Below are positions 1 to 45,047 of a stretch of DNA of 45,047 bases, piece after piece. Each line of letters starts with the position of its first letter. Position 1 is the first letter of the stretch. Origin of the DNA: a virus. The notes under the pieces are model-generated. The model was given only the letters and a program-made list of their open reading frames with translations, searched no databases and was not told where the DNA came from. Location of the stretch: positions 1 to 45,047 of the IMG/VR virus record IMGVR_UViG_3300031339_000014; one strand, given 5' to 3'. The position numbers were made by a program, and so were the translations under genes.

Positions 1-36
1 GTGGTGTTGTCGTGCGTAATCGATCATGGTGCTCAT
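1..36 (-). CDS. 5' end of an unknown leftward gene (partial)
   Basis: A leftward reading frame opens at ATG 36 (alternative ATG at 27) and reads MSTMIDYARQHH before the window ends. A promoter-like motif (74-106) and a terminator hairpin (117-140) lie just upstream in the right order for a leftward transcription unit. No strong ribosome binding site is visible, only a GAG about 10 bases upstream. With twelve codons no function can be assigned, so this rests mainly on context. Confidence 0.35.
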   Translation of the reverse strand, partial: MSTMIDYARQHH

Positions 37-73
37 TGTTTGGTCTCGTTTATGGGTGGGTACGGCTCACTAT

Positions 74-106
74 CATGATGTCTATCCGTATTCGTTTTGT
101 CCACAC
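74..106 (-). promoter_or_regulatory. Promoter-like motif, copy 1
   Basis: This 33-base segment matches 16437-16469 at about 28 of 33 positions. Read leftward both copies share GTGTGGAC, an A-rich run, AATACG and TAGACATCATG. Each copy lies 38-91 bases upstream of a leftward start codon, which suggests a promoter or operator. A shorter version occurs at 39539-39567. The function is inferred from position and conservation only. Confidence 0.45.
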
Positions 107-116
107 GCAGCATACG

Positions 117-140
117 AGGAGGGCTCTACGGCCCTCTCCT
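117..140. terminator. GC-rich hairpin, terminator family
   Basis: The arms AGGAGGGC and GCCCTCTCCT pair with a small bulge around a six-base loop. The hairpin belongs to the same family as those at 14772, 15170, 36651 and 44370. The GCAGCATA motif directly to its left (109-116 region) reads TATGCTGC on the minus strand. Confidence 0.5.
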
Positions 141-141
141 A

Positions 142-597
142 GGATACGTGCACTTAACGAGGTATCTTTTTCCAGGTACTAAATGAAGGTATGAATACCT
201 CTCCCCTAAACGACTGCATCGCCACTCGCGTGTCGTCCAAGACAAAGCGTAAGGATAATGAGGATGTCATTCAGTCGACTTCGTTTCACTCGTCTTCTTC
301 ATTCCACTCTTTTTCTTCCTAACATGATGCAGCTGCATAGAAATTTACTTTTAGTAAGGAAATCATAGACTTAGCAGCATAGAGGATATTTCTAGCGAAT
401 ATCCTAACACATCCATGATCCCGGTAGGGAAAGATATCAACCTCCACACCTACTACGTTACACTCCGTAGTCAGCGTGTACGTGGTGCGCGGGCGCCCGC
501 GCGCGAAGCAATACCATCTATGCGGATGGTATGTCAGAAAATAGACACAGGGATGATCTTGTGCACTAACCCACACCAAACGACAAAGGACATACCC
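142..597. other. Structured region without a convincing gene
   Basis: No recognisable gene lies here. Four hairpins occur close together: 384-404 (GGATATT with AATATCC), 452-471 (ACTACG with CGTAGT), 487-502 (a perfect palindrome, GCGCGGGC/GCCCGCGC), and 511-532 (ATACCATC with GATGGTAT). The last three lie directly upstream of the gene starting at 598 and could be a 5' leader or a small RNA. The frame of the 598 gene stays open back to 415 but looks non-coding there. A 43-codon frame (191-322, M1 to a Ser/His/Phe-rich end) has only a badly spaced AAGG before its ATG, and I do not call it. Confidence 0.4.
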
Positions 598-1518
598 ATG
601 ACAGACTCCACCGCCCCAGAAGTCGGCACCGAATACCCCGCACCTAAGCCCACACAAAGTGTGGTGGGCTACGAGACGCTGTGCGAGGTGCTCGAAGCCA
701 ATGACAAACTGTTGCTGGTCGCCACCGGCTTCCATGTGGACGCTGAAAAAGTCAAAGAGTTCAACCTACCTGAATTGATCACCCGTGACGACAACGTGTT
801 TGACCTGTACGAGTTGGACATGGACGCGGACACAGCGTTCGACGAGCTGTTCCAGAAGAACATCATGAGCATCCGTGAAATGGGGATGTGGCAGCTGATG
901 TACCTGGTGGACCCGGGGCGCACCATCACCTCTATGGTGTTCCCTTACGGCCAGACCATGCCCGATCAAAGCATGTCCACCACGTACAACATTCTCAACT
1001 ACGGCATCGCCACCCTGATCCGTGACGAAGCGCTGGACATCGAGCAGAACTCCAAAGACGGCTTGTCTGAGAACTTCCCGGTGCTTAAAGACGTGTTTGA
1101 CATCTGTCAAACACAATACCGGTTGGTGTTTGATCACAAGAAAACCACCTTCACGGTATTGAACGTCGATACCTTTACCCCACTGCCGATCAAAGACGTG
1201 GTGTGCGTCGTCGATGCGATCACTCAGACCAAACTGATGATCGACCCACGTCGTGCGGTGGACTTTATACCACTGGGCAGTTTGTCTGAGATGCCGTATC
1301 TTCGCATTGGTAAAGGTCTGCTGCTGCCACCCTTGAGCGACAAGACCAGTGAAGTGGGACGCCACTACTGCTACGTCGCCGAGGGCGATGAATCTCATCT
1401 GCTGATGGATCTGGTGACCGGCCTTACGCTGATGGTTGAAACCAGCGCATTGAAAGAGATGATGTGGGTGGAGTTTGACAAAGCACTCGATGACGACACC
1501 GCTACCCCAGCCAAGTAA
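598..1518 (+). CDS. Unknown phage protein, 306 aa
   Basis: The start is ATG 598, preceded by AAAGGA at a good distance; the frame is open further upstream but that part crosses several hairpins and looks non-coding. The N-terminal 25 residues are Pro/Thr/Glu-rich. The rest is a mixed alpha/beta, acidic, soluble-looking protein with no signal peptide or membrane segment. It is the first gene of a rightward group with the dCTP deaminase 52 bases downstream. I do not recognise the family. Confidence 0.85.
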   Translation: MTDSTAPEVGTEYPAPKPTQSVVGYETLCEVLEANDKLLLVATGFHVDAEKVKEFNLPELITRDDNVFDLYELDMDADTAFDELFQKNIMSIREMGMWQLMYLVDPGRTITSMVFPYGQTMPDQSMSTTYNILNYGIATLIRDEALDIEQNSKDGLSENFPVLKDVFDICQTQYRLVFDHKKTTFTVLNVDTFTPLPIKDVVCVVDAITQTKLMIDPRRAVDFIPLGSLSEMPYLRIGKGLLLPPLSDKTSEVGRHYCYVAEGDESHLLMDLVTGLTLMVETSALKEMMWVEFDKALDDDTATPAK

Positions 1519-1570
1519 CCCCAACCCGGGTGAGGTCCACTCACCCAACCCTAAAAAAGGACAACCCACT

Positions 1571-2155
1571 ATGACCGACCTTACCGGCCTGTTAGACGAC
1601 CGCAGCATACTTGATCTAGCTGAACAAGGCATGATTGTGCCCTACGTAGACACACTTGTCCGTGACGGTGTGATCAGCTATGGCCCCAGCAGTTACGGCT
1701 ACGACGTCCGCTTAGGGACTATGTTTAAAATAGCCAGCCCATTTCATTTGGCCAGCAGCAACGTCATTGATCCTAAGGCCGTAGACGACGATCATTTCAC
1801 TTCGGTGGATATGTCTGACCACGCGGGCCCCATCATGGTGCCTGCTCATGGGTTTATTTTGGGGCACAGTTTAGAAGTGTTTGACATTCCGAGTGATGTG
1901 TTTGTCATTGCGTTGGGTAAGTCAACGTACGCCCGCTCAGGATTATCGATAAACGTAACGCCGATTGAGCCCGGGTTCCGGGGTCAGGTGGTGTTGGAAA
2001 TATCCAACCACACTCCTAAGCCGGTGTTGTTGTACCCCAACGAAGGTATCTCACAGTTTGTCTTTATCCGAGGCAGCCGTCCTTGTGAAACGGACTACGA
2101 AAAACGTGGAGGCAAATACCAAGACCAACGGGGGGTCACTCATGGCAAAGTCTAA
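1571..2155 (+). CDS. dcd: dCTP deaminase
   Basis: The protein is 194 aa, very close to the 193 aa of the E. coli enzyme. Dcd-type enzymes deaminate dCTP to dUTP, supplying the dTTP pathway. Family landmarks are visible: SSYGYDVRLG near residues 40-49, the signature GKSTYARSGL at 116-125, PGFRGQVVLEISN at 134-146 with the expected catalytic glutamate at about E143, and a C-terminal ISQFVF strand at 160-165. ATG 1571 is preceded by AAAAAAGGA. The last 14 bases overlap the next gene in another frame, suggesting translational coupling. A bifunctional dCTP deaminase/dUTPase cannot be excluded from sequence alone. Confidence 0.92.
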   Translation: MTDLTGLLDDRSILDLAEQGMIVPYVDTLVRDGVISYGPSSYGYDVRLGTMFKIASPFHLASSNVIDPKAVDDDHFTSVDMSDHAGPIMVPAHGFILGHSLEVFDIPSDVFVIALGKSTYARSGLSINVTPIEPGFRGQVVLEISNHTPKPVLLYPNEGISQFVFIRGSRPCETDYEKRGGKYQDQRGVTHGKV

Positions 2156-3005
2156 TGCCCTCCCCATCACGGAGCTTATCACGGACTTATCCGATGACCG
2201 CGCAGCGTGGCCACTCATAGTAGAAGCTTTCTTTAAAGCCGCGCATGCGGTCGTAACGAATCGATACCGCTGGATCACCCGCATGAACCGAGACAAAACC
2301 GTCAAGGATCATGTTTTGGAAGATCAAGGTGAGTTTCTGTTGGTGTCGTGCCGATACGGTCCGGATATGTACGTTCGAGCTGGGGTAAAAGACTTGATAG
2401 ACCGTCAGGCTGCCTGTCTGATCTACGGACTGATACAAGAGGCCCGGTGGAGCCACCCCAAACTCAAACAGGTCCTGGTGCGTATAGGGGACCGCACGGT
2501 CCCCCTAGAGGCCATGGTTCGCAACGAGTCCCATAGGCACTCTTTCTGTGCGTCAGAGGTGGTCGACATCACCACACACGCACAGGCGGAAGCCAGTTGG
2601 TACTTAGCCAAAGAAGAGCGCCGCAAACTGCTGGTTGGCATGAGTTTACCCAGGGCGTGTCGATCTAAGGGTGTTGCAGATTCGCTTGACATTTTGTGTC
2701 GAGGTGACATGCTGTGGGCCGCTCAAGATGGGGACGTGTTTAAAGCCTATTTGCTTGACGCTATAACAGGAAAGATGGTCACTGTGCGATATTACCCCGA
2801 CACGGGTATGGTTCATCGGGGTCAGGTCACTCGCCCACCCAAGTTTCTAAACCCCGTTGCGGTGGTGATGTACAAGAAGCACCTACAAACTCTGACTGAG
2901 TCCGAGGGGAAGACAGGTCGTGAGTGGGCACTGGGCGCCTTGTGTGAGTATTACAAAGAACACATGCACGCTATTACGGGCAGCCTGTTAAACATCGAGG
3001 AGTGA
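2142..3005 (+). CDS. Unknown phage protein, 287 aa
   Basis: The chosen start is ATG 2142, inside the end of dcd, with a GGGGG run just before it; the longer frame from 1965 would lie within dcd and is unlikely. The protein is basic and soluble, with no membrane segment and no motif I recognise. It is followed directly by a terminator, so it closes the rightward unit that begins at 598. Confidence 0.8.
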   Translation: MAKSNALPITELITDLSDDRAAWPLIVEAFFKAAHAVVTNRYRWITRMNRDKTVKDHVLEDQGEFLLVSCRYGPDMYVRAGVKDLIDRQAACLIYGLIQEARWSHPKLKQVLVRIGDRTVPLEAMVRNESHRHSFCASEVVDITTHAQAEASWYLAKEERRKLLVGMSLPRACRSKGVADSLDILCRGDMLWAAQDGDVFKAYLLDAITGKMVTVRYYPDTGMVHRGQVTRPPKFLNPVAVVMYKKHLQTLTESEGKTGREWALGALCEYYKEHMHAITGSLLNIEE

Positions 3006-3008
3006 GAT

Positions 3009-3034
3009 GTGAGGCGGAGATCCCGCCTCACTTT
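3009..3034 (+). terminator. Hairpin terminator after the 2142-3005 gene
   Basis: A nine-base-pair perfect stem, GTGAGGCGG (3009-3017) with CCGCCTCAC (3023-3031), encloses a five-base loop and is followed by CTTTATG rather than a long T-run. It starts four bases after the upstream stop codon. Confidence 0.7.
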
Positions 3035-3068
3035 ATGACCTCAAAGACCCCATCACTGGATACTTGCC

Positions 3069-4289
3069 ATGGCCAACACTTTAAAAGACGTTTTTAGGAA
3101 ATACACCTCTGACGTCAAAATTACCCCCGCATTGATTCAAGAGCTGCGTGTGTTTGAAAGTCAGTTCGTGAATAAGAACGAAGACCACATTGCGTATTTT
3201 GGTGGGAATCTTTTAGGCGTCCATCCGATGCGTTTTAAACAAACTGATTACAACGCCTGGTTTGATGTGGTGTTGGTCATTGACGATATGGCCCTGCAAG
3301 AAGACATTTTTAACTTACCCGCAATTACTCGCACGCATAAAGTAGGCCCTAACGTATTCAACCAGTCTTGTGTGTGGTTGATTCACGCCATCCGCACATC
3401 GAGTTTAACCGACGCACTTAAACGCGAAGGCGAACTTTTGGTTGCATTGATCTTTCAGTACCGGCTGATGGGCAGCATTCTTAGTCGATTCTTCCCGTAC
3501 CCGGCGGATGAGGCTATCGCCCAAGCCACGTACAAAGCGTTATCCCGTAAGTTTACCTTAAAAGAACACGGCAGTTGGAAGAAGTTGTTTGTGGCTCGGG
3601 CCGAAGAGTTGTTGTCTGAACGCTCTATTCACACCAAGGCGTTTTTAACGCACGAGCCGGATGACAAAGTCCTCTATGCCATCAGTGATATACACACCCG
3701 ACTCAAGCAACTCGTTAAAGACATGAACGACGTGTTTTACCGCATACGCGCCTCTGAGTCTCGTGTATCGTCCGGCGGTATGGTGGGCGAACAAGACGGA
3801 GAGAAGCTCATACGCGATGTGATCAACAAAGAACGCGACTACATCCGCTACATACACACCACGATTGAAACCAAAACGTCGTTCATTAAAGACGATCTGG
3901 TGGAAACCACCTTGGAGTTGATGCACACCACCTCAGAGAAACACCTTCGGGACTCCTTACTGTACATGATCAACAACTACAACGGACGGATGGCGAAAGA
4001 CATCCAGATGCTGACGCAGGAACTGGTGGTGTATTCCATGGACTACGTCCAGACACACCGTGACACAATCCCCAATCCCAAAGATTTCCAATCGGTGGTA
4101 TTGCGTTTACGAGGCGTGTTCATGGCCTCTAAAAACAACGAGGAGTCGATCCAAAAGATCCGACAGACCGCGGAGAAGATCGTGCGTCTGGCCACGGGTA
4201 CCCGTAATCCTAACACACTGTCAGCCGCTCGTACGGGGCTGCTGATCTACTTGTTACTGCGCACCCTAGCCAAAGACTACTACGGATAG
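3069..4289 (+). CDS. Unknown phage protein, 406 aa, mostly helical
   Basis: The frame starts at ATG 3069 (MANTLKDVF) without a clear ribosome binding site and ends at a convergent terminator shared with the terminase gene. The predicted product is long, charged and rich in amphipathic helices, with an R/K/E-rich middle (about 230-330) that may form coiled coil. The C-terminus has a short hydrophobic patch (LLIYLLLRTL). No enzyme motif was seen. It stands alone between terminators. A virion structural role is possible but not shown. Confidence 0.8.
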   Translation: MANTLKDVFRKYTSDVKITPALIQELRVFESQFVNKNEDHIAYFGGNLLGVHPMRFKQTDYNAWFDVVLVIDDMALQEDIFNLPAITRTHKVGPNVFNQSCVWLIHAIRTSSLTDALKREGELLVALIFQYRLMGSILSRFFPYPADEAIAQATYKALSRKFTLKEHGSWKKLFVARAEELLSERSIHTKAFLTHEPDDKVLYAISDIHTRLKQLVKDMNDVFYRIRASESRVSSGGMVGEQDGEKLIRDVINKERDYIRYIHTTIETKTSFIKDDLVETTLELMHTTSEKHLRDSLLYMINNYNGRMAKDIQMLTQELVVYSMDYVQTHRDTIPNPKDFQSVVLRLRGVFMASKNNEESIQKIRQTAEKIVRLATGTRNPNTLSAARTGLLIYLLLRTLAKDYYG

Positions 4290-4296
4290 CATATAC

Positions 4297-4326
4297 CCCT
4301 GTGAGCCCCCTGAGGAGCTCACAGGG
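4297..4326. terminator. Bidirectional terminator between convergent genes
   Basis: A perfect ten-base-pair stem, CCCTGTGAGC with GCTCACAGGG, encloses a ten-base loop. It sits between the stop codons of the rightward 406-aa gene and the leftward terminase. Confidence 0.75.
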
Positions 4327-4337
4327 TACTTATGCCG

Positions 4338-6470
4338 TTATCGTCGACCCAGTCTCATGGCTTTTCGTTTGTTTTCCCGATCCATTGAGGCCTGTTCGAT
4401 CATGGCGTCGATGGACAGGTAGTCCTCATCGCTTTCGATCAGTTTTGACGACAGGCGGTAGATCTTACTTTCCAGTCTGGATATTTTAAACACATCGAAC
4501 GTATTGCGCAGCTCCTCCCAGATGGCGCCCATTTCCTCTTGCAGTTGTTCTTGCTCAAAATCGTGCAACTGCTCCTTCAAAGGCATGTCCTCACGTTTTT
4601 TATAGGCTGAGGTTTTAATGGTCAATGGGTCAATGCCATAGAACTTCAAGTTCTTAGCGTGAGTTACAAACCATTCCGACATGAGTACCGAAACCACCAT
4701 GTCGTCGTGCCCGGTTTCACTGTGATCAATCCGTCCATCGCGTATCACCAGACCCAACAACTCTTGTATCAGTGTTTTGTCATACACCATGCCCGCCGCT
4801 TTGGCTGTGTAAGACCCCAGTACAACGCTGTACAGCAATTTACGGCTGTCGCCTGTGGTGTTAAAGCCAAAGTATTTCTTGTACTTGCTGTACACCTCAG
4901 GGTGGCGGCGGTTCATGGGCGTCAAGACCACGTCCTTATAATCCTGCGACGACTTAGGCGCCTCATCCACGATGCGGTTAAAGATCCGCCTAAACGGATC
5001 CTCACCCCGCTTAGGCAGCTCGATCAGCAACGTATCGATGATGTTTTGTGCAGACGACTTCTTCTCGATGACCATGGTGACGTTTTTGTACTCGCACAAA
5101 AACCACGCCAAAAACTTACCAAACCGATACAGATTGGTTTCGTTAATAGACATAGTCGCGATGGTTTCCATATTGACCACGGATGAGATGATGAATCCGA
5201 TACCGTCTCGCCCTATGGCCTCTGAGGTATCCAACCCCAGCACGGTTTTGTTATCGCGCATGTACTCATCGATTGAGTTTTCCTCAAGGTACCACTTCAG
5301 GATGTAGTACTCCCGACAAATGTGGTTGTACGACGCATCCCTCTCAGAGTCCCTTATGACTTCGGCCAGCCGTGGGTCGATGGGATTTTCCTCACCCCCC
5401 GACTCCCAGATGTTAAAGAAGTCCATGTTAGCGCCGGAGCCGGTGGCGTTGTTTTCCGCCAGGGTCTTAGCCAACCACTCGTCAGACTTACCCAACTGGC
5501 GATGGTTGAACACCCCGTGGATCATCAGCTTACGACCCTTACCGTTGGTCAGTACCAGGTTGTGGAGTTGTTTCTCGTTTTCCGCGTCGTAGAACGACTC
5601 GGTCCAAGGGGCGGCTCGGTGAAAGAACTTGTACACGTACTTACCCACACGGGTGTCTTTGCGGCCTGCGGTGGTGGTGTAGAGGTTGCCGTAAGGGTTG
5701 TCGTACAAAGCGGCTTCTTCACGTGCAGCGTTACCCGCCGCCAGCGCCGCTGGCATGGTCACATCCAGCAAGGAGATAAACGCGGTCTCGTCGTATTGTT
5801 GTACCGGCATGGTGAACCCACGCCCGATATTGTTGGCGCCTATCTCGGATTTTTGACCCACCGCTGTTTTGTAATGATTCTGCAACGTTTCGTAAGAGAA
5901 CTCGGATTGGTTGTCAACGTCCAATCGGTTTTTTGTATAAATGTACCCAGGCAGAAAATCCCTTACTCGTTTGATACGGTCGACGTTGGACCGACGCAAA
6001 GCGTCATCCTTAGTAAAGAGCCCCATCATGGTGTTAGACGAGAATACGTACATGAGACCCGCCATCAAACAGTCGGCGGTGACCGACTTACCTGTCTGAC
6101 GGATTTGCACCAACGCGTAATCGATGTGATTAAAGAACGACCAATACAAGGAGATGTTGCCCCGATTGGCCCTGAGTGGAACGGGATTGGGCCCGGCTTG
6201 AGGCGGCACTCGCACAATCTCACGGAAAAAGTACCAGGGGTTAAACTGGGCCTCCATGCGGATCATGTTCTTAGTCTCAAAGGTCAGATGTGGGTCAAAC
6301 GGATCCACGTGCTCCAGTTCGGGGTTAAGCAGCGCTAAATGAAACAGATGATTCTTTACTCCCATCTTTTTCAGCAGTACTGCAAACTCAACCCAAGATT
6401 TGTTCTTGGTGGTGTGGTGGACGACAGCGGTTGGGTAGGACAGCCAGTCTCTTTCGAACAATATAGTCAT
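4338..6470 (-). CDS. terL: Terminase large subunit
   Basis: This 710-aa protein is the predicted DNA-packaging motor, an ATPase plus nuclease that acts at the prohead portal. A Walker A-like motif QIRQTGKS is at residues 122-129 and a Walker B/catalytic acid at QQYDE (Y226-D227-E228). The C-terminal RNase H-like nuclease domain shows LGLDTSEA (D414), a second acid in VIEKKS (about E469), and GHDDM (D589/D590). A charged helical tail follows. The start has GAGG eight bases upstream. Its place at the end of a leftward block leading from the sheath gene recalls phiKZ gp25-gp30. Large-subunit length is typical of giant phages. No small subunit is identifiable beside it. Confidence 0.92.
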   Translation of the reverse strand: MTILFERDWLSYPTAVVHHTTKNKSWVEFAVLLKKMGVKNHLFHLALLNPELEHVDPFDPHLTFETKNMIRMEAQFNPWYFFREIVRVPPQAGPNPVPLRANRGNISLYWSFFNHIDYALVQIRQTGKSVTADCLMAGLMYVFSSNTMMGLFTKDDALRRSNVDRIKRVRDFLPGYIYTKNRLDVDNQSEFSYETLQNHYKTAVGQKSEIGANNIGRGFTMPVQQYDETAFISLLDVTMPAALAAGNAAREEAALYDNPYGNLYTTTAGRKDTRVGKYVYKFFHRAAPWTESFYDAENEKQLHNLVLTNGKGRKLMIHGVFNHRQLGKSDEWLAKTLAENNATGSGANMDFFNIWESGGEENPIDPRLAEVIRDSERDASYNHICREYYILKWYLEENSIDEYMRDNKTVLGLDTSEAIGRDGIGFIISSVVNMETIATMSINETNLYRFGKFLAWFLCEYKNVTMVIEKKSSAQNIIDTLLIELPKRGEDPFRRIFNRIVDEAPKSSQDYKDVVLTPMNRRHPEVYSKYKKYFGFNTTGDSRKLLYSVVLGSYTAKAAGMVYDKTLIQELLGLVIRDGRIDHSETGHDDMVVSVLMSEWFVTHAKNLKFYGIDPLTIKTSAYKKREDMPLKEQLHDFEQEQLQEEMGAIWEELRNTFDVFKISRLESKIYRLSSKLIESDEDYLSIDAMIEQASMDRENKRKAMRLGRR

Positions 6471-6480
6471 AGTTGGCCTC

Positions 6481-6516
6481 GCGGCATAATACTAGGGCAA
6501 GACGGCCTAAGCCGTC
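6481..6516 (-). promoter_or_regulatory. Hairpin terminator plus TATGCCG motif before terminase
   Basis: The hairpin GACGGC-CTAA-GCCGTC (6501-6516) follows the stop of the 545-aa gene. TATGCCGC lies at 6488-6481 on the minus strand, 11 bases before the terminase ATG. The same combination of hairpin and TATGCYG precedes the genes at 15135 and 16946. phiKZ late promoters are remembered as carrying a short TATG element, so this could be a terminator-promoter junction. Confidence 0.5.
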
Positions 6517-6531
6517 TCCACCCAGGTAACA

Positions 6532-8169
6532 TTAGATGTGTTTAACCGACATGCCTGCCACGCCCAACATCAGGTCTTGACCGACCAGACGGTGAATGAA
6601 CGTGATGAGCAAAGTCTCGCCCGGCTGATAGTCGTTGGGTACAATCATTTCTGCATCCCACTGACCAATGCCGTACTCAATAGCTGTGTTTTTGAACTGC
6701 ACCCGGAAGTGCGTAGGCTCAGGTGCGTACGTCTCTACGTTTGCGTCGTACAATGGCTCCAAATTACGGTAGACTTTTGACAACCAGTTGGCCCGTGAGG
6801 TTTCCCCACTGTCCAACGTCATCCGCCAGTTACCTGCGTTCACAAACTCCATGTTTGCCTGCAGCCCCCATCCATACGGTGGGTTTTGCTCTGGAGAAAA
6901 CTCCGACGTCCACAGTGTGCCAGTATCGGTACCAGGACCGATCAGGCTGATGCCGACGGTTTGCACGTGCTGATAGTCTCTGAGCGCCGGCATGGCGTCT
7001 TTCAAATTCAGCACGAATGACAGGTCCTGCACAACACCGTAACGGTTAGGGTTGAACGGGTTAGACTGTTGGGTAATGGTCACAAACGGTGTGACGTCAC
7101 GGCAGATGTTGCGATCCAGATTGACCAACCAGTGCTTCAACTCGTACTGAGTGTTACCAGGATTCCACGATGGGTAGGTGAACAGCTTTACGGTGTGCGC
7201 CCCATCTACTTGGATAGATCGCACGATGTACGATCGCGCCACGTGAAACTCAGACCCCACCATTCCGGTGTAGTTGACTTCAGACGCCGATAGCGTGTAT
7301 TTCAACACCACAGGAACGGTTTGATTGACCACCGTAGACACGTAGTTGTTCAACCCATCTACCCGCATCTTGGTGCCATCAATCGGCACCCGGACAACGC
7401 GCCCGTCCGAGTAAGTCACCACGCCTTCCATCGCCACGTTGGACAAAGGCAAGTTAATGGGCACGTGCAGCTCATCGGTGCCTGGGTCCAAATAAGGAGA
7501 CTCCAGCTTAACATCGGTTACGTACAGCGCAGCCGCCTGCGATCGTCTCACGTAACCGGTACGCTCTGCCAGCAACGTGTTAATTGACAACACCGACCCT
7601 TCGTCATTAAAGACCACTGCGGTGAGTAGCTCGCCTGTGACCAGATCCGCTACGGTGTGACCGACCACGGGTACTTTGTACCCCAACGAAGCGCCCATGT
7701 CAGACATGACCGTTTCCATGGGTATGTTTTCGCCCAGAAGCTGACCGCCTTGATCATACATGCGAGACACCACGGTGCCCTGGGGTCCTATGTCAGCCCC
7801 ACGAAAGATCTTGACTTCTCTCGCAGCTGTGCCGTGAATTTTAAGCCGTCCATCAAACGTCAGTGTGTGTGGAAACACATTTTCGTCCAGATAGATCCGA
7901 AACGATTCACTGACATGGCCGGGTCCTGCACCGGTCAAGACGTCTTCTCCGTCAACCCCGTTAACACTCGGGACTCGCCACGCCACCAGTTCAGATTCAC
8001 CGGTAGTAACGTTGACGTTTATGACGCGTTTAAAGCCCGTTTGCAGATTGATCACCAGATCCCCAATGTTGGGGACGTAACCGTCGTGTCCGGGGTAATA
8101 GATCTCTTCTTCAGCCCACGTGCGGTACCCCCGATTAGGGTCCAGCTGGGCACTTGTAAAAGTCGGCAT
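6532..8169 (-). CDS. Virion structural protein, 545 aa
   Basis: The product is rich in beta-strand-like alternating sequence, Gly, Asn, Thr and Val, without membrane segments or enzyme motifs, as in tail or baseplate components. The start is ATG 8169 with AGGAG upstream. It is separated by four bases from the 856-aa gene and lies in the leftward block between terminase and the sheath. In phiKZ-like phages the genes in this position (remembered as gp26-gp28) encode virion proteins. The structural role is inferred from position and composition. Confidence 0.75.
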   Translation of the reverse strand: MPTFTSAQLDPNRGYRTWAEEEIYYPGHDGYVPNIGDLVINLQTGFKRVINVNVTTGESELVAWRVPSVNGVDGEDVLTGAGPGHVSESFRIYLDENVFPHTLTFDGRLKIHGTAAREVKIFRGADIGPQGTVVSRMYDQGGQLLGENIPMETVMSDMGASLGYKVPVVGHTVADLVTGELLTAVVFNDEGSVLSINTLLAERTGYVRRSQAAALYVTDVKLESPYLDPGTDELHVPINLPLSNVAMEGVVTYSDGRVVRVPIDGTKMRVDGLNNYVSTVVNQTVPVVLKYTLSASEVNYTGMVGSEFHVARSYIVRSIQVDGAHTVKLFTYPSWNPGNTQYELKHWLVNLDRNICRDVTPFVTITQQSNPFNPNRYGVVQDLSFVLNLKDAMPALRDYQHVQTVGISLIGPGTDTGTLWTSEFSPEQNPPYGWGLQANMEFVNAGNWRMTLDSGETSRANWLSKVYRNLEPLYDANVETYAPEPTHFRVQFKNTAIEYGIGQWDAEMIVPNDYQPGETLLITFIHRLVGQDLMLGVAGMSVKHI

Positions 8170-8173
8170 GGCA

Positions 8174-10744
8174 TTAAGCTCCTACACGTAACAGTTCGTG
8201 CGTTTCGACGCGTTGTCCCAACATCAAATAGTTGGCTCGCACTAAGATGGTGTGTTGTACCCGTGAGACGATCACCGGCACGCCTTGACCGTGCGGATGT
8301 ACCGCTGCGTGAGGATTTATCTCTACTCTTGCTGGATCGAACTCTAACAAGTGGCTGTACGGCTCTAAGGCGTTGTGCAGCCACACGTCCGTCACCTCCC
8401 CCACCGTCACGCCTGACGTGTCCAGTATACCGCTCAACATGTCATACAACACGGTACTCAAAAAAGGACTGATCAAGGTGTACTTGCTGGTAAACAGACT
8501 GGGTCCGGACATCGGCGGAGCAGGATACCGCTGTGTCATCCATGTGCCGATGCGCGTGTCCAGATCCCGAGAGGCTTGTTGGTATGCGTGTCGATCTCGT
8601 CCGTCCATAGGAGTGAGTGCCACTGGCGGCACACGCACAGAGTAAGGCCTGCCGCTGTTGACTGCAGCCCCTGTCAACACGCCGTCTTCCGCAAAATGAG
8701 ACTCTTCGATGCGCTTTACCGCCCCGTTGATGACCAGACGATTAGCTCGATCATCACGCACTTGATATCGGTGATCATCAGACAGACGCCCGTTGACCAC
8801 ATACCCCGTGTCACGATGAGGCGTGTAGCTCATCGCATTGTCCGGCAAACCCATCATCAGTACACTCACCGTTTGCTGCAGACGATCGGTATCCAACCCT
8901 TGTCGCGTGTGTATCACCACGTCAGGCCACTGCACGGTGTAGTCCACACCTTCTATAAGTGAATGCCCGTTCATCACCACCTGCAAGTAATCAAACGGGA
9001 TAGACGCAGTCTCCATAGTCCACACCCCACCCCGTGAGACCCCCACCCCTAAGGTGAGGGTAACGATGTCCCGGGTGGACGGGTAATCCCTTTCATAGTA
9101 CGTTACACCCTCATCGGTTAAGAACACCGTCCCCCATTGTTGTGTGTTAATGAGCCAACGATACGTGGACTGTCCGTCTTGTGTGACCACGCTGTAATCC
9201 GCACGCTCCGCGCGCACCCACACGTTGTTGGGTGTCCCGCCAGCCTTAGGGCATTTGTACAAATGAGCGGTAACGTCCAGCGCCACCGTCAGAGTAGCTT
9301 CGCTGTAATGCCGTTGGCTGTGCGGTCCCACAGGGCCAGGGTAGAACTCCACCAGATCCGCAGTAGGATCGGTCACGCGGTACACCGTACCTACGCTGAC
9401 CACACGCTCGGCGTGCGTCAACCGGCCACTTGCATTATACTCCAACGCCAAGCACTCACCTTGACACAACGCTGGGCGGTCCGCCACGCGGTCTGACTGA
9501 TACTCACGCACACTCGCCGGGTTTGGGCACAGCACCTTAGCAGCGGCGTTATACCCAAAGCCATCGTACAGCGTGGTAGGCAATAAGCCACTGGGGTGTC
9601 CGGTGCGCATCATAGCAGGGTAGGAGGATTGCTCCAAAGCCTCAGCGCGCCACTCGGCCACCGCCGATGTACTCCCCAACATAGCAGGCACAATGTCAAC
9701 GTCAGGCAGTTTGTACAGTTCGTGTATGCGGTGATGCTCATGCGTCAACTCACGCTCATACCCACTGTGACGCACCCACACCTCAACCTCTAACTCAGAC
9801 AGATTCTGCCAGTAAGGCAGGTCGTTGGTGTATTGGGCCAACGTCGACACGGGCAACGCGTAGTCCTGATGCGTTAACATCCTGACGTGCGACAAGGCGT
9901 TTTGGTGGTAGTAGGTGCCCGTCTGCAGCGATTCTGTGGTTTTACGCCACAGATGAATGTCCAGGTCGTCTTTGTAATGGATCGTCGATTGCAGCTCTTT
10001 AGGAAGATGCAGTAAATACTTACGAACGCCATCCACCGCCGACTCAAACACCCGCAACTCGCTGTACGGCACCCTTACAACCGCCCGCACCGAGGCGTCG
10101 TAGACAAACTCAGCCCAGCTGCCCAAAGGGATTGTCATCGACGACGGCACTTTGATCATAGCCCCGTTGACGATGCATTTAACCGCGCCCGTGGGCCGGT
10201 CTTTGTACCCGTTGTGTTTAGCTTGAAAGTATAAGCGGTCTGACTCGGTAAACACCCACTGCCCATAACTGTAAGTGGTGACGTCTCCTGTAAACCGATC
10301 TGATGCGTAAAAGGCGTTGGTGTAGAACCTTACGTACAGGTCTTGTTCGTTTAAATCCAACGCCCCTTCAAAGCGAGGCACCGCCACCAGTAGGTTTTTT
10401 GTGGGTGTCCAAAGTACGTACGTGCCGAATCTGGGAAACTGTTGACCGGAGGCGGTGTACGCGTCCACAATCAGCGGGTACTGATCAATGAGCTCGGCTA
10501 GACTGACCCATTTTAATGAATCGCCTTCCTGCCAACCTAGCAATCTGGGGGGTACCTGACCGATCTGATACACATGATACTGCACATCGTCGTGCGGCAG
10601 CCGGTACCGATCCCTCAACGTCTGTACGTGTTTGAACACCCCGTTTTTACGGGTGATCTTTTTAGGGCGGTAGATGGACTGATAGTCCTGATCTGGCGTA
10701 CACCATACGTTGTCCACCACGAATTGGCGAAGTACCTCAGACAT
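8174..10744 (-). CDS. Virion structural protein, 856 aa
   Basis: A long soluble protein with many Tyr, Val, Asp and Thr residues and short beta-type stretches; no catalytic motif is evident. The start ATG 10744 has AAGGAG seven bases upstream, and the gene is packed tightly between its neighbours (3- and 4-base gaps), so the three genes 308-856-545 aa form one operon. By position it is probably a tail, neck or baseplate component. Confidence 0.75.
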   Translation of the reverse strand: MSEVLRQFVVDNVWCTPDQDYQSIYRPKKITRKNGVFKHVQTLRDRYRLPHDDVQYHVYQIGQVPPRLLGWQEGDSLKWVSLAELIDQYPLIVDAYTASGQQFPRFGTYVLWTPTKNLLVAVPRFEGALDLNEQDLYVRFYTNAFYASDRFTGDVTTYSYGQWVFTESDRLYFQAKHNGYKDRPTGAVKCIVNGAMIKVPSSMTIPLGSWAEFVYDASVRAVVRVPYSELRVFESAVDGVRKYLLHLPKELQSTIHYKDDLDIHLWRKTTESLQTGTYYHQNALSHVRMLTHQDYALPVSTLAQYTNDLPYWQNLSELEVEVWVRHSGYERELTHEHHRIHELYKLPDVDIVPAMLGSTSAVAEWRAEALEQSSYPAMMRTGHPSGLLPTTLYDGFGYNAAAKVLCPNPASVREYQSDRVADRPALCQGECLALEYNASGRLTHAERVVSVGTVYRVTDPTADLVEFYPGPVGPHSQRHYSEATLTVALDVTAHLYKCPKAGGTPNNVWVRAERADYSVVTQDGQSTYRWLINTQQWGTVFLTDEGVTYYERDYPSTRDIVTLTLGVGVSRGGVWTMETASIPFDYLQVVMNGHSLIEGVDYTVQWPDVVIHTRQGLDTDRLQQTVSVLMMGLPDNAMSYTPHRDTGYVVNGRLSDDHRYQVRDDRANRLVINGAVKRIEESHFAEDGVLTGAAVNSGRPYSVRVPPVALTPMDGRDRHAYQQASRDLDTRIGTWMTQRYPAPPMSGPSLFTSKYTLISPFLSTVLYDMLSGILDTSGVTVGEVTDVWLHNALEPYSHLLEFDPARVEINPHAAVHPHGQGVPVIVSRVQHTILVRANYLMLGQRVETHELLRVGA

Positions 10745-10747
10745 GAA

Positions 10748-11674
10748 TCACTCCTTAAGCAGTAGCTCCACTGCACGAGTGAAGTCTTTGTGTTCTTGAG
10801 AGCGGGTCAAAGTGTTGACCAGCTGAGACAAACCGGCTTTGCGCATAGAACGGTCGTTCATGGCCTGGTACAGGATACCGATCCACGTAGGCACATGATC
10901 CAACGCCATAGCGGTCGTCTCACGGGCGTTGTTGCCAAACCACGATCCGCCCACGACGTTGAATAGATACGCCACGGAGACGTTCTCCAAACGCACCGAC
11001 CCCACACGAGACTGTAAGGCCTCCACGAAGACTTCCATTGTGCTTAACGGTGGGTGTCCGGTAATCAATTCCAACACTTCTTCCAATGACCCGCGCATTG
11101 CCCGAGCCACTTTGTCCGCCATTTTGACCTGGTATTTTTCTTGAGTCAACTGATCCAGTTCATAATGGCTGCTCAGATAAAACATCCCAGCCAGCGCACT
11201 CACGCGAAATTGTGTAAGAGGGTCGATGGCTAAATGCCGACCGGCCGTGTTCCCTACCCAGTTTAGGTACAGCTTTAAAGGAGTCTCGCCCAACGCCAAG
11301 AAATCGGTAACCTCTCCTTGCGACCATAATAACGATAGACGAGCACGACGTATTGCTGTCGTGAATTCGTTATCAGAACGCATGCGCCAACGTCCGTCAG
11401 GCTGCTTAGTGGCGTAAGGCCGAGCGTCCACATAGACGCATTGCGCCGCGGAAACAGCGCCGCGATCGTCCACGGTGTCTAATACAGGGTGGACAAACCC
11501 TGGGACATCCGGCGTCATCTGTGTGATGTATCGAACGTCTTCAGAGCCGTACTCACCGCCAAAATTCGGGTGGGTAGACTCGTGGTCCAAAGCCTCTGCT
11601 TTCTTTATTTCTTGCAAGATGACGTCAGTGTCGTAGACACTGCCTGCACGTGTTTGGTACGGGGTAAGGATCAT
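10748..11674 (-). CDS. Virion structural protein, 308 aa
   Basis: First gene of the leftward structural operon, with GGAG eleven bases before ATG 11674. The protein is soluble and alpha-helical in its second half (for example the LEEVLELITG region), with no motif I can name. It is divergent from the sheath gene across a 147-base control region. Position suggests a head-tail joining or tail role; the function is inferred only. Confidence 0.72.
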   Translation of the reverse strand: MILTPYQTRAGSVYDTDVILQEIKKAEALDHESTHPNFGGEYGSEDVRYITQMTPDVPGFVHPVLDTVDDRGAVSAAQCVYVDARPYATKQPDGRWRMRSDNEFTTAIRRARLSLLWSQGEVTDFLALGETPLKLYLNWVGNTAGRHLAIDPLTQFRVSALAGMFYLSSHYELDQLTQEKYQVKMADKVARAMRGSLEEVLELITGHPPLSTMEVFVEALQSRVGSVRLENVSVAYLFNVVGGSWFGNNARETTAMALDHVPTWIGILYQAMNDRSMRKAGLSQLVNTLTRSQEHKDFTRAVELLLKE

Positions 11675-11821
11675 TTACGCTGTCTCCAATTAGGTTCTAT
11701 TCGCCACCGCTGTAAAACAACGCATTATGGTATAGACGCAGACAGCGTCTCATTCGGCCGAATAGAGTAAGATTTTTAACATAAGATTGCTAGCAGCCAC
11801 CATCGATGGGAGCTTTTCCAT
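11675..11821. promoter_or_regulatory. Divergent control region between the 308-aa gene and sheath
   Basis: The only 147 bases between two diverging structural operons must hold promoters for both. It contains an inverted repeat TCTATTCG (11696-11703) / CGAATAGA (11759-11766) and a small hairpin GACGC/GCGTC (11735-11749). No clear sigma70 pair is visible, as expected if a phage polymerase is used. Confidence 0.5.
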
Positions 11822-13876
11822 ATGTCAGTACAATTAAACGCAGCACCCCGCGCTAACCTCCAGGGGGTGCGAGACGATTCTACGCGCCAACTGGTGGCTC
11901 AGCCGGAACAGATCCCGACACACCTACCGTTAGTCTGGTTGCTTGCCGAGCGCGGTGACACAGACGAAGCGCATGTGGTGTCAGGTGATACCGCCGTCCG
12001 TATGTACGGACGCCCGACCTTCGTTGAAAACAGTAAGTTTGCCAACCACGCGACCGTTATGTATAACCGCATCAACGGTGCAGGCAACTCAGTCATGGTA
12101 CAACGTCTGAAACCCGCCGGCGCCGCTACGGCCTCGCTTCGGTTGTCGTTGGATGTGATTGAAGACGATATTCCAACGTACGAGCGCGGACCAGACAACA
12201 AGTTTACCCTGGACGGTTCTGGCGATAAGATCCCTACCGGATCCACCGTCGCCGGGCACAGGCTCAAATGGGTCATGGAAGCCGTCCCTGCGGGTGAGTT
12301 CGGATCCTCCGCCACCGGCACTGGCACCATGACCAACACCGCCGGCGACCCTTCGATGCTGTACCCAATCGTCGATATCGCCATACCCAACCACGGCGAG
12401 TGGGGCAACCGCATTGGTTTGCGCTTCAGTGCACCCACCACCGATTCTTCAACGCCGACCAACACCAATGTGATTGAAGATCAGTTGGCGTTCCTGTACC
12501 GCTTGCAAATTGTTGAAAAGCCAGACGCACGCACCTCCGCCAATGTTGTCGAGACTCGCTTTGGTGAACGTACACTGGACTTTGCTTTGAAGCCCGGCGC
12601 ATACAACCGCTACACCGAGCAAGAAATCAGTGCTGATGAGCGGATTTTGCCTTCTTATCAAGATCTTGACACCATTGATACACCCCCGGACTTGGGTCCG
12701 ATTGGTGAGATGTCTTGGTACCAGGGTAACATCGACGGCATCTTGATCAACCTTCACACCCTAGAAAGTGCGATAGGGTCATTGTCACAAGAGGACGGTG
12801 CTCACTACCTGATCAACTTCTTCACTGGGGTAAACCCAAACAACGAGCCGTACGACACGGTTGCGGTAGAAGGTTCAGCAGGCGGAGGTTTGTCGTTGAC
12901 CCCCAACAGCACTGTGTACGCTCAAGGCGGCAGTGACGGTGATTTGACTCTGGCCGAGTTTGATATTCTGGTAAAGAACGAAGCGGCTAACTTTGGTGAC
13001 CTGGATATTAAATACCTGGATCGTCTGCGGTACCCTTTGTCAGCGGTATGGGATTCAGGCTTCAGCCTGGATACCAAGAAAGCCTTATTTACAGTAATGG
13101 GTCGCCGTAAGGACACCGTGGTGGTGGTGAGCACCCAGGACGCGTCACAGACCCCAAACCTGCCGTCTGAAGACAGTTCGCTTGCGATAGCGCTGCGCTC
13201 TGCGGCGCGCCTGTATCCGGAATCGGATATTCACGGCACACCGGCCTGTCGGGCAGCGGTGGTGGCTCAATCGGGTAAGCTGATCAGCTCCTTATACCGC
13301 GGCATCCTGCCGTTGACCCATGAGCTGGCGCAGAAGTTTGCCAACTACATGGGCGCGGGTTCTCAGATTTGGGACAACTCCAATAAACCGGATGTGTACC
13401 CAAACAACGAGATCCGTTTCATGAAGGATGTCACCAACGCGTACAAGCCCGCTTCCGTACGGGCAATGGACTGGGCAAACGGTTTGGTGTGGGCACAAAG
13501 CTCAGGCCGTCGTACCTTGTTTTTCCCAGCCCTGCAAACGGTGTACGACAACGACACGTCGGTAATGAACTCCTTGATCGTTGCGTTCATTGCGTCGGAC
13601 TTGAACAAAGTCGCTGACCGCGTGTGGCGGGATCTGACGGGCCGTACCGACCTGAGCCCCGCTCAGTTCCTAGAGCGTTCAGACGAAGCGATTGTAGGCT
13701 ACGTACGAAACAAGTACGACAGCCGCGTGATCATCGAGCCCCGGACGTTCTTTACCAACGTTGACGAAGTCCTCGGATACTCCTGGAGCACCGAGATCAA
13801 GTTCTACGCACCCACGATGCGGACTGTGAACCATGTCACCATCGTTTCCGAGCGCAGCTCTGCGTTCGCAGGTTAA
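11822..13876 (+). CDS. Contractile tail sheath protein
   Basis: The 684-aa product matches the size of giant-phage sheath proteins (phiKZ gp29 is about 695 aa, from memory). Sheath subunits polymerise around the tail tube and contract to drive it through the cell envelope. The C-terminal third has the usual sheath layout: an ALRSAARLYPES-type helix, ANYMGAGSQIWD, then RTLFFPALQTVY, a helix ending in VADRVWRDLTG, and a final strand set around IIEPRTFF and WSTEIKFYAPT. The start has GGGAG nine bases upstream. The tail tube gene follows 17 bases later, the standard pairing. Confidence 0.88.
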   Translation: MSVQLNAAPRANLQGVRDDSTRQLVAQPEQIPTHLPLVWLLAERGDTDEAHVVSGDTAVRMYGRPTFVENSKFANHATVMYNRINGAGNSVMVQRLKPAGAATASLRLSLDVIEDDIPTYERGPDNKFTLDGSGDKIPTGSTVAGHRLKWVMEAVPAGEFGSSATGTGTMTNTAGDPSMLYPIVDIAIPNHGEWGNRIGLRFSAPTTDSSTPTNTNVIEDQLAFLYRLQIVEKPDARTSANVVETRFGERTLDFALKPGAYNRYTEQEISADERILPSYQDLDTIDTPPDLGPIGEMSWYQGNIDGILINLHTLESAIGSLSQEDGAHYLINFFTGVNPNNEPYDTVAVEGSAGGGLSLTPNSTVYAQGGSDGDLTLAEFDILVKNEAANFGDLDIKYLDRLRYPLSAVWDSGFSLDTKKALFTVMGRRKDTVVVVSTQDASQTPNLPSEDSSLAIALRSAARLYPESDIHGTPACRAAVVAQSGKLISSLYRGILPLTHELAQKFANYMGAGSQIWDNSNKPDVYPNNEIRFMKDVTNAYKPASVRAMDWANGLVWAQSSGRRTLFFPALQTVYDNDTSVMNSLIVAFIASDLNKVADRVWRDLTGRTDLSPAQFLERSDEAIVGYVRNKYDSRVIIEPRTFFTNVDEVLGYSWSTEIKFYAPTMRTVNHVTIVSERSSAFAG

Positions 13877-13893
13877 GAGAGGAGTTATAAACG

Positions 13894-14760
13894 ATGGGTC
13901 GTAATCAAGATCTGTTTTTGGAAAAAAGCGACGCTGCCAAAGGGCGTCAAGCCCCCATGACCAATCTCAAGTACGGTGGTCAGCACGGCCACTCGATGGA
14001 CATTGGCAACTACATCTCCAACGCCTCGTACGTCAGCAAGCCGGTCATTGCGTTTCTCATGGAGGCCCCACGGGGCTTCCAGGACATGACCGATTCGGAA
14101 TCGCTGGTGCAGGCACTCAAAGCCATAGTGGAGTTGCATTCAGAAACCATTGAAGGTCTGGACGCCTCAGTCAGTGTGGAGTACTCGGACACGCCTATCG
14201 GTGGGTCCAACGAAGTGCAGCAGGACGTGATCAACGTCATGCGTGAGCGCTCAACGCCCTCACACACAGTCACTGAGAAGTACGGTGAGTCTGTCACCAA
14301 CTTCTTGCTCAATGGTTGGATCTATCCCCTACTGGGCGATCCTGAAACCAAGTACCCGCGCATCGTTTACCAAGAAGGCGTGGACGTACAAGACCTGTTG
14401 CCGGATTACACCTCCGCTACAGTGCTGTATGTAGAGCCCGACCCCACCGGCCGTAAGGCACAAAAGGCGTGGTTGATTACCAACATGAAGCCATCCTCCT
14501 CCATTGAAGTACTGGGCAACAAAGATAAGCGGTCCGGCGGAGAAACCCGTCAGATCTCTATCGAGTTCACCGGCATTCAGCAGGTAGGTATAGGCGTGCT
14601 GAAGTTGGCACAGAAGAAACTGGACGAAGCGAACATGTCCGGTGCTAACCCGTATTACCGGGATGCGTTTGTCACGGATGCGTCTGCGGACGTGAACCGT
14701 GCTGAGCGCGGATACACTGAAGACCTCACGATTGAGAAAGGTGAGCAGGTCAGCGTATAA
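13894..14760 (+). CDS. Tail tube protein
   Basis: The 288-aa product directly follows the sheath gene and has the size of the giant-phage tube protein (phiKZ gp30 is similar in length, from memory). It would form the rigid inner tube inside the sheath. The sequence is soluble, with several beta-rich segments (SVSVEYSD near 91-98, TRQISIEFTGIQQVGIGVLKLA near 220-241). GAGGAG lies seven to twelve bases before ATG 13894. A terminator follows. The assignment rests on order and size more than on motif. Confidence 0.8.
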   Translation: MGRNQDLFLEKSDAAKGRQAPMTNLKYGGQHGHSMDIGNYISNASYVSKPVIAFLMEAPRGFQDMTDSESLVQALKAIVELHSETIEGLDASVSVEYSDTPIGGSNEVQQDVINVMRERSTPSHTVTEKYGESVTNFLLNGWIYPLLGDPETKYPRIVYQEGVDVQDLLPDYTSATVLYVEPDPTGRKAQKAWLITNMKPSSSIEVLGNKDKRSGGETRQISIEFTGIQQVGIGVLKLAQKKLDEANMSGANPYYRDAFVTDASADVNRAERGYTEDLTIEKGEQVSV

Positions 14761-14771
14761 GTCATACGTAC

Positions 14772-14797
14772 AGCAGGAGGGCCTAGGCCCTCCTGCT
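14772..14797. terminator. Perfect palindromic hairpin after the tail tube gene
   Basis: A fully palindromic 26-base hairpin with arms AGCAGGAGGGCC / GGCCCTCCTGCT, 12 bases after the tail tube stop. It is followed by TATGCCG on the plus strand. It belongs to the hairpin family seen at 15170, 36651 and 44370. Confidence 0.75.
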
Positions 14798-14813
14798 ATG
14801 CCGCCCATCGAAC

Positions 14814-14857
14814 AAAAAAATAAGGCAGCCGTGTTTTGCGCCACCGCCTTATTTTTT
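14814..14857. terminator. Bidirectional rho-independent terminator
   Basis: AAAAAAATAAGGC (14814-14826) pairs with GCCTTATTTTTT (14846-14857), giving an intrinsic terminator with A/T runs on both sides. It lies between the convergent tube gene and the leftward 89-aa gene and serves both. This is the only strong classical T-run terminator in the window. Confidence 0.85.
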
Positions 14858-14865
14858 AATGTAGG

Positions 14866-15135
14866 TTACTCGGTCACGTCGTTAAAGATTTCCTTTAACC
14901 GCAACGCGGCGTACTTTTTCAACAGATCCACCGACGGGTTGTCTTGAGGTTGAGGGGAGCCGTACCCAAACTCACTGCGAGCCTCACCGGCGCCCGGAGG
15001 GTTTCCCTGGAAACCCCCGTGCTGCTGCATGGCACTCCACGGTGGCATGGGGGGTCGACTTGCCAGTTTAGTCGCTTCGTTAATTAACTCGTTCTGTAGC
15101 TCTATTACGTTGACGATCAGTTTTTGCTTATCCAT
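14866..15135 (-). CDS. Unknown small protein, 89 aa
   Basis: ATG 15135 has AAGGAA at good spacing. An N-terminal helix (about 5-25) is followed by a Pro/Gly/Gln-rich linker (28-68) and a C-terminal charged helix (70-86). That two-helix, flexible-linker shape could suit a small virion or assembly factor, but there is no recognisable family. It has its own upstream TATGCTG motif and hairpin. Confidence 0.75.
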   Translation of the reverse strand: MDKQKLIVNVIELQNELINEATKLASRPPMPPWSAMQQHGGFQGNPPGAGEARSEFGYGSPQPQDNPSVDLLKKYAALRLKEIFNDVTE

Positions 15136-15160
15136 GGGTGTTTTCCTTATGAGTGGTTAG

Positions 15161-15191
15161 GCAGCATAACAGGAGGACCTAAGCCCTCCTG
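15161..15191 (-). promoter_or_regulatory. Hairpin plus TATGCTG motif before the 89-aa gene
   Basis: The hairpin (15170-15191, CAGGAGG and CCTCCTG arms) ends the upstream leftward gene at 15199. TATGCTGC at 15168-15161 on the minus strand lies 25-33 bases before the next start. The pairing repeats the arrangement before terminase and before the 16946 gene. Confidence 0.5.
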
Positions 15192-15198
15192 CTGCACG

Positions 15199-15693
15199 TT
15201 ACGTCATTATAAGTACAAACGAGGAACTGCCATCGTCGGTGTACGTATCGTCGTTGGTGACGACGTTGGCCAGGCGTTGTACTGTGACGTTTTGCACTGA
15301 GTCCCGATTGATCTTAAAGCGTTTTCGAATGTGCAGCATGAGTCTCATGTAGCCCTCAAAGATGGTCGATAACAACATCATGACATCCCCGTACACGGCC
15401 AGGCCTTCTTCTTTTTCTTCCATGCCACTGCCTTGCATGAGGATGTCGGTCAAATTGTTAAAGTCTTCGAAGTCCACGCTGTTAAACGACCCTGTGCCCA
15501 AGTAGAACACATGCATGGCTGCCAGTTCTAACAGCTCAATCTTTACCATGCCAGTAGGAATAGCGCCATCCAACACCCGTGACAGCGCCAGCCACGTGTC
15601 GTGCGCTTCTAAATCCAACGTGGCGGTGGACACAATGACCCGGTATTCTGCGGCTTCAGAGACTTCCGCGCCTTGTATATAGCGATGTATCAT
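15199..15693 (-). CDS. Unknown protein, 164 aa
   Basis: An excellent ribosome binding site, GGAGGTAAC, precedes ATG 15693. The product is acidic in the middle (MEEKEEG near 94-100), with hydrophobic helices at about 53-70 and 103-120 that are amphipathic rather than clear membrane spans. The last residues (SSSFVLIMT) are hydrophobic. No known motif. It lies among small late-region genes next to the tail tube. Confidence 0.78.
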   Translation of the reverse strand: MIHRYIQGAEVSEAAEYRVIVSTATLDLEAHDTWLALSRVLDGAIPTGMVKIELLELAAMHVFYLGTGSFNSVDFEDFNNLTDILMQGSGMEEKEEGLAVYGDVMMLLSTIFEGYMRLMLHIRKRFKINRDSVQNVTVQRLANVVTNDDTYTDDGSSSFVLIMT

Positions 15694-15830
15694 GTTACCT
15701 CCTAAGGCCTTGCTGATGGGTGTTGGGGTAATGGGGTAGGCACATCCTCAAGTAGCGAGTGCAACCCCCCGTAGAGAGGCTTACAGGAGCCTTGATGGGC
15801 GTAACTCGTCATATCATCTACGAGGGCATA

Positions 15831-15856
15831 CACAGGGGGACCATTGTCCCCCTGTG
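15831..15856. terminator. Strong hairpin terminator
   Basis: A ten-base-pair stem CACAGGGGGA/TCCCCCTGTG with a six-base loop lies 17 bases after the stop of the 157-aa gene in the leftward direction. The remaining intergenic stretch (15694-15830) shows no gene. Confidence 0.75.
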
Positions 15857-15872
15857 ATACGCACCTGTTGAG

Positions 15873-16346
15873 TTACACTCCCAGGTATTTGCGTGCCTCA
15901 TTATTGAGGTCGGTGCGGACCTTCTTAAGGCTGCCACGACTGCCGGCACTGCCGTGCTTTTTATAGCTCATGTTGAGCTGGCCGTAGGACTTTTCAAACT
16001 TACGTTCTTCGCCGTCTTTAGGGCTGCCCAGAGGCTTATCGTACTCACGACGGAACACGCCCGCGATGGTGTCTTTGCCGATGTTAGACGAGAACTGAGT
16101 TTCTTTCAGTTGCTTGTCCTTTTTCATTTCGGCAATCGAACGATTACCAAACGCCAGAGCGGCAGCAGAGACGTACTTGCTGTCGTATTCCTGGATCGCT
16201 TTGACGATCGCAGGCGTCGCGCCTTCTGGCAAGTTGGCCAGATACTGGCTGTCATCGGCACTGGAGACACCGCCGTCAAACACGATGACGGTTTCAATCT
16301 TCTTCGACAGCTCTACGACATCAGCCGGTGCAGTTAGTTCAGACAT
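15873..16346 (-). CDS. Unknown protein, 157 aa
   Basis: ATG 16346 has TAGGAG upstream. The first 75 residues are acidic and mixed alpha/beta (TVIVFDGG near 19-26); the last 60 are strongly basic, with KKHGSAGSRGSLKK. The acidic front and basic tail could suit a nucleic-acid-associated or head-internal protein, but this is inference. It is flanked by a promoter-like motif upstream (16437-16469) and a terminator downstream, so it forms a single-gene unit. Confidence 0.78.
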   Translation of the reverse strand: MSELTAPADVVELSKKIETVIVFDGGVSSADDSQYLANLPEGATPAIVKAIQEYDSKYVSAAALAFGNRSIAEMKKDKQLKETQFSSNIGKDTIAGVFRREYDKPLGSPKDGEERKFEKSYGQLNMSYKKHGSAGSRGSLKKVRTDLNNEARKYLGV

Positions 16347-16436
16347 ATTAAAACTCCTAAGATTACTTTTGGTTGGGGTACTTAAAAAGATAGTTTCGAA
16401 ACTACACTCAGGTCACACATGGTGCCTGTGCATACT

Positions 16437-16469
16437 CATGATGTCTACTCGTATTTTTTTAGTCCACAC
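16437..16469 (-). promoter_or_regulatory. Promoter-like motif, copy 2
   Basis: Near-copy of 74-106. Read leftward: GTGTGGACT, A-run, AATACG, AGTAGACATCATG. It begins at the stop of the 158-aa gene and lies 91 bases before ATG 16346. Conservation in a non-coding position argues for a promoter or regulatory site. Confidence 0.5.
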
Positions 16470-16946
16470 TTATCTCAGTTGTTCCAGCCCTGACACGGGC
16501 AAGAAACTCAACAGCCACAACACAACTAGCCAGTCGTTGTTGCGCCATAGGTCTTGTGTCATTCCGCCTTGCTCGGGCGACTGATGTCCCATGTACTTCA
16601 GTAGCGTGGTGTACGTTTCACGGTAGTATTCTTGTTTGCTGTCGGCGTTGGCGGTCACGGGCCCACACACGACCCCGGTGGCGGATTTAACCGCGTCCAC
16701 AATCTCCCACCAGTCTTTCCCTAACTCCCACTGCGCGTGCAAGATCAAGTACGACCGTAGAATCATCAGCGTATCAAAGATACCCTCTTCTTCTAGCGCC
16801 TCTTCGATCTGCAATACGTTTGAGGGTATGCGTACCGTGCTGTAATGAATTTCCTTGGCGTGACCCACCAGGGCCGCCACTTTGGTGAATTCCAGATTAC
16901 GACCCAGCAGCCCCTGAGTAACGCTCTCTAGTAAAGACTTTAGCAT
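16470..16946 (-). CDS. Unknown protein with hydrophobic C-terminus, 158 aa
   Basis: The chosen start ATG 16946 has AGGAGAG seven bases upstream; the longer frame to 17042 crosses a terminator and is less likely. The protein is mixed and helical, ending in a strongly hydrophobic stretch WLVVLWLLSFLPVSGL (about 138-153) that may be a membrane anchor or a buried helix. No known family. It is preceded by a hairpin and TATGCCG motif, so it probably has its own promoter. Confidence 0.75.
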   Translation of the reverse strand: MLKSLLESVTQGLLGRNLEFTKVAALVGHAKEIHYSTVRIPSNVLQIEEALEEEGIFDTLMILRSYLILHAQWELGKDWWEIVDAVKSATGVVCGPVTANADSKQEYYRETYTTLLKYMGHQSPEQGGMTQDLWRNNDWLVVLWLLSFLPVSGLEQLR

Positions 16947-16988
16947 GCGTGCTCTCCTGCGTGATTTAATCGACCATACATTAGCCCA

Positions 16989-17027
16989 GCGGCATAAAGT
17001 CTGAGGGACCCCTGAGGATCCCCCAGA
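16989..17027 (-). promoter_or_regulatory. Hairpin plus TATGCCG motif after the protease gene
   Basis: TCTG-A-GGGA (17000-17008) pairs with TCCC-C-CAGA (17019-17027) with one mismatch, nine bases after the protease stop. On the minus strand TATGCCGC lies at 16996-16989, upstream of ATG 16946. The arrangement matches 6481-6516 and 15161-15191. Confidence 0.45.
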
Positions 17028-17035
17028 CACACACG

Positions 17036-17794
17036 CTACCATCGCATAGATGAGGGTGTACGTACAAACGCTTTAGGGTACAGATCTCTGATCAGATCCG
17101 TCATGTCCACCCCGTAAGACTCCATGCTGACTTTACCCGTCTGGATATCGTCACACACAGACCGCACGGTTTGTTCTGTAAACGCCGTACAGTCCACCGA
17201 CTCCAGAGACGGGGAGTTGTACTTATTAGCCCCGGCTATGCCCGGCAGGAACACAAAGTCCCACGTCACTATGCGCCGCATCTCTTTGATCCACTGTGAG
17301 GGGGTGACCCGATCGTTGGTCAACGATCGGATGGAGAAGCACACGTTCTCATGCTCGTTCTCTAGAGACCCCGCCAGCGCCTCCCCATAAGGCCCTGAGG
17401 GCTTGAGCTCTGCCACTATGCCCACCGCAGGACGACCGGTCTTAGGATCGGTCACAGCGCCTTCTACGAGGCGCACCTCACGGATGTGGTGTGAGATCTG
17501 AGTCTCCTCGATCGACAGCACCCGGGACAGCCATTGGTTGTCGTTCATGCCCGTTTGACGTTTAGGATGGCCGTACTCGCCTCGCATGTGACCACCTTTG
17601 ACGCGATTCATCAGATCCGACTGTTGCTCAAAGAACTTCTTAGCAGACGCTAAGTCGTAGAACTGACCTGCGTTGTTGTGGATGCCGATGGCACCCACCA
17701 CGACATCCCGGTAGTAGCCGTCAGGGCCACACTTGAGCTTCCCTTGCTTGCCCGTGCCTTTGAGCGCGGTGCTTTCGTACGCAACTTGCGCCAT
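17036..17794 (-). CDS. Prohead protease
   Basis: The 252-aa product (start ATG 17794 with AAGGAG upstream; a longer frame to 17815 ignores that site) resembles the phage prohead serine proteases of the T4 gp21 / S80 type that trim capsid and internal proteins during head maturation. Motifs in order: GEYGHP at about 72-77 (catalytic His), an ISHHI segment at 100-104, and CFSIRSL at 152-158 (catalytic Ser at about 154). The C-terminal part is variable and may be cleaved. It is followed by a terminator and lies near the RNA polymerase block, as remembered for phiKZ gp175. Confidence 0.85.
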   Translation of the reverse strand: MAQVAYESTALKGTGKQGKLKCGPDGYYRDVVVGAIGIHNNAGQFYDLASAKKFFEQQSDLMNRVKGGHMRGEYGHPKRQTGMNDNQWLSRVLSIEETQISHHIREVRLVEGAVTDPKTGRPAVGIVAELKPSGPYGEALAGSLENEHENVCFSIRSLTNDRVTPSQWIKEMRRIVTWDFVFLPGIAGANKYNSPSLESVDCTAFTEQTVRSVCDDIQTGKVSMESYGVDMTDLIRDLYPKAFVRTPSSMRW

Positions 17795-17804
17795 GATACA
17801 CTCC

Positions 17805-17981
17805 TTACTTAGCAAACTTTGCCATGCGGTTGATGAGGTAGCCGATGTTACGAGTCACTCGTACCGAGCGTTTTAAAACTTGAACTCCAGGCTTATCCAT
17901 CGCTTTTCCGCACACTTTGATGGCGGCCATAGCTTCGGCGCTGTTCACATGCCTTCGGTCGGATGTTTTTAGACGAGTCAT
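17805..17981 (-). CDS. Small basic protein, 58 aa
   Basis: A short gene fills the gap between the 240-aa gene and the protease. ATG 17981 is preceded by AAGG eleven bases away; the stop at 17805 lies in the protease ribosome-binding region. The protein is strongly basic (many K and R, about pI above 10 by eye) with no acidic run and no membrane segment. It could be a small nucleic-acid-binding or head-internal protein. The intergenic packing on both sides supports a real gene. Confidence 0.7.
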   Translation of the reverse strand: MTRLKTSDRRHVNSAEAMAAIKVCGKAMDKPGVQVLKRSVRVTRNIGYLINRMAKFAK

Positions 17982-17984
17982 GGT

Positions 17985-18701
17985 TTATTGCCTTAGTAGA
18001 TCTTCGATCCCTTCATTGCGATCAGAAGGATTGATGAGTGCCGAGGTCAAACCCTTGTCAAAGTACGACCCGAGCAGTTTGGCGGTGGTGTTGGATGCTG
18101 TGATGCCGATGTTGCGCAACGCGACGTACATCGGAGGATTGCTCAGCAGCTCCGACTTGTCTTTGATGACATGCCGATAGAAGGTGACCCCATCTTTGGC
18201 CGAGCGGGCGATCGTCATGGCGATCATGGCCATGACGGCTTTATTAGCGCCTAGGCGCATCCCACCGAACTCACCCGAGCGATCAAACAGTTTGGCAATG
18301 TCCTCATAGCTTAGATACCCCGGTACCCGACCTTTGGAGTAGATTTCACTATCGATAGAGTACAGCAGCAGTTTGTTTTGCACCAGTTTAGTGTTGGCGA
18401 TGACCTCCGAGCCCTTTTCATACTCAAACTCGTAGTAATCCACGTCGTCGATCTTAACGGTGTTGATGTTCGTAGGCACCGTCGCCATCAAGGCGGGTAT
18501 GGTGTCCACGGCGTAGTAGTCACCCACCGCGATTGCGTAGATGCCCACAAACGTCACCGACTCCCCGATGTCCGCCATTGCAGCGGACTCATACCGCTTA
18601 GGGATATAGATGCGACACGGTCCTAGTGCGTAGACCGCATCCCCCTGCTTCTTAAGGCCTGCGGTGACCTTACTCGCATCCCGTGTTAACCCGTGCCACA
18701 T
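17985..18701 (-). CDS. Unknown protein, 238-240 aa
   Basis: Two in-frame ATGs lie at 18707 and 18701; AGGGG is better spaced from the second, so 18701 is preferred. The product is alpha/beta, with an Ala/Met-rich helix NKAVMAMIAMTIARSA at about 150-170. It has no recognisable motif. It sits between the 485-aa gene and the 58-aa gene upstream of the protease, a position remembered in phiKZ-like phages as conserved structural or assembly genes. Confidence 0.75.
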   Translation of the reverse strand: MWHGLTRDASKVTAGLKKQGDAVYALGPCRIYIPKRYESAAMADIGESVTFVGIYAIAVGDYYAVDTIPALMATVPTNINTVKIDDVDYYEFEYEKGSEVIANTKLVQNKLLLYSIDSEIYSKGRVPGYLSYEDIAKLFDRSGEFGGMRLGANKAVMAMIAMTIARSAKDGVTFYRHVIKDKSELLSNPPMYVALRNIGITASNTTAKLLGSYFDKGLTSALINPSDRNEGIEDLLRQ

Positions 18702-18746
18702 AGTCATCCCCTATTGTGAGGTGGCTGTGTGCCCACCCCGTGTACG

Positions 18747-20204
18747 TTACGCGTGCTTATCATGCTGAATCATACCGGCAACCCAGTCGGTGGCGTAGTT
18801 TATCGCCACTAGGGCGGCGACCTCACGCAGGTCATCGTCTTCGCCGCACTGCAAAGCCAGGCGATCGAACTCCGTCAGTACCTTAAGCGCATCGGTGTGT
18901 TTAAACACGGTGTTGCACAGGATGTGCCGAACCGTCTCGTACAGATTCTCTACATCCGTAGCGCACATGTGACCCACGTGAGTGGTCAGATCCGCATGCA
19001 TCACCTCACGGCTGTGAGGCACCGTCTCTAAATCCAGATCGTTGATCTCTTTGGCGATGGCCAAACCGATGTAGTTTTGAAGGGAGTTAAAGACTTTGTT
19101 GCGACGGGCCAGGCGCACCATGCGCTCATAGTCCATCCAGGTCTTTTTATACCGCTCAGCATCGATCAGTAACGCCTGATAATTGGTGTTCTGATCACTC
19201 AGCGCCGACCCTAGCAGTATCTCAGGACAGCCACCTTCATCCAACCAACGCTTGTACACCATGTGGTTAACCACAATGCGCACAGAAATACCCTCGTTGG
19301 TCAGGTTGCGGATGGATTCTTCATTCGGAAAACGAATCACCATCTGCTTGGTCGCAATCGCCCGATCCAGCAAGGCAATGCGTCGAGCGATCAGCCGACC
19401 TGTGGCAGCACGCAGCGTCGAGGTGTAGTTGCGGAACTCATCCAGTGACACGTTGTCAGTGTCGGGCACGGACTCACCGAAATGCACCGCCAGCATGTGC
19501 ACCAAAATCAACTGATAAGGCGCATAGCTGCTCAACTCATCCAGCTGCTGATTCAGATTCTTTGACCGATGACCGACTGCAAAGTAGTCGTCCCACAACT
19601 CCATCATACTGGCATCGCCTGCCGCCGATACCAAGGCTTGAATATCGTTATCCAGATCCGAGATGCCGGTTTTTAGTACGGCAGCAAAGTCCACCTCAAC
19701 AGCACCAATGGCCAAAGGATACACCGAGCTGGCTGGCTGGAGGGTCTCCTCATACCGGGTAACCATATCACTCAGTACTGGGTTGCGCCATATGGCGTGA
19801 TGATACTGGGGCACCACCACGATAGGCGTCTCTGCCACGCCCCCTTCGTCGTCCAGGCGTTTCTCCACCGTGGCCACGACGGACTTGACCATGGGGTTGA
19901 CTTGGTTACGGGCGATGGACATGACCGCGCCGATGGCCTGGGCTACGATGGGTGCGATCTCATCCATGGTGAGGTCGTGCTCAGGCACTGCCATGACGTT
20001 CCGCGCAGACGACAAACGCAACAGATCCTGACCCATGAGCATGTCATCGATTTCCGACTGAGCGGACGGTACAGTGCCCATGCGAGAGGTCAGTCGGGAC
20101 AACTCTGACAAAGGGCTGTCGCCCATAGCGATCAGGTTCGTCTTTTCACTATCCAGCAGCGGCATCAGAGACAGTGCCGCCTGAATGGCGTTGTGTGTAA
20201 TCAT
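18747..20204 (-). CDS. Unknown, probably structural, protein, 485 aa
   Basis: ATG 20204 is preceded by AGAAGGA. The protein is largely helical and acidic, with no membrane segment. The segment RWLDEGGCPEILLGSAL (about 310-326) is a recurrent motif type in giant-phage proteins, though I cannot name the family. The position between beta and the protease matches conserved phiKZ-like genes of unknown role. No catalytic motif was seen. Confidence 0.75.
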   Translation of the reverse strand: MITHNAIQAALSLMPLLDSEKTNLIAMGDSPLSELSRLTSRMGTVPSAQSEIDDMLMGQDLLRLSSARNVMAVPEHDLTMDEIAPIVAQAIGAVMSIARNQVNPMVKSVVATVEKRLDDEGGVAETPIVVVPQYHHAIWRNPVLSDMVTRYEETLQPASSVYPLAIGAVEVDFAAVLKTGISDLDNDIQALVSAAGDASMMELWDDYFAVGHRSKNLNQQLDELSSYAPYQLILVHMLAVHFGESVPDTDNVSLDEFRNYTSTLRAATGRLIARRIALLDRAIATKQMVIRFPNEESIRNLTNEGISVRIVVNHMVYKRWLDEGGCPEILLGSALSDQNTNYQALLIDAERYKKTWMDYERMVRLARRNKVFNSLQNYIGLAIAKEINDLDLETVPHSREVMHADLTTHVGHMCATDVENLYETVRHILCNTVFKHTDALKVLTEFDRLALQCGEDDDLREVAALVAINYATDWVAGMIQHDKHA

Positions 20205-20254
20205 AAAAAAATATCCTTCTGGTACGTGCGATGCGAGGGTGGGGCACTAGCCCC

Positions 20255-20470
20255 TTACTGGGGGCCGGTGTACTGGTGCGATTTCAGACGGCGCTGTAGA
20301 CGAGCCGCGATGGCTTCGTGCAGCACGTCCGATGTCAGCGCCGCGCCGTTGATACTTTTGCGCATGTCGTCACTATTAAGGTGACGTATGGCCTGAGACA
20401 CCAGCTCAATCGCATTGGCCGTTACGTTCAGGTTGTGATACCGCTGATCCAATTCTGCTTTTTTATCCAC
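20255..20470 (-). CDS. Unknown small protein, 71 aa, GTG start
   Basis: The gene starts with GTG at 20470, supported by AGGAG about eleven bases upstream; no ATG is as well placed. The predicted protein is one long helix, charged at both ends (DKKAEL at the start, RLQRRLKSH near the end), and could form a coiled coil. It follows the last exon of beta at 26 bases distance, so it is probably cotranscribed with the polymerase genes. Confidence 0.7.
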   Translation of the reverse strand: MDKKAELDQRYHNLNVTANAIELVSQAIRHLNSDDMRKSINGAALTSDVLHEAIAARLQRRLKSHQYTGPQ

Positions 20471-20496
20471 GTGTCTTTGCTCCTAATGTAGTAATC

Positions 20497-23400
20497 TCAA
20501 ACATCCCCGAAATACATCGCCACCGCGCGCTTGGTGATCTCGTCCATCAACAACGCCGCCGTCCCCACCAACGCAGGGGAGTTCACGATGCGGTCATCGA
20601 TGGACTTGTACCCAAAGATCGCGTCGATCTCATCGCCGTCCTCAGTGAGGATAGGCTCGTCTATGACATCCCGTATGACTGTTTTTAGCTGGTGCATAAA
20701 AATTAGCTTCTATTTTGTCCAGTGTGGGTACGACCCCACACCCGGTGCGATACCTGGCACCCGCCCGTACTCTCGCACGGGTACAGACCATATCTTCACC
20801 CCTCACATCGTGAGTAGGGTGCTCCCCATTTTGCCGACGCTCTGCGCCAGCTACACCGTGGTTAGCGGTTGGCCGTTGAACCTTCTCCGTATCTCGTCTC
20901 ACGACGATACGTAGGAGCTTGGCTGCGGATTGCCCATCTATCACATCTCTTTGTTACCGTACCCAGGGAGTTAGTCTGGCCACCGGTGCCTTTCGCACAC
21001 CGGCTTGGTAGAGATGGCTTTAGGGAATTCCCGTCAATTAAAGGAGGATCATTGCATCTTTACAGACACAACGGACTGAGGTATAACGACACCCCGATCA
21101 CCTACACCCGCAGGCTCTGGGCCTGTGATGTAAAACTTCAAGACAGCTGTGTTGGGCGATAGCTCTTTGCCTGCCACTCTCATAGAGTTATCGACACTTC
21201 CCGACTGTACTTTTTGCTGCTTTGCCTTGGCCAGTGTCTTAATGCGCTTGTCAGATGTTTTAGCCAGAGCTTGCAGCGTCGAGGACATGTCTTCTAACTC
21301 ACCGTTGTACAACACCTCAATGCGCTCCAGCACTCCGGACCCTTTTACCTTAGGCGCTTTAGAAGCGATCTTTTTGAGCGTGTCAAGGGCGGCCTCAGAC
21401 AAGTCCCCGCCGGCAGCAGCGGTAGGCTCTTCCAATAGACACAGCACATCGTCGTAGTCTACGGTTGCTCCTATCTTTTGCGGGTTACGCACCACGGTTT
21501 CAAAGTCCACTACGACTTGCCGCAGCTTAGTGGTGGTGGACTCCATGCGCGCCGCCATCGATGCAGAGATAGCCGAACTGTCTTCCAGCGTATCGGGAGA
21601 CTCCCACAGCACGGTCTTTGCTTGGGTTGTGGTCTTTAACAACACCTGACCGGGCTCCATGGGGTCGAGATCAAAGTACGCGGTGTTGTACGACAACACA
21701 TCCCCGACTTTCACAGACTGACCCACTTTAAGTGGGGTAATCAGCTGATGTGGGAACATCTGTTCCGAGGAAGGACCCGTACCGTAACGTCGCCCTATCT
21801 CAATCGCCTGCTTAGTACCGTCCTTATATTGCACCTCCAACACCGAGTCGGTGACCGAGATAACCTTACCGGGTTGCTTGGCGGTCTGAGCAAACAGATC
21901 GCTGGTGCGGTGAGCAATGACTTGCTCCATCCCCGTGCGCACTGTGGTCGGCGTGTAGTCTTTAGCCGCAATGCTTGACCCGTACTGAATACTGATAAAA
22001 TTGCTTATTGTCCGCTTTGATCGCGTATCAAAGCCGGTGCGAGTCCTAGCACCCGCCTACAGTTACCTGTAGGAACAGACCATCTCATCTCCCTCTGTGC
22101 ACCTAGATGCGATCAGATAGGGAGCTTCCCGTTTCCATTTAATCCAGAATGACGAGGTGATTACCCCCGACTGGAACCCCATATCGCTTGGGCTGTACTC
22201 TACTCGCTTTAGTGTGTGTTACACACCACCTGACTTTACACAGGTGTCACTCCGCCTTTTCAGGCCGCAGCTTTCGATGGCCGTTGAACACACTCTCTTT
22301 TAGGGAGAGCTTCGTAACGGATTGTCTTCTTAGTGAAGAGATTCCCGTTTTAGGGAAGTTATGCAACCGGACTCACGTCCAGAAGGCGCCTATTGTTGAC
22401 GCGCTTTATATCGTCCCTATCTGAAGACGGTGACAACAATGTCGACGTACTGAAGTAATTCGCTGGACCATCGGCGTCCGTCCTAGGGCGCGTGGTGCCT
22501 CGTACCGAGGTAAAGTTCGGATCCGCTGATAAGTAGATGGTGGAACCTACTTTCCCAGAGTCCACGGTGGCCTCCGATATCACGCCCAAATCGCTGTGGT
22601 GATAATGACGAGTACGCTCCACCATGGAGCGTGTGCTGCGTCCGCCTACGCCACTGAACGTTACGTCCTCGTTTTCGCGAAGTTGTGAGACGGGGTTGTT
22701 GCCTTTACTTAGGTTGATCGACGGATCCCCCAGTATGCTGTACCACACCGCCTCCGGGTTCATCTCAAACTTGGCTTTGCGAGTGTTAGGGTTCATGGCG
22801 TACCCCCGCGCTGCCCGCACCAGTTCTTGATACACCGCCCCGGTCATACGCTCATACCCGCGGATGCGTTGGTAGTTGAGGTCGTTCTCCTGTGGGTGGT
22901 CATCGGTGAGCAGCAGCTCATTGGCTAGGTACAACAAGCCCCGAAACGTCTCAGGCTCATTACGATCTTGCAGTATGCCTAAGGTAATCGGATCCACAAA
23001 CATTTTGTCCATCAGATCCAGCTCTCGGGCGTACCTTACGCCCAAGCCCACTTCTTCCAGCAAGTTCTTGTAGATGTCTTTCTTTTCAAACTCCCTGGAT
23101 GAATAGCGCTGCACTAGGCGTTTGTATTGGTTGTAGCCGTTAAGCAACAGCGCCGCTTCGGTGTCTTCCCGTGAGAAGATGTAGGACTCATTGGCAAAAC
23201 GAATGGCGTACTCATGCGGTTGTAACTGCATCTTTTCGCCTGAAGCCACAATCCTGGGGGTGACGTTCAGTGAACGGTACAACCCCTTAAAGCCGAGTGT
23301 ATACCCCAAAGCCACACCCAACGCAATGGATTTACCAAACAGTTTGATCTCAGCCACATCCACAGGCGCCGCTGACAGATCAATCCCCGCCAGCTCTTCA

Positions 23401-25451
23401 ATGGTACCCAGCTCCTCCGGTGCCCGGTCTGTGTGGCGGTACAACGTACTGGCCGCATCGCTCATTTGCATAAGGACATAGTCCCCTGCTTTCTTGCCCA
23501 CGATGACCCAGCCCGACACCTCTATCTTCGCCAAATCGTCTTTGTACAGACGCACCACCTCTTCGCGGTCGAAATAAAGAGCCACACCCCCCAGCGATAC
23601 CCGGGACATCTTTTTGGCCAAGGTACTGTACACCCTAGGCAGCTTGGCCTCGCTGCGAAATACATTGCCCAACTTAAGGCCTTTGATGCGCGTATCCGCA
23701 TCGTCCAGCCCCACACCGATTACCGCTTTGGTCAACCAGGCGCCGTAGTCATAAGCCACTTTGGATGAGCGCTCTACAAAGCACTTGCCGTAGTAAGACG
23801 TTAGAGCCACTTTGTCAGGGGCGGTTTTACGGATGGGGAGGTCGCCACGTTGCCAGCGCATGTACTGTGTAATGCCGTTGACTTTGAACGTGCCGTCTGG
23901 GTTGATCACGGGCAGCTTAAAGCGCACCGTGGAGGGCGACCCTGTCAGGGGCTGCAGGCGCACTGTGTGAGCCTCGTAGGCGCCCCCAGCGTCCTCGTGT
24001 CGTTCTATGTCGTAGTCTGTGACCGATGCACCCATGCGTTGCAGGGACAGTACGTGGTTGGTGATGTCCTTTTGCATGACTTTATCGACGTACTGATTGC
24101 GCACGGTATTGATGGACGAAGTGCGCATGGAATCGTCTGGCACTCCGGTGGTTTTGTCCATCAATGTCTCGGTTTCTATCGCCAGATCCTCCGGAGTGAT
24201 CTTAGCAAAGACGTCCAGCGGTTCCTTAGTCAGCGGGTGCTTGACCGCGCGGTATGTGGTCGAGAGTTTTTTTGCACGGCGGTATTCAGCGCCGGACATC
24301 CGACCCGCCTCCACCAGCCCGTCTGCCACGTTCATGAACGCCTGTTCAGGCTCGGGGTCGGTGGCTTGCCGAATAGTCTGTACGGTGGGAGCAATGGCGG
24401 TATTTGCCGCGGGGACTTCCTCTAGTCCATCCAGATCGTCTTCGTCTTTCTCAGCGACGGCGTCCTTCTGACCGACCCGGCGCCTAGGGACGCTTGCACC
24501 CTCCTCATCGGCGTCATCCTCGTCTTCTTCATCCACGACGTTGTCGTCGCCGTCTTGCTTGGCCAGGTATGTTGCCGCGTCTTTTGTTGATACGCCACCA
24601 CGACCCGCTTCTTGCAGGGTCATCAGAAGCGCCAAAAAGCGCTTACGCACGCCGGTGACGTCCCGCTCTTTGTCGTCTCCTTCCACTTCGTACGTAAACC
24701 CTTTAAGGGTCCCTAACGATATTGAAAACCACCGATCCTGGTAGCGCCAGATCATGTTGACCCGACCCCAGTACTCTTTGGGTATACGGTCGTACACCGA
24801 CTGATCCGATTCTGGATCCAACATCAGGTACGCGTCCATGACGTTGAGCGCCTCAGGCGTATCAAAGGTCTTCATGGCGTCAGTGGTCCAACCTTCTTTA
24901 GCCACCTTGCGCATGGCCGACAACGTCGGCAGTACATCCGGTACCTCAATCCGCAAAAACTGCGTACGGTCCGTGGTCTTTAAATGATCCAGCATCTCCA
25001 GCATCAGCGTGTTGTGGAGGTTGATCCAGCTTTGGTACGTGGTGCGGTACGTGCGGGTGTACAGGTAATGATGCTGTATGGGGGCGTAGTTGACCACGAG
25101 CAAGGATTTGTCATCCCGCACTGAGGTCTCGCGCTTCTTGGAGCGGCGCAGCAGCCGATGACGGCGGTGAAACGCCTTGACGTCCCGGTCTTCGTTGAAC
25201 GGCAACTCCCGCATCCGCCCCTCGGTCGGCTCACGATAGCGGTGTACGTGTTCCACGTAGATGTTCCGGTCCACTTCGGTCAGTAAAGGGTCGGATGCAT
25301 CCGGGCCGGTGACGGTCTCAGACTCGGGTAAGTAATGAAACGTCGCCCCACGGGGCAACTGCATCGCCATCATGTCGAAGTGTTTGTCGGTGGTCATCTC
25401 TGCAAACTTACGCACCTGAAACTGTCGGTGGTACAAATCCATCCGAATCAT
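20497..25451 (-). CDS. RNA polymerase beta subunit, N-terminal major part, three exons
   Basis: Exons on the minus strand are 25451-22399, 22003-21097 and 20709-20497. They join in frame to 1390 aa; ATG 25451 overlaps the beta-prime stop as ATGA. RpoB landmarks: GTFKVNGITQYMRW (about 515-530, lobe), NNPVSQL through DLGVISEA (918-961, the NPLSELTHKRR to RLCPIETPEG segment), DDIKRVNFISIQ (1013-1024), VRTGMEQ (1039-1045), LEDSSAIS (1157-1164, the FEDSILVS motif), and GDKLIFMHQLK (1319-1329, both NTP/RNA-contacting lysines). An acidic linker at about 300-345 is phage-specific. The protein stops 70 residues after the GDK region; the missing C-terminus is encoded at 40722-41378. Read unspliced, it looks like three broken ORFs. 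The likely role is the virion or late phage polymerase. Confidence 0.9.
20710..21096 (-). ncRNA. Group I intron A in beta (387 nt)
   Basis: The intron separates GGTGAT from AAGCTAATT so the exons read GVGD|KLIFMHQLK. On the minus strand the group I core is present: Q element AATCCGCAGCC (plus 20921-20931), R element GTTCAACGGCC (20871-20881) and S element AAGATATGGTCTG (20784-20796), which pair to make P7. The 5' exon ends in T (U.G pair with GUC in AGTCCGT, 21071-21077); the intron ends in G. P9-type hairpins follow the S element. No homing endonuclease ORF fits. The core closely resembles intron C. Confidence 0.92.
22004..22398 (-). ncRNA. Group I intron B in beta (395 nt)
   Basis: The intron interrupts the codon GT|C so that the joined exons read DDIKRV-NFISIQ, exactly the expected conserved beta sequence. 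P1 forms between exon GCGT and intron GCGC. A hairpin GGAC-GTGA-GTCC follows as P2. Core elements on the minus strand: GACAATCCGTTACG (22313-22326), GTTCAACGGCC (22279-22289) and a divergent S, AGATGAGATGGTCTG (22076-22090). The 3' end GGACAATAAG|C parallels intron A. The core is the most diverged of the three. No endonuclease ORF is present. Confidence 0.9.
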
Positions 25452-27418
25452 AGGGGTTCACCTGTTAAATTGTTGAGCACCAGTTCGATGGTGTCCGTCG
25501 AGGTACTCGCCCGGAACCCACCGCGTGGGTCGACGTAGGTGTTGATGTTGCCTAGGAGATCGTTGATCTCTTTTAGGCCGTTGTTGGTGTACACAATGTC
25601 GGCACTGCACGTATCGCCGTCGAACGTTGCCTTCGCCTAGGACGCAAACCCTAGACCGCCTCTCCAGGAGGCTGCCCCGGCTCTCACCAGGGAACGAGAC
25701 CATATCTTCACCCTACTAGGTAGGGGCTCTCCACTTCGGACCGCCTAAGCTTGCGTGTCCTACTCCGTGCTACCGGATGGCCGTTGAACCTTATCCCTAT
25801 CCTGCCGTCGCGGCAGTACGTAGGATCTTGGCTGCTGATTTTCTCTACTTCTTGCTTGTCAAACCGTGACCGCGTGCTTTCGCCGAGGCAGTGGTGCAAG
25901 AATCTAACGAGATCTTCCAGCAATTCAAAGAGTAACGTCACCTTCGTTACCAAAGGGACGGACTGTGTGGGTAAAGTACCCACGTTTATCAGCGTCGAGA
26001 CCGGCTAGGCGCGTGGTGTCAGGCACCAACGCGTCCATAAAGGCCATGCCCGGTAAAGGATACTCACGTGCGACGTGAGTATCCTGCAACTGCCATCGCG
26101 CGTCGTACTCCAGCAGTCGTTTGGTTTTGGTGGTGGTGTGGGTGTAGAACCTTGTCGGGTACGTAGACTCTGACCCCGTTACGGGAAATCGCGTTACGTA
26201 CCCCCCAAATTCATACCACTTCTGATACTGACACAGATAACACACTTCAACCAACGAGATGGGGCGTACGTTGTCTCGCGAGAACTCGTCTGGCAGGTCG
26301 TCGATGTCGTCAAACACCCGAAAACCTTTGTCGTCTTGATACACTAAAAAGGCGTAATGATCCCCAAGCATCACAGGGCGATGACGCACCGCCGCGTCTT
26401 TGAACCGATTGATGAGTTTTTCCACGCCTTCGCTGGTGGTCCAGGCGTCTATGTCGGCGGTGTCCAGCGTTACCGACTCAGGCTTCCACGTCATTCGATT
26501 CACCACTGTCACGTTGCCTTCTTGTGTACTGAACCTGGATGCCATGAACGTACGCAGAGCGTACTTGGTAATTGGCAATGTACCTTTCATAATTTGAAAC
26601 AGACCGATGCCGGTGTCCGTCACTGACGCCAGGTTATCGGCGTCTAAGGATTCACGTACGGCGTTCTTGGACGCGATAACGTTCCGCGTGCCGTTGAAGA
26701 TGCTGCGACTGGCCCACTTGGACAACATAAACCCACTTTTACCGTCCAGCAGATCTTTGATGTACGCGTAAATATCGTTGAGGGTGTTTTGGAGTGTCTT
26801 CCGGGTAGCGTCCTGGGCAGACGTCTCGCCGTCTTTGCCAATGAGATTCGCCACACCGATCACACGGGCGTATTTCTTATTGATCTCGTCTTTCTTTACC
26901 CGGCCGGTGCCATCGTCTTCGATGTCCCGCAGCCCCGCAGGCAGTACCAGCAGGTAGCGTATAAGGGCGCGATCCATGTTTTTCTGGATGAGGAGGATGC
27001 GATCATCACGCTCCGCAGACCCCGTGCGCTTAAATTTAATATCCGCCATGTGTTTGATAAAGAACGCATAACCGGTTTGACCGTCGAGCTCGTTAGACCG
27101 CACAAAGTCTTTTTCTTTCGCGTCCCAATCGGCGTAGTCCGTACCCTCAAGAATGCCTTTGTACAGACCTTTTAGCTTGCTGTACGCATCGTACAGGATC
27201 GGATGTAAGATACGCGTGTTCATGTCAATGTAAGCAAACTGCTCCGTTCGGCGATCCTCCCCCTTACGGCCAAAGAACTCCGTGGAGAACAATCCTTCCG
27301 GATGAAGGTTGTCCGTCGCACCATCGGTAATGTCCAGTACGGTAATTTGAGGAACACCCTGCAGGCTGCGTTTGTCCACTTGTAAAATTTCTAAGTTAAA
27401 CGGTGGCTTCTTAGCCAT
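25448..27418 (-). CDS. RNA polymerase beta-prime subunit, N-terminal part, two exons
   Basis: Exons 27418-25988 and 25624-25448 join to 535 aa. The N-terminus has GLFSTEFFG (beta-prime GLFCxxIFG). An LPAGLRDIE...KYARVIGVANLI segment corresponds to the RpoC VLPPDLRP...YRRVINRNNR region, and SKWASRSIFNGTRNVI to the GKRVDYSGRSVI segment. The catalytic loop reads LDADFDGDT (474-482), with D477-F478 joined across intron C, carrying the Mg-binding Asp triad. The protein then ends about 55 residues later, so the rest of beta-prime is encoded elsewhere and was not found here. ATG 27418 has GGAG nine bases upstream. The unspliced frame would run 20 codons into the intron and stop. Confidence 0.9.
25625..25987 (-). 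ncRNA. Group I intron C in beta-prime, inside the DFDGD motif (363 nt)
   Basis: It splits GAC-GCT-GAT | TTC-GAC-GGC-GAT, that is, D|FDGD of the polymerase active site. Core elements on the minus strand: AATCAGCAGCC (25830-25840), GTTCAACGGCC (25779-25789), AAGATATGGTCTC (25696-25708). A hairpin GTGGGT/ACCCAC lies just inside the 5' end (25967-25983), followed by AGTCCGT (25958-25964), which can pair with exon GAT through the conserved U.G. The same AGTCCGT block is in intron A. No endonuclease ORF is present. Confidence 0.93.
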
Positions 27419-27482
27419 GAGTTTACTCCATTACTGTATGAGTGTACAAGGCTCAGCCGCCCAAAAGACATGAGGCTAAACC

Positions 27483-30400
27483 ATGGCTGAAAAAGATGAT
27501 ATTGAGTTAGACGATTTTGATCTCGACGAGTTCGACTTCGACGAGTTTAACATGGATCCGGCGGATGCGGTGGACGACCGCAAACCCACTACGGTTATAA
27601 AAGACAGTGCTATAGAGGGATTTCGCGGATCGCTCACTGACGAAAACGTTGTTCGGCGTGCCCTTGAGAAGTCGTTACCAAAAGAGTACGAATCCACCTT
27701 TGAGGCATTGGACGCCGCCGGTGACACCAAAGACAAAATAAAAGACGCAATGGAACCTGTGGCCAAACAGGCTAAACAGGTAGCTCGGCAGAACAAGGCG
27801 TTGTTGTCCAGGTTTCTGCCAAAGAAGATGGCGGAGAAACTGGAAGGCTGGTCTCAGAACGAGGATGAGAGTGGTGGGTATGAAACCATTGACCCACGCG
27901 CGGCTGAGGTCGGTGCATCCCTGGCAGACATATTTCGACTGAATCAAGAAAAAGACACGGAAACACGATCAGCCGATCAAGACAGCGATACCGAACGTTT
28001 CGCCATAAAGGAAGAGGCGGAAACCAAGCGCCACATGTCCCAAGTGGAGGTTCTTGAGGCCATACGATCAGGCATCTCTCGGCAAACTGACTATCAAGAC
28101 CAGGTCCTGACCAAGTATCAGCAAAAACACCTGGAATTGACTTACCGTCAGTTGTACACGTTTCAAGACATCTTGGATCTGAACAAGCGCCAAGCCGAAT
28201 CCGATAACAAATCCCTAGCTGAGATTGTTAAAAACACCGGATTGCCTGAGACGCAAAAGATCAAAGCGTTCGAAGAAGCCAAACGCGAAGTTCAAGCCGA
28301 CCTTCGTCGTGAGGCCGTAGAAGGCGCCGCGGGGTACGTCAAGGGCGTTGGCGGAAAGATGATCGGTAACACTATCAACACCGTAAAGGATCGTTTAACG
28401 ACCGCGCTGTCCACGATTCAAGAAACGATGGGCGTCACGGACGGAATGGACGAATCTCCACTTGGCATGATTGGTAACATGCTAGGCTCCAGCGGTGGCC
28501 AAGCTGCCATGGAAAAGGGCATCGCCGCCGCGTTAAAGAAACTGGGTCAGGATGCAGACGAGTCTAACGTAAAAAGGATGGGCGCCAGAATGGCGCTTAT
28601 GCTACAAGAAGCCCCCGAGAAGCTTTTGTCATGGACAGCTTCAACGTCGGGCCGTGGCGGGCTGATAGGGTTCTTTGAAAACTTTGTTAAGGATCAAGTG
28701 CCCTCGTTCAGTCGTGTAGGCAACATTGACATCGAGCAGATTGCCGACGCCGACGAAGCAGCCACGTTCACCAATCGCGTTGCCCGAGCGATCACCGATG
28801 TGATCCCTGGGTATCTGTCCATGCAGCTGCAGCAACTGAGACTTCTGGTCTCAGGCGGTGAGCCGGTTGGCAAAATCGAGTACAACCCTGAAACGGGGCA
28901 GTTCGGAGCGGCGGAAGACAAAGCCAAAACGGTTGAAGATCGTCTGTTTGGCGGCGCATCTGAAAAATACCAGCGCAACATGAAAGAGGCAACCGATGGG
29001 CTCCTAGGGGGCGCTGAGGTCACGGACGACCAACGTAAAGAACTTGAGAACTTCCTGTACGACCAGTTTTCAAAAGGAAAGACGGCGCTGATTAGTGAAT
29101 TGCCTGCCGCTATCAGTCGGTCCGAGTACGTCCAAGAGGACAACAAGAAAATCCTGTCGGACATTTTGACTAAAAACGTCTACGATAGCACGGGTAAGCA
29201 TTACCAGAGCGCTACGGTCCAAAACACCACCCGTAAAACGTACGGCAAAGTAGGAGATCTAAGAGAGAGCCTACCTTACGTCAAGGAAACATTGGATCAG
29301 ATGATCAGCGCAGGGTACCGCGACGATCTGGTCAAAATGGGCCTCATTGACGTTAAAGGCAAAATAGATCACGACGTCGTCGCTGAACACTTAAGCGGTC
29401 GGCCCATCTCAAAAAGGAGAGAAGATGGCACATTTAAGACTCGTGTGGCGTCTGGGGATCGTGACGTTGCTGATGGCGATCGCGTGGTTGTACCTCGTGT
29501 TCAAAACCCCCGTGCAGATATGGAAGAGCGAGGAAGAACTTCGCACGGGGAAGCCCTCAGCGAAAAACCCCCCACGTCAGAAACCTCCTCGGAAATAGAC
29601 GAAATACTGCGACTTATTGCGGAGGAAGTTTCCGAAGCGGGCAAAGTCACGGTATTGCGTTTGTCTCAGTTAGTAGAGGGTCAGTCCACCCAGATCGAAA
29701 AACTGGACGCTCTAATACTCGGGTTAGCCACCCCTAGAGCCCAAACCCAAATGGCCGATTCCGGACAAATGGACACCCTCCGTCAAGCTATAGAGGACTG
29801 CTGCGTTAAGGACGAAGCGGCCGAGCAAATCGAATTGCTGCGGCAAATCCTAGCCATCATTCCTGAATCGGCTGCCTTAGGCGGTGCGCCGACCGAAGGC
29901 AGTAAGCCTATCCTTAAAAGCATCGCCGATCGTGTGGGCAAAGTGGCTAAGGGATCCAGTGACATTCTACAATCGTACTTTAAAGGCGCTTTTGGTGTCA
30001 TGGGTAAGGTAGTAGAGACAGGTGGCCAACTGGCTCAACCGCTGGCACAAGGTGCGGGCAGCTTGTTAAAGTCAGTCGGTAAACGCCTGACGCAAGGCAA
30101 AGCCGAAGCCGAAGCGCTCTATGTCAAAGGACGTGCGAGCATTGCTATCCACATGAGCAAGTTGCGTGCGGGTGAATACATTGATGGGTTGACGGGTGAG
30201 ACTCTGTGGTCCCTGGAAGATCTGAAGGCCTGCAAAGGCGACATCCAAAACAAAGCAGGCGAAGTGGTCCTGACCGTGGAGGAGTTGGCTAAGGGTTTGT
30301 ACGACAAACACGGCAAAGGGATCATCATCAAAGCCGCGGGTTTCCTTAAATCCTACTACTCGATGTTGTGGGGTGGCGGTAAGACGTTGTTAGGCTTTAT

Positions 30401-33400
30401 ACCCCCAACCGTGAGGGCGGCGACAGGATTTGCCAAAGGGATCTTGATGCGTCAGCAGGACATCTACGTCAAAGGCGAGGGCACGCCGCGCATCCTCGCC
30501 AACCTTTTGCAGCGTGGCCATTATCGGTCACAAACCACGGGTAAATCCATCTACACCTACGATGACATTGATGGCTCTATCATTGACCCGGACGATCGGG
30601 TCGTGCTGTCCATGGAGGAGTTGGAGAAAGTGGTGGGCAAAGACGGTAAACCTATCCGGTCGCTCACTGAAAAAGGCGTGGAGCTGGTCAAGGCGTATTA
30701 CGGCGCGTTGTGGGGCGTTACTAAAGGCGTGGGTCGGTTTGTGGGTGGGTTAGCCACCGGCATCAAAGATCGCATTGCAGGTAAAAGCGAGCGTGAGGGT
30801 AGTGGCGGTGCTATGGATGAGGAGCAATCTGAGCGTACCTGGACGTACTGGGACGAGCAGTTGGCTATTCTCCGTCGCATCGACACGCGTTTCACCGGAG
30901 GTCCTCCTGCCACTGAGGCGGGCTCTGCTGGTCCCATCGGTCCTATGGGCACTAATGCCACGTTGGCATCAGACTCCGATGGTTACACCGCCCCACTGGG
31001 TCCACAGGCCCCCTCAGGGCCTGCCACACCCAGGGCCTTAGTGGCGACGCTACCGCCTCGTATCGCGGGAGGCCCATCTGAGCCTGAGGCGGGCGAGACA
31101 GCCCCCGTGGGTCCTACAGGGCCTACTGGAACTGATGCCTTGACTTCGCCCGCCCCCGATGTCTATGCCGCCCCACAGGGTCTTAAAGACACTGTGGGGG
31201 ATGCAGGTGCAGATCAATCGGCCACACTCAGGACCTTGACGTCACCACCTCAGGGCGGCGATGGCACAAGGGGTCCTGGTGTACCCCCCGACTCACTAGG
31301 TCCACAGACCCCTTCGGGACTTGCCACACCCAGAGCCTTAGTGTCGCCACCTCAGGGCGGCTACGCCGCCGACACACCGCTTGTAGGTCCTGCAGGGCCC
31401 ATGAGCCCTAATGCCTCACCGGTCTCAGACCCAGATGATTATACCGCACCACAGAGGTTTATAGGGCCTGCGGGGGATGTAGATGTAGGCCAACCTGCCA
31501 CACCCAGAGCCTTAGTGTCGCCACCTCAGGGCGGCTACGCCGCCCCACAGGAGCCCGAGGCCTCCAATGAAACCTCCGACGACAAAGAACCGAACCTAGG
31601 TGCACCGTCTAAAGCCCCTTCCCAGGGCGACGGAAACCTCCTAGGCGGTGTCGCCGGTAAGCTCACAGGGGCGGTGGGGTCGTTGAAAGACACGTTCTCC
31701 AACTACTTCTCCAAATCGGGAGAGAATGAGGAAGAACACAATCGGGACCGTGACCAACAAACCGGCATACTGACCAACCTGACCTCCGCCACGAAAGAAC
31801 GAGGCGATAAGCTGGACGACCTTCAGCAAAGTCAACTCGACTCTCAGGCCCAAATGACCAAGACGCTGAAAGGTATCGAGGAGAATACGGAAAAGGATGA
31901 GCTGCGTGAAGGCGGTTGGCGTGAGAGAATGGCAGCACGTAAAGCCAAAAGCTCAGGCGAGGGTGAGGAGGAAGGTGAAGACGACGAGCCTCAGTTAGGA
32001 GAAGCCTCCAAGACCCTAGGGTACGAAAAGAAATCCATGGCGGATGTTTTGTTCGGGCCGTTAGGGGGTATCGTTGAAAAGTTCGGCGAGTACATGGGGG
32101 TGTTCAAAGGCGCCATTGCTGGATTAACAGGTTGGATGGCCGCCAAGTTGTTTGGCGGAGCGGCTACGTCGGCTGCGGACGCCGCAGGCGATCTGGCCGG
32201 TGGGGGTCCTAGGCGTGGCCGTGGTGTCATGTCTCGTCTATGGGGCGGTGTTAAAAACGTGGCCAAGAAAGGCGCCAGCCTGGCGGTAAGGGCAGCACCG
32301 TTGGTGTTACCGGCACTGGCCACAGCAGGCAGCGCCATCGCCACCGGCGCCGTGGCAGTGGGCGGCGCTATCGCCACCGGCGCCGCAGCCGTGGGCAGCG
32401 TACTGGCGTCGCCCATCGTACTCACCGCCGCTGCAGTGGCTGTGGTGGCGTACGGCGGGTACAAGTTGTATCAGTACGCCAGCCGCTACACGCCCAAAGT
32501 CCTAGACAGGTTGAGGTACGCGCACTACGGGTTAAACATCGACTCCGAGACAAACCGGACGCTGGTGATGTCCCTAGAAGCGTACCTGGACGACAACGTC
32601 TCCTGGAACAACGGCACGCCACAGATAACCCCTGACCCGAAGGACGATACTTTAGCAAAAATCCTAGGCCTGACGGGTGAGAATTCAGAGATGGATCCTC
32701 AGCTTTCTGGGATGTGGTTCCGAGATCGGTTCTTACCTACATGGGCTGCGCACCGTGCTATACTGCACAACGTCTACGACGATAGAGTGCCACTCAACGA
32801 GGTAGACGATCTAGAGCTGCATCAAAAGAAAGCGTTCCTGAGCAGTCTGTCGGGCGCCGTGTCTAACGCGGCGCTGAACATCATGAGTGGTCCTTACAAG
32901 GAAAAACCCCTGGAGTTCAACGCAGAGCAAGCCCGTGCCATGCACATGTGGGCGGTGGATGAGCTGGAGAAAGCAAAAGCGCCCGGTGTTAAAATACCGA
33001 CGCGTGGCGCGACCACCGTGGGCAAAAAGCCTGGGATAGACGATAAAGCCTCGTCCGCTTCGGCCAGTACTTTCCCAGAATACGACGACAACGGCAACAT
33101 CACCCGCACACCGGGCGGCAATCGAAACGGTATTGTGGGCACACCCCGCAGCAGTGGAGGCGCGTCTGGGTCATCCTGGGGTGGCTTTACAGCGAAAGAG
33201 TTAAAAAACTCGACCGCATCCAGTAAAGCCAACACCAAGTACATCCTAAGCATCAAACGCCACAAGCAATCGTCACAATCCACCATCTCAGACGCGGCAC
33301 TGATTGATAAAGGCACCGGGCACAAAGTACTGGAGTTCAAATTCCTAGAACGCCCAGGACCCGATACCAAAGAACCCAATCAAAGACAGCGCATACCGGA

Positions 33401-34568
33401 GGGCAGCTACAAACTAAAATGGCAGACTGCCACCGGCATCGCCGGTGTGCGTCCGCATTTACCCGTACCTTGGTTGTACGGCAACGGTGTGTCGGACGAT
33501 CGATACATTTACATTCATAACGGCAACTATCCTAGTCAAACCGACGGGTGTTTGCTGTGCGGAAAAGACGATGCACCGAACATGGTGACCAGTTCTGTGG
33601 ACACATTGGAGCGCTTGAAAACCGAGCTGCTGGCGATCGGGATTGAAAACGTCACAGTGGAGGTTTCCTCTGCCTACGCCGGTGGGCAGAAAGCCCCCAA
33701 GACCACAGAGCCTGCCATCGCTGAGGCGGCTAAGGCCGGCACCGCCGCCAGTGTGGCGGGTAACGGTGTGGAGTGGTCTGGTGAGCAGACTGCCATGAGA
33801 GCCATGGCGTACCAGCCAGGGCTACCTGAGGACGGGCGGGGTGAATCCCCCATCGATAGGCCTGGGAAGGCCTCAGACCGCGAGCAGGAGGCTTTGTCTA
33901 GGATCCCCGAGGATTGGGTCACTAAGGAAGACATCGCCACTGTGGACGCCTCACTGGCCGCACAGCACCCCGACAAATCGTCGCGAGAGATCCGTACCCT
34001 AAAGGACATAGAGCTCACGCGTCTGACCAACCAGCGGAAGAACGATTGGTTGAGTGAGAACGGTGTGTCAGTGACCGCTGCAAAGGCGGGGGGTGCCGTG
34101 GCGGATGCCACGTCAGTCGGTAAACCTAAAGTCCGTAGCTACGGACCTGTTCAGGAAACCATGGCCTCGGCGGTATACCGCCCGGAGGCGCCTGCTTTAG
34201 CTGAGAAGCCCAAGCGGGTGATGGCCACGGGTGTGGACGTGGAATCCGATGTTCAGGAGACGCGCGAAGCAGAGCGTCTCGCACAGTCTCAGAACGACCA
34301 ACGTGAGCAGTCTAACTTGACACAGCGCGTCGATAAAGAACGCCGTCAGCAACGCGAGTCGGTGTCTAGAATCGAATCGGTGTTAGGGGAGCAGCTGAGC
34401 ACGCAACGTCACATGAGCGACAACCTGGACAAGTTGGTCTTGTTCGCGGAAAGTAAGTTCCAACAAGACACCAACAAATCCCCGGCAGAGTATCTGGTAA
34501 AACGAGGATACCGACCCCCACAAGGAAGGAAAGAAGCGTTTAAGCCGATCGTGGATTTGTCAAGTTAG
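27483..34568 (+). CDS. Giant virion protein, 2361 aa, with DUF5675-like domain
   Basis: Divergent from beta-prime; GAGG lies seven bases before ATG 27483. Regions: an acidic start with D/E/F repeats (1-30); helical, coiled-coil-like segments (150-650); a tandem duplication at about 860-1090 (two copies of an xYVKG...GKxI...LVKAYY-type unit); a collagen-like Gly-Pro linker (1139-1360) with repeated ATPRALVSPPQGGYAA; an Ala/Val-rich hydrophobic segment (about 1600-1660) that may span a membrane; and a DUF5675-type domain (about 1920-2065) with PEGSYKL, IHNGN and TDGCLLCG, giving a His...Cys pair like YkuD-type enzymes. In phiKZ the gene in this place (gp181) is a large tail lytic protein; no SLT domain was seen. 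A tail/inner-virion cell-wall role is inferred. Confidence 0.85.
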   Translation: MAEKDDIELDDFDLDEFDFDEFNMDPADAVDDRKPTTVIKDSAIEGFRGSLTDENVVRRALEKSLPKEYESTFEALDAAGDTKDKIKDAMEPVAKQAKQVARQNKALLSRFLPKKMAEKLEGWSQNEDESGGYETIDPRAAEVGASLADIFRLNQEKDTETRSADQDSDTERFAIKEEAETKRHMSQVEVLEAIRSGISRQTDYQDQVLTKYQQKHLELTYRQLYTFQDILDLNKRQAESDNKSLAEIVKNTGLPETQKIKAFEEAKREVQADLRREAVEGAAGYVKGVGGKMIGNTINTVKDRLTTALSTIQETMGVTDGMDESPLGMIGNMLGSSGGQAAMEKGIAAALKKLGQDADESNVKRMGARMALMLQEAPEKLLSWTASTSGRGGLIGFFENFVKDQVPSFSRVGNIDIEQIADADEAATFTNRVARAITDVIPGYLSMQLQQLRLLVSGGEPVGKIEYNPETGQFGAAEDKAKTVEDRLFGGASEKYQRNMKEATDGLLGGAEVTDDQRKELENFLYDQFSKGKTALISELPAAISRSEYVQEDNKKILSDILTKNVYDSTGKHYQSATVQNTTRKTYGKVGDLRESLPYVKETLDQMISAGYRDDLVKMGLIDVKGKIDHDVVAEHLSGRPISKRREDGTFKTRVASGDRDVADGDRVVVPRVQNPRADMEERGRTSHGEALSEKPPTSETSSEIDEILRLIAEEVSEAGKVTVLRLSQLVEGQSTQIEKLDALILGLATPRAQTQMADSGQMDTLRQAIEDCCVKDEAAEQIELLRQILAIIPESAALGGAPTEGSKPILKSIADRVGKVAKGSSDILQSYFKGAFGVMGKVVETGGQLAQPLAQGAGSLLKSVGKRLTQGKAEAEALYVKGRASIAIHMSKLRAGEYIDGLTGETLWSLEDLKACKGDIQNKAGEVVLTVEELAKGLYDKHGKGIIIKAAGFLKSYYSMLWGGGKTLLGFIPPTVRAATGFAKGILMRQQDIYVKGEGTPRILANLLQRGHYRSQTTGKSIYTYDDIDGSIIDPDDRVVLSMEELEKVVGKDGKPIRSLTEKGVELVKAYYGALWGVTKGVGRFVGGLATGIKDRIAGKSEREGSGGAMDEEQSERTWTYWDEQLAILRRIDTRFTGGPPATEAGSAGPIGPMGTNATLASDSDGYTAPLGPQAPSGPATPRALVATLPPRIAGGPSEPEAGETAPVGPTGPTGTDALTSPAPDVYAAPQGLKDTVGDAGADQSATLRTLTSPPQGGDGTRGPGVPPDSLGPQTPSGLATPRALVSPPQGGYAADTPLVGPAGPMSPNASPVSDPDDYTAPQRFIGPAGDVDVGQPATPRALVSPPQGGYAAPQEPEASNETSDDKEPNLGAPSKAPSQGDGNLLGGVAGKLTGAVGSLKDTFSNYFSKSGENEEEHNRDRDQQTGILTNLTSATKERGDKLDDLQQSQLDSQAQMTKTLKGIEENTEKDELREGGWRERMAARKAKSSGEGEEEGEDDEPQLGEASKTLGYEKKSMADVLFGPLGGIVEKFGEYMGVFKGAIAGLTGWMAAKLFGGAATSAADAAGDLAGGGPRRGRGVMSRLWGGVKNVAKKGASLAVRAAPLVLPALATAGSAIATGAVAVGGAIATGAAAVGSVLASPIVLTAAAVAVVAYGGYKLYQYASRYTPKVLDRLRYAHYGLNIDSETNRTLVMSLEAYLDDNVSWNNGTPQITPDPKDDTLAKILGLTGENSEMDPQLSGMWFRDRFLPTWAAHRAILHNVYDDRVPLNEVDDLELHQKKAFLSSLSGAVSNAALNIMSGPYKEKPLEFNAEQARAMHMWAVDELEKAKAPGVKIPTRGATTVGKKPGIDDKASSASASTFPEYDDNGNITRTPGGNRNGIVGTPRSSGGASGSSWGGFTAKELKNSTASSKANTKYILSIKRHKQSSQSTISDAALIDKGTGHKVLEFKFLERPGPDTKEPNQRQRIPEGSYKLKWQTATGIAGVRPHLPVPWLYGNGVSDDRYIYIHNGNYPSQTDGCLLCGKDDAPNMVTSSVDTLERLKTELLAIGIENVTVEVSSAYAGGQKAPKTTEPAIAEAAKAGTAASVAGNGVEWSGEQTAMRAMAYQPGLPEDGRGESPIDRPGKASDREQEALSRIPEDWVTKEDIATVDASLAAQHPDKSSREIRTLKDIELTRLTNQRKNDWLSENGVSVTAAKAGGAVADATSVGKPKVRSYGPVQETMASAVYRPEAPALAEKPKRVMATGVDVESDVQETREAERLAQSQNDQREQSNLTQRVDKERRQQRESVSRIESVLGEQLSTQRHMSDNLDKLVLFAESKFQQDTNKSPAEYLVKRGYRPPQGRKEAFKPIVDLSS
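29425..29598 (+). CDS. Overprinted membrane peptide gene, 57 aa (candidate)
   Basis: In the +1 frame inside the 2361-aa gene, AAGGAG (29414-29419) sits five bases before ATG 29425. The product starts MAHLRLVWRLG, continues into a hydrophobic helix IVTLLMAIAWLYLVF (about 12-26) after two arginines, and ends in a Lys/Pro-rich tail (PSAKNPPRQKPPRK). A single N-terminal membrane span with a basic tail could be an inner-membrane peptide or a spanin- or holin-like factor. The large frame is rather low-complexity here. A chance frame is possible; the strong ribosome binding site plus a membrane segment argue otherwise. Confidence 0.5.
   Translation: MAHLRLVWRLGIVTLLMAIAWLYLVFKTPVQIWKSEEELRTGKPSAKNPPRQKPPRK
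31322..31544 (+). repeat. Two 49-bp direct repeats in the collagen-like linker
   Basis: Copies at 31322-31370 and 31496-31544 are identical over 49 bases and both encode ATPRALVSPPQGGYAA. A related, diverged copy (CCACACCCAGGGCCTTAGTGG) begins near 31023. The linker also carries GPxGP triplets. The identity between copies suggests recent duplication or gene conversion. Confidence 0.85.
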
Positions 34569-34580
34569 ATCCATGAGTTA

Positions 34581-34626
34581 CAAGGTCGTCGTGGGGTGTC
34601 AAAACCTCGCGACGGCCTTGATTTTA
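34581..34626 (+). terminator. Hairpin terminator after the giant gene
   Basis: CAAGGTCGTCG (34581-34591) pairs with CGACGGCCTTG (34610-34620), with one G.U pair, and is followed by ATTTTAT. It lies 13 bases after the 2361-aa stop and before the 662-aa gene. Confidence 0.7.
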
Positions 34627-34654
34627 TGATGTTCAACCACAGGAGTTTGAGGAC

Positions 34655-36643
34655 ATGGCTTACATCCCCACCAAAGACGTAAATTGGGTACGTCGATCGT
34701 TCTTCTTGCCCAAAATGGAGAGGGCGCCGTACGTACTCACCCCTGCCAGTCAAAAGTACACCAACACGTCACTGGGTGGCAACATTGCCATCAACCCCCC
34801 ACCCCAGTTTTGCGAATTCGCCGACCCCATGGTCGCCGGACGTGGGGGCACAGGCATGGGGCGATACTACAGCGAACACATCGACGACTCCGCGGTGCAC
34901 TTGCACATACGCGCGGGCGTCCCAAAGTTTAATTCAATGACCAACTTTTTCATAGGGCCTTTAGGTAAACAAGGGTTCTACGATCCAAACATGTCGTATC
35001 TGGCCCGTACTGGCCAGGAGCGTGGCGGGTTTTACTCCGCCGGTAAACTGTTCGGGTTTTTATTTACAGCGCCTTTGCAGCCGATCATTTTCATTGGCCG
35101 GGCAGTGAAGTTCATTTTCAACGTCAAGCCCTCCAGCCGATGGTACAATCTAAAACCCACCATGCCTTTGTATTGGGGGGCAGTCAATGTGATGGTCAAT
35201 CAGTTGGCCGTGAACATGAACTTAATACCCCCACTACTGACCATTGAGTCAAAAGGAAAAGAACCGGATTACATGGAAGGCTCTAGTGCAGAGAGTGTTA
35301 AAAATGTGATGCACGGACTGGACCCTCGCATCTTTCGCTCAAACGGCTCCATCGATATGTTTGCGGTGGCCACCAAAGCTCAGCGCTTACACGACGCTGC
35401 TCGCAAGAAGTTTGAAAAAGACGTTGAGGCCATTGCCGATCGGGACTCTGTCATCAGCATGTTGGACGAGTATGTAGGTACGGCGCCTGCGTACATGTAC
35501 AGCTCTGAGGACGGCGGACAGACCAGCGGCGTCCGACCCCCGCAACTGGAGCCGTCACCCGGGGACAACACCTTAGAAGCGTATCTGGATCGGTACCTCA
35601 ACAGCACAGAGGGCAAAGGCAAAGAGGTATCCGCAGAGGCCGCTCAAGATGACCAGGGTCGGTCGATCAAAGCCAATGACGATGGCAGTGGGTCGGCCAA
35701 CACCCCCTCGGATCCCGAGGAGAAGAAATCCTGGGCCTCGGATGCGTTCAGTAGTTTTTGGGAAGGCACCAACGATGCCGCCGAGTTTGTGACCTTCAAT
35801 GTACGCTCCAAAGACTCCGTTAGCGAGTCAGTCAGCAACTCCGCCGGCGAATCGGAGCTGGCGCAGACTCTGAACAACATGAACTCGTCGGGTCGTACTC
35901 GAAACTTCGCGTTTGCCGGAGGCAACGTGGGCGACAACGCCGCAATAAACGCGTTAGAGGGCGTGGGCAATGCGTTGAAAGACTTTGCGGTGGGAACAGC
36001 GGACGCGGTGGGTCTATCGGGATTAGCGGCGTTCAATGGCGCGGCATTTGTGGACATACCTAAGTACTGGCAAGATTCGTCGGTGACGTTTCCTCGCATG
36101 AGTTACAAGATGGAGCTGCGCTCCCCTTACGGTCATCCGGTTGCCAGGATGCAGTACGAGATGATCCCTATGCTCATGCTGCTGGCCATGGCGTTACCCA
36201 GATCGACGGGCAAACAATCCTACACCAGTCCGTTTCTGGTCGAGGCGTATTGCCAAGGTCGAGGTCAAGTCCGCATAGGGCTAATCGACTCCGTCACCAT
36301 CACCCGTGGGGTGGGTAACATGCCCTGGTCTAAAAAAGGGGAGCCTCGGGGCATTGACGTGGATTTTAGCATCATGGATTTGTCGTCCATTATGTCCATG
36401 CCGTTGAACTCTAATCAGGATCTGTTTGACGATGAAAACGCATACACCGATTACATGGCCACGTTGGGAGGGTTGAGTCTGGCCGATCAGATCTACTCCC
36501 TGCGCAAGCTGAACATCGATATGACGCGAGCGTTGTCGCAGGCTAAGTTAGACTTCACCGCCTCTAAAATAGGCGTCACAGCCTCCAGTGGCACTATAGG
36601 CCGGCTGATCAGTGCGTTTCGTCCAGGCGTGTTTTACCAATAG
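34655..36643 (+). CDS. Virion structural protein, 662 aa
   Basis: AGGAG and GAGG precede ATG 34655. The N-terminal 200 residues carry hydrophobic patches (FGFLFTAPLQPIIFIG near 130-145). A Ser/Asp/Gly-rich flexible middle (about 290-400) separates it from a C-terminal domain with MSYKMELRSPYGHP and MQYEMIPMLMLLAMALP, of a type common in giant-phage virion proteins. No catalytic site was seen. It follows the giant tail-type gene, as in the phiKZ-like order, and is followed by a terminator. The tail/baseplate role is inferred. Confidence 0.78.
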   Translation: MAYIPTKDVNWVRRSFFLPKMERAPYVLTPASQKYTNTSLGGNIAINPPPQFCEFADPMVAGRGGTGMGRYYSEHIDDSAVHLHIRAGVPKFNSMTNFFIGPLGKQGFYDPNMSYLARTGQERGGFYSAGKLFGFLFTAPLQPIIFIGRAVKFIFNVKPSSRWYNLKPTMPLYWGAVNVMVNQLAVNMNLIPPLLTIESKGKEPDYMEGSSAESVKNVMHGLDPRIFRSNGSIDMFAVATKAQRLHDAARKKFEKDVEAIADRDSVISMLDEYVGTAPAYMYSSEDGGQTSGVRPPQLEPSPGDNTLEAYLDRYLNSTEGKGKEVSAEAAQDDQGRSIKANDDGSGSANTPSDPEEKKSWASDAFSSFWEGTNDAAEFVTFNVRSKDSVSESVSNSAGESELAQTLNNMNSSGRTRNFAFAGGNVGDNAAINALEGVGNALKDFAVGTADAVGLSGLAAFNGAAFVDIPKYWQDSSVTFPRMSYKMELRSPYGHPVARMQYEMIPMLMLLAMALPRSTGKQSYTSPFLVEAYCQGRGQVRIGLIDSVTITRGVGNMPWSKKGEPRGIDVDFSIMDLSSIMSMPLNSNQDLFDDENAYTDYMATLGGLSLADQIYSLRKLNIDMTRALSQAKLDFTASKIGVTASSGTIGRLISAFRPGVFYQ

Positions 36644-36685
36644 ACGGCATAGCAGGAGGGCACTGTGCCCTCCTGCTCCTATGCT
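36644..36685. terminator. Bidirectional terminator with inverted TATGCYG motifs
   Basis: AGCAGGAGGGC-ACTGT-GCCCTCCTGCT (36651-36677) is flanked by GGCATA on the left and TATGCTG on the right, so the whole element is nearly palindromic. It lies between convergent stops at 36643 and 36679. Confidence 0.75.
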
Positions 36686-37749
36686 GTTGCGTCAATAACC
36701 GCGTACGGGTACGAGGCTTTAGCGTGCTTACGCCGACCCTGTGGGTAGTACTCTTTAGCCACGGCGATGTTGGCCCGGCGCTGTCGATCGGTGCCCATGA
36801 CTTGCTCTGCATCGGGGGACAGTTTACGATGAATCTGTGCATCGGGTATCCACACGCCGTCCCGGTTATAATACCCCCAGTTAGGATCAAACTGGGTCAA
36901 AGTCTCATCCATCTGCTGATACAACACCGGATCGTCGTCCAGCGTCACGGGACGCTTACCGTTAGGCGCCTTCGCATCCGCGATGCTTTTAGGTCGGCGG
37001 TAGTTGGTCAGCACCGTGGGGACGATCTCTAGGTCGTCGCCTTCGATCTCTTCAGGCCCAACATTCTCCAGTAGGTTAGCCAGACCGTGCATCTGACCTT
37101 TCTTAGCGAATCCAGAGCCTGCTTGGCGAATCAGTTCTTTACGGAGTTTTTGGGATTTGGCTCGCTTGATCAGTTCACTGATGCACTCCACGATGTCGAT
37201 ATCCAACGACAAATCAAACAAGGCTTTTGTGGCATTGCTAATTTTACCGCTCTCTTCCAACAGCCCACAAATGAAGCTGTCACCCATGACGTTGGCAAAC
37301 ACTTTTAACCCCGCCTTGACTTTGACATCGCCGTTTTCATCCAGCCCAAACTCACCCGCGGGTGTAATAACCGTAGAACCTAGCGACTTGTTGGCTAAGA
37401 CGTACCCGTCATCCACGTTGGCCTCTTTTAAGGCCTTCTTGACCGCCGCACGCTCTTCGTCTGTAAGGCCGGCCATGGGGTTGGCCGTCTCGCCGGCCAT
37501 CTTACCCAGCTCATTTAAAGAGTCCTCAGCCGCCGCATCCTTTGCCGCCTCAACCGCCTTATCGTTCACCGCCTCTTTCTTTTTCTTTGCTAAGGCTTTG
37601 TCGTCCATGACCTCAGACTTCTTAGGCGGCTCACCTGAGGCGTTCTCAGTCTCGGGCGTTTCGTAAGAATCCACCGCTTTGTTGTACGCATCCACCGTGG
37701 CCATTTCATCATCAGGCCCCATTTCAAATAAAGACTTAGCCACTTTCAT
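36679..37749 (-). CDS. Unknown protein with Lys/Ala/Glu-rich N-terminus, 356 aa
   Basis: The start ATG 37749 (MKVAKSLFEMG) has GGGGAG upstream and is preferred to the longer frame from 37800, which runs through an AT-rich intergenic stretch. Residues about 45-110 are a charged K/A/E helix; the middle shows a compact Gly/Val domain; the end is basic. The composition suits a scaffold, head-internal or DNA-associated protein, but I do not recognise the family. It ends at a bidirectional terminator. Confidence 0.78.
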   Translation of the reverse strand: MKVAKSLFEMGPDDEMATVDAYNKAVDSYETPETENASGEPPKKSEVMDDKALAKKKKEAVNDKAVEAAKDAAAEDSLNELGKMAGETANPMAGLTDEERAAVKKALKEANVDDGYVLANKSLGSTVITPAGEFGLDENGDVKVKAGLKVFANVMGDSFICGLLEESGKISNATKALFDLSLDIDIVECISELIKRAKSQKLRKELIRQAGSGFAKKGQMHGLANLLENVGPEEIEGDDLEIVPTVLTNYRRPKSIADAKAPNGKRPVTLDDDPVLYQQMDETLTQFDPNWGYYNRDGVWIPDAQIHRKLSPDAEQVMGTDRQRRANIAVAKEYYPQGRRKHAKASYPYAVIDATA

Positions 37750-37792
37750 GACGCATACTCCCCTCAAACAAAAAAATAAGACCGCTATAGCA

Positions 37793-37825
37793 TCACTCAC
37801 CGACCCACAGGGGATCGGTGAGTGA
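37793..37825. terminator. Hairpin terminator
   Basis: TCACTCACCGA (37793-37803) pairs with TCGGTGAGTGA (37815-37825), an eleven-base-pair stem. It lies just after the stop of the 170-aa gene in the leftward direction. Confidence 0.8.
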
Positions 37826-37830
37826 CATCG

Positions 37831-38343
37831 TCATCGGTTGTAACGTACCGTACTTAGCATGTACCGTTCTTTATCGGTCATGTTCTCACGCAAACGCACC
37901 CGACAGTACTCCAAGTGTTCCATGATCCACCGGCCGCTGGGTGAGACGACCTTAGGGTTGTCCACGTTGCCCCAGTAGTAGTAGTGCACCAGAGGCAGTG
38001 TTGACTGAGCTAACTCCACTCGCAACCATGGGTGGGCTGCAAAGCGAGCATCCAACGCCACACGGATGTGATGTTGAAACGTCGCCTCGTCGATCATGAC
38101 CCGTGGGTAACTGCGCCCCAGCTGCTTGGCTTGTATCCCTGACACATCACGCAATTCATCGTGCAAAAACCCAGTAGAGACATAATACCAATACCCCTCC
38201 ACCGAAGAGAACCACCCGTGCAAAGGGTGGTCAAACGACAGCTTAGAGAAATTGGACAAAGCCCGGCCTAGACGGGACGCGCCACGGCTGTACACGTTTA
38301 AGTGGGTGTGGCCGTCTTCTTTAGGGTCGTATTTGTTACTCAT
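37831..38343 (-). CDS. Unknown protein, 170 aa
   Basis: ATG 38343 overlaps the stop of the 241-aa gene by four bases and is preceded by AAGGCGG, so the two are translationally coupled. The product is aromatic-rich (many Tyr, His, Trp) with a basic N-terminus and no membrane segment. No known family. It ends before an eleven-base-pair terminator stem. Confidence 0.75.
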   Translation of the reverse strand: MSNKYDPKEDGHTHLNVYSRGASRLGRALSNFSKLSFDHPLHGWFSSVEGYWYYVSTGFLHDELRDVSGIQAKQLGRSYPRVMIDEATFQHHIRVALDARFAAHPWLRVELAQSTLPLVHYYYWGNVDNPKVVSPSGRWIMEHLEYCRVRLRENMTDKERYMLSTVRYNR

Positions 38344-39065
38344 GTGACCGCCTTCTTATGCTTCAAATGGGTTTTGTATTGCAGTCTGTGCCGAGTTTCT
38401 ACGTAGGTCAGTCGCCACGTCAAGTACACCTCGAAACTGACGATCTTCGGACGAAGAAACATCAAACATCGATGATAGTTGATCCACGATAAAGTACGAC
38501 TACGGAAGTACTTGAGTACGTTGCCTTTGGTGCTGGCGCGTTTTTCAGCGTCTTTGGACACTCCGTTGCGGGGGTCGTGGCAGTAGGCCTCAGCCAGGAG
38601 CTGCCGTTCGTCTTCGGTTATCCCCAGAGGGTCTTCTATGTTCTTGTACCACTTGGCCAACACGCGACTGCCGCTTTCACCGGTTAAGTCTGAGGGAACC
38701 ACGACTTCAGAGGAGTGCGTTGTGCCCGCCAGTCGTATCAGGGGGTGATCGTCGCCAAACGCCAAAGAGACGCTAAAGCACATCTTCTCAGGGCGAAGAA
38801 ATGCCAACCCCCGAAGAAACGTCCGAATCGTCATGTCGTTGTCGTTCAACGAGGCGTTCATATTCGATCGTAGGGACGATCGTTTGCGCGTGTCACCACG
38901 GGCCTCCAGCGTGGGGTCGTCCATGTATCGACTCATCAGTCGATCCCAGGCGGCCGGGCCTACATTACGTTCGATCAGTATCTTACGAAACATGGCCGAC
39001 AATATACCTGGGACAGCCCCGACACCTCTATCGGTATCGTTTAACAGTCCGTTGATGTTGCTCAT
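38340..39065 (-). CDS. Unknown protein, 241 aa
   Basis: GAGG is located seven bases before ATG 39065. The protein is basic (many R/K), with several short helices, and has no membrane segment. It overlaps the upstream 156-aa gene's stop (39028) by 38 bases and the downstream gene by four bases; the three genes form a compact leftward operon. Function unknown. Confidence 0.75.
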   Translation of the reverse strand: MSNINGLLNDTDRGVGAVPGILSAMFRKILIERNVGPAAWDRLMSRYMDDPTLEARGDTRKRSSLRSNMNASLNDNDMTIRTFLRGLAFLRPEKMCFSVSLAFGDDHPLIRLAGTTHSSEVVVPSDLTGESGSRVLAKWYKNIEDPLGITEDERQLLAEAYCHDPRNGVSKDAEKRASTKGNVLKYFRSRTLSWINYHRCLMFLRPKIVSFEVYLTWRLTYVETRHRLQYKTHLKHKKAVT

Positions 39066-39498
39066 ACTTAGCCTCTACGTCGAATAGAGCGGTCTCGATG
39101 ACCACCAAGTCATCGGTCAGGCCTTTCGTCATACGACGATAGTAATCCTGCGTGCTTGGGGTAGTGTGGGTTAATGCCGTGAGAATCATCTGATGCTTAC
39201 TCATCAGGATGGGCCAGGCGTCTGCAGGTCGTATGTGGTAGTCTTTGTCAGCGAACCACAGCTCCATGTCAGTGGGTTTTCGTCCGCCAGTCATAGGGTG
39301 GGTCGCCCTGTCAAACTCACCGTCTTCTTGAATCACACAGAGGGCCTCGTCAGCCTTAGTAAACCAATGCTGCACATTACTATGAAACGTACGGGCCGCT
39401 ACGTATTGAGCGTGCGACGCCCGATAAGACGACAAAGTCTGCTTCGTGATACGGCCGGACGGTGCTCCGAACAGCCGACGAAGCCAGCGCGGGAACAT
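39028..39498 (-). CDS. Unknown basic protein, 156 aa
   Basis: The start at ATG 39498 (MFPRWLRRLFG) has AAGGAG eight to nine bases upstream; the annotated longer frame (39537) has no such site. The N-terminus is strongly basic and amphipathic. The rest is charged and helical. First gene of a three-gene leftward operon, with a promoter-like TAGACAT motif at 39539-39567 just upstream. Function unknown. Confidence 0.75.
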   Translation of the reverse strand: MFPRWLRRLFGAPSGRITKQTLSSYRASHAQYVAARTFHSNVQHWFTKADEALCVIQEDGEFDRATHPMTGGRKPTDMELWFADKDYHIRPADAWPILMSKHQMILTALTHTTPSTQDYYRRMTKGLTDDLVVIETALFDVEAKYEQHQRTVKRYR

Positions 39499-39538
39499 AG
39501 GCATGACTCCTTTATGTGTGAGTGTGATCTCGATCACT

Positions 39539-39567
39539 TTGATAATGTCTACTTAAAAGTTTTTGGA
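39539..39567 (-). promoter_or_regulatory. Promoter-like motif, copy 3 (short)
   Basis: Read leftward, an A-rich run followed by TTTTAAGTAGACATTATCA resembles the TAGACATCATG part of copies 1 and 2. It lies in the gap between divergent genes at 39498 and 39585 and 41 bases before the leftward start. The match is weaker than between copies 1 and 2. Confidence 0.35.
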
Positions 39568-39584
39568 ACAAAGGGGTTCTTACG

Positions 39585-40004
39585 ATGGACGATCAGTTTT
39601 TAAACACCACATTGACGTACACCGACGCCCGACGCCGGCGTATGATCGATAAGATCGAAGCAGATAATGAAGGGGTCATTCCCACCGACCCGGACTCAGC
39701 CCGGATCTACCTAAAGGCACTGTCGGACATGGACGGCGCGGCGGTTTCACACGCCCGTGTGAAGACGGAGGAGAAAGCCACGGACAACGATGCAGCCGTA
39801 GCGGAGATCATCCGGGACGTCGTGCGCAAACTTGATGGCCGTAATCCGTACCGATCGGACACCGTGGTCGAGGGTCGAGTACCGCCCCAGCTGTCCGCTG
39901 ACATAGAAGCCAGCATCGTCATAGATGAAAGCCTACTCGAAACCGGTAAAGTGCAAGAGTCTGTTGAGGAATTCAACAAACGACTTGGGTTAGAAGACGA
40001 TTAG
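39585..40004 (+). CDS. Unknown acidic protein, 139 aa
   Basis: AAAGGGG sits about eight bases before ATG 39585. The protein is acidic and helical, with an N-terminal basic helix (ARRRRMIDKIEAD near 15-27). It is the only rightward gene between 37 and 43 kb. Its stop TAG (40002-40004) overlaps the stop TAA of the convergent 236-aa gene (40001-40003). The short helical, charged form would suit an assembly or terminase-type small protein, but no direct evidence supports that. Confidence 0.75.
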   Translation: MDDQFLNTTLTYTDARRRRMIDKIEADNEGVIPTDPDSARIYLKALSDMDGAAVSHARVKTEEKATDNDAAVAEIIRDVVRKLDGRNPYRSDTVVEGRVPPQLSADIEASIVIDESLLETGKVQESVEEFNKRLGLEDD

Positions 40005-40711
40005 AGCAACTGTGTGTACTCTGAGATCGGTAAGAACCCCAACATCAGGTGCGCACTCATGTACAACTCCCATTGAGCAAAGGCCTCTTCCCGATGGGAG
40101 AGGCCTAGCTCCTTTATGTCCGCATCGGTGGGCAACCGGTTGCAGTACAGTGAAGGGGCGTTGATAGGGAACGACGGTATGGGGTGTTCTTCCAGTGCAG
40201 TGTGGTTTGCGGTTAACCACCGGTCTAAGTCATACAGGGCATAATAGTGATACGAGACCATTAAGGTCTCGGGCGTCAATGCCTCTGGGGATAAATAGAC
40301 CATCTCTACAATAAAGTCTTTAGAGATTACATCCTTGACCGACTCTTTGTACGCCTGACGTACCTCGTCTTCTAATTTGTACGGGTAGGTATTCACAACG
40401 ACTTTTAAGTCGGTCATAAAGCCTTGCTTAGATCGCACTGCCATGAGGTTGTACGTCATGGCCTTTAGGCGCACCATCATGGATGAGGCCAAGGAACACT
40501 TCAACACCTCAATGTCCCGTGACGCCCACCAGTCCCTATAGTCTTCGGGTGTGACGTTGTCACACAACTCCCATAAATTGTCAGTCAGACGGCCACGATA
40601 GGCGTCCATGTCCATCGCTGCGGCGTCTTTTGCGCGGTGGTGTATCAGACACCCTAGACGCGTGTCTAGCAACGCGTCTAGGTCAATTAACAGATGCTGG
40701 CGGGTAATCAT
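40001..40711 (-). CDS. Unknown protein, 236 aa
   Basis: GAAGG lies about eight bases before ATG 40711. The protein is helical with many Leu, Tyr and Met, no signal peptide and no membrane span. It is located ten bases after the C-terminal beta gene, so it is probably in the same operon. Its stop overlaps that of the convergent 139-aa gene. No family is recognised. Confidence 0.75.
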   Translation of the reverse strand: MITRQHLLIDLDALLDTRLGCLIHHRAKDAAAMDMDAYRGRLTDNLWELCDNVTPEDYRDWWASRDIEVLKCSLASSMMVRLKAMTYNLMAVRSKQGFMTDLKVVVNTYPYKLEDEVRQAYKESVKDVISKDFIVEMVYLSPEALTPETLMVSYHYYALYDLDRWLTANHTALEEHPIPSFPINAPSLYCNRLPTDADIKELGLSHREEAFAQWELYMSAHLMLGFLPISEYTQLL

Positions 40712-40721
40712 TCACAGACCT

Positions 40722-41378
40722 TCATAGGTTGTTGTTCAGGTGCATCCCCTTTAGGAATGTGCGCAGCGTACTGATGGATCGTACCTCACCCGTATCGGGT
40801 ATGGCGTCCATGTCGACCTCGCCCGTCTCTGCAATCATCTGCTCCATGAGGCGATACGCCTCCTCATCACCGCCACGGAACTTGACGAACTCCCGGATAG
40901 ACTGCTCGGCGCCCTGGGCGTAGAGCATCTGCACCTGAGGAAAACTGATGCGGGAGCCTTTAGACGCCCCTGTGGCCTGCCCTGTCAAATCGTCGATGCG
41001 TTTGTTATCCTCAGCCACCGAGATCTTTTTGGTCAACGACTGCTCTTGACGTCGCAGCGGTACGTCGATCACCATGTAAGGGATAGGGGTCAGATACCGG
41101 TTACCTTCCCCATCGGACAACTCAATGTGATGAAAGACTTTGCGTTTGTACTTATCCAACAACGCGAGATTGCGTTCTATTTGCAAACCCTCCCCTATGG
41201 CGTTAGGGACAGTAATGTGGAGTCGCCCACCGTCTCGCAGGTAGCGCATGAACGTATCAAACGCTTTATCGCTCATGGCCTCAAAGCGCTCCGTGTAATA
41301 CGCTTTGTTACCCCCTTTGGGTAGGATCTCCTCGACGGCCTTAACAATAAACGCTTCAACTTTTTTACGGTTGCTCAC
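40722..41378 (-). CDS. RNA polymerase beta subunit, C-terminal part
   Basis: The 218-aa protein (GTG start 41378, AGAGG upstream) contains the C-terminal beta region. PIPYMVIDVPLRR (98-110) aligns with GYMYMLKLNHLVDD, and LTGQATGASKGSRISFPQ (131-148) followed by QMLYAQGAEQSIREFV (150-165) aligns with [38 protein letters not shown]. This is exactly the segment missing from the 1390-aa beta part. In phiKZ the virion polymerase beta is likewise encoded in two genes (remembered as gp178 and gp149). It probably assembles with the products of 20497-27418. Confidence 0.82.
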   Translation of the reverse strand: MSNRKKVEAFIVKAVEEILPKGGNKAYYTERFEAMSDKAFDTFMRYLRDGGRLHITVPNAIGEGLQIERNLALLDKYKRKVFHHIELSDGEGNRYLTPIPYMVIDVPLRRQEQSLTKKISVAEDNKRIDDLTGQATGASKGSRISFPQVQMLYAQGAEQSIREFVKFRGGDEEAYRLMEQMIAETGEVDMDAIPDTGEVRSISTLRTFLKGMHLNNNL

Positions 41379-41390
41379 AGCTATTACCTC

Positions 41391-41702
41391 TTAGTAAGTA
41401 CTGCCCCAGTCGTGAGACAACGTTTTGAACGTGATAGGATGGCGTTCTAACAACGGCATCACTTTGAATTGAAAGATGTCTAGGATGACCGCCGTGTCGT
41501 TCGTGGGCACCAAGTGCCCACGTATCCGCCGGACAGTCTCGGTGTTCAGTACCGCAAGCTCCAGCGACCAAAACCGACAGGCGCAGGCGGCTTCGTTTTC
41601 CAACCTGTTGTGCGTGGCGCGCATATACGTCAACCACCGCCGTGCGTAAGCCTCGTCCCATTGAGAGAGGCGGTCATACATCTCGTCAAAGATAGCGTTC
41701 AT
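41391..41702 (-). CDS. Unknown protein, 103 aa
   Basis: The gene lies twelve bases upstream of the C-terminal beta gene, so it probably belongs to the same transcript. ATG 41702 has only a distant AGGG upstream. The protein is helical with many Trp, Tyr and Leu, and has no membrane segment. Its close packing with a polymerase gene makes a role in polymerase assembly possible but unproven. Confidence 0.65.
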   Translation of the reverse strand: MNAIFDEMYDRLSQWDEAYARRWLTYMRATHNRLENEAACACRFWSLELAVLNTETVRRIRGHLVPTNDTAVILDIFQFKVMPLLERHPITFKTLSHDWGSTY

Positions 41703-41710
41703 AGTTATCG

Positions 41711-41739
41711 TAACCCTGCAGTGGTGTCAGACAGGGTTA
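41711..41739 (-). terminator. Hairpin between the RecA-like gene and the 103-aa gene
   Basis: TAACCCTG (41711-41718) pairs with CAGGGTTA (41732-41739). It follows the RecA-like stop at 41754 in the leftward direction. Confidence 0.6.
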
Positions 41740-41753
41740 AATCCCCATCCGAG

Positions 41754-43196
41754 TTATTTCTTTTTAGTCAGCCAGTACGGCGTGTACAGACCCTTTCTCA
41801 TACGCAGCAAATCCATTGTTGACAAAAACGGCTTTACACCTGCAACATCCCATTCTATCGGCAGCCAATAGTCCCGGGTGTCCAGTAACACCCCCCAATC
41901 GTAACCGAGTTTTTTGATGTCCTCATACAGTTCCTTGGGCGTGCAGAGCAATTCCCGATCAAAACCAATGCCCACCTGGTCCATGTAGCACATTTCTGTG
42001 GAGATGTGCATGGCCCGGCGCAGGGCGTGTGATTCATCCACTTTATCGCGTACGGTCGTACGGGAGAGTTTCTCCTCGGGCACCAGGTCCAGATAGTAGT
42101 TCTGATCGTTGCCGCCTATGCCGTACTTCTTGTTCTTACGCAGGAACACAAACTCGCTCATCGCAGGCAATAAGCCTTCGTTCTGAGACATGAGCAGCGA
42201 GAAGGAGAATCCTGTGGGGCCTGATTTACCCCGTGTGTTGTACACCTCGACCTGTTGCAGCTCTGGGGAATGCTCAAAGTCACCCCCACGCTTGGTTGGG
42301 AACTCAGGGCCTTTAGTAGAGGCGTTCTTTAACACTTTCATGGTAAAGATGTAATACACATCGTTTGGTAGAAAGTTGAACTGATTCGGCACACGTTTAA
42401 ACTTAGCGTTGCCTTTCAAGAACAGCAGCTTCTTTGGGGTAATGGCGTAGGGATCCAGTTGGTGTTCTTCGCCCACGTGCGCGGTGGCAATCACAAACAC
42501 ACCCGATGCTGCGGTCTTAGACGGCAGTTGGCGCACCATGTGGGACTTGGCCTTCATCTCAATCATGGCTTCCATGTTGAGGTTCTTATGGCCGATCTCA
42601 TTGGCGTCCATGAGTTTCTCGAGGTTCTCAATAGAGAACTCGGTCAGGGAGTCGATGGTGACCACGTCCGGCTTAGGGACTTTGTAGTGCTTGCCGTCTT
42701 TGTTTAAAAACGGAATAGAGATATACTTCTTGGTGTCGGTGACTTTGGACGCCATTTCATCTTTAAGATCCGACCACCAGTTTTCACCGTAGTAATCCAG
42801 CTTGTTGTACGCACTGATCAGTCCGGAGTTGACCATCTCACTGATGTCTTGATCTTTCATCCACACGGTGTGACGCTTCAGGTCGCCCAGTCGGGACACA
42901 TCAAACGTCGTCTCCGTATCGTACGCCTGGGACGTAGTGCCTTGATACTCTTCATCCTCCACAGGCAACCCACCCGGCATCCTGTACCGATCCGTCACGG
43001 TCAGATTAAAGAAGTGCGCCAGACCTGATTTAAAGTGGTTAGGGGGGCCACCTATACCAGTGAAAGGCGCCAGACCCCCGTTGAGGATAAACTCGCCACG
43101 AGAACCCTCTACCCAACGTCCCGACATGATATCGAACAGGCAACCAACGTTCATGCGTGGGCGGAAAGACATTCCGCCGGTTTTCTTCATCTTCAT
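41754..43196 (-). CDS. RecA-like ATPase (UvsX-type recombinase candidate)
   Basis: The start at ATG 43196 has GAGGAG seven bases upstream; the frame to 43232 lacks one. The 480-aa protein has a P-loop GIGGPPNHFKS (47-57), a RecA-type acid segment AYDTETTFD (91-99), Walker B DVVTIDS (177-183), and VFVIATAHVG, corresponding to the sensor region after Walker B. Such recombinases form DNA filaments for repair and recombination-dependent replication; an unusually long, non-RecA C-terminal half (residues 280-480) is unassigned. It forms a unit with the small gene at 43252-43410. It could also be another RecA-family ATPase. Confidence 0.75.
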   Translation of the reverse strand: MKMKKTGGMSFRPRMNVGCLFDIMSGRWVEGSRGEFILNGGLAPFTGIGGPPNHFKSGLAHFFNLTVTDRYRMPGGLPVEDEEYQGTTSQAYDTETTFDVSRLGDLKRHTVWMKDQDISEMVNSGLISAYNKLDYYGENWWSDLKDEMASKVTDTKKYISIPFLNKDGKHYKVPKPDVVTIDSLTEFSIENLEKLMDANEIGHKNLNMEAMIEMKAKSHMVRQLPSKTAASGVFVIATAHVGEEHQLDPYAITPKKLLFLKGNAKFKRVPNQFNFLPNDVYYIFTMKVLKNASTKGPEFPTKRGGDFEHSPELQQVEVYNTRGKSGPTGFSFSLLMSQNEGLLPAMSEFVFLRKNKKYGIGGNDQNYYLDLVPEEKLSRTTVRDKVDESHALRRAMHISTEMCYMDQVGIGFDRELLCTPKELYEDIKKLGYDWGVLLDTRDYWLPIEWDVAGVKPFLSTMDLLRMRKGLYTPYWLTKKK

Positions 43197-43251
43197 GTTA
43201 AACTCCTCGGGACTCAATGGGTATACCGCCACAGAGTGCGGTGGGGGTTAG

Positions 43252-43410
43252 TTATGTACATGGGTCGGGTGCAACGGTGCTTTCCCCTCTCGACCACACC
43301 ATCATCGCCAGGTTGGCGACGTCAACCGGGTCGCCTTTGTCGATGTGATCTATCAGCATGGCATGCAGCTGAGCTTCAGTGCGGGGAGCGTCAAATTCTA
43401 AACTGTCCAT
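43252..43410 (-). CDS. Unknown small protein, 52 aa
   Basis: The start ATG 43410 (MDSLEFDAPRT) follows AAGGCG; the longer frame to 43458 lacks a site. The protein is acidic, with one amphipathic helix (about 13-36). It lies 56 bases upstream of the RecA-like gene in the same direction. Function unknown. Confidence 0.6.
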   Translation of the reverse strand: MDSLEFDAPRTEAQLHAMLIDHIDKGDPVDVANLAMMVWSRGESTVAPDPCT

Positions 43411-43497
43411 AGTGACACGCCTTGGGTGTTGCTTCAAATGCCTCATCTTATAGCGCAAATCGTTGCTTTTTAAGAGACCCCACCACAGGTGCTTTGT

Positions 43498-44358
43498 ATG
43501 ATCCCTTTAAATCCTTCTTTTGAGTCTATGAGCACCCATCACAATGTGGTGTCCTTGGCTGCCCGGGTTGGCACAACCGGTGCGTTGCTCACCGAGTCCC
43601 TGCCAGGCTTTGTGGCCTCCGTCCAATCGTTTTTTCAGAATATGGTTAAGTCGTCACCCGATTTTCATGTAATCGAGCAAAAACTGTTCTCACACAAACT
43701 CACCGCCAGTAAGATCCAGTACACGGACATGGCTAAGGTGACTCTGTACGTTCCCAGCGGACTGTCCGTGTCGTACCTGGAGTGGATGAAGGTCATGGAC
43801 GACTGTTCACAAACCACGCTGACGCTAGAGACGCGGGTTCTGGATCCGTTCCTAACCTGGGTGGGGTTACTGACGTCTGACGACTCCCGTTTCACCAACC
43901 GTCGGGTTAAAGACGGCCTAGCCGACATCGACTTTGCAGATCTGGATCGTTTAAAGAAATCCATAGGTCAGTGCTTTGACCGCAGAGTCAAAGATGAGCG
44001 CCCTTACGGCGAACTTTTAGATCGCAACAAAGACTGGGACACCGTAATAGAAGAATCCAATCTCCTGACTGAGCGCACCGCGCGCATCAGACCCAGCGTG
44101 ATCTACGAGAAAACCCAGCAGCTTAGCCACTATCTGGAAACCCTGGCTACCCACCTGTCGGACCCGGACACCGTGGATAAATTCAACAACGAGTACAAGA
44201 AACTCTTTAACCGAGACATCGTGTCGGCTCTGGCGGACATGACGTATAAAGTTGCTCAAGAAGTTGAGTTCTTTTCAGTGTACGTGTATTACCTGGAATC
44301 CACCGCCCAGGCAATAGAAGACTCCATGGTTAAGATCAAAAAAGTGGCCAAGCTTTAA
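43498..44358 (+). CDS. Unknown, possibly structural, protein, 286 aa
   Basis: The start is ATG 43498 with AGGTG about seven bases upstream. The product is mostly helical, with a long C-terminal charged helix region (180-285) suited to coiled coil. No enzyme motif or membrane span was seen. It ends twelve bases before a strong bidirectional hairpin terminator. Confidence 0.75.
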   Translation: MIPLNPSFESMSTHHNVVSLAARVGTTGALLTESLPGFVASVQSFFQNMVKSSPDFHVIEQKLFSHKLTASKIQYTDMAKVTLYVPSGLSVSYLEWMKVMDDCSQTTLTLETRVLDPFLTWVGLLTSDDSRFTNRRVKDGLADIDFADLDRLKKSIGQCFDRRVKDERPYGELLDRNKDWDTVIEESNLLTERTARIRPSVIYEKTQQLSHYLETLATHLSDPDTVDKFNNEYKKLFNRDIVSALADMTYKVAQEVEFFSVYVYYLESTAQAIEDSMVKIKKVAKL

Positions 44359-44359
44359 A

Positions 44360-44402
44360 CAGCATAGATGCAGGAGGGCACTGTGCCCTCCTGCTATGCC
44401 GT
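44360..44402. terminator. Bidirectional terminator with inverted TATGCYG motifs
   Basis: GCAGGAGGGC-ACTGT-GCCCTCCTGC (44370-44394) is flanked by AGCATA on the left and TATGCCG on the right. It lies between convergent stops at 44358 and 44403 and matches the 36644-36685 element almost exactly in its core. Confidence 0.78.
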
Positions 44403-45029
44403 CTACGGGTTAGCCGGTTGTACCAGGTTGTTGTCTAGCAACAGCTGCTCCATACGTTGGAGTTTAGCATTCAATCGTGTGTTAGCCGCTTGTGCATCGG
44501 CCAGGCGTGTGTACACATCCTTACGGATCTCCACTGCGGCCTGACGTGCCGTTTCTATGTTGGTTTGTTCGGCCTCGTTCAGACCGTCGGTATGCTCCAG
44601 TTTGAGCAGCCGCACTTCAGGGCGGTACCCTAACAACCCCAAACACTGAGCACCAATGGCCTCAGTGACATGAGACAACCCCAGGGTGTCTGGCAATGGC
44701 CCTAAATCCACAGAGAGCAACACCAGCGACGTTACGGACCCCAACCGATTAGGCAAAGAGGCAATGAACGTATCCGGTACCACGATAGAGGCACCGATGG
44801 CCGACAAGGTCACCAGGTACGCCTCAGACCGTCTGTCGGTCTGATAGGTTTCGTAAGAGACCCCGTACGGCTCGTAGTACCGCTCAAACACCCCCACACC
44901 CTGAGTCTCGGCGTCTTTAAACGACCTTAAAGCACGGCACGTGTACAGTGTGTTGGGTTTCAGTGTGTAAGGCGCTGTTAAGGTGTAGCTGCCCGCCAGC
45001 CCTAATGTAGGCGTTAACCGAATGGCCAT
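44403..45029 (-). CDS. Unknown, probably structural, protein, 208 aa
   Basis: AGGAG lies about eleven bases before ATG 45029. The N-terminal two-thirds is beta-type (Thr, Tyr, Val, Leu), as in tail-fibre or baseplate proteins; the C-terminus (about 150-200) is a charged coiled-coil-like helix (NIETARQAAVEIRKDVYTRL). No known motif. Confidence 0.75.
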   Translation of the reverse strand: MAIRLTPTLGLAGSYTLTAPYTLKPNTLYTCRALRSFKDAETQGVGVFERYYEPYGVSYETYQTDRRSEAYLVTLSAIGASIVVPDTFIASLPNRLGSVTSLVLLSVDLGPLPDTLGLSHVTEAIGAQCLGLLGYRPEVRLLKLEHTDGLNEAEQTNIETARQAAVEIRKDVYTRLADAQAANTRLNAKLQRMEQLLLDNNLVQPANP

Positions 45030-45047
45030 CTTCTGAATCTCCTATCA

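Follow-up and report, generated by a model that had tools for sequence, protein, structure and literature searches.

The intron of PhiPA3 gp210 lies directly after the DD of the β subunit of the virion RNA polymerase (vRNAP) and is used against phage phiKZ, according to the accessible portion of the study (Birkholz et al. 2024, PMC11620839). The main text of that study, to the extent accessible, contains no mention of phiKZ gp179 or gp180. The legend of figure 7 in PMC5105663 refers to a diagram of vRNAP subunits from SPN3US, phiKZ and 201phi2-1, with introns drawn as triangles and a homing nuclease as a square; introns in vRNAP subunit genes were thus already known by 2016. In the accessible parts of two other papers, the PhiPA3 homologue of PhiKZ179 is described as acting in inter-phage competition (PMC12571901), and insertion at conserved positions, active sites among them, is stated to be of benefit to introns (PMC12908238). 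No report of introns inside the DxDGD motif of phage polymerases was found in the literature searched, which was available in part and has few subscription journals.

The DNA considered here (the window, i.e. the whole stretch analysed) is a virus record of 45,047 bases, a genome fragment. Rfam finds three group I introns in it, all on the minus strand and situated in two adjacent vRNAP genes. These are termed I1, I2 and I3. An earlier note on this DNA, made from the sequence alone, had described I1; I2 and I3 are absent from it. The main reading, to which a probability of roughly 0.93 is given, is that I1 is a self-splicing group I intron in a phiKZ-type vRNAP β′ gene, one of three such introns, and a member of a recurrent mobile family.

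The polymerase genes and intron I1

Tail sheath, terminase and virion proteins are among the phage families to which genes of the window can be assigned, and by tblastn (294 phage records) its β′ protein is closest to those of phiKZ-type jumbo phages. The interrupted gene encodes the vRNAP β′ N-terminal subunit of the phiKZ gp180 type (phrog_2986, 1.6e-166). This assignment is based on homology along the length of the protein and on the DxDGD motif, which is restored solely on joining of the exons. The vRNAP β gene (phrog_3148), also on the minus strand, overlaps the β′ stop codon. Coordinates are listed in Table 1.

Table 1. Polymerase exons, introns and I1 structural elements in the window
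Feature	Position	Strand	Remarks
vRNAP β′ exon 1	25988..27418	-	477 codons, ends ...GLDAD; phrog_2986; 90.4% aa identity to G001
Intron I1, group I, 363 nt, at D/FDGD	25625..25987	-	RF00028, exact junction, G001 copy, covariation
I1 P1-extension hairpin GTGGGTA / TACCCAC	25967..25983	-	read from sequence
I1 internal guide GUC	25961..25963	-	pairs with 5′ exon GAU, U.G at splice site
I1 P7 5′ strand GGCC, part of guanosine-binding helix	25779..25782	-	pairs with 25698-25701
I1 P7 3′ strand GGTC	25698..25701	-	pairs with 25779-25782
vRNAP β′ exon 2	25448..25624	-	58 codons (FDGDT...) plus a stop codon that overlaps β start; 93.1% aa identity to G001
vRNAP β exon 1 (phiKZ gp178 type)	22399..25451	-	ends ...DDIKRV, codon phase 2; phrog_3148 E 0
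Intron I2, group I, 395 nt, at DDIKRV/NFISIQ	22004..22398	-	RF00028; exact junction; same site in G001
vRNAP β exon 2	21097..22003	-	ends ...GPEPAGVGD; phrog_3148 7.9e-100
Intron I3, group I, 387 nt, at GD/K of catalytic-lysine motif	20710..21096	-	RF00028; empty site in G001
vRNAP β exon 3	20497..20709	-	KLIFMHQLKTV...YFGDV, stop; in-frame continuation; homologous to G001 KVVFMGQLKSV

I1 can be delimited to the exact base. On its 5′ side the β′ exon terminates in GCTGAT at 25988, the last base of I1 (25625) is G, and the 3′ exon begins TTCGACGGCGAT at 25624. The joined exons read RLAGLDADFDGDTCSADIVY, and the joined protein reads GLDAD/FDGDTCSAD, with I1 between the GAT and TTC codons. I1 matches RF00028 with 56.3 bits (gathering score 50; E 9.3e-12 when the window is scanned) at 25677-25987, and the match spans model positions 1-253 of 253. 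The earlier note had placed a group I intron between D and F of DFDGD, with a spliced product reading LDADFDGDT, and had called for a covariance-model search; the exact junction, the joined frame GLDADFDGDT and a match over the full model above the gathering score all bear it out. I1 is thus real and was correctly placed, and it is at a site where group I introns recur.

The unspliced β′ frame continues for 20 codons into I1 and ends at a TGA stop, without FDGD. It had also been claimed that unspliced RNA gives a catalytically dead protein and that polymerase output depends wholly on splicing. The lack of the Mg motif in the unspliced product follows from the reading frame; the complete dependence on splicing is presumed.

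Two side observations concern other genes of the window. An intact 218-aa RNA polymerase β subunit reading frame at 40722-41378 (-) (phrog_3233, 9.3e-74), possibly a C-terminal β subunit, has no Pfam matches up to 0.01. A 710-aa terminase large subunit at 4338-6470 (-) also has none up to that value, and its profile matches are found only at residues 2-223 and, weakly, 527-606.

Ribozyme fold and covariation

Eight introns were aligned: I1, its copy in the related IMG/VR contig G001, I3, and those of L027, L060, L029, L089 and LucasX, the last five of which come from the same β′ motif. The ends of the L029 intron may be off by two bases in this alignment. The structure considered consists of P2, P3, P4, P5, P6, P7, P8 and P9, with P7 added by hand. 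Of 344 cells, 95.3% pair, whereas shuffles reach 75.9% (sd 1.5) and slid controls 37.5-49.7%; the value of 95.3% is favoured by the nested part of the structure, which was derived by RNAalifold from the same alignment. Both-sided changes are present in 26 of 43 pairs, compared with a shuffle mean of 17.6, and none of 500 shuffles is as high. By helix, they are found in P3 (4/6 pairs), P6 (2/4), P7 (1/4) and P8 (3/5). P4 is nearly invariant and has them in 0/7 pairs. P7 is paired in all eight sequences, as GGCC/GGUC in three and as GACU/AGUC in five. The core pairs are intact, and the predicted fold, including P7, is supported by covariation.

The pairing of guide GUC with exon GAU is common to I1, its G001 copy, I3, L027, L060, L089 and LucasX, and the P1-extension stem of I1 is retained in G001 with a G-C to A-U exchange. 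No convincing P10 pairing is evident beside the I1 guide, as judged by eye only. The minimum free energy fold of I1 is unremarkable (z -1.78 versus shuffles, with 5 of 100 shuffles folding as well).

The sister introns I2 and I3

I2 matches RF00028 at 22056-22411 with 53.3 bits. Its junction gives the joined sequence SDRDDIKRV/NFISIQ, as in an uninterrupted homologue's DDPKRVNFISIQ. A junction directly after DD was rejected, as the product would be three residues too long (DDRSKRTISNF) compared with DDPKRVNF of uninterrupted homologues; in the corrected junction the 5′ end is moved by 11 nt and the 3′ end by 20 nt. I2 is found at the same site in G001. In its P1 both exon and guide are changed between the window and G001, and four consecutive pairs are still formed.

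I3 has the highest score of the three, 69.9 bits at 20764-21088. Joining at its ends gives GVGD/KLIFMHQLK, to be compared with GVGDKVVFMGQLK in G001, where the I3 site is empty (GGTGAT/AAG). The two lysines of KLIFMHQLK, encoded after I3, are eight residues apart, and presumably correspond to K1065 and K1073 of E. coli β. The conserved lysines K386 and K394 of phiKZ gp71-73 show the same eight-residue spacing (PMC8287921, accessible portion). Together with the junctions of I1, I2 and I3, this spacing places all three introns in motifs of the catalytic centre.

A derivation of I3 from I1 by movement within the genome was considered and is not supported. I3 matches the G001 copy of I1 with 80.6 bits and I1 itself with 72.5 bits, but it matches an intron in the PhiPA3 non-virion RNA polymerase (nvRNAP) about as well (75 bits, from another search space and scoring).

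How often the vRNAP sites are interrupted

The β′ gene was read at the nucleotide level in 18 phage loci (L006-L013, L015-L024), which were partly picked because they looked interrupted and therefore give no rate. Ten are interrupted in or beside DxDGD; the eight uninterrupted ones are Eowyn, FLC9, Deimos-Minion, PhiEaH1, KTN4, Proteus phage 10, pVa-21 and 2050HW. The gene is cut exactly at GAT/TTY in phiKZ, U5, Goslar and LucasX, and IMG/VR loci L014 (G001), L027, L060, L089 and L092 are interrupted at the same nucleotide position as the window. Insertions follow DxD in pir03 and IR-QUMS, DxDGD in ZK_P1 and VP4B, and DFDG in PS2 and CF8, where the position comes from exon 1 alone. RF00028 is above cut-off for the insertions of phiKZ, U5, Goslar, LucasX and VP4B and below the gathering score for pir03 (40.7 bits), IR-QUMS (45.5) and ZK_P1 (34.5); those of PS2 and CF8 have no RF00028 match. 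In the record of L006 (Serratia phage 2050HW), β′ is annotated at 3983-5622 as three overlapping reading frames, although no large insertion is seen in the protein match; frameshifts in the record are perhaps the cause.

A broader sample consists of 79 IMG/VR loci, obtained by taking the 80 best among 283 relatives and leaving out G001, with duplicates included (L089 equals L092 over the stretch compared, and L056 carries Goslar's intron and is probably Goslar itself). Counts are from tblastn spans; a regular-expression count was discarded, as it found a reading frame in just 44 of the 79 loci. The β′ motif is uninterrupted in 72 loci and interrupted in seven: L027, L029, L036, L056, L060, L089 and L092. 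The introns of L027, L060, L089 and L092 are 353-397 nt long and cut at the same base as that of the window, and the insertions of L029 and L036 are about 1 and 2 nt further on, by a frame argument. The introns of L027, L029, L060 and LucasX are confirmed RF00028 members by cmscan.

At the GD/K site of I3 (site D), 69 of the 79 loci are uninterrupted, two show the left exon only (L081 and L089, where the stored locus stops) and eight are not reached; there is no confirmed interruption in this sample. Of the other two β sites, site B is uninterrupted in 62 loci, interrupted or left exon only in 11 and not reached in six, and the corresponding numbers for site C are 68, seven and four. L036 at site B and L096 at site C are entered as left exon only. 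Breaks at L030 and L058 (site B) and L085 (site C) are seen in one comparison but not in the tblastn-span count.

A further recurrent vRNAP β site is found near (K/R)GD/LPIRK. Insertions of about 0.6-1.95 kb are present there in L036, L060, L072, L077, L081, L085, L091 and L011, and Rfam was run on L060, L081 and L011 (pir03).

It had been suggested that an endonuclease-free intron in this motif is unusual. This does not hold as to the site, since the same nucleotide is occupied in phiKZ, U5, Goslar, LucasX and several IMG/VR loci. Nor does the lack of an endonuclease appear to be a rarity, given the introns of 353-405 nt at this site in LucasX, G001, L027, L060, L089 and L092.

Endonuclease content

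As claimed in the earlier note, no endonuclease is recognised in I1, and the same applies to I2 and I3. HNH_3, GIY-YIG and HNH, the families searched, were not found in the six frames of the window (a 45-kb genome fragment) or of G001, and thus I1 encodes no homing endonuclease of its own from these families. The longest complete reading frame within I1 has 91 codons and a GTG start, and in G001 this frame is broken by a one-base indel near its start.

Larger introns at the same motif do carry such genes. The intron reading frames of phiKZ, Goslar, pir03, ZK_P1 and IR-QUMS match HNH_3 above cut-off, and U5 has a reading frame positioned as in the phiKZ intron. The HNH reading frames scanned are 317-490 aa in length, for which the six introns of 353-405 nt are too short; for these the lack is judged by length, and for G001 by the six-frame scan. 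In LucasX, a reading frame between β′ and β was considered as a free-standing endonuclease and rejected: apart from weak similarity to phiKZ internal head proteins, it has no Pfam match up to 0.01.

Of interest here are two introns at KRV/N of vRNAP β, one of 373 nt (L045, 12166-12538) and one of 1397 nt (L090, 12141-13537). They are 92.6% identical over 367 nt, with flanking exons at 75-77%. The extra kilobase of the L090 intron contains a 356-aa reading frame that matches HNH_3 only weakly (17.3 bits, 0.0038; below the 24.8 cut-off). To judge from this similarity, the two are the same intron without and with a reading frame, and small introns at vRNAP sites can therefore be versions of larger ones that lack the reading frame. 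A larger version of I1 was not found.

Movement of the introns

G001 is the nearest relative found, and I1 is present there at the same site. The two copies of I1 are 91.7% identical (332/362, 14 gap columns). β′ exon 1 has 79.1% nucleotide identity to G001 and 41.5% identity at 188 fourfold sites. I1 is more similar than its flanking exons, whereas I2 reaches only 79.3% by the same global alignment (307/387, 66 gap columns). The contrast between I1 and I2 gives a Fisher p of 1.5e-6, but compares two different introns. BLAST local matches show a smaller contrast, with 89.1% over 375 for I1, 83.9% over 355 for I2 and 76-80% for the exons. Fourfold identity is 30.8% of only 13 sites over the 30 codons that precede I1, and 50% of six sites over the 20 codons that follow it. 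No long co-converted tract is therefore evident upstream. It should be pointed out that the Rfam match leaves out the final 52 nt of I1, and that these too have hardly changed in G001. When IMG/VR was searched with two exact patterns from I1, G001 alone was found.

Other pairs of introns at the same site are only modestly above their exons, i.e. L072/L091 with 80.0% versus 73-74% and LucasX/L089 with 80.4% versus 70-74%. There are alleles with and without an intron among relatives: I3 is present in the window and absent from G001, and the I1 site is occupied in phiKZ and empty in KTN4. In a comparison of 36 nt, the joined phiKZ exons are identical to the empty KTN4 site; the two records carry the same label, Phikzvirus phiKZ. 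The high identity of I1 relative to its exons is most simply explained by a spread between the lineages of the window and G001 that is more recent than their divergence.

It is possible, although doubtful, that I1 was inherited vertically instead, the 91.7% identity reflecting strong constraint on the ribozyme with no recent transfer. Group I cores are constrained, the L072/L091 and LucasX/L089 introns are barely more similar than their exons, and I1 and I2 differ less by BLAST, all of which would agree with such an origin. Yet I2, from the same pair of genomes, has diverged far more by global alignment, the segment of I1 past the Rfam match is nearly unchanged as well, and the L045/L090 pair shows the same excess of intron over exon similarity.

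Interpretation

Most likely, I1 is a selfish, self-splicing intron from a mobile family that lost its endonuclease or borrows one. The 5′ exon GAU would pair with the guide GUC to form the U.G at the 5′ splice site, which a guanosine bound by P7 would attack; joining at the 3′ splice site, which follows the terminal G, would then restore D-F-D-G-D. I1 might spread by homing, with the endonuclease lost from the intron or supplied from elsewhere. Introns appear to return to catalytic motifs because these codons are highly conserved and an intron there is not losable by imprecise deletion. The basis for this interpretation is the RNA family, the exact junctions, the empty sites, the covariation, and the presence and absence of introns between relatives.

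Two other interpretations concern what I1 does in the cell. It is highly improbable that I1 is a dead relic that does not splice, the phage making a split or truncated β′. RNAP subunits of jumbo phages are naturally split polypeptides (accessible parts of PMC7598289 and PMC5105663), which is in favour of this concept. However, the gene would end before FDGD and lose the Mg-binding Asp residues. Exon 2 shows 93.1% amino acid identity to G001 versus 40% identity at 25 fourfold sites, which points to selection as protein, and the core has compensatory changes with its pairs intact. Improbable also is a role of the introns as domesticated switches and not as parasites, whereby splicing regulates vRNAP production and, for example, delays active enzyme until late infection. 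The two overlapping genes contain three introns, each at a catalytic motif and with no recognised endonuclease, which might be looked at in this way, but the β′ motif is uninterrupted in the large majority of IMG/VR loci (72/79), KTN4 is without phiKZ's intron and G001 without I3; such a patchy distribution fits mobility better.

Taken alone, I1 is nothing out of the ordinary, being a mobile group I intron at a site where such introns recur. Of more use is the broader picture of a single polymerase with three introns at three catalytic motifs and no recognised endonuclease. The same or nearby sites of relatives, which are empty or occupied by introns with or without an endonuclease, provide a natural series on how introns persist and spread after endonuclease loss. 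Across phages, insertions in the DxDGD codons follow nt 3, ~4, ~5, 9, 12 and 15 (group I status being unconfirmed for those after ~nt 5 and nt 12), and insertion points in vRNAP β are DD/, KRV/N, near GD/LP, and GD/K. A tentative concept, which is less probable than not, is that the catalytic codons are a standing battleground where small introns without endonucleases keep moving between diverged phages, with phiKZ gp179 mirroring PhiPA3 gp210. Such introns might borrow nucleases or enter by reverse splicing, without a long co-converted exon tract.

The relation between gp179 and gp210 deserves a comment. The β′ site of PhiPA3 gp212 is empty (GAC TTC GAT GGT GAC; HQ630627, 194500-199500), and in phiKZ (AF399011, 181789-195240) gp178 is empty at the site attacked by PhiPA3 gp210. 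Because both sites are empty, gp179 might be looked at as a mirror weapon of gp210, and the two possibly constitute a mirror pair of homing weapons. If so, gp179 should attack the empty β′ gene of PhiPA3, in a reversal of what has been published for gp210 and phiKZ.

Comparison with known systems

The gp71-73 intron of phiKZ had been offered as a precedent for I1. Like I1 it is a group I intron in the gene of a phage multisubunit RNAP, but the gp180/gp179 intron of the same phage is the closer case. Located near conserved β lysines, the gp71-73 intron is comparable with I3, and differs in that it belongs to the other polymerase, nvRNAP, and not to vRNAP. In the PhiPA3 counterpart of gp71-73, exon 1 reads through KLTDFHGG, and the intron is apparently between the two lysines (by eye), whereas I3 is just before the first lysine.

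A side observation may be added on the phiKZ nvRNAP. Within 48500-53500 of phiKZ, the β′ gene gp55 is apparently interrupted two to three codons before DFDGD (group I, 75.6 bits), with reading frame gp56 in between and an exon 2 that reads NTADFDGDQLN.

Reportedly, several group I introns in one gene were described in phage Twort by Landthaler and Shub in 1999; this is another gene and another phage group. The PhiPA3 gp210 intron, from the accessible portion of its description, is a group I intron in β of the same polymerase and in the same DD-x-KR stretch as I2. Its HNH endonuclease nicks the phiKZ gene, while I2 is 11 nt downstream (DDIKRV/NF) and has no recognised endonuclease. The introns of LucasX, L027, L060 and L089/L092 share the position and GUC guide of I1 and are comparable in length (353-405 nt), but their sequences have diverged: the BLAST match of I1 with LucasX covers 29 nt only, and there is none with L027.

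The phiKZ gp180/gp179 intron is in the same gene and at the same nucleotide (GAT/TTC) as I1, and its core scores 92.2 bits, above gathering. It is 1443 nt in length and encodes the HNH protein gp179, whereas I1 has 363 nt and no such gene, and the two cores show short BLAST matches only. To these systems the locus adds I2 and I3 as sister introns, a site that coincides exactly with that of phiKZ gp180/gp179, the GD/K site, which was not seen interrupted elsewhere in the sample, and the series of sites with and without introns among relatives.

Follow-up and report, generated by a model that had tools for sequence, protein, structure and literature searches.

The window analysed here is the whole 45,047-nt stretch of a virus record (IMG/VR IMGVR_UViG_3300031339_000014), and its source is a phiKZ-type jumbo phage. 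Within its giant tail (tape-measure/lysin) gene, referred to below as the host gene, lies a second, much shorter reading frame. The features at this locus are:

27483-34568, plus strand: host gene for a 2361-aa phiKZ gp181-type tail protein (virion-associated peptidoglycan hydrolase/tape measure), assigned from PHROG 3201, DUF5675 and synteny
33252-33626, plus strand: C-terminal DUF5675 domain, host protein aa 1924-2048 (Pfam PF18925, 53.9 bits against a cutoff of 26.7)
29414-29419, plus strand: Shine-Dalgarno sequence AAGGAG, 5 nt before the ATG of the inner frame
29425-29598, plus strand: overprinted CDS of 57 aa, ATG to TAG, in the +1 frame of the host gene, kept in the nearest relative (L002/L014) and assigned from codon-position and simulation tests
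29440-29499, plus strand: predicted membrane helix, aa 6-25 of the inner protein (Kyte-Doolittle 2.06)
29500-29595, plus strand: polar, basic, Lys/Pro-rich C-terminal tail, aa 26-57 of the inner protein (net charge +6)

Residues 4-1120 of the host protein match PHROG 3201, ‘tail fiber protein’, with an E value of 1.7e-166. Virion RNA polymerase subunit genes neighbour the host gene on the opposite strand and a 662-aa gene lies downstream, an order that is the same around the gp181 genes of phiKZ, Goslar, SPN3US and the Pseudomonas aeruginosa phage pPa_SNUABM_DT01 (DT01 below). The profile match, together with the gene order (virion RNA polymerase genes on one side, the following tail gene on the other), assigns the host gene to the gp181 type. 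In a passage of PMC5418858, phiKZ gp181 is cited as a structural peptidoglycan hydrolase, and the 259-kDa gp239 of SPN3US has been named its tail tape measure (PMC5694885). The SPN3US gene syntenic to the host gene (7119 bp, 2372 aa) is probably that of gp239, because 2372 aa fits a mass of 259 kDa. Given its structural role, the host gene is presumably expressed late. The C-terminal domain is DUF5675 here (33252-33626), while other lysin domains are annotated in DT01, phiKZ and others, so the module appears to have been exchanged between phages. The window also carries three group I introns on its minus strand, at 20764-21088, 22056-22411 and 25677-25987 (Rfam RF00028, E values from 8e-16 to 7e-11), which lie within or next to the two genes for virion RNA polymerase. 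ORFs 22359-25451 and 21049-21942, separated by the intron at 22056-22411, correspond to positions 1-1056 and 1075-1361 of one beta-subunit family, and in Goslar an annotated group I intron likewise adjoins the RNA polymerase gene.

Translation of 29425-29598 gives the 57-aa inner protein MAHLRLVWRLGIVTLLMAIAWLYLVFKTPVQIWKSEEELRTGKPSAKNPPRQKPPRK. Its register is +1 relative to the host ORF at 27483-34568, as (29425-27483) mod 3 = 1; coordinates and register were recomputed and bear out the original prediction, which had described a 57-aa frame, +1 to the 2361-aa gene and with an optimally spaced AAGGAG. An open frame with a start codon and a ribosome-binding site therefore lies within another coding gene. 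The frame was found once in the 45,047-base virus record, and there is no alternative start upstream of its ATG, the open stretch beginning just 10 codons earlier. The predicted N-terminal membrane segment and basic Lys/Pro tail were also recovered, with a hydropathy peak at aa 6-25 and a net charge of +1 ahead of the hydrophobic segment and +6 behind it. AlphaFold2 models a single helix over aa 2-40 (mean pLDDT 72.5; 94 for aa 11-20), and the C-terminal tail is of low confidence and predicted to be disordered. The host frame had been described as low-complexity at this place, which is right only in part, as it is a fast-evolving polar linker.

By itself the window sequence proves little: among 73 homologous genes scanned, +1 frames that are preceded by a Shine-Dalgarno sequence and hydrophobic at the N-terminus also arise at other places, roughly 0.2 of them per gp181 gene. 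This background rate is what favors regarding the inner frame as a chance open frame without function. Comparison with the nearest relative, IMGVR_UViG_3300035034_000949 (L002 = L014, here forming clade A with the window virus), bears directly on that reading. The relative keeps the inner frame at 55 aa, and the two inner proteins are 67% identical (77% over the first 43 aa); the host proteins are 73% identical over the whole gene and 48% within the overlap. In the overlap, each outer third position doubles as an inner second position; outer third positions have changed in 3 of 42 codons there versus 1143 of 2102 elsewhere (p = 2.5e-10). Where the outer residue is conserved, the codon is identical in all 22 cases within the overlap, compared with 689 of 1503 outside it. 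Counted by inner codon positions 1, 2 and 3, the changes number 9, 3 and 13. When third-position divergence was scanned in 45-codon windows along the host gene, the gene minimum (0.07) fell on the inner frame, against 0.27 for the next lowest region and a median of 0.53. We also simulated the pair by drawing the relative’s codons from the substitution pattern in the rest of the host gene: over 20,000 runs the simulated inner identity had a mean of 14.8 (SD 3.1, maximum 29) versus 33 of 48 observed, and a stop was gained in the inner frame in 80% of simulations. Selection thus acts on the inner frame beyond that on the outer frame, and the outer-frame synonymous-site conservation, proposed beforehand as a check, is strong and lies exactly over the inner frame.

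Sampling was extended through a conserved host-motif search, which gave 73 viral loci, and a second motif search, which added L110-L114 and clade C. Clade B (L015-L020) has a hydrophobic +1 frame of 47-56 aa at the same host-gene linker, in host proteins 24-25% identical to that of the window (26% for L017). Its gene minimum of third-position divergence is again on the inner frame (0.24 versus a median of 0.51), and per-pair p values range from 0.03 to 9e-7 except for L018 versus L019, where the deficit is absent, probably because the overlap carries insertions and misaligns there. Simulated outer-frame evolution falls short of the inner identity for L016-L020 and L015-L020 as it does for the window pair. 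Clade C, with the inner protein consensus ‘QAK.ELRK..RM.II.VVSVLIV...L.K....P..LIEL’, shows a stronger signal than clade B: in two subsets the third-position divergence on the inner frame is 0.09 versus a median of 0.53 (lowest elsewhere 0.36) and 0.08 versus 0.39, and per-pair p values go down to 3.5e-14. In a search of all collected loci, the clade B and clade C profiles matched solely copies at this linker, the clade B profile reaching L017 with E values of 2.2e-4 (37-kb record) and 0.0046 (pooled search). A purine-rich Shine-Dalgarno-like sequence also precedes the inner starts in L014, L015-L020 (L017 included) and L110-L113; in clade C, 11 nt separate the GGAG from the ATG, a spacing above the ideal. 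The inner frame is conserved as protein-coding in three groups and at a fixed position in the host gene. The frame stays open in the nearest relative and in these further groups, and this, with the synonymous-site conservation, supports the claim of an overprinted small membrane protein within a giant structural gene.

Since any overlapping function reduces third-position change, the conservation could also stem from an element in the RNA or DNA of the host gene instead of a second protein. We regard this as very improbable: the changes track the codon structure of the inner frame, first positions of the outer frame change in the overlap at least as much as elsewhere, the frame is open from start to stop, and the membrane segment is kept in every carrier. 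A chance frame has next to no probability left, given the codon-position and simulation tests in three groups and the phylogenetic clustering of the carriers, and at the level of sequence conservation this reading is already refuted. The sequence evidence leads us to hold with high confidence that the inner frame is a selected and very probably translated overprinted gene for a predicted single-pass inner-membrane protein.

To place the carriers, a host tree was built from 131 host proteins using the part before the overlap (overlap left out). The inner frame is carried by 28 of the 131 rows in two blocks: clades A and B join in one of 12 rows (support 92), and the 16 rows of clade C form the other (support 100). 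The 28 carriers need 2 changes on this tree versus 25.7 for shuffled labels. Profile comparison of clade A with clade B (hhalign) gave no significant homology (E 0.055, probability 1%), and sequence comparison does not show the window protein to be homologous to those of clades B and C. Net positive charge follows the helix in clades A and B and precedes it in clade C, a hint at opposite topologies or independent origins. The carriers may go back to one old origin followed by losses, or the frame may have arisen twice. At the same linker, hydrophobic +1 frames were also seen at L023:8367-8525 (L023 with L013) and in L132 (about 172-262 codons after its VIPGY-type motif), in lineages near clade C; these may be carriers, each being without a near relative for the selection test.

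Most gp181 homologues, including those of phiKZ and Goslar, are without an inner frame at the linker. Among named phages, no counterpart was found there in gp181 of Goslar, phiKZ, KpGz_1, SURPRISE13, LucasX, pVp-JHP1101, pEa_SNUABM_8 or D6. Some of these genes have hydrophobic +1 frames elsewhere, which we left uncounted because Gly/Ala/Arg/Pro-rich host sequence reads as Val/Leu-rich in +1. GTDB genomes yielded three gp181-like loci only, none with the inner frame. Similarity searches in named phages gave chance matches only for the window peptide and no match for the clade B peptide. The clade C peptide found DT01 (MW735835.1; tblastn E 3e-5 over 100% of the query), where the inner frame, with its ATG at 86843 on the minus strand of the record, is unannotated inside the gp181-like gene PA10_00091, an example of how gene callers omit it. 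As a cultured P. aeruginosa phage carries the inner frame, its translation, membrane location and null phenotype are directly testable.

Family searches did not place the inner protein. Pfam, PHROG and PDB gave no match beyond noise; for known holin families there was no Pfam or PHROG match for the window protein or for those of L016, L017 and L018, and the clade C protein had only sub-threshold, non-holin matches. Because holins are diverse, this leaves holin-like action possible. An o-spanin of the Rz1 type was rejected, as the window protein contains no cysteine and hence no lipobox. A typical i-spanin of the Rz type was also rejected, only a 32-aa basic Lys/Pro tail without a coiled coil following the helix; no lipobox partner was found in the inner frame.

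Among possible mechanisms we tentatively rank first a late membrane or lysis-timing role. A small single-pass inner-membrane protein, overprinted at a variable linker of the gp181-type tail gene, would be translated by internal initiation from its own Shine-Dalgarno sequence on the late tail mRNA, would build up late in infection in the cytoplasmic membrane of the host cell, and may act there as a holin/antiholin-like or other lysis-timing factor. Lysis timing fits best because the product would be a late, small, single-helix inner-membrane protein. The original prediction had noted that overprinted small membrane proteins of phages often act in lysis or superinfection control, which would be a generic expectation for this class; our searches found no direct evidence for either role of the inner protein. 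Candidates for lysis functions occur elsewhere in the relatives. In the L020 genome (G007), a separate 77-aa ORF at 238489-238722 on the minus strand, with two predicted TM helices, a basic C-terminus and AGGAGGAGAAA upstream, is a holin-like candidate by hydropathy only. DT01 has an endolysin-like candidate at 45864-46589, a 71-aa ORF with two predicted helices at 40250-40465 (L187), and an i-spanin-like candidate (TM, coiled coil, Pro-rich tail) at 69116-69571 (L188), the latter two being possible unannotated lysis genes. The lysis inventory of both genomes used hydropathy only, and its entries are candidates, not identifications. With holin-, i-spanin- and endolysin-like candidates elsewhere, the lysis assignment of the inner protein is weakened and not forced.

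The position of the inner frame also directs attention to genome entry. Membrane proteins that act on injecting tape-measure proteins include HK97 gp15 and Ltp of TP-J34. SNIPE is another (PMC13190303), and with the SPN3US homologue called a tail tape measure (PMC5694885), an inhibitor encoded by the inner frame would be carried inside the gene of its own target. Superinfection exclusion, in which the inner protein would act on the tape-measure protein at the membrane and so keep out the genomes of like phages, is nevertheless rather unlikely, as the inner frame is on a presumably late mRNA and has no sequence relation to any exclusion family. Known exclusion proteins of lytic phages (T4 Imm, T5 Llp) are early genes, which we also count against it. 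Alternatively, the protein may be made beside the nascent tape-measure protein and join it in the tail or membrane, helping to form the DNA path across the inner membrane. That every carrier has the frame at one fixed place in the tape-measure gene, and that the helix is strongly conserved within clades, speaks for such a tail or ejection factor; as most gp181 homologues, including those of phiKZ and Goslar, are without the frame, the inner protein is not generally needed, and we consider this role unlikely. Position in a tape-measure gene, together with the known membrane proteins acting on injecting tape-measure proteins (PMC13190303), makes exclusion and ejection real alternatives to lysis timing. 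Taken as one proposal, that an overprinted inner-membrane family, sitting at one linker across a large set of phiKZ-type phages, acts on genome entry, as exclusion factor or tape-measure partner, is possible if doubtful; if true, the opposite charges of clades A/B and C would mean that the gene arose twice at the same place or that its topology turned over. Only a small share of our confidence goes to other functions of the inner protein.

In open-access text we found no report of an overprinted small envelope-protein gene in the gp181/tape-measure gene of phiKZ-type phages, which are studied for the phage nucleus and for therapy. The inner frame very likely adds a hidden, selected membrane protein to their late genes. 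It also offers a clean case of overlapping genes in a large dsDNA phage, and as genome compression is an unlikely reason, why the inner gene sits inside the tape-measure gene becomes testable.

Several known systems resemble parts of this arrangement. The phiKZ gp181 family (PHROG 3201) supplies the host gene, while the linker holds no second frame in phiKZ, Goslar and most homologues. HK97 gp15 is a small inner-membrane superinfection-exclusion protein that acts on the tape-measure protein; the inner protein is like this type in size class, predicted membrane location and positional link to the tape-measure protein, whereas the genes are separate there and there is no sequence match. Gene E of phiX174 lies inside gene D, and ssRNA phages have nested single-gene lysis genes. 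These too are overprinted single-helix membrane proteins inside a structural or other gene, though no sequence relation to the inner protein was found, and the need for a single lysis gene would not be expected in a large dsDNA phage. Overprinted genes for small envelope proteins are known, such as Rz1 in Rz, and are commonly missed by annotation (PMC6139136). Lambda Rz1, an embedded spanin, is likewise a small envelope gene with its own start that lies entirely within a larger phage gene, in register +1. It differs in being an outer-membrane lipoprotein nested in the gene of its partner i-spanin, whereas the inner protein of the window is without a lipobox, has an inner-membrane-type helix and is nested in the gene of a tail protein.
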